NCBI GenBank assembly: GCA_029262035.1 | Contig: JAJDAE010000087.1 | Coordinates: 1 to 41,578, forward strand | Length of the DNA stretch: 41,578 bases | Direction of reading: 5' to 3' | From: Candidatus Zhuqueibacterota bacterium | GTDB taxonomy: Bacteria; Zhuqueibacterota; Zhuqueibacteria; Oceanimicrobiales; Oceanimicrobiaceae | Shown: piece after piece, positions 1 to 41,578 of the stretch | How positions within the stretch are numbered: the first letter of the stretch is position 1 | Layout: each line of letters opens with the position of its first letter | Program-made: the position numbers and the translations under genes | Notes under the pieces: generated by a model | Told to the model about the DNA's origin: nothing | Seen by the model: only the letters and a program-made list of their open reading frames with translations | Database searches by the model: none

Positions 1-135
1 CTTAAAACCGAAACTTTAACCGTATTCAAAGAACATAAGGAACAAACAGTAACGCTTTGCCAAAACGGCTTTCTTATTAACCAAACATCAAAAAAAAATC
101 TTAAATTAAGCGGTGCACTTTCATCTTGCATTTAA
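1..135 (+). CDS. possible C-terminal tail of an upstream gene (partial)
   Basis: Frame 1 is open from the window edge to a TAA at 133-135 and gives 44 residues ending in SGALSSCI. I do not recognise the sequence and no domain can be assigned to so short a piece. It reads in the same direction as the oxidoreductase genes that follow. The 132 bases from 136 to the next start hold no gene I can support. It could equally be a chance open frame. Confidence 0.3.
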   Translation, partial: LKTETLTVFKEHKEQTVTLCQNGFLINQTSKKNLKLSGALSSCI

Positions 136-267
136 CCCCTAAGAGCTAAAGGGTGGCTTTCATCAACATAGGCATTGTTCAAGCAAAACGATTAGTAGAC
201 GGAATATCAAAGTACTTGAGAAATAAACTATTCGCTTAAATGGAATCCATCTTTAACCTTAAATTTG

Positions 268-2628
268 ATGAGCGAAGAAACCAAATTAAATTTAACCGAC
301 ATTGACCAAATTGTAGAAAACATTGGTCGCGGCACCGCGGATGTGATACCCATCCTGCACGCGATACAGAAGAAGTACAAGTATCTGCCGCAGCAGGCGC
401 TCTTCCGCGTGTGCGAAGTCAGCGATATTACGCCGGCATCGATCTCCGGGGTTTCGACATTTTATTCGCAATTCCGGAACCGGCCCGTGGGCAAGCATTT
501 TATCAATGTTTGCACCGGCACCGCCTGTCACGTTAAAGGTGCGCCACTGGTTTTGGATGGTCTGCGGCGAGATCTCAAATTAAAAAAAAATGAAGACACC
601 GACCAGGATGGTTTGTTTACCGTACAAAGCGTCGCCTGCCTCGGTTGTTGTACCCTTGCGCCCGTGGTGCAAATCGATGATGTCACCTACGGCCACGTCA
701 AATCTGACAGCGTGGATGCCATTCTCGACGACTTCTTACTGCGCAGCAAACAAAATGGTTCTTTGTTTAACAAGGTAAGTAACGGCAAAGTACAAAAAAT
801 AGATGGCGAAATCCGGGTGGGTCTGGGGTCGTGCTGTGTCGCCAGCGGCAGCGAGGCCGTACGCCAGGCGCTGGACAGATCATTACAAAATGCCAGCATC
901 CAGGTCGATGTAAAACGGGTTGGCTGTGTTGGTATGTGTCATCAGGTGCCGCTGGTAGAATTTCATTTGACCGGACAGCCTTCGACACTTTATGCCCGTG
1001 TACAGCCCGAGGATGTCGATCCGATCATCCAACGCCATATTCGACCACGTAGTTTCGGTGACCGCTTTACACAACGTGCCACACAATGGCTGGAAGATTT
1101 CCTGATGGATGGCAATGGCAAAGCCGAAACCCGTTATCCGCTCAACGTTCGCGATAAGCCGGTTGCAGCATTTTTGGGCAGGCAAAAACACATTGCCACC
1201 GAGCATTGCGGTGTCCTCGATCCGTTGGATTTCGAAGAGTACAAATCATTTGATGGCTTTAAAGCCCTTGAAAATTGTTTGAAGAATAAATCACCTGACG
1301 AAATAATTGAGTCCGTTCAACAAAGCGGCTTACGTGGCCGTGGCGGTGCGGGATTTCCCACCGGCAAGAAATGGTCAATTGTCAAAGCCGCGGAGGGTGA
1401 CAAAAAATATATAATCTGCAACGGCGATGAAGGCGATCCGGGCGCATTCATGGATCGTATGATTTTGGAATCGTACCCATTCCGGGTGATCGAAGGCTTG
1501 ATGATTGCGGCATATACGGTTGGTGCAAACGAGGGCTATTTTTACATCCGGCACGAATATCCGCTGGCGGTAAAGCGCATTTCCGAAGCGATTAAAAAGT
1601 GTGAAGAAGAAGGCTTGCTGGGTGAGAATATTTTCGGCACGGATTTTTCGTTGACACTTAAAATTGTCGAAGGCGCAGGCGCATTTGTTTGTGGGGAAGA
1701 AACGGCATTGATCGAGTCCATAGAAGGCCATCGCGGCATGCCGCGCGTTCGGCCACCATTCCCGGCTTTGTCCGGTTTGTGGGGGCAACCAACGCTGGTC
1801 AATAACGTTGAAACCTATTCACTCCTGCCCTGGATACTACGCAATGGTGCAGACAAATTTGCCGAGTTAGGCACTGCAAAAAGTAAAGGCACCAAAGTAT
1901 TCGCGCTGGCAGGAAAGATTGCCCGTGGCGGTCTGATTGAAGTGCCGATGGGAATTACCATTCGGGAAATCGTCGAAGAAATCGGTGGCGGTATTGCCGA
2001 TGGCCGTAAGTTCAAGGCAGTGCAAATCGGTGGTCCTTCCGGTGGTTGCATTCCGGCGGAATTGGGGCACACGTCCATCGATTATGAGGCGCTGAAAGAA
2101 GTCGGCGCTATGATGGGATCGGGCGGACTGTTGGTCCTGGATGACTCCGATTGTATGGTGGATATTGCCCGCTACTTCCAGAGTTTTACTCAAGATCAGT
2201 CCTGCGGTAAATGTACATTTTGCCGGGTCGGTACCCGGCGCCTGCTGGATATTTTAGAACGAATTTGCTCTGGCCATGGCAAAACCTCCGATTTGGAGGA
2301 TTTGGAAAGCTTGGCACACGAGGTTAAGGGCGGCAGTCTCTGCGGACTGGGTATGACAGCGCCAAATCCGATTCTGACCACGTTAAAATATTTCCGCCAT
2401 GAGTATGAAGCTCATATAAATGGCCGCTGTCCCGCCGGTAAATGCCGCGAGATGATTACATACTCGATCGATGATAATTGCACCGGCTGCACCAAGTGCG
2501 CCCAGGTTTGCCCGGCGGATTCTATCGCGTTTAAACCTTACGAAAAACATGAAATCGATAGTAATACCTGCACCAAATGTGACGCCTGCAGGTTGGTTTG
2601 TCCAGAGGATGCAGTTTTGGTAGTTTGA
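268..2628 (+). CDS. fused NuoE-NuoF type NADH-oxidising flavoprotein with C-terminal ferredoxin domain
   Basis: This is the NADH-dehydrogenase module of a soluble multisubunit oxidoreductase, related to complex I NuoE/NuoF and to HydB/HndC-type hydrogenase or formate dehydrogenase subunits. Domains in order: a NuoE thioredoxin-like [2Fe-2S] domain (CTGTAC and CLGCC, about residues 80-135), a second thioredoxin-like [2Fe-2S] domain (SCCVASGS, CVGMC, about 185-245), the NuoF core with the FMN loop GRGGAGFPTGKKW, the NADH-binding region NGDEGDPGAF, a [4Fe-4S] motif SCGKCTFCRVG, and two C-terminal [4Fe-4S] motifs (CTGCTKCAQVCP, CTKCDACRLVCP). At 786 residues it equals NuoE plus an extended NuoF. 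ATG 268 is preferred over the TTG just before it. The catalytic partner is not in the window, so the final electron acceptor is unknown. The protein downstream at 3086 is a likely partner. Confidence 0.93.
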   Translation: MSEETKLNLTDIDQIVENIGRGTADVIPILHAIQKKYKYLPQQALFRVCEVSDITPASISGVSTFYSQFRNRPVGKHFINVCTGTACHVKGAPLVLDGLRRDLKLKKNEDTDQDGLFTVQSVACLGCCTLAPVVQIDDVTYGHVKSDSVDAILDDFLLRSKQNGSLFNKVSNGKVQKIDGEIRVGLGSCCVASGSEAVRQALDRSLQNASIQVDVKRVGCVGMCHQVPLVEFHLTGQPSTLYARVQPEDVDPIIQRHIRPRSFGDRFTQRATQWLEDFLMDGNGKAETRYPLNVRDKPVAAFLGRQKHIATEHCGVLDPLDFEEYKSFDGFKALENCLKNKSPDEIIESVQQSGLRGRGGAGFPTGKKWSIVKAAEGDKKYIICNGDEGDPGAFMDRMILESYPFRVIEGLMIAAYTVGANEGYFYIRHEYPLAVKRISEAIKKCEEEGLLGENIFGTDFSLTLKIVEGAGAFVCGEETALIESIEGHRGMPRVRPPFPALSGLWGQPTLVNNVETYSLLPWILRNGADKFAELGTAKSKGTKVFALAGKIARGGLIEVPMGITIREIVEEIGGGIADGRKFKAVQIGGPSGGCIPAELGHTSIDYEALKEVGAMMGSGGLLVLDDSDCMVDIARYFQSFTQDQSCGKCTFCRVGTRRLLDILERICSGHGKTSDLEDLESLAHEVKGGSLCGLGMTAPNPILTTLKYFRHEYEAHINGRCPAGKCREMITYSIDDNCTGCTKCAQVCPADSIAFKPYEKHEIDSNTCTKCDACRLVCPEDAVLVV

Positions 2629-2685
2629 GTTTTAAATTTTATGAGTTTATTTTAAGAGTGCCAATTAAAAAAACTAAAAGATTCT

Positions 2686-2764
2686 TTAACGCAGAGTTCG
2701 ATGAAGACGCAAAGATACCGCAGAGTCATTTCTTTTCTCTGCGTGCTCTGTGCCTCTGCGTTAA
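2686..2764. repeat. intergenic inverted repeat of the 'AACGCAGAG' type
   Basis: An exact 11-bp inverted repeat, TTAACGCAGAG at 2686-2696 and CTCTGCGTTAA at 2754-2764, encloses further imperfect GACGCAAAG/CTCTGCG units. It lies between the stop of the NuoEF-like gene and the next start. Palindromic units of this wording occur as dispersed intergenic repeats in many environmental bacterial genomes. A small open frame across it (2598-2786) is best ignored. It might act as a transcriptional or mRNA-stability element, but nothing here shows that. Confidence 0.6.
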
Positions 2765-2788
2765 AATTGTTTCTGGACTTAAATAGAT

Positions 2789-3058
2789 ATGAAATTCTAT
2801 TTGAAGTGGATTAACCAAATAATTTCTATTGTGATATTATTATTATGCACTTGGGTTTATTTGGGTAATTATTTTTTTAGTTTTAATGGCGACTCTTACT
2901 TTAGTAGGGGATTTTTTATTTTGGATCCCGATGAGTTGGGTTTCGGCATTTACTTTTTTGCAAAAGGACTTTTCTGTTCATCAATGTTATTTTTGTTCGG
3001 TAAATTTTTAGAGAGATACCTTTTCGGAAAAGATCCAATGCCAAAGGATAATAACTAA
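2789..3058 (+). CDS. small two-helix membrane protein of unknown function
   Basis: The product is 89 residues with two hydrophobic stretches: about residues 10-30 (IISIVILLLCTWVYLGNYFF) and about 53-75 (IYFFAKGLFCSSMLFLFGKF). Between them is an acidic stretch with DPDELGFG, and the tail is charged. I do not recognise a family. It is AT-richer than its neighbours and has no clear ribosome-binding site. It sits between the NuoEF-like gene and its presumed flavoprotein partner, so it may be a later arrival or a membrane anchor. It could also be non-functional. Confidence 0.5.
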   Translation: MKFYLKWINQIISIVILLLCTWVYLGNYFFSFNGDSYFSRGFFILDPDELGFGIYFFAKGLFCSSMLFLFGKFLERYLFGKDPMPKDNN

Positions 3059-3085
3059 TTGAAAAACAAGTTTTCATGACTTAAT

Positions 3086-4675
3086 ATGATAAAATTCCAA
3101 ATAAATAATCAAGAAGTTGAAGTCGAACCGGGCACAAAATTAATCACGGTTGCTCGCGAACGGGGTATCACGGTTCCGACCATGTGTTACCTGGAAGAGT
3201 ACCCGCATTTTACTTCGTGCATGCTTTGTGTGTTCAAGGAAGTAAAAACCGGCAAGCTGCTGGCCTCCTGTTCCGTGCCTGCGGAAGACGGCATGATCAT
3301 CGAGACCGATAGCGATGATGTGGTTAAAGCGCGAAAATCAGCCCTCGAATTGCTCATGAGCGATCATGTCGGCGACTGCCAGGCACCATGCGAACGTACC
3401 TGTCCCGCACACATGAACATCGCGTTGATGAATTTTCAAATTGAAAATGGCCAGTACCGCGAAGGTTTAATCACGGTAAAAGAGCACATCGCTCTGCCTG
3501 CGGTTCTTGGACGAATTTGTTCTGCGCCTTGCGAGAACGCCTGTCGGCGAAATTTAATTGGCGAATCACTTTCAATATGTGCTTTGAAATGCTTTGTCGC
3601 GGATCAGGATTTGGCCAGCGACTCACCTTACATCCCTGAATGTGCGCCGCCATCAGGCAAGCGTGTGGCGATTATCGGTTCCGGCCCGGCGGGGCTTTCT
3701 GCGGCCTACTACCTGCAGCAGTTCGGGCATGCCTGCACCATATTTGATGCCAACCCGGAGGCGGGTGGCGCGTTGCGATATGGCACACCGGAAAGCGATC
3801 TGCCTCGGCATATTCTCGATGGCGAAATTGATGTTATCCGCAGGTTGGGTGCAAATTTCGAATTAAACCATGCCATTGATTTTAAAGATTTTTTAGAAAT
3901 CCAAAATGAGTTTGATGCTGTTATTCTGGCAACAGGTGAAACATCACTCGAGCAACTCAAGCAGCTCGAAATAGAATCCGGGCCAAAAGGAGTTCGTGTA
4001 GACAAAACTACTTTTCAATCCAGTATGGATGGTGTTTTTGCGGGCGGCGGCGTAACTCACCCAGGAAAAATGGCTGTCCGCTCTGTGGGTCACGGCCGTT
4101 CAATCGCTTTGTCCGTGAACAATTATTTACTCGACCAAGGAGAATTAACGAATGGCACTCGTTCACAATCCCGCATTGCAAAAGTTAATAAAGACCAATT
4201 CGCTCAGTTTGCACAGGTTATCGATCAAATTAAAGACTCTGCACAGACAAAGCAAAATACCAATGGCAATCCTTTAAATCTACTACAGGCCAATGATGAA
4301 TCCGGGCGGTGTTTGCAGTGTGGGTGTGTGAGTTTTAACGGCTGCCAGTTGCGAATATTTTCCGAACAATACGGAGCCAATCCGCAGCGTTTCAAAGGCG
4401 AGACCAGGAAATCGATGGCACGTGTTTATGACCATCCGTATGTGGTTTACGAACCTGGTAAGTGCATTCAATGCGGCCTGTGTGTGCGCATCACAGAAAA
4501 AGAAGGTGAAGGTCTGGGCCTCACCTTTATTGGCCGGGGCTTCGACGTTCAGGTGGATGTACCTTTAAACCAACCGTTGGAAAAAGGATTGGAAAAGGCC
4601 GTGCAAAAATGTGTCGAGGCCTGCCCGTCCGGCGCGCTGGTTTTCAGAGAGAAGTTATTACCAATTATAAAATAA
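3086..4675 (+). CDS. [2Fe-2S]/[4Fe-4S] flavoprotein: NuoG N-terminus joined to a GltD-like domain lacking the NAD(P)-binding fold
   Basis: Residues 1-80 form a plant-type ferredoxin domain as in NuoG/HydA, with cysteines C34, C45, C48 and C62. Next is the GltD-type Fe-S region (HVGDCQAPCERTCP and ICSAPCENAC), then an FAD Rossmann motif (VAIIGSGPAGLSAAYYL) followed by EAGGALRYG. In GltD and NfnB a second Rossmann domain for NAD(P) interrupts the FAD domain. Here the sequence runs directly from VILATGE to the closing FAD segment DGVFAGGG, so that domain appears to be missing. The C-terminus has CLQCGC and CIQCGLC...CVEACPSGAL ferredoxin motifs. Probably it passes electrons to or from the NADH-oxidising neighbour, which would supply nicotinamide binding. 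At 529 residues it is much shorter than a NuoG plus a complete GltD. Confidence is high for the domains and moderate for the role. Confidence 0.85.
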   Translation: MIKFQINNQEVEVEPGTKLITVARERGITVPTMCYLEEYPHFTSCMLCVFKEVKTGKLLASCSVPAEDGMIIETDSDDVVKARKSALELLMSDHVGDCQAPCERTCPAHMNIALMNFQIENGQYREGLITVKEHIALPAVLGRICSAPCENACRRNLIGESLSICALKCFVADQDLASDSPYIPECAPPSGKRVAIIGSGPAGLSAAYYLQQFGHACTIFDANPEAGGALRYGTPESDLPRHILDGEIDVIRRLGANFELNHAIDFKDFLEIQNEFDAVILATGETSLEQLKQLEIESGPKGVRVDKTTFQSSMDGVFAGGGVTHPGKMAVRSVGHGRSIALSVNNYLLDQGELTNGTRSQSRIAKVNKDQFAQFAQVIDQIKDSAQTKQNTNGNPLNLLQANDESGRCLQCGCVSFNGCQLRIFSEQYGANPQRFKGETRKSMARVYDHPYVVYEPGKCIQCGLCVRITEKEGEGLGLTFIGRGFDVQVDVPLNQPLEKGLEKAVQKCVEACPSGALVFREKLLPIIK

Positions 4676-4679
4676 CGAA

Positions 4680-5804
4680 ATGAGTTCTCATTATTTTGAC
4701 TACGCTTCATCCTGCCCACCTTTCCCCGAAGCGCTCGAAGTTTTCAATTCTACTGCCAGAGAGTATTTTGCCAATCCATCCTCAAATCATCTACCCGGTA
4801 TTAAGGCGAATGAATTATTGGAAAGTTCAAAACAGCGTTTTCTTGAGCTGTGTAAATTTACCAGTGGAAAACTTGTTTTAACAGGAAACGGCACTGAGGC
4901 AAATAATCTTGTTATTCGCGGGGTTATGGAAAAATTCCCTAAAGGGCACCTGCTGTTGGCAAACGATACCCATGCTTCCGCCTGGTTTGCAACGGAAGTT
5001 TACAAAAAAAGAGTAGATGTTGTCCCGATAAATAGTTCCGGTAAAATTGATTTCGACAAATTAAAAAAGATGATCAAGCGAAATACGATTTTGTTGAGCA
5101 TAGTGCATGTTTGCAATGAAATCGGAACCATCCATGACATCAAAACCATAAGTGAGATTTGTTGTGAAAGAGGTATTTTGTTACATGTGGATGGCGTTCA
5201 GGCGCTTGGACATATTACGCCGGATTTTGAAATGACCGATGTAAATTTTTACACATTCTCAGCACACAAGTTTGGTGGCCCGCGTGGTGTTGGTGGTCTT
5301 TTGCTGAATTCTGAAAATATTAATCCACAAATACTGGGAGGAAGTCAGGAATATAATTTAAGGGCCGGTACGGAGAATTTGCCCGGTTTTCTCGCCGCGT
5401 TAAAAGCCCTGGAGATGAGCACTAAAATTGTGCCGGCTGAAACCAGTAGGTTACGGGGACTATCTGAAAAGTTCATAAAAACTTTATCTGAACAGGTAAA
5501 AGATTTTAAAATTAACTCCTCTAAAAATGGCTTGCCAGGATTGATTTCGCTTTCATTTCCCGGATTGACGGGCATAAACCTCGTTACTGAATTGAGTTTA
5601 AAGGGATTTGCAGTATCTACCGGCTCGGCATGCCATGCGCATAATATTCTTCCATCCCGCATAATCAAAGCTTTGGGGCGGACTTATACCGAAGCCCTCG
5701 GCACACTCAGAATATCTATGGGACGGGATACAACAGAAGACAGCACGCAGACTTTAGCGGAGACATTGCCACAAATTGTTGAAAAGCAAAGATTGCTAAA
5801 ATGA
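4680..5804 (+). CDS. cysteine desulfurase, NifS/IscS family (class V aminotransferase)
   Basis: A PLP-dependent enzyme of 374 residues that takes sulfur from cysteine as a persulfide for Fe-S assembly or other thiolation. Visible features are NGTEANNL near the PLP phosphate, VCNEIGTIHD, HVDGVQALGH, the Schiff-base lysine in SAHKFGGPRG (K197) and the catalytic-loop cysteine in STGSACHAH (C318). It starts 4 bases after the previous stop and its last four bases (ATGA) overlap the next start, so it is co-transcribed. Its place among Fe-S-rich proteins suggests local cluster supply, which is inference. Selenocysteine lyase activity cannot be excluded. Confidence 0.9.
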   Translation: MSSHYFDYASSCPPFPEALEVFNSTAREYFANPSSNHLPGIKANELLESSKQRFLELCKFTSGKLVLTGNGTEANNLVIRGVMEKFPKGHLLLANDTHASAWFATEVYKKRVDVVPINSSGKIDFDKLKKMIKRNTILLSIVHVCNEIGTIHDIKTISEICCERGILLHVDGVQALGHITPDFEMTDVNFYTFSAHKFGGPRGVGGLLLNSENINPQILGGSQEYNLRAGTENLPGFLAALKALEMSTKIVPAETSRLRGLSEKFIKTLSEQVKDFKINSSKNGLPGLISLSFPGLTGINLVTELSLKGFAVSTGSACHAHNILPSRIIKALGRTYTEALGTLRISMGRDTTEDSTQTLAETLPQIVEKQRLLK

Positions 5805-6652
5805 GCAAAAAAAAGAATACAACTAGTGCCGTCAACTTTGAGGCACTTAAAGAAACACCAGCAGAAATGCGGCAACGCTTACTTAACCTGATTGAATCAC
5901 AAGCGGATTTTTTCACCATAACCGGCAGTGATGCCCGCGACATAAATAGTTGCTGCCCATCGGATGGTGTTACAGCGGCAAATCAACTAGTCGAGTCTGG
6001 TGTGCTGCAAGTTGTCCGGCCGAATGAATCTGTGGACGCCTGCCCGGTAAATGTCTACGCCTTTGCCGGTGAGATTAAGCCAGGAGAAAATCAACCCACG
6101 TTTGAGATAAACGCAGAATTCCGACAGAAGGTGAAAAGCACTATCAAGCAAAATCAAAAACCCCCGGGCAACAAAATGGTTACGTTGATAAGATGGATTT
6201 TACTCGCTTTTGTGCTGCTAAGCTTGATCATTGTCGGTGTTAAAAATTTTTCCGATAATTCTAAAATTGCGGGAGTGCCATTAACTCTGAATTTGGTTGA
6301 GGAGTTTGATGTGCCTTTTTCAGACGGCATCCTTATTTTTCTATTTCACCGCGAGGAGCGCTGCGATTTCTGCAACAACATGGAAAGCCATGTGCGCGAA
6401 GCATTAACTCAAATCCCTGCAAATCTACAAAATAAGGTTTCTTTCAAACTTGTTAATATGAACTTATCCAAATACCTCGGTTTGAAGAAAAAGTATGATG
6501 TATTTACCAGCACAGTTGTTTTCATAAAAGTACAAAATAATGAAGCAAGCGGTTCTTTTATTTTTTCAGACGCCTGGCATCTTTTAGATAAAAAGGAAAA
6601 ATTCATCGCGGCATTTAAAACTGAGTTGTTCAAATTTCGGGGTGAGAAATAA
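5801..6652 (+). CDS. membrane-anchored thioredoxin-fold protein, ArsF-like, with extra N-terminal domain
   Basis: The protein has 283 residues. The N-terminal ~120 residues are predicted cytosolic, contain CC and a single later Cys, and match no family I recognise. One transmembrane helix follows at about 128-147 (LIRWILLAFVLLSLIIVGV). The C-terminal ~110 residues resemble the thioredoxin-like ArsF family, with the redox motif HREERCDFCNNMESHV at about 187-202. In ArsEFG systems ArsF is linked to nitroaromatic arsenical reduction, but ArsF-like proteins next to ArsG-like permeases are widespread and may serve general thiol redox transfer. It overlaps the desulfurase gene by 4 bases and lies 2 bases before the permease gene. 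Confidence 0.65.
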   Translation: MSKKKNTTSAVNFEALKETPAEMRQRLLNLIESQADFFTITGSDARDINSCCPSDGVTAANQLVESGVLQVVRPNESVDACPVNVYAFAGEIKPGENQPTFEINAEFRQKVKSTIKQNQKPPGNKMVTLIRWILLAFVLLSLIIVGVKNFSDNSKIAGVPLTLNLVEEFDVPFSDGILIFLFHREERCDFCNNMESHVREALTQIPANLQNKVSFKLVNMNLSKYLGLKKKYDVFTSTVVFIKVQNNEASGSFIFSDAWHLLDKKEKFIAAFKTELFKFRGEK

Positions 6653-6654
6653 CC

Positions 6655-7326
6655 GTGGATATGCTCACCGCCTTCGGGCTTGGGTTAATAACCATCACCC
6701 ACCCATGTCCGCTATCTACGAACATATCGGCAGTAACCTTGCTCCTGGGGTTGCAACACAAATCTTCAAAAAAAGCTTTACTTTCAATAGCATTTCTTTT
6801 GGGCGAAATCTTAGCATATACTGCGATAGGTATTTTGCTAGCGTTTGGTGGCTTCAATGTTCCGGTTATCGCTAATACGCTTCAAAGTGTCATGCAACAA
6901 CTGATCAGCCCGATTCTCATTCTAATCGGCATGATGCTCGCCGGTATTTTGTTTAGAGATCAACATACTTTAAAAGTCGCCGAGCGCTTCGCACGGAACA
7001 ATTCCAAACTTGGCATCGGCGGCGGATTTATACTGGGTATTCTGGTTGCGCTATCTTTCTGCCCTTTGACAGCGGCGCTGTTTTTGGGAGTACTCGTTCC
7101 GTTGGCGATTTCGAAACAGGCGGTTATTTTGTACCCGGTTGCCTTCGGTGTTGGCGCTGCTTTGCCGCTGGCAATGATAACCGGTTTTGTGGTAAAAGGT
7201 GCAGGTGTTTTGGAAAAAACGATTTTCCATCACAAAAACAGGCAGAAATATTTGACGATTGTGGGTACGATGTTAATTCTTGCAGGGGTTTATTTGAGTT
7301 TGGAGAATATATTTGAAATAATATAA
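6655..7326 (+). CDS. ArsG/CcdA-like polytopic membrane protein
   Basis: A 223-residue protein with about six hydrophobic helices. The first contains THPCPLSTNI and the fourth LSFCPLTAALF. This pairing of membrane cysteine-proline motifs is characteristic of the CcdA/DsbD-ArsG superfamily. Annotated relatives are called aromatic arsenical efflux permeases. CcdA relatives instead carry reducing equivalents across the membrane to a thioredoxin-fold partner. The adjacent CxxC protein makes a thiol relay as likely as efflux. The start is GTG 6655 or ATG 6661. This is the last gene before the island boundary. Confidence 0.75.
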   Translation: MDMLTAFGLGLITITHPCPLSTNISAVTLLLGLQHKSSKKALLSIAFLLGEILAYTAIGILLAFGGFNVPVIANTLQSVMQQLISPILILIGMMLAGILFRDQHTLKVAERFARNNSKLGIGGGFILGILVALSFCPLTAALFLGVLVPLAISKQAVILYPVAFGVGAALPLAMITGFVVKGAGVLEKTIFHHKNRQKYLTIVGTMLILAGVYLSLENIFEII

Positions 7327-7432
7327 TTCAGGAAAATTATATACCATGACTTTCAATGTCAGATAAGTCCGGCAGTATTGCAATGAAATCGGATTCAGCC
7401 TCCTATAGTCGAGCGAAAATCATTCTGAAACT

Positions 7433-7449
7433 GATTCAAGATTTGCTAC
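7433..7449 (+). repeat. 17-bp motif GATTCAAGATTTGCTAC, left copy
   Basis: This 17-mer recurs exactly at 31895-31911, inside the right boundary repeat. A shortened form, CAAGATTTGCTAC, occurs at 7757-7769 inside the left boundary repeat. Three copies confined to the two island edges make it a candidate for part of an attachment or recombination site. No integrase gene is present to confirm this. Confidence 0.6.
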
Positions 7450-7612
7450 GATTTCTCAAGCAACGCAGATATATTAAGGAATCAGGTGTAAAATAAAAAT
7501 AAGGCTATTCCTCATTAAAACAGCTATTTACTTAATCATAACTTTTGTGGAATAGGAAAAAATCGCCCCTGCGCTCTTGCCTCGGAGTCAAGTGCTCTAC
7601 TGTAAAATAAAA

Positions 7613-7639
7613 AAGGGACACGCATTTGCTATGTCCCTT
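7613..7639 (-). terminator. hairpin downstream of the tRNA-Pro fragment, left copy
   Basis: AAGGGACA (7613-7620) pairs with TGTCCCTT (7632-7639), flanked by A and T runs, which suits a rho-independent terminator for the - strand tRNA. The right repeat has the same hairpin with different paired bases (GGGATAT/ATATCCC instead of GGGACAT/ATGTCCC), a compensatory change that supports a real structure. Confidence 0.6.
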
Positions 7640-7668
7640 AAAACAGCTATTTAGCTGTAATTATTTAG

Positions 7669-7721
7669 TCGGGGCGAAAGGATTTGAACCTTCGACCCCT
7701 TGACCCCCAGTCAAGTGCGCT
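7669..7721 (-). pseudogene. tRNA-Pro(GGG) 3' fragment, left copy
   Basis: Read on the - strand the segment begins at the end of the D arm (AGCGCA). It continues through an anticodon stem CTTGA/TCAAG with loop CTGGGGG (anticodon GGG), a T arm with loop TTCAAAT, and the acceptor 3' strand CGCCCCG with discriminator A. The 5' acceptor strand and most of the D arm are missing: upstream is TTATAATC, not CGGGGCG. No CCA is encoded. It is therefore not a working tRNA gene as it stands, but it is the kind of tRNA 3' piece left at island boundaries. Confidence 0.75.
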
Positions 7722-8049
7722 GATTATAAAAAACAATGACTTACAAAGGCTCAAGTCAAGATTTGCTACTATTCACATAAATTCGGCGTAAGTACAGATA
7801 ACTACTACTACTTAAGTAGTAATCTGAATATGATCTTTATATTTATGCCTAACTTATTTGAGCAAAATCATTTTACCTGTTAGAGCACTCTTCACATTTA
7901 AAAGTGCAGCCTTATATAGCGGCTCTTGTTATTGGAATAATATTGTTTTTTTTTTGTAACTAAACTTACGGCAATAGCGTTTATTACCTCTACATCCGCG
8001 TCGGCTTAGAATGAGTCGCACAAATACAAACTTCAATACTGGGGAATCA

Positions 8050-8598
8050 ATGGTGAACAGGCGCTCTATTCAGAGTCTTGTGGAATCCGCTCAGTCCGGT
8101 GATCAAGAAGCGCTTGATCGGCTCTGTAAAGAACTTGCCCCTTTTATTCGGTCAGGCCTTATGCGGGTGTTTAGAGATCAGGAACTCGTCAAGGACCTCT
8201 CTCAGGAAACCTACCTCCGGCTAGTAAAAAGTTACAAAAATCTCAACGAACCAGTCAAGATAAGAAGCTTTGTGGGACGGATCATTGCCTTTGTCATAAA
8301 TGATTATTATCGTGGTCAACAATATCGGCATGATAAAAATCATCTTAACGGTCAAAAACTTGATGAGCCAATTGAACAATTAGCGACAACTTCAGGTCAT
8401 GAAGACCACGTCCTCAACGCGTTAGCCCTTGAGAAAATCCGTCAACATCTTACAAACAATCTGGATCGTAAAATTATTAAAATGCGTCTCACAGGTTTGA
8501 AATACGGTGAAATCTCAAAAGAACTTAACATTTCGGTAGAGCTGGCAAAAAAGAGGTATCAGCGAGCTCTGCATTTTTTAGGAAAAAAATTGCAATAG
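8050..8598 (+). CDS. ECF-type RNA polymerase sigma factor
   Basis: A product of 182 residues from ATG 8050, chosen because GGGGA lies 5-9 bases upstream; an in-frame ATG at 8011 lacks such a site. Region 2 is visible as LVKDLSQETYLRLVKSYKNL followed by VGRIIAFVINDYYRG, and region 4 as a helix-turn-helix, LKYGEISKELNISVELAKKRYQRAL. No zinc-finger anti-sigma is adjacent. The next gene, a membrane TPR protein starting 46 bases later, takes its usual place. It may drive expression of the CHAT gene or of the lanthipeptide genes, which is inference from position. Confidence 0.88.
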   Translation: MVNRRSIQSLVESAQSGDQEALDRLCKELAPFIRSGLMRVFRDQELVKDLSQETYLRLVKSYKNLNEPVKIRSFVGRIIAFVINDYYRGQQYRHDKNHLNGQKLDEPIEQLATTSGHEDHVLNALALEKIRQHLTNNLDRKIIKMRLTGLKYGEISKELNISVELAKKRYQRALHFLGKKLQ

Positions 8599-8643
8599 AT
8601 TGTCCCAAACTTTGCCGCATTAACGACTATATAGAGTAACGTT

Positions 8644-9510
8644 ATGTCAAACAACAACTTTTCCCGCGAATTATTGGTTTCGTACATTATCTTTCTTGCC
8701 GAAAAAAGTAGAGAAGACGGCGAAAACGTAGATACTATTTCGCGTGAAGATATAGAAAATATCGAAATGGCACGAGCTAACGATAATGCGTTTGACATTC
8801 AACTTAAAGACATGTTGCATGGGTACTTAGCTGTGCAAGATGAATTGGATAAAGCTGAAGTTGGTAAAATAGAACTAAATCCTATGAACCATAAAGAGAC
8901 CCCCACTTCCTTTAACAGGAAAAGGTTTGCGAGTTCTAAAGGTGGTATTATTACACTACTATTTTGCATTGTAATAATGCTTTCACTGAAAATTACCAGC
9001 GACTTATTGAAACCCAGCTATTTTATTTTTTTTAAGCAAAACCTGGTTTCTGAGTTTTCAATTAGTCGCGGTAGCAGCGTCGCCATGGCGGGTAACGCCA
9101 AAGCCTCTTTTAATAGTGGGCATTTCGACGATGCGATAAAAATGTTTAATGATGAGTTACGCAAGTCCGAAAGCGTCGGGTCTAAGCAACTGTACAATTA
9201 CTATCTTGGAGTCAGCCACCTACAGAAGTCCCAACGATCTTATTTAGGCCTGTTTCCGTATCTCGACATCTCAGAAGTTAACAAAGCTCTAAAGTATTTT
9301 TCAGTAGCCCTCGCCGAACCCTTACAGTCAAATCTACTTGAGGAAAATATTCGTTTTCATACTGGCCTAGCTTACGGGCTCCGATACGCTGAAAAGCCCA
9401 ATAGGCAAGACCTCGATAATGCAATAAATCATCTATCTAAAATCAGTAGTCGCGAGCATTCAAGAAAAGCCACCCAATTTGCTAACATTTTGAATGACAT
9501 GACTTTTTAA
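8644..9510 (+). CDS. single-pass membrane protein with TPR-like outer domain, putative sigma regulator
   Basis: The protein has 288 residues. Residues 1-95 are charged and presumably cytosolic, about 100-117 form one transmembrane helix (GIITLLFCIVIMLSLKI), and the rest contains TPR-like helices (ASFNSGHFDDAIKMFNDEL, YYLGVSHLQKSQ). The layout of inner domain, one helix and outer protein-interaction repeats fits a membrane regulator of the sigma factor encoded just upstream. No classical anti-sigma zinc finger (HxxxCxxC) is visible, so that role is inferred from gene order. It could also present substrates to the CHAT protease encoded next. Confidence 0.6.
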   Translation: MSNNNFSRELLVSYIIFLAEKSREDGENVDTISREDIENIEMARANDNAFDIQLKDMLHGYLAVQDELDKAEVGKIELNPMNHKETPTSFNRKRFASSKGGIITLLFCIVIMLSLKITSDLLKPSYFIFFKQNLVSEFSISRGSSVAMAGNAKASFNSGHFDDAIKMFNDELRKSESVGSKQLYNYYLGVSHLQKSQRSYLGLFPYLDISEVNKALKYFSVALAEPLQSNLLEENIRFHTGLAYGLRYAEKPNRQDLDNAINHLSKISSREHSRKATQFANILNDMTF

Positions 9511-9582
9511 GTTTTAACAGAGTCACCTCAAATCAAATCCTTCCCCGAGCACTCACATTTCTATAACCGTTGAGGGTCTTGA

Positions 9583-12500
9583 ATGCATCATTTAATTAAG
9601 ATCATAGTCACTTGTTTCCTGCTGGTTTCTTCAGGGTACACCAAAAACGACCAGCCACCTCCGGATATAACAAAGCAATTAATAGGTTGGGCTTATCAAA
9701 GCAATTCGGATTCTCTACAGCTCTTTTTGTTCGAGACACCGTTCAGACTATATGATCAATTTCGTAGCTTATTAAGCCATCACGCGCAAGCAGTTGTCGA
9801 AGGAGACTCAAATTCTATTGATGAATTGACTCATACAGTAAATTGGATATTAAACAAAACTCAACAATCAGAGATTAATTTTAGTTTTCTGAGAAGAGCC
9901 TGGCAACGAAATCGTCAAATTGGAGTAACAGAAGCGGAAGCAAAAATTAAAGCCGACTCCCTCTTCAAAATGTCAAAACTGGTAAAAGACAGCTCCAAAG
10001 AAACAGCACAGCAGCTTATTGAACAAGCGCTTACTGGATATATTCAGATTCGTGATAGCCTAAATATCGTACCAGTCTTAGATGAAATTTCCTCGCAGAC
10101 TCTCGATATAAATTCGACAATTAAAAATTATCAAAACACACTGAAGCAAGCAAGCCTCATTGGTGATAAAACGATCGCAGCAACTAGCGTTTTCAACCTA
10201 GCCGAATCTTATCGAAAAAAACAAAAATTCAACCTAGCGCTGGAGAAATTTTCAGAATCAGCAAAATTATTTGAACAACTGAAATACAAGGCTCTTTTGG
10301 CACAAGCTCTAAGCCGACAGGCAATCCTTACAGCAATTAGAGTCGGGGACCCCCAAAAAGCGCAATATTTGAGAACTAAAGCACTACTAGCAGCTACGGA
10401 GTCAGGCGACCTTGAACTCCAGTGTATTTTATTTCACAATATCGCGGCATATTACCAAAATCACGGCAACTACAGAGAAAGTTTGCGCTATCATTTAGAA
10501 GCAGACTCTCTGGCAAGAGCCATTAATTTCTGGTATATTGAATCATACTCGCAGGCTGGATTAGCTAATTTATTTTATGATCTGTACTTATTAAATGAAG
10601 GATTTGAATATGCACGGAATTCATTGAAGATAATTAAAAAAGAATTCGGAGATCTTGAATCATACATACATTCAAAAAATACTGATGGTAGAGTTCTGCG
10701 AGCTTACACAAATTCTCTCAACCTAATTGCTAAAGGTCACATTCTCAGAGGCAACTTACCACCTGTTAAAGAGCTATTCGATAAGGCAACCAGTATCAGC
10801 AAACGACTAGGTGACACCCGTGGTATGATTCAGAGTTACATCTATCGCGCCTTATCACTTCGCTACAGCCAACCTGAAATTGCCCTCGCCCTTCTGGAAA
10901 AAGCGCTAGCTATTTCTGTCGCCCCGGTAGATAAGCACGACATTTTATTGTTACTATCAAAAATTTATAATGACTTGCAACGACAACAATCCATTGAGAT
11001 TGCCAAAGAACTACTCATACTGGCTCGGACCTCCGAAAACAATGATCTTATTTGGCAAGCTCTGCTTGTTCTTACTGAAGCTAATCTTCGAACTGGTGAC
11101 CATACAAAGGCGTACCAATATTCGATGGAGGCATTAACTGTTCTTGAAAAAACTCGCAATCCGTTCAGTGGCCTAACAGTCATTGGCAATTTCTTAGGAA
11201 GAGAAGATATCTCGCGTTTACACCACTTAGCCATAGAATTAGAATTGAGGCAAGGGAAAATTGAAAACGCATATAATATCGCGCGAAATCTAAAAGCACG
11301 GTTATTAAGTGAAAAAAGTAGATTAAACGATATTCTTCTGGGCTCTGTTGAGAAGGAGAAGTCGCTTCAGCAACTTGATAAATCAATGTTAATTTTGCGT
11401 GATATGCTGGCTAAATCCCAAAAGCAAAACGACAAGATGCGATACCAAAATGAGCTTATCAGGCTTGAAATTGATAGAAAAGACTTACTGCTCAAAGCCA
11501 AAAATGAGAACACTTTTATCAGCTCACAAGGTTTGCCCTTGTTAGCTGTACAAAACATACTAGAGCAAAAACAGGCAACCTTAATTGATTTTGTAATCAC
11601 AAAAGAAACAATTTATATATTCGTAACCACGGGAAGCGCTGTACAGGTGGCAAAAGCCAATTTGGCTATAGATAGTCTTCGAAATGTAATAGGTAAACTA
11701 CTCCCATTTCAAATAAAAGAGGGCAATCAAGGAGTCTCTGCGAATCTCTTAGCTTTCGACATGGCTGCTTCAAAGTCATTATATGAAATGCTTATCGCTC
11801 CTATTCTGCCGCTGACACAAAAATACCCTAACTGGATTATAGTACCAGATGGTTGGCTAGCATATCTGCCATTTGAAATTCTGCTAAAGACGCAAAGTTC
11901 AAACTGGCAGCTTCTAAAAGACCACTCCATCCGATATCTGCCTTCAGTCAGCTTTCTTTTCAGTGGAGAAGAAGATAGAGAACCCCCTTTTGAATTAGTC
12001 GCATTTGCAAATCCTAGCTTGAGGCATTTCGAAAAAAAAGAATCATCCTATCTTCAAAATTTTTCTAGCATACTACGTGGAAACGCTGACTCTCTCGTTA
12101 TCACGCTCCCCCCTTTGAAACACGCGGAAAGAGAAGTGGAAGCAATTACAGAAATATTTCCAACAAGTATGTATGTCGGCTCAAATGCAACGGAGGCAGA
12201 ATTCAAAAAACAGGCGTCAAAAGCAACCATCGTTCATCTGGCAACACATGCCATTATCGACCACGAAAGGCCTGAGCTTTCCAAGCTCATATTTTCGAAC
12301 GAGAACATAGAAAATGACGATGGCCTGCTTCATGCCTATGAACTAGAATCCTTACATCTGGAGGCCGAACTATTGGTACTTAGCGCCTGTCAAACCGCAG
12401 TTGGCAAACTCACACAAACGGAGGGTTTGACAAGCCTGGCAAACTCATTTTTTCAAGCTGGCGCCAAAGCTCTGGTAGCGACATTGTGGCCAGTGGATGA

Positions 12501-12780
12501 CCGCGCCACAGCACAAATAATGGCTGCATTTTATCGCTTTCTTGGAGAAGGTTTTAATAAAGATGAAGCGCTTCAGCGAGCTAAGCTTCAATATTTGAAC
12601 ACTGCCCCTGAGTCCAAAAGACATCCCTATTACTGGGCGGGGTTTATTTTATTGGGAAGCAACGATGCATTTATTTCAGAAAAGACTTTTTCACAATCAA
12701 CGCTTCTCCTTTTTACAAGTATCTTCGTGCTTTCTTCAATCAGCATTTTCCTTTTTGTGCGAATTCGAAGCAAAATCTGA
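9583..12780 (+). CDS. TPR-CHAT protease (caspase-fold), exported and membrane-anchored
   Basis: The protein has 1065 residues. It begins with a signal-like hydrophobic stretch (LIKIIVTCFLLVSSGYT), followed by many TPR-type helical repeats to about residue 560 (for example SVFNLAESYRKKQKFNLALEKF). The CHAT domain covers about 640-1030 with the histidine motif HLATHA (catalytic H889) and the cysteine motif LSACQTAVG (C936), then EGLTSLANSFFQAGAKALVATLWPVDD. A C-terminal transmembrane helix (about 1040-1060) ends in RIRSKI. Both dyad residues are present, so it should be an active cysteine protease. CHAT proteases act in type III-E CRISPR, in gasdermin-like systems and in sigma-factor-linked sets like this one. 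The target is unknown. Confidence 0.88.
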   Translation: MHHLIKIIVTCFLLVSSGYTKNDQPPPDITKQLIGWAYQSNSDSLQLFLFETPFRLYDQFRSLLSHHAQAVVEGDSNSIDELTHTVNWILNKTQQSEINFSFLRRAWQRNRQIGVTEAEAKIKADSLFKMSKLVKDSSKETAQQLIEQALTGYIQIRDSLNIVPVLDEISSQTLDINSTIKNYQNTLKQASLIGDKTIAATSVFNLAESYRKKQKFNLALEKFSESAKLFEQLKYKALLAQALSRQAILTAIRVGDPQKAQYLRTKALLAATESGDLELQCILFHNIAAYYQNHGNYRESLRYHLEADSLARAINFWYIESYSQAGLANLFYDLYLLNEGFEYARNSLKIIKKEFGDLESYIHSKNTDGRVLRAYTNSLNLIAKGHILRGNLPPVKELFDKATSISKRLGDTRGMIQSYIYRALSLRYSQPEIALALLEKALAISVAPVDKHDILLLLSKIYNDLQRQQSIEIAKELLILARTSENNDLIWQALLVLTEANLRTGDHTKAYQYSMEALTVLEKTRNPFSGLTVIGNFLGREDISRLHHLAIELELRQGKIENAYNIARNLKARLLSEKSRLNDILLGSVEKEKSLQQLDKSMLILRDMLAKSQKQNDKMRYQNELIRLEIDRKDLLLKAKNENTFISSQGLPLLAVQNILEQKQATLIDFVITKETIYIFVTTGSAVQVAKANLAIDSLRNVIGKLLPFQIKEGNQGVSANLLAFDMAASKSLYEMLIAPILPLTQKYPNWIIVPDGWLAYLPFEILLKTQSSNWQLLKDHSIRYLPSVSFLFSGEEDREPPFELVAFANPSLRHFEKKESSYLQNFSSILRGNADSLVITLPPLKHAEREVEAITEIFPTSMYVGSNATEAEFKKQASKATIVHLATHAIIDHERPELSKLIFSNENIENDDGLLHAYELESLHLEAELLVLSACQTAVGKLTQTEGLTSLANSFFQAGAKALVATLWPVDDRATAQIMAAFYRFLGEGFNKDEALQRAKLQYLNTAPESKRHPYYWAGFILLGSNDAFISEKTFSQSTLLLFTSIFVLSSISIFLFVRIRSKI

Positions 12781-12958
12781 GCGTCTATCATGACCGCTTA
12801 GACACATCATATAAAGTTTGGAAAAGACCTTCACTTGCAAACCTAAATTTTCTTACCACCTATAAAAAACAAATCCTTTTCTATAACATCTTTATCAAAA
12901 CTTTAATCGCTTGTCCCTTTCGTAGTTCAAATTACGACCTACTATATAGAACCAATTT

Positions 12959-13030
12959 GACCCTATCGTCTAGTGGCTAGGACGCAGGCTATTCAGGTCT
13001 GTAACAGAGGTTCGATTCCTCTTGGGGTCG
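12959..13030 (+). tRNA. tRNA-Glu(UUC) with A33 in place of U33
   Basis: A complete 72-nt cloverleaf. The acceptor stem GACCCTA/TGGGGTC pairs at all seven positions (one G-U). The D stem is GTC/GAC and the D loop has GG. The anticodon stem CAGGC/GTCTG pairs with one G-U, its loop is TATTCAG (anticodon TTC at 12992-12994), the variable loop is TAAC, the T stem AGAGG/CCTCT is perfect with loop TTCGATT, and the discriminator is G. No CCA is encoded. The known E. coli glutamate identity positions are kept: U11-A24, U13-G22 with A46, no base 47, UUC, A37. Position 33 (12991) is A, whereas U33 is near-universal in elongator tRNAs. It lies between the CHAT gene and the first precursor gene. It may feed Glu-tRNA to the dehydratase at 24435. 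Confidence 0.85.
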
Positions 13031-13093
13031 CAGCATGCTATTCATGGGAACTTCCCAATTCATAATACTTCACATATCTAAGGAGACTCAACA

Positions 13094-13321
13094 ATGAAAC
13101 ACCGCTTAAAACTAAAAGACCTTGAAGTATCAAGTTTCGTCACAAGCTTATCGCAAAAGGATCAAAATAATGAAATTGGAGCAACAGGTGGGTGTACTAC
13201 AACGGGCACAACAATAACTATGTCTATCGTTAGTATAATCAGTCTTATCTCAAAAATGAGCTACGATTTTTGTCCCCAAGATACTGACAATTGCGGTCCT
13301 AGCGAAATGTATACTGTCTAA
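13094..13321 (+). CDS. lanthipeptide precursor A1
   Basis: A peptide of 75 residues with the family leader motif HRLKLKDLEVSSFVTSL and a GATGG ending at residue 33, the likely cut site of the C39 exporter peptidase. The predicted core is 42 residues with 14 Ser/Thr and three Cys (core positions 1, 27 and 34), starting CTTTGTT. AAGGAG lies 8 bases before ATG. It follows the tRNA-Glu by 63 bases and heads the precursor array. The core suggests many dehydrated residues but at most three thioether rings. Confidence 0.85.
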   Translation: MKHRLKLKDLEVSSFVTSLSQKDQNNEIGATGGCTTTGTTITMSIVSIISLISKMSYDFCPQDTDNCGPSEMYTV

Positions 13322-13442
13322 TTCGATGGAAGATATCGGGGGTTTTGTTTGAGCTCCCGATTTAATGGGACAGTCATTTGCTGTGAATTGTTACCTTTGA
13401 CACTACCTAAGTAAGAAATTACTTTCATTATAGCTAAGAAGG

Positions 13443-13469
13443 TTCACTTGAACCATAAACTCAAGTGAA
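13443..13469 (+). promoter_or_regulatory. perfect inverted repeat between precursor genes
   Basis: TTCACTTGA (13443-13451) and TCAAGTGAA (13461-13469) form a perfect 9-bp inverted repeat with a 9-base spacer. It lies 121 bases after precursor A1 and just before the ribosome-binding site of the leader-only gene. It could be an operator or a transcript hairpin. There is no T-run, so a simple terminator is less likely. Confidence 0.45.
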
Positions 13470-13496
13470 GTGCATTCTCACACTGGGGAGATGCTT

Positions 13497-13595
13497 ATGG
13501 AAGCAGCTAATCAAAAAAAACTGATATTAAGAGATTTCGCAGTAGAGAATTTTGCCAATAACTTGACAAAAACAAAATTGAGTGACACAAAATGA
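13497..13595 (+). pseudogene. leader-only lanthipeptide precursor remnant
   Basis: GGGGAG precedes ATG 13497 (another in-frame ATG is at 13491). The 32 codons contain KKLILRDFAVENFANNLTK, matching the family leader KKRLKLKDLEVSSFVTNL in spacing, then stop at TGA 13593 with no Gly-Gly and no core. It therefore looks like a precursor that lost its core, or a short peptide that imitates the leader. The DNA after the stop does not restore a core in an obvious way. Confidence 0.6.
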
Positions 13596-13646
13596 TTGTT
13601 CTACTTTAGCTTATTTGAGATTTCATCTTATCTTAAGGAGATTTAA

Positions 13647-13871
13647 ATGAAAAAAAGACTCAAACTCAAAGACCTAGAAGTATCAAGTTTCATTACACAT
13701 TTGCCTAACGCGGAAGTGAAGAAAGAACTTGGAGCTACAGGAGGGTGTACAACGGTAGGTACAACATTGACACTCACCTCTGCAACAACCCTCAGCCTCA
13801 CTGTAAGCGCGACTACAAATACTAGTCGTGATGACGGCTCTTATATGGATTGCTTAAGCACAGCAGTTTAG
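13647..13871 (+). CDS. lanthipeptide precursor A2 (extremely Ser/Thr-rich core)
   Basis: A peptide of 74 residues with leader KKRLKLKDLEVSSFITHL and the cut-site motif GATGG at residue 33. The 41-residue core has 19 Ser/Thr but only two Cys, at core positions 1 and 36, and begins CTTVGTTLTLT, close to the A1 core. TTAAGGAG lies 7 bases upstream of ATG. With so few Cys most dehydrated residues would stay as Dha/Dhb or be processed further, for example by the reductase candidate at 15485. Confidence 0.87.
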   Translation: MKKRLKLKDLEVSSFITHLPNAEVKKELGATGGCTTVGTTLTLTSATTLSLTVSATTNTSRDDGSYMDCLSTAV

Positions 13872-13964
13872 GAAAAACAGTGACTTCCGAGCCACTTTAC
13901 TTACGGATGTGAGGTCCAAGTCTAGGTATTCAAGCCTAAATTCATTTTACATAAGGAGACCGCA

Positions 13965-14141
13965 ATGAAAAAAAGACTCAAACTCAAAGACCTCGAAGTA
14001 GCCAGTTTCGTTACAACCCTTTCGAAGTTGGAAGAACAAAACCAGCTTGGTGCCATCTCCGGGGCGATGTGTACTTCCATTGTTACTTCAACAATGGTAA
14101 GTATTAGCGATGTTAATGACGGCCCTAGTGCTGCCGCATAG
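13965..14141 (+). CDS. lanthipeptide precursor A3 (short)
   Basis: A peptide of 58 residues starting KKRLKLKDLEVASFVTTL, behind AAGGAG with ATG 9 bases on. The stop is TAG at 14139. The cut-site region reads LGAISGAMC, so the double glycine is not strict. The core of about 25 residues has a single Cys, many Ser/Thr and the tail motif NDGPS shared with A4 (DGGPS) and A1 (CGPS). With one Cys it can form at most one ring, unless it acts with another peptide or is decaying. Confidence 0.8.
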   Translation: MKKRLKLKDLEVASFVTTLSKLEEQNQLGAISGAMCTSIVTSTMVSISDVNDGPSAAA

Positions 14142-14258
14142 AAAAAGCTAAAAGCAGACGGGTAGCTGGTACACATGGTTAACACGTATATTGTTGCTTC
14201 ACATTAATCGTCTATTTTAAATTCACAATTAACTTCACTTTACCTTAAGGAGAGCTAA

Positions 14259-14480
14259 ATGAAGAAAAGACTCAAACTCAAAGAGCTAGAAGTGTCCAGT
14301 TTTGTAACAAATCTGGAGGAACATCAAAATAATGTGCTAGCAGGTACAGGAGCAGTATGTACTCTAATAAGTCATCTATCAGCAGCAACTCTACTTTCTA
14401 TGACTACCGCAACTACTCTTACCACAGGCACTGAGGAGTCAGATGGTGGTCCTTCTGGTTGTGTTGACATCAGGATCTAA
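14259..14480 (+). CDS. lanthipeptide precursor A4
   Basis: A peptide of 73 residues with leader KKRLKLKELEVSSFVTNL and cut-site region LAGTGAVC. The core has about 14 Ser/Thr and two Cys, one near the start and one close to the end (PSGCVD). TTAAGGAG lies 9 bases before ATG. The leaders of A2, A3 and A4 are nearly identical at DNA level, which indicates recent tandem duplication, while the cores have diverged. Confidence 0.85.
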   Translation: MKKRLKLKELEVSSFVTNLEEHQNNVLAGTGAVCTLISHLSAATLLSMTTATTLTTGTEESDGGPSGCVDIRI

Positions 14481-14785
14481 ACGCTAAGCAGAGACGTACA
14501 CCTCCTCTACTATCGGTGGCGGTGCTAACGCCACAATCGGTAAACTTAGTAATTGTGTCAATTTTTATTGTTGGGGCCGCCTATCGGTCCCAACTTCACA
14601 TCTCACGGATACAACTATGATAAAAATGTTCTACCAAACTAAAAGAAAAACTTGAAGTGAGCATCTCGTATTGATTTTTTTATCAATATCCTGTCACTTT
14701 TTAAACATTCTCAACGACTCCTACAATAGTGCTCTACGCACAATTGTCAGTATCGGACGCAATTATTTCAAAAACAACTAAACAA
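14481..14785 (+). other. intergenic region with two hairpins after the precursor array
   Basis: No gene is seen. Two short hairpins may end or attenuate the precursor transcript: GTGGCG/CGCCAC at 14516-14534 (6 bp, 7-base loop) and TTGGGGCC/GGTCCCAA at 14571-14593 (8 bp with one G-U, 7-base loop). Neither is followed by a long T-run. Partial read-through into the tailoring genes is possible. Confidence 0.45.
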
Positions 14786-15328
14786 ATGCATAGATATAGT
14801 TACCTACTTTGTTCCGACAAAAATTCTACAACGAAAGACTTTCTTCGCTCCAATCTTGAAAATGCCAGATTTTCATTAGTCCGCAAGACGATTACAGTGA
14901 CGCCTGAAGAATTGGATTGGTCTCACGGTCCAGGTTGGAACTCAATCGGCATGCTCCTTGCCCACGTGATTAGTAGAGAAAACGTCACTAGAATAAAATA
15001 TATCGAGCGCCGTGAGCTTTCACAAAAAGAAGAGAAACTATACGGTCCAGCGGCACAAGATGAGTTGCAAAAGAATAAGTCACTCTTGCGGGGAAAAAAC
15101 CTGCAGGCTTATCATGGGGAACTACAGGAATCACGACTAAAATTACTCAAAGGCATTGAAGCTTTGAGCACTAAGGACTTTGAAGAGGCTTTTAGTGACA
15201 AAGAATGGAACATAGTAATGAATTTATTTTGGGTATTACAGCATATCGCAGACGATGAGCTGAATCATCGTGGGCAGATTATACTTATTCGAAGATTATA
15301 TAAAGAATATCAAACAAGATCGAGATAA
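14786..15328 (+). CDS. DinB/YfiT-fold putative metalloenzyme
   Basis: The product is 180 residues from ATG 14786; the open frame extends to a GTG at 14729 but homology-like sequence begins later. The DinB four-helix pattern is visible in LRSNLENARFSLVR, the first histidine in MLLAHVISREN, and the metal pair in LQHIADDELNHRGQI. Family members are metal-dependent thiol transferases, hydrolases or of unknown activity. Lying between precursors and tailoring genes, it might act on dehydrated residues or on a low-molecular-weight thiol. The role is unproven. Confidence 0.75.
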   Translation: MHRYSYLLCSDKNSTTKDFLRSNLENARFSLVRKTITVTPEELDWSHGPGWNSIGMLLAHVISRENVTRIKYIERRELSQKEEKLYGPAAQDELQKNKSLLRGKNLQAYHGELQESRLKLLKGIEALSTKDFEEAFSDKEWNIVMNLFWVLQHIADDELNHRGQIILIRRLYKEYQTRSR

Positions 15329-15484
15329 ATTCATGTCTGTTCTATTCTTTGACGGTAGCCTTAAATGAAAAGTAAGTATTTAGAACACTTTTAACGCAAT
15401 TAGCAACTTAGCGGCAATCTAAGTTTCCACACCGTTTTGAAGTATTTTTTAGTAAAATCTCATACGGGAAATATTCGATCAACT

Positions 15485-16678
15485 ATGGAATGTAACATGA
15501 AAAAAGTAGAAAGTAGCAATCTTGTATTTCTAAGTAAAAAACTCGTCGAGAGAGCGGCTTGCTCTTGGCCAGTGGAATATGTTGAAATTAACGGAATCGA
15601 CATACCCTTTTCAATTATACCCGAGGATGTGGTTTTTGATGGCGAATCAAATGAAAATAGAAACCTGGTATTGGTTAAAAAGGGCGCAATGTCCTGTAAC
15701 TATCGTGAAAAAGCATACCTCTTGATGAGCCACCAGCAAATAAACCAAAAAAGCGAAGAACAGAACAAAGGATATTTTCTACCTTTCGGTTCCGAGTTCT
15801 CGGGGCGTATTGTAGCAACGGGCAAGAATGTCTCAAATTTGCGAATTGGAGATCATGTAATTGGAAATGGCCACTATGGTTCAGCTCCCATCGACGATGA
15901 ACCCCCTGGCTTACCATCAAACTCAGCCTCAACTCAATATGAAATTCTCCATTACGCTAAAGTTCTAAAAATAGATGCAACCATGAGCCCGGGAGTGGCG
16001 GCAAGTTTCAGCTTGGGAGCCCAAACCGCAGGCAGTATGGTGCGCAAATCCGGCATTAGGCCGGGTGATACGGCATTGGTTACGGCAGGGAGTTCAAATA
16101 CCTCTCTTTTTATTATTAACGCGCTGCGCTCGATAGGTGCAGAGTATTGTGTAACAACAACATCCCAACAAAACGTTGAGAAACTTCGACAGTTGGGAGC
16201 AAAGGAAGCTTTTGTTTTGAGCAAAGAAGGACCGTTACAACATAAAGAATCTCTTGAGGCGATTATGTCGAAAACAGGTGGGGTTGACTATGTCTTTGAT
16301 CCTTTCTTTGATATCTATTTAGAGGGTAGCCTAAAGCTGATGAAAATGGGAGGTTTTTACGTGACTTGCGGTGTCTACAACCAATTTTCATTTGTCAATG
16401 GCGCCCGCTCTGCCATAAAAGTAGATTTGACCCAAGTTCTCCAATTTATGATCCTCAAAAATCTCCGGATCACCGGCAATTGCCTGGGTACGACATCGGA
16501 TCTAGAAAGGGCCTTATCAGATTTCAAAAAAGGCAAATTAGACGTTACAATTGATTCAGAGTACGAGCTAAACCATCACTCATCTGATAAATTGAACGTG
16601 CAGACATTGGCCAAATTTTTGAACAGGTCATTTAATGACAAAGAACGTTTTGGAAAAGTTTCGCTCAATTTTATGTAG
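15485..16678 (+). CDS. MDR-superfamily (zinc-type alcohol dehydrogenase-like) reductase, possible LanJ-like enzyme
   Basis: About 397 residues from ATG 15485 (ATG 15497 and an upstream TTG are alternatives). The N-terminal GroES-like domain contains GSEFSGRIVATGKNVSNLRIGDHVIG. The cofactor domain has an altered glycine motif, TAGSSNTSLFIINALRSIGA, followed by VEKLRQLGAKEAF and GGVDYVFDPF. It resembles quinone reductase/crotonyl-CoA reductase relatives. Enzymes of this superfamily (LtnJ/LanJA) reduce dehydroalanine to D-alanine in lanthipeptides. The many Ser/Thr and few Cys in the neighbouring cores make that role attractive. It is inferred from context only. Confidence 0.75.
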   Translation: MECNMKKVESSNLVFLSKKLVERAACSWPVEYVEINGIDIPFSIIPEDVVFDGESNENRNLVLVKKGAMSCNYREKAYLLMSHQQINQKSEEQNKGYFLPFGSEFSGRIVATGKNVSNLRIGDHVIGNGHYGSAPIDDEPPGLPSNSASTQYEILHYAKVLKIDATMSPGVAASFSLGAQTAGSMVRKSGIRPGDTALVTAGSSNTSLFIINALRSIGAEYCVTTTSQQNVEKLRQLGAKEAFVLSKEGPLQHKESLEAIMSKTGGVDYVFDPFFDIYLEGSLKLMKMGGFYVTCGVYNQFSFVNGARSAIKVDLTQVLQFMILKNLRITGNCLGTTSDLERALSDFKKGKLDVTIDSEYELNHHSSDKLNVQTLAKFLNRSFNDKERFGKVSLNFM

Positions 16679-16737
16679 ATGATAACCACTTTAACAACTC
16701 AGTACCTCAGTGGTTAAAAATACAAACGAATCAAAAA

Positions 16738-18408
16738 ATGAAAATCTGCGGACTCAAACTTACACACGACAGTGCAATTGCGGTTATCGAAAATGGTAAA
16801 CTTATTTTCAGTACGGAAATTGAAAAAATTGCCAATGGTAATCGATTTGCAATTATAGATGATCTTGATACTGTAGAGACGCACCTTTGCGAATTGGGTT
16901 ATACTCTTAATGATTTCGATCATTTAGTTATTGATGGTTGGGTCGGGCAATCCGATGCCTTTATTAAAACTCATCGACAACAGATACCTTTGACGCTACC
17001 AGTAGCCCCCTATCACGAAAAAAATAAATCCAAGAATATTCTGCAAAACTATCATTTTGACGAATATCGCTTCGCTCCGCAGGTTAAATCCTATGAAAGC
17101 TACACACATGTAGCAGGTCATATTGCCAGTGCTTATTGCACAAGCCCCTTCGCAAAAAAGAAAGAATCTGCCTACATCTTGATTTGGGATGGCGGAATGT
17201 ATCCTAGGCTTTATTTTTATAATCCAAACCGTGTTCATACAGTTAATAACCTTGGGCCTCTTTTTTATTTAGTCGGAAACATTTATGCTATCTTTGCGCA
17301 ATACTTCCGCCCATTTAAGATAAATGAAAATGTACTGAAAGATGAACTTTCTATCGCAGGTAAGATTATGGCCTTTACTGCACTTGGAAAGATGGACGAC
17401 AAAATTCTTCAAGCTCTCAAAGACACTTATAAGGAACATCTTAGCAAAGCCAGAGCTCTAAAACATATGCCAAACTTCGCGTATGAATTCGCGCGCGCGT
17501 TCATTCAAAGAGTGAAAGGTTGTAGTTTCAATGATGCAGATATTATAACTTCATTTCATCATTTTCTTGAGCAAATGCTTGTACAATGTTTAAGATTGCG
17601 TCTGAATCAAACAGGACGAAAGAGTGAGAATCTATGCTATGGTGGCGGCGCTGCCCTGAACATTAAATGGAACACATCTATTAGAAATAGCGGACTTTTC
17701 AAAAATATCTGGATCTGCCCATTTCCTAATGACTCTGGCAGCGCTATTGGAGCGGCGTGCTGCCAAATGATGGCAAGCAGCACTGAGGTATCACTTGACT
17801 GGAATGTTTATAGTGGGCCTAATCTCATTAAAAACGCACCCTCGTCCGGCTGGACGACTCGTGCTTGTTCCATCACTGAACTAGCAGCATTGCTCCATTC
17901 CCAGAATGAGCCTTGTATTTTTATGCATGGCAAGGCCGAACTGGGACCTCGTGCTCTCGGTAACCGTAGCATTTTAGCGGCAGCCACGGTTCCACACATG
18001 AAAAATCTATTGAACATCATTAAGATGCGTGAACACTATCGCCCTGTAGCTCCTATATGTTTAGAAAAAAGAGCTCCTGAATTCTTTTCTCCCGGTTGCC
18101 CAGATCCATACATGCTTTTTCAACATGAAGTCCGATCAGACTGGGCTAAAAAACTTCCCGCTATTTCTCATATTGATGGAACGGCAAGGCTGCAAACTGT
18201 ATCAGGCTCGCAACATCCTCTTTTATATGAACTTCTAACGGAATACGAAGAGATTTCCGGCAGCCCAATCCTATGTAATACCAGCGCTAATTACAAGGGC
18301 TCGGGTTTTTTCCCAGACATTTATAGTGCGACGGCTTGGGGTCAAGTAAACTACATATGGGCTGACTCAGTCTTGTTTGAAAAAACTGAAAAAATCAAGT
18401 TCATTTAA
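16738..18408 (+). CDS. carbamoyltransferase, NodU/CmcH/TobZ family
   Basis: The protein has 556 residues, the usual family length. The Kae1-like N-terminal part has LTHDSAIAVIENGKLIFSTE, the metal-site motif YTHVAGHIASAY (HxxxH), ILIWDGG and CYGGGAALN. The C-terminal YrdC-like region has ELGPRALGNRSILA and NTSANYKG. These enzymes use carbamoyl phosphate and ATP to carbamoylate a hydroxyl group. It lies between the reductase gene and a precursor gene. A substrate in the lanthipeptide, such as a spared Ser/Thr, is possible. I know of no characterised lanthipeptide with this modification, so this is a hypothesis. Confidence 0.88.
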   Translation: MKICGLKLTHDSAIAVIENGKLIFSTEIEKIANGNRFAIIDDLDTVETHLCELGYTLNDFDHLVIDGWVGQSDAFIKTHRQQIPLTLPVAPYHEKNKSKNILQNYHFDEYRFAPQVKSYESYTHVAGHIASAYCTSPFAKKKESAYILIWDGGMYPRLYFYNPNRVHTVNNLGPLFYLVGNIYAIFAQYFRPFKINENVLKDELSIAGKIMAFTALGKMDDKILQALKDTYKEHLSKARALKHMPNFAYEFARAFIQRVKGCSFNDADIITSFHHFLEQMLVQCLRLRLNQTGRKSENLCYGGGAALNIKWNTSIRNSGLFKNIWICPFPNDSGSAIGAACCQMMASSTEVSLDWNVYSGPNLIKNAPSSGWTTRACSITELAALLHSQNEPCIFMHGKAELGPRALGNRSILAAATVPHMKNLLNIIKMREHYRPVAPICLEKRAPEFFSPGCPDPYMLFQHEVRSDWAKKLPAISHIDGTARLQTVSGSQHPLLYELLTEYEEISGSPILCNTSANYKGSGFFPDIYSATAWGQVNYIWADSVLFEKTEKIKFI

Positions 18409-18481
18409 CATCCACTTATTAAGGAGGCTTTAATGGTACACAAGAAAAAACTTGAATTAGACAATCTGATAGTCCCATCAT

Positions 18482-19803
18482 CACTAGTGTCCGGTTATAA
18501 GTCGAATAAATTCAATTGTCTTGATTGTACGTCAATAGAGTTTTTGTAATCAGCGTTTGTAAGTAGTTGTAAAATAGGCGTTCTTTCGAATTGTCTGACA
18601 CTCAATACTTGTAAAAAAGTGTAGAGTGAGATATCAAGTTTTAGCCGTTTTTTCACAATTGCAACCAGCACATATGTTGCAATTGCGATCCAGATTTGTG
18701 TTTTGACAGCATTTTCAGAAGTGCCGTAAAAAGCTTTAATTCGTAAATGCTGCTTTATCCATTTAAAGAACAATTCGATTTGCCACCGCGACTTATACAA
18801 ATTTGCTATTGTTAAAGCTTCGAGCGTAAAATTATTTGTCAGAAACGTAAAGTATTTTTCGTTTTCTGCATCATAATATCGAACCCTGCGTAGTTTATCT
18901 GGGTAATCTTTCCCTGGATAGAATCCAGTCAGGACAACTGTTTGGTCACATCGAAGTCCAGTTTGTTTATCGACTGGACGTGAATACAGTCTCCGTGATT
19001 TAAGATTATCTTTTGCACGAATTACAAAGAACGCATGGTGCTGATTGAACTGGTAAAGGCGCCAAAAATCGATATAACCGCGATCCATAATATAGAAAGA
19101 ACCAGCTTCTGGAATCAGAATGTCAAGTATATTGACGTCATGATATTTGCCGTCCGTAATTTGAATAAATTCAGGGATATTCCCTCGTAAATCCAGAAGC
19201 GTGTGCAGTTTAACCGCTGCTTTTCTTTTTCGAAACTTTGCCCATGGAAAAAGCGAAAAACACAAATCAATCGTTGATGAATCAAGAGCATAAACAGTTT
19301 CATCTAATTGGAAATCGAATTCGTCATCACGGTAAAGTTCTCGGGCCACCGGAATTAAAATTTGTGCGAAATCTGCATAAATTCGCCAATCTCTTTTTTC
19401 ATTAGCTTCCGCCAAAGTGCTGCGAGAAACTTTACCACGAATACCCATATGATAAAGTTTCGGCTGCATTGCCCGCAGACAGGCTTCGATATCACGCAGA
19501 CTTGCTCTGTAAGTAAGCTGAGCGAAAGCCATGCATAAAAAATGATCCCAACATGAGAAGCTTTTAACTTTATGATGACCACGATAACGGGTCACACATT
19601 TACGAAAGGCCTTTACGGGTAAATAGTCCATGAGTTCTGAAAATACAATTGTACCAGTATACATTCACCATCCTCCGAAAATGGGTTCGAGAATGGATGA
19701 ATATAGATTTTATTTCAAGTCGATCCCAAATATTTTATGGATATAACATAACTAAAATTAATCGGTTAAGCACTACTAAAAACCAAAACACCCGGACACT
19801 AGT
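18482..19803 (-). mobile_element. IS4-family insertion sequence, complete, with 10-bp target duplication
   Basis: The element is 1322 bp. The terminal inverted repeats contain a 12-bp exact match: ACTAGTGTCCGG at 18483-18494 and CCGGACACTAGT at 19792-19803. Directly outside are identical 10-bp target copies GTCCCATCAT at 18472-18481 and 19804-19813. It carries one transposase gene whose stop codon abuts the left repeat. The perfect target copies and intact gene suggest recent insertion. Confidence 0.93.
18495..19664 (-). CDS. IS4-family DDE transposase
   Basis: The protein has 389 residues. The DDE residues are visible in YALDSSTIDLCFS (first D), FYIMDRGYIDF (second D), and YKSRWQIELFFKWIK (E), the last showing the Y-(2)-R-(3)-E-(6)-K signature of IS4 transposases. 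The N-terminal region has FSCWDHFLCMAFAQLTYR and LRDIEACL, typical of the family. There is no frameshift, so the element should still be mobile. Confidence 0.93.
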   Translation of the reverse strand: MYTGTIVFSELMDYLPVKAFRKCVTRYRGHHKVKSFSCWDHFLCMAFAQLTYRASLRDIEACLRAMQPKLYHMGIRGKVSRSTLAEANEKRDWRIYADFAQILIPVARELYRDDEFDFQLDETVYALDSSTIDLCFSLFPWAKFRKRKAAVKLHTLLDLRGNIPEFIQITDGKYHDVNILDILIPEAGSFYIMDRGYIDFWRLYQFNQHHAFFVIRAKDNLKSRRLYSRPVDKQTGLRCDQTVVLTGFYPGKDYPDKLRRVRYYDAENEKYFTFLTNNFTLEALTIANLYKSRWQIELFFKWIKQHLRIKAFYGTSENAVKTQIWIAIATYVLVAIVKKRLKLDISLYTFLQVLSVRQFERTPILQLLTNADYKNSIDVQSRQLNLFDL

Positions 19804-20091
19804 GTCCCATCATTTGTAACAACTGTCAGCAAAGAATCTAAGGAGCAATTGTTAGGCGCTTCAGGCGGACTACAAACTTGCCCTTGCAGAACTGATGAAG
19901 CAGGGATTGAAAGCGGTGGCAAGACAAGAGTCCCACCAATTTGCGCTATACTATCGATAGCTTCATAAAGGTGCACCTGTGACTGCTATTGAATCGAAGA
20001 CTCGTGAGCCACCACAATTGCAACGCTTGGGATTGAAACAAAAAATAGCCAAAATTTTCTCTACTCATTAACTAATCGGAGGTCATCAATT

Positions 20092-20256
20092 ATGCTCAAA
20101 GAAACCAAACTTAAATTAGTGGATATAGAAGTGCAGGGGTTTGTGACCCTACTGGAAAGGCCGGATCAGAACAAAATTGCGGCTGGACTTTGTAGCGGCA
20201 CTCAAGGGCCCGAATTGTGTACACACTTCGGTTGTTCAAAAGGTTGTGGTGAATAA
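20092..20256 (+). CDS. lanthipeptide precursor A6 (Cys-rich core)
   Basis: A peptide of 54 residues: leader KLKLVDIEVQGFVTLL, cut-site region KIAAG near residue 32, then a 22-residue core with four Cys and three Ser/Thr (pattern LC...LC...GC...GC). CGGAGG lies 11 bases before ATG. The core is unlike A1-A4 and suits a compact multi-ring lanthipeptide, with fewer Ser/Thr than Cys. The frame stays open for 255 bases after the TAA (next entry). Confidence 0.8.
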   Translation: MLKETKLKLVDIEVQGFVTLLERPDQNKIAAGLCSGTQGPELCTHFGCSKGCGE

Positions 20257-20511
20257 TATTCCTTTCGAAAAAATTCACATGACCTGCATCATATGCATTG
20301 TGGCGGTGGTAGCGGTAAGCCAGGTTGCAATACTGCTTCGCCATGCAAAACCGATGGTAACAGTCTTTGTCCATCGAAGTTCGGTTGCGGGCAAGTAGCG
20401 AAAAACCTGAACACTCCAGGCGACTGTACATCAAGAATGAAAAAGGGGCTCCATTTCTTAGGAGGAGGAGCTCCTTTCAGTTTCTTGGCATATTTTTTTT
20501 GGCTCATGTGA
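20257..20511 (+). other. in-frame open continuation after precursor A6, Cys/Gly-rich
   Basis: In the same frame as A6, directly after its TAA, the reading frame stays open to TGA 20509. Its first half is rich in Cys, Ser and Gly, with six Cys in about 55 codons and the pieces GKPGCNTASPCK and NSLCPSKFGCGQ. No leader motif and no ribosome-binding site precede the internal ATG at 20293. It may be the old core end of a longer A6 cut by a nonsense mutation, or a core lost from another precursor. The later part overlaps a terminator-like hairpin and is probably not coding. Confidence 0.35.
20442..20477 (+). terminator. hairpin after precursor A6
   Basis: AAAGGGGCTCC (20442-20452) pairs with GGAGCTCCTTT (20467-20477) with one G-T position and a 14-base loop. 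A run of eight T follows at 20492-20499. The stem strength suits a terminator of the + strand precursor transcript. The 248 bases from 20478 to the next start show no gene. Confidence 0.55.
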
Positions 20512-20725
20512 GTGAGGCAACAGTCTTCGCAAAAAATAATTGAACCTATCTTCGCACCAAACGCAAATCAATATGGAACATCTTTTTAATTTATATACTT
20601 CAATCCAACACCTCATAGTTGGGGGAGTACTAGACCGCCAATTTTCCTTCCTGCGAGAACGCGATATCCTTTATTACTAGACTCTTTTAAACCAATTAAT
20701 CCATAACCTAAAAGGAGATCATACG

Positions 20726-20926
20726 ATGAGTAAAAAATGGACATTAAGCTCGATGACCTCAAGGTCCAAAGGCGTCGCCACCGCCTCAAAGAAGATGATT
20801 CTAGGAGGGTTTTTCGATACCGATCAGGCATATGGATGCACTCATAGAGTCACATGTCATCAATCATGTGGTGGTAACTTCCAGACTTGGGTGACATGCT
20901 CTACTGGACCGTCTTTAATTTTTTAA
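20726..20926 (+). CDS. lanthipeptide precursor A7 with out-of-frame leader segment
   Basis: AAAGGAG lies 8 bases before ATG 20726. The open frame encodes 66 residues: MSKKW, then a stretch without the leader motif, then MILGGFFDTDQ and a Cys-containing core with four Cys (YGC, VTC, SCGG, VTCS). Reading 20739-20765 in the other frame gives DIKLDDLKVQ, exactly the family leader. So the leader lies in frame +2 between two segments in frame 0, as if two compensating indels had occurred, the first next to an A6 run. The peptide may no longer be recognised by the modifying enzymes, or there are two sequence errors. Confidence 0.65.
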   Translation: MSKKWTLSSMTSRSKGVATASKKMILGGFFDTDQAYGCTHRVTCHQSCGGNFQTWVTCSTGPSLIF

Positions 20927-21006
20927 TCCAAATAAACTAAAATAAAGGAGACGAGGCGAGCCGGAAGAGTCAGTGTGGAGGGCTTGCAAGTGGATAGATT
21001 GTTCTT

Positions 21007-21031
21007 TTGAGCCAGTTTGTGGCTGGTTCAA
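21007..21031. terminator. hairpin between convergent transcripts
   Basis: TTGAGCCAG (21007-21015) pairs with CTGGTTCAA (21023-21031): nine pairs with one G-T and a 7-base loop. Placed between the last + strand precursor and the - strand LanC gene, it could stop transcripts from either side. Confidence 0.5.
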
Positions 21032-21055
21032 ATAAGGCTACAGTAGAGTTATTTC

Positions 21056-21106
21056 AGGGCGTGTGGACATTTAGAGTGCTGCATGAACTGAATGTCTACA
21101 CACCCT
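21056..21106. repeat. long hairpin / possible MITE-like palindrome
   Basis: AGGGCGTGTGGACATT (21056-21071) pairs with AATGTCTACACACCCT (21091-21106): 16 positions with one mismatch and one G-T, and a 19-base loop. The GGGTGTGTAGACATT wording resembles terminal repeats of insertion sequences, so it may be a tiny non-autonomous element or two IS ends left after internal deletion. It may equally serve as a bidirectional terminator. Confidence 0.5.
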
Positions 21107-21280
21107 AGTACTAAGCCGCAGAGTTCGCGGCGAATCTTGTTGTCATTCGTCAACTCTCTAACTGAGCCTGTAAATAACAGTGAGTTCGACGCCGATGATA
21201 GAAAGCAAATTGTGGACGCTAATATTTTAAGTAGTTCGCTTGTTGGATATGCTTTACAGCGACTCCTGTTGGGAAATCCC

Positions 21281-23416
21281 TTATATTTTAACTTTTTTTA
21301 AATCTTCCCGAAATTTGAGCATATTCTCACTGTTCTCTATTAAAAAACCTGCTAAGATTGCTTGCCTGACCTGTTCAACCACAGCTTGTTGAATAGATTT
21401 TTCTTGCTCGGTAGATGCCGGTTCAAAATTGCTAATGACCGCCTGTACCGCATCTGGTACAAGGCTATTCTTCTGAAATGCAACTAAAACTGCATAACTG
21501 AAAGAAGAAAGATGATCTTCTAGAACCTTGACATCAGCATCCGCCTTCAGTAATACCGTGTAAACATCCTTTTCAATATTCAAATTATCGACGCAACCCG
21601 ATTTCCTATTTGGATTCCAATCCCATCCAGTGAGTAAAATGCGCACATCAGGTTCAATCGCCAGGTTCAATTGTAGGATATCTTGATCACCCAACCCTTT
21701 CAACAGATTTACTGTCCGTTCGGTTTGAATTATTGTCTTGATGTTTAAAAGCGAACTACTGATAATGTTTTGTTCAATTCTATATTTTTCACACTCTAAA
21801 GTCAAAATATCTGCCACCAATTCCTGCTCAATGTCACTCAATGAAGGAATCAACTCCTGCTTAACAAAATTCATATACGACTGCTCTTCGGAAACGCCAT
21901 TGGATCCATGCCTCTCGAAATAATCCGCAGCTTGACAGGAAGCCAATTTTTCGACCAGGAGATTGGTTCGTCTAAAAGTCCTTTGAACGATTCGTTTTCT
22001 GATATCAACAGGAGTGGCTTTGAGAATCGAACCATTTGCAACGGCTCTTTTTGTATCCTCCGATGATTCAATTTTGGGCAGTAAAACAGAAGGTACTTTA
22101 AACGGCTCCAGCAATTTTAAAAAGAAATATCCAATGCCAGCATTACCCATGAACAGACTCGTGTCTTCCTGGCCATTGACCGTTACGAAGCCAGACATAT
22201 ATCGTTGCTTATTTTTCTTGACTTCAAGGGCTTGCAAAGCGACTTTTTCAGCTAGTGCCAAATAAGATTCATCCATAAAAGCCCTATAAGCTTCCAGAAA
22301 TATTTCCGCATTCCCGCAGCAACCATGACAAAGCGTAAAAGACCGTTGATATTTCTTTATGTCATTTTGTTCGGTATCAGGAATAATATCTGTTTCTTCT
22401 GTCTTATACAGTGCTATTTTGGCTTCTTGTGCATAAACATCTTTTTTTACCACTTCATATGCCCGCAATCGAGAAAGCCCGATCCCGGCGGCACCATGAC
22501 ACCAGGCATTCATAAACCCGGGTTGTGTGAAAAACGCGGTATTCCCTTCTATATACGCTGCTGTATGCTCTTCATAGTCTTTGGGCACCCAAATGCTTTT
22601 GCGGAAATCCGGCCAGTTTTTATTTTCTTCATTAAAAAAAAATCTCTCATAACAAAACGCCTCCTCTGCGATGTGATAGAGCGCTTCATTTTGTAAGTAA
22701 CGGCCCGCCTCCAAAAAGACAAAACCGATTCCCGCGGCACCATGAGAAAAACTGCATAGTCCTCGAATATTATTCGATGAAAAATCCCAGTACAACCCCT
22801 CCGGTCCACGATGTGAACGGTCAACCAGGCGTTGGAGGAACAAATCCGCTTTCTCAAGCAGCCATGCCTCACCTGTGGCAGCATGAAGTTGTAACAGACC
22901 CAATAATGTACCAGATGTGCCGTTGATAAGGTCGTCTACTGTATTAGTATTCTGCAAAAAAAGCTCGCAGGGTTCAGCAATATCCAATGCTCGTTCCAGA
23001 TAATGACTATCGTGGGTTAATTCATGCATTTTTAGAAGGGCGTATGAAACTCCCATACGACCAGTGAAGAACGCATAATTGTCGGACGGATTTTCCCGGC
23101 AGTAATGTACGACCCACCGCATCCCTTCAACTGCTGCCTCCAAGTAGTTATCATTGCGTGTCTGTTTGTAAAGCTCCAAAAAAAATAGCACAATTCCTGC
23201 ATTTCCGCTATATATACTCTCCCCATTTCTCCAAATTATATATTCTGGGTCCTCACGCTCCTTGGTATTGTCAATTGTCATGGTTTCCCAGGACATACCC
23301 TTCTTATCACGTTTAACCAACGAGAGTAATTCCTCACCAATTCTGACTGCTTCATTGTATATTTTATTTCTCGTTTTGTTATCCATGTTTTTTCCAGAAT
23401 TTTTATTCTTATTCAA
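21281..23416 (-). CDS. lanC: LanC-type lanthionine cyclase with ~280-residue C-terminal extension
   Basis: The N-terminal ~430 residues are a LanC fold. They have the zinc ligands in AWCHGAAGIG (C306) and LCHGCCG (C363, H364), counted from the TTG start, and the histidine motif SFSHGAAGIG, matching the active-site His of NisC. It adds cysteine thiols to dehydrated residues to form (methyl)lanthionine rings. NisC-like cyclases have about 400-450 residues. Here residues ~430-711 form an additional region I do not recognise, ending in TEQEKSIQQAVVEQVRQAIL. TTG 23416 overlaps the previous stop (TTGA). ATG 23386 is an equally good start. It is the last gene of the - strand operon. Confidence 0.9.
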   Translation of the reverse strand: MNKNKNSGKNMDNKTRNKIYNEAVRIGEELLSLVKRDKKGMSWETMTIDNTKEREDPEYIIWRNGESIYSGNAGIVLFFLELYKQTRNDNYLEAAVEGMRWVVHYCRENPSDNYAFFTGRMGVSYALLKMHELTHDSHYLERALDIAEPCELFLQNTNTVDDLINGTSGTLLGLLQLHAATGEAWLLEKADLFLQRLVDRSHRGPEGLYWDFSSNNIRGLCSFSHGAAGIGFVFLEAGRYLQNEALYHIAEEAFCYERFFFNEENKNWPDFRKSIWVPKDYEEHTAAYIEGNTAFFTQPGFMNAWCHGAAGIGLSRLRAYEVVKKDVYAQEAKIALYKTEETDIIPDTEQNDIKKYQRSFTLCHGCCGNAEIFLEAYRAFMDESYLALAEKVALQALEVKKNKQRYMSGFVTVNGQEDTSLFMGNAGIGYFFLKLLEPFKVPSVLLPKIESSEDTKRAVANGSILKATPVDIRKRIVQRTFRRTNLLVEKLASCQAADYFERHGSNGVSEEQSYMNFVKQELIPSLSDIEQELVADILTLECEKYRIEQNIISSSLLNIKTIIQTERTVNLLKGLGDQDILQLNLAIEPDVRILLTGWDWNPNRKSGCVDNLNIEKDVYTVLLKADADVKVLEDHLSSFSYAVLVAFQKNSLVPDAVQAVISNFEPASTEQEKSIQQAVVEQVRQAILAGFLIENSENMLKFREDLKKVKI

Positions 23417-24434
23417 ATTTGTTGCTCTTTCTCTGTGAGAGCTTCTAGACTCTTCTTAATTAAATAACCTAAATAAGCTTCGTCACGATTCAAAATTCCG
23501 AGTCGATTGTTGGTCATATGCACGTGGCTAACTAGAATCGACCAGATGAGTTGACGAGATTCTGGGATACCCAGCTTTAGGTTCACCTGAGCCCTACTTG
23601 GATAACTTAGAGTACCTGCTTGCTGCGCTTGTCGTAATTCATCACCGATTTTCAATATGCCTTGAATCCAAAGGTTGAGCCACTCATGTTCAAAGGTCAT
23701 TTGATTTTCAAGCGCGTCCCACAACGTTTCGTGAAATGGGATAAGCTGAGCTTTCTGTAAGTGGAATTGTTTCTCAAAAGAATCTATTACCTCTTTTCTG
23801 CGATCCGTGGAATTTTCTACCGGTTGTTTCTTTTCATAGTCATAGAGCCCTAATCCCCAGCCAAACCAGTTTTCAAAAAGTGCGGTATAAAATGCCGTCA
23901 CCTCTTCTAAGTTCATGCCTATGGCATGAACAAAAGCCAGATGCAATTGAATAGCCGCTCCCAACGCTCTTTCGTAACTCCAGTTTTGCGATTTGGCAAG
24001 GATGGCCAGTACAGCTTCTGAAGAGGCCTGAAACTGCTTTTCTGCAGTCAGAATGCCGTGTAGTCCGCCATAGCGCTCCATTTCGGGTTCGTACGAGATG
24101 TACTGGATAGAGTTATTTGTGAACCAAGACTGTGCGGCGGGTAGCTCTTTTATCCATCCAGGTTCAACTCTTTGACTCGGATTTGCACTAAAGTAGTTTA
24201 GAAAATGAGCATCAAGCTTTGGTTTTAGCTTATTTTTGAGGGTGGTTATATTCCCTTTAAAGCGCAGACGGACATGTGGTCCTCGTTCCCAGTAACGGAT
24301 AAAAAAGAACTGCTCTGCAAGGCCACTCGCGAGTGTTGAATCTACGAACGGTTTGATGGCATCAACCAGCAAACGCTCCCACGGCTCAGCGTAATAGAGA
24401 TAGGCGGCCAGCCAGCTTTTGTTAGCGGATTCCA

Positions 24435-24435
<1 letters not shown>
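23413..24435 (-). CDS. split dehydratase, elimination subunit (SpaB_C / thiopeptide-type domain)
   Basis: The protein has 340 residues. It opens with WLAAYLYYAEPWERLLVDAIKP and FFFIRYWERGPHVRLRFKG, the hallmark of the C-terminal domain of class I dehydratases, which removes glutamate from glutamylated Ser/Thr to give Dha/Dhb. In nisin-type LanB it is fused to the glutamylation domain. Here it is a separate gene, as in thiopeptide and pinensin-type clusters. GTG 24435 overlaps the preceding stop by one base (TAGTG), which indicates translational coupling, so the two halves are made together and presumably form a complex. Confidence 0.9.
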
Positions 24436-27650
<3,215 letters not shown>

Positions 27651-27654
27651 TTTT

Positions 27655-28980
27655 TCATCCGGTCGAATCAGTTAAAATTGCCCGCAGTTGGTTGAATATT
27701 CTCTCAAACAAACGCATTTCTTCGGTCACGATTTCTGCTGTACCTTGCATGCCTTGCTTAAATTCAAGATTTTTGTTGTAGCTGGTAGACAAACCTTCGG
27801 AAAGACGCACGGAGATGCTTTCAATATTCGCGCGTGTGACAAGCGAAATCTGTGTTACCTCGCCAGCAACCACACCGAATTCCCGGAAGGGGTAGCTGTC
27901 GAACTTAATGTTGACTCTTTGTCCTTCTTCGACTTTGCCGGCTCCAGTGCCTGGCAACTCGATTTTACCCAGAATATCCTCCGAACCAGGCACTACTGTC
28001 AGCACCTCTTCACCGGCGTTTACATACTGGTTGTCACTCCAGAAGCTGAAAAAAGAAATCTGACCGGCCACTGGTGCTCGCAAAACATAACGGTGTTCCC
28101 AATCGGCAAGTGCTGTTTGTAACCGTTTAAAGCTCTGCTGCATGCCGAGGGTAAGCCGACGCTCGTTTTCTTCGAGCTGAAAGCGGAGGTCGAGCAGAGC
28201 CTTTTGATAAACGATTAACTGCAGGTCGTTGTTGACGATAGTGGTCTCAGCCGATTCCATCGCGTGCTTTTTCTGCAGATAGGCCTCCTCGGCGCTGCCA
28301 ATCTCGAGCTCGGATATAAGATTTTTCTGAAATAGGGTGCGGCTTTTGTCGAGCTTACTGTCGGCCAGCCGGAGATCCTCAGTGGTCAAATCGCGCTGGT
28401 TGTGCAACCTTACCCCTAACTGATAATGTTTCTCAATCTGATTTTCAATGCCGGAGATACGGCGGGCGTTATAGTCAGTGGCATGAAGGAATTGATATTC
28501 ATCGACCTGTTGCAAAAAGTCAAGCCAGGCGCTCTGAATATCACCGAGTTCGACCCTACTCTCAAAGCTCTGCTGCAACATGTCTTCAGGGGTATGTGTG
28601 ATTGTGCTCAAAGAGTCGAGAATCAGCCGCAATGCCATAACATCCATCAGGCGTGCTGTACTCTCGATTGCGGCGAGATAGTCACCGCTAGCAACTTCGG
28701 CCTTTTCGGTGACAAACAGACTATCTAATTTACCAGAGGAACGCGCCACTACTGGCGATGGCGGTGTTTGGGTTGTAATGGTAATGCGTGCCGAGATGAT
28801 ATCTGGATATTTGATGAGCCAGGTAGCTCCGAGCATTAGGGCAACCGCCCCAATCACAATGGTAATGCCGGAACGAATAATCCAATGCGGAATATAACTC
28901 AGAATATCCTGAACCGCTTCGCTTCGAATTTCTAAGCCACTGTTGGTCGCAGCTGTTTTTGGTTCTACCATTGTATTCAT
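27655..28980 (-). CDS. HlyD-family membrane fusion protein
   Basis: The protein has 441 residues. There is a cytosolic N-terminus, one transmembrane helix at about 36-60 (IRSGITIVIGAVALMLGATWLI), a lipoyl/barrel-sandwich half-motif (VVARSSGKLDSLFV), a long coiled coil (about 180-300), and the returning segment YVLRAPVAGQISF with the beta-barrel ELPGTGAGKVEEGQRVNIKFDSYPF. It would bridge the ABC exporter encoded just upstream (4-base ATGA overlap) to an outer-membrane channel, as expected for a Gram-negative envelope. No TolC-like gene is in the window. Confidence 0.92.
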   Translation of the reverse strand: MNTMVEPKTAATNSGLEIRSEAVQDILSYIPHWIIRSGITIVIGAVALMLGATWLIKYPDIISARITITTQTPPSPVVARSSGKLDSLFVTEKAEVASGDYLAAIESTARLMDVMALRLILDSLSTITHTPEDMLQQSFESRVELGDIQSAWLDFLQQVDEYQFLHATDYNARRISGIENQIEKHYQLGVRLHNQRDLTTEDLRLADSKLDKSRTLFQKNLISELEIGSAEEAYLQKKHAMESAETTIVNNDLQLIVYQKALLDLRFQLEENERRLTLGMQQSFKRLQTALADWEHRYVLRAPVAGQISFFSFWSDNQYVNAGEEVLTVVPGSEDILGKIELPGTGAGKVEEGQRVNIKFDSYPFREFGVVAGEVTQISLVTRANIESISVRLSEGLSTSYNKNLEFKQGMQGTAEIVTEEMRLFERIFNQLRAILTDSTG

Positions 28981-31175
28981 TTTCCCAACTCAAGCTGATT
29001 TTTTACCAAATTGAAATAGGCTCCATGCGCGACGACGAGTTCTTCGTGAGTGCCGCGCTCAACAACCCGGCCTTCATCAAGTACAACCACCTGATCGGCA
29101 TGTTTAACCGTGCTGAGGCGATGTGCCACAATCACGACTGTCCGGCCATCAAAAAAACGTTCCAGTTTTTCGATAATTTCCCGTTCGTTGTTGGCGTCCA
29201 GAGCACTGGTGGCTTCGTCGAAAAAAATGAACTCTGGATTTTTATAAACCGCACGCGCAATCAGGATGCGCTGACGTTGTCCAACAGAGAGACCATGACC
29301 ATCCATTCCGAGTTTTGTATTGTACATCAATGGCAGTGACTCGATGTGTGCACGGATGTTGGCCATTTCAGCCGCTTGCACAAGCTTCGTGGTGTCAATA
29401 CGCTCATCGCCCGGCGCTATATTCTTAGCAACAGTGTCTGAAAAAATATAACCGTCCTGCATTACAACACCGCAGTTCGCACGCCACACCTTACCGCTGA
29501 TCTGTCCTAAATCCGTATCTCCCAATTTAACCTTACCAATTGTTGGTGCATAAAACTTAAGCAGTAATTTAATGAGCGTGGTTTTGCCGCTACCGCTCGT
29601 GCCTACAATCGCGGTCACTTTCTTTTGCGGAATATTCAGACTCAAACCTTTCAACACAAAGGGCGAATGTGGACCCTCATATTGGAAATCCAGATCTTGG
29701 AGAGACAGATTTCTCTCCGACGGCAAGATAGTTATTCGTGGTGCATCGCTTGGTTCTTCGTCCGCCGCATCATGAATCTCAGCCAAACGCTCCAGGCTAA
29801 TTTTCGCATCTTGGGCACTTTGAATAAAGCCAATGAGCTGAATGATGGGAGCATTCAATTGTCCGATAATATATTGAACTGCCATCATCATACCCAGAGT
29901 CATTTGGCCGTCAACAACTGCTTTGGCCACAATAAAAGTGATGAGAATGTTCTTGAGTTCATTGAGAAAAAACGAACCGGCTTGTTGGTATTGACTTAAT
30001 GCTAATCCTTTAATTCCTACTTTGAACAGCCGTGCCTGAATGTGCTCCCATTCCCAGCGCTTCTGTTTCTCGCAGTTGTTGAGTTTGATTTCCTGCATGC
30101 CATAGATGAGTTGAATCAGACTGCTCTGGTTGGCGGAGGCCTCACTGAATCGCTTGAAATCGAGTTCACGACGCTTCTGCATAAAAATTACTATCCACAA
30201 AGTGTAAAGCACACTGCCAACAATAAAAATCATGAAGATGGTCAGATTATAGGTTACAAGAACAATGCCGTAAACCACCAGATTCACGAGAGAAAACAGA
30301 GTACTCAGCGATGTTGATGTCATGAAACTTTCGATGCGGCGATGGTCGCCAATGCGCTGTAGAATGTCACCTATCATTTTGGTGTCAAAAAACGGCATGG
30401 GCAGTTTCATTAGCTTAATGAGAAAGTCGCTAATAATGGAAATATTGATACGTGTGGTGATATGCAGCAGAATCCAGCTACGGATAAACTCAACCGAAGT
30501 CCGCCCCGCGAACAGCATAAGCTGGGCGATGAGAATGGTGTAAATGAAGCCAATATTCTGGTTGGTGATACCAAAGTCTACCAAAGACTGAGTTAGAAAA
30601 GGGAAAACTAGCCCCAATACGCTACCGAGCAGCATACCCAGAATGAGTTGCAGTAGGTATTTCTTATATGCGAACAGGTACTTGAAAAAGAAACTGAGTT
30701 TAGTGCGGCTGCCAGTGAGTTCGTCTTCGGATTCGAAGAACCTCGGCGTAGGTTCTAATGCCAGTAAAATGCCTTCGCTTTGGGCATTTTCGCCAAACGA
30801 AATCCAGCCGCGTTTAAACTCCTCTTTATTGTAGTTTACCAGCCCGTGCGCCGGGTCAGCGACGCGTATTTTGTCTTTGTGTGTGTCATAGACAACGACA
30901 AAATGATGCTGCTTCCAATGTGCAATACATGGTAATGGCACTTCGTCTATCAAGCTGTCTATCGAAGTCCGGATTGACAGAGTACGCATGCCCAAAGTCT
31001 CGGCCGCGTCGCTGATACCTAGTAATGATACACCTTCGCGGCTAATGTAGGCGCGCTCTCGCAGCGATTCCAATGAATAACTCTTGCCGTAATGTTTCGC
31101 GACCATACGCAAGCATGTCGGCCCGCAGTCCATGCTGTCTAACTGTTTGTAAAAAGGAAAACGTTTTCTTCTCAA
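28977..31175 (-). CDS. lanT: peptidase-containing ABC exporter (C39, PCAT / LanT type)
   Basis: The protein has 732 residues. The N-terminal C39 peptidase has catalytic C17 in DSMDCGPTC, H91 in KQHHFVVVYD and D107 in VADPAHG. Membrane helices span about 165-430. The nucleotide-binding domain has Walker A GTSGSGKTTL, signature LSVGQRQRILIARA, Walker B FIFFDEATSALD and the switch histidine VAHRLSTV. It would cut leaders after Gly-Gly-like sites and export the core, in keeping with GATGG/GASGG/LGG in several precursors. It is first in the - strand operon lanT-hlyD-lanB-lanB(C)-lanC. No separate immunity transporter is seen. Confidence 0.95.
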   Translation of the reverse strand: MRRKRFPFYKQLDSMDCGPTCLRMVAKHYGKSYSLESLRERAYISREGVSLLGISDAAETLGMRTLSIRTSIDSLIDEVPLPCIAHWKQHHFVVVYDTHKDKIRVADPAHGLVNYNKEEFKRGWISFGENAQSEGILLALEPTPRFFESEDELTGSRTKLSFFFKYLFAYKKYLLQLILGMLLGSVLGLVFPFLTQSLVDFGITNQNIGFIYTILIAQLMLFAGRTSVEFIRSWILLHITTRINISIISDFLIKLMKLPMPFFDTKMIGDILQRIGDHRRIESFMTSTSLSTLFSLVNLVVYGIVLVTYNLTIFMIFIVGSVLYTLWIVIFMQKRRELDFKRFSEASANQSSLIQLIYGMQEIKLNNCEKQKRWEWEHIQARLFKVGIKGLALSQYQQAGSFFLNELKNILITFIVAKAVVDGQMTLGMMMAVQYIIGQLNAPIIQLIGFIQSAQDAKISLERLAEIHDAADEEPSDAPRITILPSERNLSLQDLDFQYEGPHSPFVLKGLSLNIPQKKVTAIVGTSGSGKTTLIKLLLKFYAPTIGKVKLGDTDLGQISGKVWRANCGVVMQDGYIFSDTVAKNIAPGDERIDTTKLVQAAEMANIRAHIESLPLMYNTKLGMDGHGLSVGQRQRILIARAVYKNPEFIFFDEATSALDANNEREIIEKLERFFDGRTVVIVAHRLSTVKHADQVVVLDEGRVVERGTHEELVVAHGAYFNLVKNQLELGK

Positions 31176-31671
31176 GTTTATTCAAACGATGAAGTGAATA
31201 ATTGTGCTTATAAGTTAATGTCGTATTGGTTAGAAGATTGGGGACATTTTTTTTATCCGAGCTCTAAAAACAGATCAAATTTCTTCGCTCTTACAATTAC
31301 AGACGTGTAGGCTATTCACAAAAAATTCAAAAAGAAATAGATCAACGCTGCAACTTGTATGTGTCAAGCTTTGTTAATAGAAGAATTCAATTTACTTCTT
31401 GTTGCTGATTCCACTGCCCTATTTCATCTACCAAAAATTTTATTTAGGTTTTGTTTTCAACGGTTTTTAATTAGTACACTGAAGATATTCACCCCATACT
31501 CCGGGCTATGGGGGCGACAAATAGATTCTGTAAATTTGCGTCACAGAAATTAGGCTAGGAATCTATTTTATGAGAAAAATATATCAAAAATTACTACTAT
31601 TTGCCACCAAGACAATATGAACAGAAACTGTTATAAAGAATCCGGAGAGACGAAAGGAACAATATTGTTAG
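31176..31671. other. upstream region of the exporter operon, right inner edge of the island
   Basis: No convincing gene lies here. It must contain the promoter of the - strand lanT operon, but I cannot assign boxes. A hairpin CCCCATA/TATGGGG (31492-31513, 8-base loop CTCCGGGC) stands out in this AT-rich stretch. A 64-codon frame at 31359-31553 has no ribosome-binding site and resembles nothing I know. Confidence 0.5.
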
Positions 31672-31765
31672 AACAGCTATTTATGTCATAAAACAGTTTA
31701 GAGTCGAAGTAAAAGAACACAATAGCACCTGATTAGGAGTCAAGTGCGTTCGGGTAAAATAGAAA

Positions 31766-31795
31766 AAAGGGATATAGCAACTGCTATATCCCTTT
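31766..31795 (-). terminator. hairpin downstream of the tRNA-Pro fragment, right copy
   Basis: AAAGGGATATAGC (31766-31778) pairs perfectly with GCTATATCCCTTT (31783-31795) around a 4-base loop, in an A/T-rich setting. It corresponds to the hairpin at 7613-7639 with compensating base changes, so the structure has been kept while the sequence drifted. Confidence 0.65.
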
Positions 31796-31810
31796 AAAAC
31801 AACTATTTAG

Positions 31811-31859
31811 TCGGGGCGAAAGGATTTGAACCTTCGACCCCTTGCCCCCCAGTCAAGTG
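31811..31859 (-). pseudogene. tRNA-Pro(GGG) 3' fragment, right copy
   Basis: It matches the left fragment from the discriminator base to the anticodon stem with one difference: TCAAG has become GCAAG, which breaks the closing pair of the anticodon loop. The match stops just before the D-arm piece retained on the left (upstream is ACAATACACTTG). No 5' half is present. It is not functional alone. Confidence 0.72.
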
Positions 31860-31894
31860 TATTGTCTATAAAAAACAATAACTTACAAAGACAC

Positions 31895-31911
31895 GATTCA
31901 AGATTTGCTAC
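31895..31911 (+). repeat. 17-bp motif GATTCAAGATTTGCTAC, right copy
   Basis: It is identical to 7433-7449, which lies outside the left boundary repeat, 24.4 kb away. It sits at the outer end of the right boundary repeat. Confidence 0.6.
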
Positions 31912-31974
31912 CATTTGTTAAAAATATACGCAAGGGTGTGTGAAATTGAGACGTTATTGCCAAGCTTGCAGAGA

Positions 31975-33165
31975 TCAATTCTTCCCGGTTAAAACTTTTC
32001 TTGCTGAAAGAAAATTATAAATGTCTTCAATATCATTTTTGGTCAATTCTGGCCAATCCAGCTCCATTTTCTTCATTTTAATTTCCATATCAGGTGCATG
32101 ATTCCACATAATTTGAGTCAATTTGACCGGAGAAGTGAGTGACTCAAATTCGCTTATAGCAGGCCCTGCAGTTTCCGTTTTGGCTTTTGTATTGTGGCAT
32201 GATGCGCACCCCTTGTTATCAAAAAGTTCTTCTCCCCTGCCAACATTGCCACCGCTCTCCATAAAGTCCAGATAATATAGATAGGAAATCAAATCTCCCA
32301 TTTCCTCATCCTTAAATTTGGGCCACGCAATTTTCTTCTTTTTCATAGATACTAGCATTCTTTCCCCATGATTCCACAAAAGCCCCGCCATTTCTGTAAC
32401 GTTTCTATTAAACTCTATTTCAGTTAAATCTATCGCAATTTCACTACCTTGTCCTTGAACTGTGTGGCAATTTAAACAGCCTTTACTTTTAATTAATTCT
32501 TTGCCCTTTTGTGGATTGCCAGGGTTAGTATACATTTCTTCCGGCTGTGCATCCTTGCGCAGAATTCTGAGATAGTTTGTTAAATCAACAATATCGTCAT
32601 TCTCAAATTTTGGCCAAGGTAAATTTAATTCATGCATTTTATCTGCCATTTCCGGACCATGATTCCACATGGTCTGTGCCATAAAAAGAGGCGACACATG
32701 AGTAGGGAGCTTATCCAGCCTTGGTCCAATTTCATTGCCTATGTCACGCACTTTGTGACAGTTATAGCAGCCTTTTTCAGAGAGCAGTTTTTTACCTTTA
32801 AGTACATTGCCTGTTTTATTTAAATACCTGAGGTAATAAAGGTAAAGCATAAGTTGTTTCATTTCGTCCTCTTCAAAAACAGGCCTTTTAATATTCATCT
32901 CTGCCATCACCTCTTGCATAATGGGAGAATGGTTCCAAAGGTCTGCTGCAAGGTCAAAAGCATTGCCGTAATATTCATTCCGCCCGAGGTCCATTGCAAC
33001 CTTACCGCCCTGACCACGGATTGCATGGCAATTTTGGCATCCTTTATTTTTAAAAACTTGCCGTCCTTCCAAAGGATTCAAAGCAAATAATTCTTCTTGC
33101 GCAGTTACCGCATAATTATAAGATAAAAGAAGAATCATAACAAAGATGCTAATATTGATTTTCAT
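31975..33165 (-). CDS. tetraheme cytochrome c made of four tandem monoheme domains
   Basis: The product is 396 residues from ATG 33165, chosen because GGAGG lies 7 bases upstream and a signal peptide (INISIFVMILLLSYNYAVTAQ) starts there. Four CxxCH sites (CQNCH, CYNCH, CLNCH, CASCH) each head a domain of about 95 residues with a WNHxPxM-type motif that probably gives the Met ligand. Domains 1 and 3 share GQGxxxAxDL, and domains 2 and 4 share GP...SP...MWNH, so the protein is a duplicated pair. It is probably a periplasmic electron carrier for the Qrc-like complex. It is a paralogue of the product of 34157-35398. Confidence 0.9.
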   Translation of the reverse strand: MKINISIFVMILLLSYNYAVTAQEELFALNPLEGRQVFKNKGCQNCHAIRGQGGKVAMDLGRNEYYGNAFDLAADLWNHSPIMQEVMAEMNIKRPVFEEDEMKQLMLYLYYLRYLNKTGNVLKGKKLLSEKGCYNCHKVRDIGNEIGPRLDKLPTHVSPLFMAQTMWNHGPEMADKMHELNLPWPKFENDDIVDLTNYLRILRKDAQPEEMYTNPGNPQKGKELIKSKGCLNCHTVQGQGSEIAIDLTEIEFNRNVTEMAGLLWNHGERMLVSMKKKKIAWPKFKDEEMGDLISYLYYLDFMESGGNVGRGEELFDNKGCASCHNTKAKTETAGPAISEFESLTSPVKLTQIMWNHAPDMEIKMKKMELDWPELTKNDIEDIYNFLSARKVLTGKN

Positions 33166-33480
33166 GAGCCATTCCTCCATGTGTTATTTTGATTTGTCTA
33201 TATTACAAATAACGTGATTGTACTTCAAAGAAGATGAATAATTCCGTCATCAACAAAGAGTATGAAACGTCTGGTCTGGCTTGATTTGAGAAGTGATGAC
33301 TTAAGATATACTTTTATATTCTAATAATCATAATTTCTTTGAGGAATGATAATTGGTTACACTGACCAATAAAAGGGGCTGGCGACAAAATTGGTAACTG
33401 TTCTGATTATTTAAATTTGTTAATTATGAGAATTATCAACAACCCCATTATATATTTTCAGTTTCGTATAAAATAAAATG
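33166..33480. other. intergenic region between cytochrome genes
   Basis: No gene is seen in these 315 bases. A short hairpin ATTGGT/ACCAAT (33352-33370) may end the upstream operon, which would make the last cytochrome gene a separate transcription unit. No promoter can be placed with confidence. Confidence 0.4.
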
Positions 33481-34053
33481 CTAATCATGTTTATACTTTA
33501 ATGGAAGGTGTACGTGGGTTCCCTCGTCCTTTCTTTTTTTAAATTCAAAGGGTTCATCTTTCTTAAAAAACGGGCTTCCTTCATTGTGACAGACATCAGT
33601 ACATCTATCGCCAGTTACCGGGCTGATGAGACCTACTTTGACTATCTCCGCTAATTTGTAATTTTTATTTTTCAAAGACATGTGTTCTTTTTTCGTATAC
33701 TCGCTGCCGGCTCCATGGCACATTTCACAACTTACGCCAACTAGTTGTGGTGTTTTCTCTTCACTTTCAAAACCGCCAGCTTGCCCATAACCAGTTGTGT
33801 GGCAAGGCAAACATTCTGGATCTGTGGAATAATCTTTTTTGGGATCAAGCCCGACACCTTTCTTTTGTTCTGCCCGCTGCCCAGGCTTCAAAATTTCAAA
33901 CGCTTTAGACATATTCGTTTCCTTCCAGGATTTAAATTGCTTGAGATGGCACTTTTTGCAATTTTTGGTGCCCTTATAACCATAATCCTGTGATAAGACA
34001 GATACTGGGCTTGCTAACAAAACAATTACTACCAGAAGTAACGATTTTCTCAT
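33481..34053 (-). CDS. multiheme cytochrome c, c554-like (four heme sites)
   Basis: The product is 190 residues from ATG 34053, where GGAG lies 8 bases upstream and a signal peptide begins (RKSLLLVVIVLLASPVSVLSQ). An upstream in-frame start at 34104 would only lengthen the signal. Heme sites are CKKCH, CLPCH, CEMCH and an expanded CTDVCH. The spacing and the motif FKSWKETNMSKAF resemble cytochrome c554 and related periplasmic multihemes. It lies between the two tandem-domain cytochromes, so it is likely to be part of the same electron-transfer chain. Confidence 0.87.
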   Translation of the reverse strand: MRKSLLLVVIVLLASPVSVLSQDYGYKGTKNCKKCHLKQFKSWKETNMSKAFEILKPGQRAEQKKGVGLDPKKDYSTDPECLPCHTTGYGQAGGFESEEKTPQLVGVSCEMCHGAGSEYTKKEHMSLKNKNYKLAEIVKVGLISPVTGDRCTDVCHNEGSPFFKKDEPFEFKKRKDEGTHVHLPLKYKHD

Positions 34054-34156
34054 TGGTTCGTCTCCGTTTTCATAGTAAATACTTGAGTTAAATATCAATT
34101 GCAACTTATTGTTTCGACCAACACTTCACAATTTGTTGTCATTTAATCGGCTTGGA

Positions 34157-35398
34157 TTATCTTTGATCCTTTGCTGCTTTTTTAACACTCGTTAAACTAC
34201 TTATGAATGCATAAATATCTCGCATTTCGCTACCGGAAAATTCCGGCCATTCCATAACCTTTTCGGCTATTCTTTCTTCCATCACGGGTGCATGATTCCA
34301 CATAATTTGAGCCATGTCAATTGGAGAAACCACACTCTTGGATGTAGATAAGTCCGGGGCAAATTCACCCCCCAGGGCATCCTCGCCATGACAATTCACA
34401 CAGCCCTTTTCGGTAAATACGTTACGGCCTTTTTCATTATCACCGGGTTGGTCGGTAAACTTCAGAAAGTAAAGATAAGCAATGAGATCAGCCATTTCTT
34501 TGCCGGTAAAGCTGGGCCATTCAAGTTGTTGTTCTTCCATAATAGCCGACATTTCAGAACCATGATTCCACATCAATCCGGCAATTTCAGTAACACTTAT
34601 ATTCCAGTCTAGTTCTGTTAAATCCGGCCCTAAGTCATTTCCTTCACCTTGCATAGTATGACAGTCAAGGCATCCTTTTTGTTTGAAAATCGTTTTACCC
34701 TTTCGTGGATTGCCGGGTGACATATACACCTGCTCTATTTTGGGACTCTGGCTCGCTTTACGTATATAAGCGCTGAGATCTACAATCTCATTCTTTTCAA
34801 ATTTAGGTCGCTTTAACCCCATTTGTTGAATTTGTTTCTCCATCTCAGGACCATGGTTCCACAATGCCTGTGCCATGTAAAGAGGAGACACATATTTTCC
34901 TAATTTGTCAAAAGCGGGCGCTAAATTTCCACCCTTATCCGCGATTGAATGACAAGCAAGACAGTTTTTTTCTTTCACCAATATTTTTCCGCGATACAGA
35001 TCGCCTGGTTCACCTAAATATCGCATGTAATATAAATAGGCAATCAGTTCCATCATCTCGGTTTTTGTGAATTCCGGGTAAGATAAATCCAGTTGCCGCA
35101 TCCGGCTGAGCATTTCCGGTGCATGGTTTAACATGATGCCAGCGAGCTGCAAAAAGCTACCATAAAACTTATTTTGTCCTAAATCCGGACCGATGTCACC
35201 GCCATCGCCTTTAACAGCATGACAGGTGATGCAGCCCTTCTGCTCAAGAACAAAACGGCCTTTTAACGGATTTGTAGGAACATTAAATTCTTGTGCCCAG
35301 CTATTTTTCAGGGGAAGCCAAATAGTGACACCTGCTAGAATAAAGGCGAAGAAACTGTGTTTATTTACTCTGATAAATTTTTGACTTTTTTCTCTCAT
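34157..35398 (-). CDS. tetraheme cytochrome c made of four tandem monoheme domains (paralogue)
   Basis: The product is 413 residues from ATG 35398; the open frame begins at a TTG two codons earlier. A signal sequence (FFAFILAGVTIWLPLKNSWAQ) is followed by heme sites CITCH, CLACH, CLDCH and CVNCH. Each domain ends in a NHxPxM or WNHGxEM motif and LIAYLYYxxxL-like helices. The same A-B-A-B alternation as in 31975-33165 is visible. The gene starts 19 bases after the small membrane protein gene, so it belongs to the Qrc-like operon. Confidence 0.9.
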   Translation of the reverse strand: MREKSQKFIRVNKHSFFAFILAGVTIWLPLKNSWAQEFNVPTNPLKGRFVLEQKGCITCHAVKGDGGDIGPDLGQNKFYGSFLQLAGIMLNHAPEMLSRMRQLDLSYPEFTKTEMMELIAYLYYMRYLGEPGDLYRGKILVKEKNCLACHSIADKGGNLAPAFDKLGKYVSPLYMAQALWNHGPEMEKQIQQMGLKRPKFEKNEIVDLSAYIRKASQSPKIEQVYMSPGNPRKGKTIFKQKGCLDCHTMQGEGNDLGPDLTELDWNISVTEIAGLMWNHGSEMSAIMEEQQLEWPSFTGKEMADLIAYLYFLKFTDQPGDNEKGRNVFTEKGCVNCHGEDALGGEFAPDLSTSKSVVSPIDMAQIMWNHAPVMEERIAEKVMEWPEFSGSEMRDIYAFISSLTSVKKAAKDQR

Positions 35399-35416
35399 TT
35401 TCAATTATCCCATTTA

Positions 35417-35662
35417 TTAGAGCTCTCTTGTTTTTTTTCCTTTTTGCAAACCGACGTAGACGTATGTTAAAATTGCAGCTACCATAAAAAACACCGGTAT
35501 GGCAACAATACTTATTGCAACTGAAGCGTTAAGCGCATCGTTGAGCTTATGGGCCACCCTGATCAAATTAAAAATCCAAAGAGCCACGCTTATAACAAAT
35601 ATCCAGATGTACGTGACCGAGGCTATTTGAAGCCAATAAATAATCTTATCATTTTTCATCAT
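35417..35662 (-). CDS. small two-helix membrane protein of the respiratory operon
   Basis: An 81-residue product with two hydrophobic helices (about 8-32, WLQIASVTYIWIFVISVALWI, and about 45-70). Its start is directly adjacent to the stop of the NrfD-like gene and it precedes a cytochrome gene. In alternative complex III a small membrane subunit (ActF-like) occupies a comparable place. The sequence alone does not identify it. Confidence 0.7.
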   Translation of the reverse strand: MMKNDKIIYWLQIASVTYIWIFVISVALWIFNLIRVAHKLNDALNASVAISIVAIPVFFMVAAILTYVYVGLQKGKKTREL

Positions 35663-37024
35663 TTATTTCCTAACATGCTGACTGAAAAGTTTTTCCGACG
35701 GCGGCTCAGGCAGATACGATTTTAGACGCTCTGCGACTTCATGCACACTATGCTCACGCCCTTCCTGAATTTCCCATATTGAAATGAGGGGGAAATATTT
35801 TGCAAACATCATATATCCTAAAATGAATACCGCTATCCCGCCTGCAAAGAGACTCCATTCTGTCAAGGAAGGAATATAGATTCCAGTGGGATAAGGGAGT
35901 CTTGGATTAGCTAAAGACGGCACGACAATGATTAATCGTTCCAACCACATTCCGATAACAACGGCAATAGACGCTACCAAAATGCCAGGAATTTTGCAAG
36001 TTTTAGGATTAGCAAGAATCACAAGCGGTATAACAAAATTGCACACAACCATCAACCAAAAAAACGGTGACATCTCGCCAACAAACTTGTAGAGAATAAC
36101 CCTCATTTCATTCGGTTCGTGGCCATAAAACGCAGTCAGGTATTCCGAAAAAGTAAAATAACCCCACAACATGGACATGAGAAGTAGCAGCATGGCAAGA
36201 TATTTAAAATGAATCTCCTTCAGGTATTTTCCAAGATTGTAAGCTTTGCGAAAGGCTATCATCACGATTAACAGAGCGGCAATTCCGGAAAAAATAGCGC
36301 CCACAACAAAATAGGGGCCAAAAATTGTACTGTGCCATCCCGGCTGGATCGTCATGGCAAAGATATATGAAATGACGGTGTGAACAGAAATTGCGATTGG
36401 GATTACCATGACCATGAGAATATTAATGGCTCTTTCGAGTACTTTCTTCTGGTGGTCTGTGCCTTGCCAGCCCCAAGCTAAAAATTGGTAAAGCCAGCGA
36501 GGCTTGACACCGCGATCACGTAAGATAGCGATATCCGGAATCATGGGGATATACAAGTAAACTGTACTGGCAGCAAAGTACGCCGTAATACTTGTGACAT
36601 CCCAGAGCAAGGGCGACTGCAAACGGCCATCGGTTAAAAGGTGAAGCATTCGTTCCGGACGACCCATGTCTATGAGTGGATGAAGACCGCCAATAGCGAG
36701 AACAATCGCGGTTATGACTTCGGCCATCCTGGTGATCGGCCGGCGCCACTCTGCCTTTGAGAGTCTCAGGATTGCTGAAATAAGCGTTCCGGCATGACTG
36801 ATACCAATAAAAAAGACAAAATTGATAATATAGAAGCCCCAGGAAACCGGTTGGCCCAGCCCGGTGACGCCTAAGCCAAACGCAAACTGCCTGAATAACA
36901 TGTAAAAAGCAAAAACGATAACGCCTAATAATACCGTGACCGATAAATAAAAACCTTTTCCGGTTTGCTCAATGGGACGAATAAGGATTTCATCCTTAAA
37001 TATGTCTTGTTCCGATTGACTCAT
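35663..37024 (-). CDS. NrfD/PsrC/QrcD-family integral membrane quinone subunit
   Basis: A 453-residue polytopic protein with about ten hydrophobic helices. It starts with a cytosolic EDEILIRPIEQTGKGFY-like segment, then TLISAILRLSKAEWRRPITRMAEV and GRPERMLHLL, which are typical of the larger NrfD proteins (PsrC, QrcD, ActC). It would exchange electrons, and perhaps protons, with menaquinone and the periplasmic Fe-S subunit encoded just upstream. Gene order (cytochrome, molybdopterin-like, ferredoxin, NrfD) matches Qrc. Confidence 0.92.
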   Translation of the reverse strand: MSQSEQDIFKDEILIRPIEQTGKGFYLSVTVLLGVIVFAFYMLFRQFAFGLGVTGLGQPVSWGFYIINFVFFIGISHAGTLISAILRLSKAEWRRPITRMAEVITAIVLAIGGLHPLIDMGRPERMLHLLTDGRLQSPLLWDVTSITAYFAASTVYLYIPMIPDIAILRDRGVKPRWLYQFLAWGWQGTDHQKKVLERAINILMVMVIPIAISVHTVISYIFAMTIQPGWHSTIFGPYFVVGAIFSGIAALLIVMIAFRKAYNLGKYLKEIHFKYLAMLLLLMSMLWGYFTFSEYLTAFYGHEPNEMRVILYKFVGEMSPFFWLMVVCNFVIPLVILANPKTCKIPGILVASIAVVIGMWLERLIIVVPSLANPRLPYPTGIYIPSLTEWSLFAGGIAVFILGYMMFAKYFPLISIWEIQEGREHSVHEVAERLKSYLPEPPSEKLFSQHVRK

Positions 37025-37708
37025 TTATTCCACCTCTGACAAATAATATACTTTTGGCTCAGTACCCAAATCTTCCAAAACCTGAAAAGCGCGTGGATTT
37101 CTTTTTAGTTTATTGACTTCGCTCTTGGGATCATCAAAATCACCAAAATAAATTGCTTTGGTTGGACAGCATTCCACACATGCCGGAATATAATCCCCTG
37201 GTTGCAATTCGCGCTTCTCCGCAGCTGCCTGCTCTTTCGCTTTCTGCAGGCGGTGAATACAAAAAGTGCACTTTTCCACAACCCCATCCGGTCGTACGGA
37301 AACATCCGGATTCACAGCTTTTTTCATTTCTTCCGGCCATTCAGGTTTATACCAGTTAAATGACTTAACTGTATATGGGCAGGCCGCCTGGCAATAGCGA
37401 CAACCAATGCATTGTGGGAAAACCTGCGCAACAATACCATCCTCATTGAGATATGTGGCACGAACCGGACAGACCTTTGTGCATGGTGGATTTTCACAAT
37501 GCATGCAAAGCATCGGCATGTGTCGTACTTTCACATCCGGGTACTCACCTTCATAAGTGGTAAGGATATTCATCCAAAGCATTGTGCGTTCATTTGCGGA
37601 TTCCTCCGGCCCGACAATGGCAACGTTGTTTTCAACCTTACAGGCTGCAACACATTCGCCACATCCTGTACATTTGTTTAAATCGATAACCATTCCCCAT
37701 CTAGGCAT
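37025..37708 (-). CDS. four-cluster periplasmic ferredoxin subunit (QrcC/DmsB/PsrB-like)
   Basis: The product is 227 residues from ATG 37708 (PRWGMVIDLNKCTGC). This start is one base after the previous stop and has AAAGGAG about 10 bases upstream. Longer starts at 37729 and 37741 overlap that site. Cysteine motifs for four [4Fe-4S] clusters are CTGCGECVAAC, CMHCENPPCTKVCP, CIGCRYCQAACP and CTFC...CVECCP. There is no own export signal, so it probably leaves with the Tat-signal-bearing subunit. It links the NrfD subunit to the molybdopterin-like and heme subunits. Confidence 0.92.
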   Translation of the reverse strand: MPRWGMVIDLNKCTGCGECVAACKVENNVAIVGPEESANERTMLWMNILTTYEGEYPDVKVRHMPMLCMHCENPPCTKVCPVRATYLNEDGIVAQVFPQCIGCRYCQAACPYTVKSFNWYKPEWPEEMKKAVNPDVSVRPDGVVEKCTFCIHRLQKAKEQAAAEKRELQPGDYIPACVECCPTKAIYFGDFDDPKSEVNKLKRNPRAFQVLEDLGTEPKVYYLSEVE

Positions 37709-37709
37709 A

Positions 37710-40187
37710 CTATACGTGCTCCTTTCCATTAGCTTTTTCAATTCTCACCTTCGTACTAATTAAGGAAGGTGCTCCGCTCAGAAAATCATAATCTTCTTCC
37801 AGAATTTTATATGGATTTACTCCGATGCCCTTTGCGTATTCACCATAGGCCGTATGGCCCAATCCAAACGGTACATGAACAACATCCGGCATGATACCGG
37901 GGTGAATTTTAGCTTTAACATTTAAACTACCTTCTTTTGAACTAATTCTAACAATGTCTCCGTCGCTAATACCGTTACTATGTGCAGTTTCCGGATTAAT
38001 CTCCACCCATGAGTTCCAGTACTCACGAGCGAGCAACCCAAAGAGTTCTTGAACTAAAGGCAGATTACTGCCCGCCCCCCGAATGTTTGTAATCAAATCG
38101 CCGGTTGACAAGTGAAGATTGAATTTACCAGCGTTGAGTTCGTATCTGAGCGGCTCAAAATGAGGCAAGAAAACAGCATCACCGCTCGCACTTATTTGCC
38201 ATTTCAGCAAGAGTGAATCAATACCTGCACCTGAAGATTGCTGTGCTGCCAGTTGTGAATTGAATTCCTTTTCCAGAACTTGAGAATAAAATTCAAACTT
38301 CTTTGATGGGGTTGAAAATACAGTATCAAAATTCGTTTCTTCAGGAAAGGGATCTAACCAACCGCCTTTATCTGCCAGCACCTCCCAAAACTCTTCAAAG
38401 CTTGTATAATCAAAGATTTGCCACCCTCGCTCTTTTAAAAACTTCAACCAAGCCTTGTCCATTTTTTCGGTAAAAATGGTGCCGGCACCGGTGGTGTATA
38501 TCCCTTCGATACGTGATCTCAAGTACTCCGAGTAATTTTGCCATGGCAATTCCGAGGAAGTAGTGTCACTGAGTTTTTTGGAAAGCTGCAATATAAAATC
38601 ACCGGTATGTCGCGTGTCATGGATAGGTTCTATCACCGGTTGCTGTAAGCCGAAATATCGAAATTCAACCGTTGGCGCTTTGTAAAAAACCTCCTGTTTT
38701 TCCAGGAAAGTATGATCCGGTAAAATCAGATCTGCATAAACGTTGGTCTCATCCACAAAAGGCGCAAAACTGACAATAAAAGGGATCTCCTTCAAGGCAG
38801 CGATGTAATCGGCCTGGTTAACGGAAGTAAACACCGGGTTCACATTCGCCAATAGCAAAGTATCGATTTCATACGGCTTTTTGTTTAGAATACCCCCGGG
38901 TAACCCTGCTGTGGCATACTCAAAAAAACAGCAAGCGTTTTCTCCCTGGCTCAATTGAGGTTGTTCAAAACCACTCATTGCCGACTTGTCCTGCCGCACC
39001 TGAGCAAGTGCTGCAAATGGTGGCTCCTTCTGCACGGAAATAGGTCCCTTGCCATCAAAGTTTCCTTTGAGTGCATTCAGACATTCAATGGCCCAGAGCG
39101 TGTAAAGACCATTGCTGCTATTTGCAGCTTCTCCGCCGGCCAAAACCAAGGCTGATTCTTCGGCGCCAAACTCGCGAGCCAATTCAACAATTTTAGCCGC
39201 CGGAACGCCGGTTATTTCAGCAACCTTCTCAGGATAGTAGTCCTGGCTGACCAAAGTCTTGAAACCTTTATGTGTAGTGCCGTTTTTATCTCGCCAACTA
39301 TCGAACCCAAAGCTGCTTGTTTGCACAAAACCCCTGTTGTATTGCCGATCTTTAATCAAAACATTGGCCATCCCCAGCGCTAAAACCGCCATAGTACCCG
39401 GCCTGATTGGAACCCATGCACTGGAATTGCCCGCCGTACGGGATAATCTCGAACCCACATGAACGATTTTTGCACTTTGTCCATTTTCACGATTTCGCAT
39501 TTCAGAGTAAATCTGATTGAATCGAACCGGGGATGGGCCTGAGTCTAATAAATCAGCCCCAAAATTGATGAGTAGTTTGACGTTTTTAAAATCGTACCCC
39601 AAAGCATTTTTATGACCCTGGGTGATATACGTGGCTAAATTTGACGCTTGTGCTTGGTCAAAATGAAATAGATTTGGCGAACCAAAGGCTTGCATAAACC
39701 TTGCGAATAAGGGCGCTGACAGATTATTCTCAGGGCCTGCCCAAAAAGCTAACTTATGAGCAGTATTTTTCTCCCGCAATCTTTGCAACCGGGTAGCCAC
39801 TACTTGTAAAGCATCATCCCAAGAGATACTTTCCCATTTATCCTCACCGCGTTTACTAATTCTCTGCAATGGCCCTTTAAGCCTGTCCGGGTTGAACAAA
39901 GATTCAACACCGGCTTCGGCCATTGGGCAAATACCTCCGCTATTTACCGGATGAATGGGATTGCCATGGATTCTCACCGGGATACCATCGATCAAACGCA
40001 CCTTAATGCCACAACCTGCCGGACATAACGAACAAACGCTTGTTTTCCAGGTTTCAATGCCGGGCATACCACCAACTTTTTCGTAAATCTCATCCGGTAC
40101 GGACCACATAGAATCACACCCCCCCAGGGTGAGCCCAACACCGGTAATTCCCAGATATTTTAAAAATTCTCTACGGGAAACTTCCAT
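37710..40187 (-). CDS. molybdopterin oxidoreductase-like catalytic-type subunit (QrcB/PsrA/ActB-like), Tat-exported
   Basis: The protein has 825 residues. The N-terminus has a twin-arginine signal, SRREFLKYLGITGVG, ending in LGGC, which could be a lipobox. The [4Fe-4S] cysteines CSLCPAGC and GGICPMAEAG follow, then ESISWDDALQVVATRL, typical of the molybdopterin family, and a C-terminal domain (WVEINPETAHSNGISDGDIVRISS). In Qrc and ACIII this subunit has lost Mo catalysis and serves structure and electron transfer. In Psr-type enzymes it is catalytic. From sequence alone I cannot tell whether a Mo ligand is kept. Confidence 0.9.
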   Translation of the reverse strand: MEVSRREFLKYLGITGVGLTLGGCDSMWSVPDEIYEKVGGMPGIETWKTSVCSLCPAGCGIKVRLIDGIPVRIHGNPIHPVNSGGICPMAEAGVESLFNPDRLKGPLQRISKRGEDKWESISWDDALQVVATRLQRLREKNTAHKLAFWAGPENNLSAPLFARFMQAFGSPNLFHFDQAQASNLATYITQGHKNALGYDFKNVKLLINFGADLLDSGPSPVRFNQIYSEMRNRENGQSAKIVHVGSRLSRTAGNSSAWVPIRPGTMAVLALGMANVLIKDRQYNRGFVQTSSFGFDSWRDKNGTTHKGFKTLVSQDYYPEKVAEITGVPAAKIVELAREFGAEESALVLAGGEAANSSNGLYTLWAIECLNALKGNFDGKGPISVQKEPPFAALAQVRQDKSAMSGFEQPQLSQGENACCFFEYATAGLPGGILNKKPYEIDTLLLANVNPVFTSVNQADYIAALKEIPFIVSFAPFVDETNVYADLILPDHTFLEKQEVFYKAPTVEFRYFGLQQPVIEPIHDTRHTGDFILQLSKKLSDTTSSELPWQNYSEYLRSRIEGIYTTGAGTIFTEKMDKAWLKFLKERGWQIFDYTSFEEFWEVLADKGGWLDPFPEETNFDTVFSTPSKKFEFYSQVLEKEFNSQLAAQQSSGAGIDSLLLKWQISASGDAVFLPHFEPLRYELNAGKFNLHLSTGDLITNIRGAGSNLPLVQELFGLLAREYWNSWVEINPETAHSNGISDGDIVRISSKEGSLNVKAKIHPGIMPDVVHVPFGLGHTAYGEYAKGIGVNPYKILEEDYDFLSGAPSLISTKVRIEKANGKEHV

Positions 40188-40211
40188 TAAGATACTCCTT
40201 CGCTGAATTTC

Positions 40212-40712
40212 CTATCTATGACAGGCATAACAATCATTCGATACATTTTTTTCTTCGTGACAATCCATGCACCAGTCCATGACTGGCTCAACAAAAGGCT
40301 CACTTATTGGCTCGGCAAACCGGCCAACGTCACCGTGACAAATGGTGCAATCCAGTTCCCCTAATTTGACATGACGCCGGTGCGAGAAATAAGCGTAATC
40401 CGGCACAACATAGACTTGCCGCCAGGGGATTACCTTATTTTCCTGGATATAGGAGAGCAGCGTTGATTCGCTCTCACTTTCAGTCACAGCTTCCTCATGA
40501 CACACAATACAATCCTCAATATTCGGAATAGAGGCCTGGGCATTCTCTTCAGCATAAACATGACAATCCAGACACTCCATATCATTTTCTTCTACATGCT
40601 TGTTGTGATTGTAGGCGATGGGTTGAATATTGCGTTTATCAGCATTTACAAACGCAATTGCGAGGCTAGCAAGCATCAAAATACCAATTAGAAAGATTCT
40701 TTTTGTTTTCAT
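40212..40712 (-). CDS. pentaheme cytochrome c, c7/QrcA-like
   Basis: A 166-residue protein with an N-terminal hydrophobic segment (RIFLIGILMLASLAIAFVNA) that may stay as a membrane anchor, as in QrcA. Five CxxCH sites follow: CLDCH, CIVCH, CTICH, CMDCH and CYACH, the last next to the C-terminus. Additional histidines (YNHNKHVEE, YFSHRRHVK) fit bis-His hemes. QrcA has six hemes, so one fewer here. It is the first gene of the operon and the likely exit or entry point for electrons on the periplasmic side. Confidence 0.87.
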   Translation of the reverse strand: MKTKRIFLIGILMLASLAIAFVNADKRNIQPIAYNHNKHVEENDMECLDCHVYAEENAQASIPNIEDCIVCHEEAVTESESESTLLSYIQENKVIPWRQVYVVPDYAYFSHRRHVKLGELDCTICHGDVGRFAEPISEPFVEPVMDWCMDCHEEKNVSNDCYACHR

Positions 40713-40770
40713 TAGCAGTTATTTAGTTAGTTTTTCACTTTTAAAAAACAGAACAATCAGGACAGGAATC

Positions 40771-40819
40771 CTCTTGAACCGATTCCATTGTTTAAAACAC
40801 TGGAATCGGTTATCAAGAG
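40771..40819 (-). terminator. strong hairpin between the secreted protein gene and the respiratory operon
   Basis: CTCTTGAACCGATTCCA (40771-40787) pairs with TGGAATCGGTTATCAAGAG (40801-40819): 17 pairs with a 2-base bulge and a 13-base loop. It lies just after the stop of the right-edge gene and before the cytochrome gene. A T-rich stretch on the - strand follows about 25 bases on, so termination is likely but the layout is not classical. Confidence 0.6.
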
Positions 40820-40836
40820 TAACAGGACAAGGCACT

Positions 40837-41578
40837 TTATTTGATAAATGCCATTTTCTTCATATCCGTAAAACCATTAACTGAGAGTCGGTAAATATAA
40901 ATACCTGAACTCAAATTTGAAGCGTCAAAATCAATTTTGTGACTACCGGCGACGAGATTGCCATTTACAAGCGTGGCGACTTCCTGCCCCATGAGATTGT
41001 ATATTTTCAGCACGACCTTGCCGGTCTTTACAGTATTGAAGAGAATCGTGGTCGAGGGGTTGAACGGATTTGGATAGTTCTGAGTTAATGCGTATGTCTC
41101 AGGTACCGTCGTTCCTTGCCCAGATGCAACACTGGTGATCACCGGAAAATTCATGGTAAATACCGTCGCATCGAATCCATCGTTAAAGTGAGTGGCACCT
41201 TCATTATCAAAAATCTCCGTCGTGAATTCTATGGAACCCTCGGAAATAATCCTGAAGTCATCGTCATCGCTTTTGATTGGGCGACGGAATTCCACTGTCC
41301 AAACTCCATTGTCGTACTTACCAGCTGAACGTACGGAAGCACGGTTACCGGTCGGCAAGCTCAAAATTCTACCAGGAATGACAGCGCCTGATGCAAATAC
41401 TGCCGCACTATCAAAGGCTGCCGATAAACCCATTGCACCACTTAGAGCACCGAAAGGGTTGAAGGCATCCAGGGCAGCTTGATCACCGGCCAGAAAGCCA
41501 ACATTAGCGCCGGGATCTCCGGCCGCCATAAAGCTTGGAAAGCCTGAACCCACAGGCGAATTCTTTGAATCTATGCCA
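40837..41578 (-). CDS. secreted heme-binding protein with C-terminal sorting domain (5' end outside window)
   Basis: The frame is open to the window edge, so only the last ~247 codons are seen. The first part (KYDNGVWTVEFRRPI, FDNEGATHFNDGFDATVF) resembles the heme-binding domain of ethylbenzene dehydrogenase gamma subunits and related cytochromes. The last ~85 residues are a type IX-style sorting domain: YALTQNYPNPFNPSTTI, VVLKIYNLMGQEVATLV, LSSGIYIYRLSVNGF. Such tails send proteins to the outer membrane or cell surface. Its neighbour is a quinol-cytochrome oxidoreductase, so a surface or periplasmic electron-transfer role is plausible. Confidence 0.85.
   Translation of the reverse strand, partial: GIDSKNSPVGSGFPSFMAAGDPGANVGFLAGDQAALDAFNPFGALSGAMGLSAAFDSAAVFASGAVIPGRILSLPTGNRASVRSAGKYDNGVWTVEFRRPIKSDDDDFRIISEGSIEFTTEIFDNEGATHFNDGFDATVFTMNFPVITSVASGQGTTVPETYALTQNYPNPFNPSTTILFNTVKTGKVVLKIYNLMGQEVATLVNGNLVAGSHKIDFDASNLSSGIYIYRLSVNGFTDMKKMAFIK

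Follow-up and report, generated by a model that had tools for sequence, protein, structure and literature searches.

A lanthipeptide gene cluster in Candidatus Zhuqueibacterota (the window, that is, the whole stretch of 41,578 nucleotides analysed) carries an extra tRNA-Glu(UUC) gene, which departs from other tRNA-Glu at positions that matter to translation while keeping the strong determinants of charging by GluRS. We tentatively favour the reading that this tRNA has been withdrawn from translation, can still be charged, and acts as glutamyl donor for the adjacent split LanB. The wider claim, which we hold with slightly more reserve, is that a natural-product cluster here encodes its own tRNA cofactor, one that GluRS would charge and that EF-Tu and the ribosome would largely reject, leaving a private pool for LanB.

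ARAGORN and Rfam RF00005 alike call a tRNA-Glu(UUC) at 12959-13030/31 on the plus strand, with an Rfam score of 48.9 bits (E 1.3e-7, cut-off 29). The first-pass annotation had described the gene as fully paired, which it is: 21 of 21 stem pairs are standard (G-U in two), and the cloverleaf is also the predicted fold. Fold, anticodon and D-helix are those of an ordinary tRNA-Glu(UUC), with residue 47 absent as usual. The A at position 33 and the distance of 63 bp to the first precursor, both claimed in that annotation, were confirmed, with the A at window position 12991 and the precursor's ATG at 13094. The gene and the positions of interest are as follows.

12959-13030, plus strand: extra tRNA-Glu(UUC) gene, without encoded CCA (ARAGORN, Rfam)
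12991, plus strand: A33, replacing U33, the U-turn nucleotide (sequence, tRNA comparisons)
12996, plus strand: G38, which permits a U32-G38 pair and so a predicted anticodon loop of 5 nt
13008-13020, plus strand: T-stem pair 51-63, A (13008) with U (13020), an EF-Tu affinity position
13031-13093, plus strand: 63-nt spacer from the tRNA to precursor 1, with a short hairpin and an AAGGAG ribosome site

No terminator was found in the spacer. A promoter scan gave no clear promoter, a point against a dedicated donor.

Rfam finds 41 tRNA genes in the genome, which comprises 372 contigs and is 96% complete. Among them are a tRNA-Glu(UUC) of normal type, bearing U33 and adjoining tRNA-His (G000:C43:21544-21616), and a tRNA-Glu(CUC) on contig C314. 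The window copy is therefore a third tRNA-Glu and an extra one, not the genome's sole tRNA-Glu(UUC). Nor is A33 a habit of the lineage. It occurs in one of the 41 tRNAs of the genome, the other 40 having U33, and in a survey of 82 genomes of the phylum, with a pattern that left positions 33 and 49-51 open, it was found once among 132 tRNA-Glu matches; the window copy was the only A33 and the only non-G51 sequence among the matches listed. In the GTDB collection (84,980 genomes) nothing exactly matched a strict A33 pattern, which picks up no more than part of all tRNA-Glu, and when A or T was allowed at position 33 in Bacteroidota, 76 of 396 genomes matched, with T in all matches listed. A third tRNA-Glu, with a CUC anticodon, was also seen in another genome of the class (G029:C12:95-145).

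Compared with 45 other tRNA-Glu numbered by position, four states are found in the window copy only: A33, U32-G38, A51-U63 and A2-U71. It is U33 that forms the U-turn used in decoding. Pair 51-63 is G-C in all 45 of the others, while pair 2-71 varies among normal tRNA-Glu (G-C in 20 of 45). Thirty alignment columns are invariant among the 43 distinct other tRNA-Glu, and the window copy differs at 33, 51 and 63 only, a count made after the link between pair 51-63 and EF-Tu had been noticed, itself post hoc, so that neither was planned in advance. The elongator features that the window copy lacks are thus U33 and the family-typical EF-Tu pair G51-C63. It retains G18G19 in the D-loop, and it has A49-U65, which is normal for tRNA-Glu too (40 of 45).

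Affinity for EF-Tu is set by pairs 49-65, 50-64 and 51-63 (PMC11231383), and amino acids that bind EF-Tu weakly are paired with strongly binding tRNAs, glutamate being a weak contributor (PMC4499158). In the tRNA-Gly isoacceptors that Staphylococcus aureus reserves for cell-wall synthesis, A49-U65 and A51-U63 replace stronger pairs (PMC4052509, PMC9976931). Judged by sequence, A51-U63 together with A33 would fit a tRNA that is charged but kept outside translation better than A33 alone. Six further tRNAs encoded by this genome (Lys, Tyr, Asn, two Pro and Arg) likewise have A51-U63, so the pair by itself does not forbid translation. The A at position 33 may be a base-call error, although such an error would leave the two-sided change at 51-63 unexplained.

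On the charging side, we took the GluRS identity set, strong and weak determinants, from PMC9976931. The window copy has the whole strong set (U34 U35 C36 A37, U11-A24, U13-G22:A46 and no residue 47). Among the weak determinants, G1-C72 is retained and U2-A71 is replaced by A2-U71, so the first-pass statement that all GluRS identity positions are present holds for the strong set and G1-C72 and is otherwise overstated. The change at 2-71 counts against a dedicated donor, as does the chance that charging could suffer if U33 matters to the modification of U34. Taken together, the positions kept and lost appear to match what would be expected of a tRNA that is charged yet unused in translation, an expectation drawn from E. 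coli and Staphylococcus rules that may not be those of this phylum.

The surrounding genes supply a plausible user for such a tRNA.

13094-13321, plus strand: precursor 1, pinensin-type leader (NF038180, 30.2 bits, cut-off 24)
13647-13871, plus strand: precursor 2, with about 20 Ser/Thr in its core (NF038180)
13965-14141, plus strand: precursor 3 (NF038180)
14259-14480, plus strand: precursor 4 (NF038180)
20092-20256, plus strand: additional precursor-like ORF (weak leader match, below cut-off)
20726-20926, plus strand: additional small ORF, rich in Cys, Ser and Thr (no family match)
21281-23416, minus strand: LanC-like cyclase (PF05147)
23413-24435, minus strand: LanB elimination partner, Lant_dehydr_C (PF14028)
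24435-27650, minus strand: LanB glutamylation partner, Lant_dehydr_N, with a long Gln-rich insert (PF04738)
27655-28980, minus strand: HlyD-type export adaptor (domain search)
28977-31175, minus strand: C39-peptidase ABC exporter

All four tandem precursors (13094-14480) score above the curated NF038180 cut-off, and with pinensin leaders, LanB parts for both glutamylation and elimination, and LanC, the cluster is of the class I pinensin type. The glutamylation partner is homologous to TbtB (6EC7, E 7.9e-20); the elimination partner can be aligned with the corresponding C-terminal domains of NisB and MibB, and the RLR, ERYGG and HVH motifs known from that domain of NisB are retained in it. This homology makes a Glu-tRNA-dependent dehydratase credible. 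Split LanBs require Glu-tRNA(Glu) (PMC7296275), and in heterologous hosts LanB is limited by the supply of tRNA-Glu, output in E. coli rising with more tRNA-Glu/GluRS (PMC9993889). The position of the tRNA, on the same strand as the precursors and 63 nt before them in a cluster with a split LanB, speaks for a donor role; the lanB genes themselves lie 10 to 11 kb from it on the opposite strand, which speaks against. In addition, the large LanB part contains, within a charged insert, a poly-Gln tract of about 25 Gln encoded by CAG and CAA (window 25719-25826, minus strand) that is missing from three other aligned LanBs, and a carbamoyltransferase gene (PF02543/PF16861; 16738-18408) between a zinc-dependent dehydrogenase gene and an insertion sequence (IS) is possibly a tailoring enzyme of the lanthipeptide.

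In the mechanism we infer, the window tRNA, whose ancestor was probably a tRNA-Glu from within the host's phylum, would be charged by GluRS through its intact anticodon, A37 and augmented D-helix. As glutamate is weak on EF-Tu, A51-U63 would strip the tRNA of its compensating affinity and a poor ternary complex would be expected, with A33 and U32-G38 expected to impair decoding further. Glu-tRNA would then build up outside translation, where the split LanB would use it as its source of glutamyl groups, the product of 24435-27650 glutamylating and that of 23413-24435 eliminating on the Ser/Thr-rich precursors. The tRNA may share a transcript with the precursor genes.

Between the window copy and the genome's normal tRNA-Glu(UUC) there are 15 substitutions, and the D-loop shows one deletion. 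Ten of the 15 substitutions lie in stems: both partners are replaced in four pairs and one partner in two, with no pair broken. The probability that 15 random substitutions would keep all 21 pairs is about 1.4e-4, a value that argues against random decay alone and supports no particular function. Since all pairs were kept despite so many changes, this is not simple decay; random decay is unlikely, and selection has acted on the fold, though this may have happened in a different genome, with U33 lost only recently.

That last possibility leads to the main rival, namely that the tRNA-Glu was displaced or acquired horizontally, took its fold in another genome, is now losing function and stands before the precursors by chance; we think it doubtful, though well ahead of the other alternatives. 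Loss of U33 only recently, after transfer, would explain why the stems are still intact, and the tRNA is a singleton with no counterpart in relatives. Its locus also looks mobile. Two direct repeats, at 7433-7779 and 31668-31921, lie 24 kb apart and are 89% identical over 115 nt; both contain, on the minus strand, the 3′ half of a tRNA-Pro(GGG) and, after it, a hairpin resembling a terminator, and they bound a segment from about 7.4 to 31.9 kb that contains the cluster, an arrangement that resembles the mark of integration at a tRNA gene. Short pieces near these repeats resemble tRNA-Arg anticodon arms. Elsewhere in the same genome (contigs C198 and C327), a 3′ fragment of tRNA-Ala(GGC) with a GTAGCAAATCTTGA flank lies near tRNA-Gly (L011 1960-2070, L019), and the GTAGCAAATCTTGA flank is also found downstream of tRNA-Ala; an element family carrying tRNA 3′ halves is suggested for this genome. 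Within the segment, an IS (18433-19830; DDE transposase 18495-19664, minus strand; ACTAGTGTCC inverted repeats at its ends) has inserted at the start of a further precursor-like gene, so that the cluster may be decaying, a point against a dedicated donor.

The wider distribution of LanB bears on the same question. No second LanB was found in the 82-genome sample of the phylum, and the closest relatives, at up to 45% identity, come from Aminicenantes, Bacteroidota and further lineages; relatives of the host have the right-hand cytochrome genes in synteny without the tRNA-Glu or the cluster. The tRNA, for its part, reaches up to 80% identity with tRNA-Glu(UUC) from the host's phylum, against 64-73% with those of lanB-bearing genomes. 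The cluster thus looks acquired and the tRNA locally derived, and arrival of the tRNA together with LanB from a Bacteroidota-like donor is not favoured. A phage or plasmid origin of the tRNA was considered and rejected: there were two distant phage matches, no plasmid match and none in viral contigs. A scan of viral contigs with one LanB protein likewise found no relative. Displacement is further opposed by the tRNA itself, in that pair 51-63 has changed on both sides and is still paired, which is not decay, and the departures from invariant columns are all on the translation side while charging positions are kept; moreover, no related source tRNA was found.

The first-pass annotation had pointed to A33 tRNA-Glu copies beside lanB in related genomes, and this expectation failed. 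ARAGORN found no tRNA-Glu in the flanks (up to 10 kb) of 80 lanB loci (1.55 Mb), where the only two tRNAs were both Pro, and no A33 tRNA-Glu turned up in 24 other lanB-bearing genomes, every match having U33 and G51 (nine of the 24 gave no match). The cluster-borne A33 tRNA-Glu is a single case; this counts against a dedicated donor, and selection across lineages cannot be demonstrated from it. The private Glu-tRNA pool proposed in the annotation gains from the extra copy, from A33 being atypical of the lineage and from the fit of A51-U63; it loses the predicted recurrence, and use by LanB stays conjectural.

Another possibility is that the tRNA is one more elongator tRNA-Glu of ordinary function whose odd loop is tolerated; it would enlarge the whole pool during lanthipeptide production, and LanB would gain without a dedicated supply. 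Substitutions at U33 lower decoding but need not abolish it, other tRNAs of the genome use A51-U63, and the benefit of added tRNA-Glu/GluRS to LanB output in E. coli (PMC9993889) would apply here. Against this stand the rarity of A33 among the tRNAs of the genome (1 of 41) and the lack of a match to the strict A33 pattern in the 84,980 GTDB genomes, of whose tRNA-Glu the pattern detects only a fraction, and we regard this explanation as quite unlikely. Somewhat less probable again is that the tRNA was withdrawn from translation for another user of Glu-tRNA (e.g. tetrapyrrole synthesis), or that, uncharged, it acts in the precursor leader as an RNA for regulation or processing. The same sequence evidence of withdrawal would serve either version, and the tRNA does lie in what is probably the 5′ leader of the precursor mRNA; on the other hand, LanB is the sole Glu-tRNA user recognized in the window, and an uncharged role fits poorly with the intact GluRS set. 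Finally, a relic attachment site, left behind if the cluster had inserted at the 3′ end of the tRNA-Glu gene, would suit the tRNA's place at the left-hand end of the row of precursors and the occurrence of tRNA 3′ halves on elements of the genome, but is very improbable given that the window has no second copy of the tRNA-Glu 3′ end and no integrase gene was seen, and that the island repeats are of tRNA-Pro, not tRNA-Glu.

A dedicated glutamyl donor would bear on how aminoacyl-tRNA comes to leave translation for LanB and other enzymes that depend on it, and heterologous lanthipeptide production is limited by poor matching of tRNA-Glu. If our preferred reading is true, the window tRNA would be a natural answer to this diversion, a test substrate with which recognition by LanB can be told apart from translation and, possibly, a component of use in the orthogonal production of lanthipeptides. 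In the literature searched we found no cluster-borne tRNA for LanB systems and, in the open literature, no report of a tRNA dedicated to a peptide natural product; tRNAs for cell-wall synthesis are known.

Among known systems, the cluster is like the class I pinensin-type clusters of Bacteroidota in its NF038180 leaders on four precursors, split LanB, LanC and C39 exporter, and unlike these and related lanB loci in having a tRNA-Glu (none in 80 there). Its LanB partners are both homologous or alignable to the glutamyl-tRNA-dependent dehydratases TbtB, NisB and MibB. To our knowledge, those systems use the host's general tRNA-Glu. The tRNA differs from ordinary bacterial tRNA-Glu(UUC) in A33, U32-G38, A51-U63 and A2-U71. 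Its closest parallel in kind is the non-proteinogenic tRNA-Gly of S. aureus that serves the pentaglycine bridge, likewise an extra isoacceptor beside translational copies, with A49-U65 and A51-U63, and an aminoacyl donor for a non-ribosomal enzyme, the role proposed here. The window tRNA differs from that tRNA-Gly in that it is specific for Glu rather than Gly, keeps the G18G19 that is replaced in S. aureus, has lost U33 and lies within a natural-product cluster.
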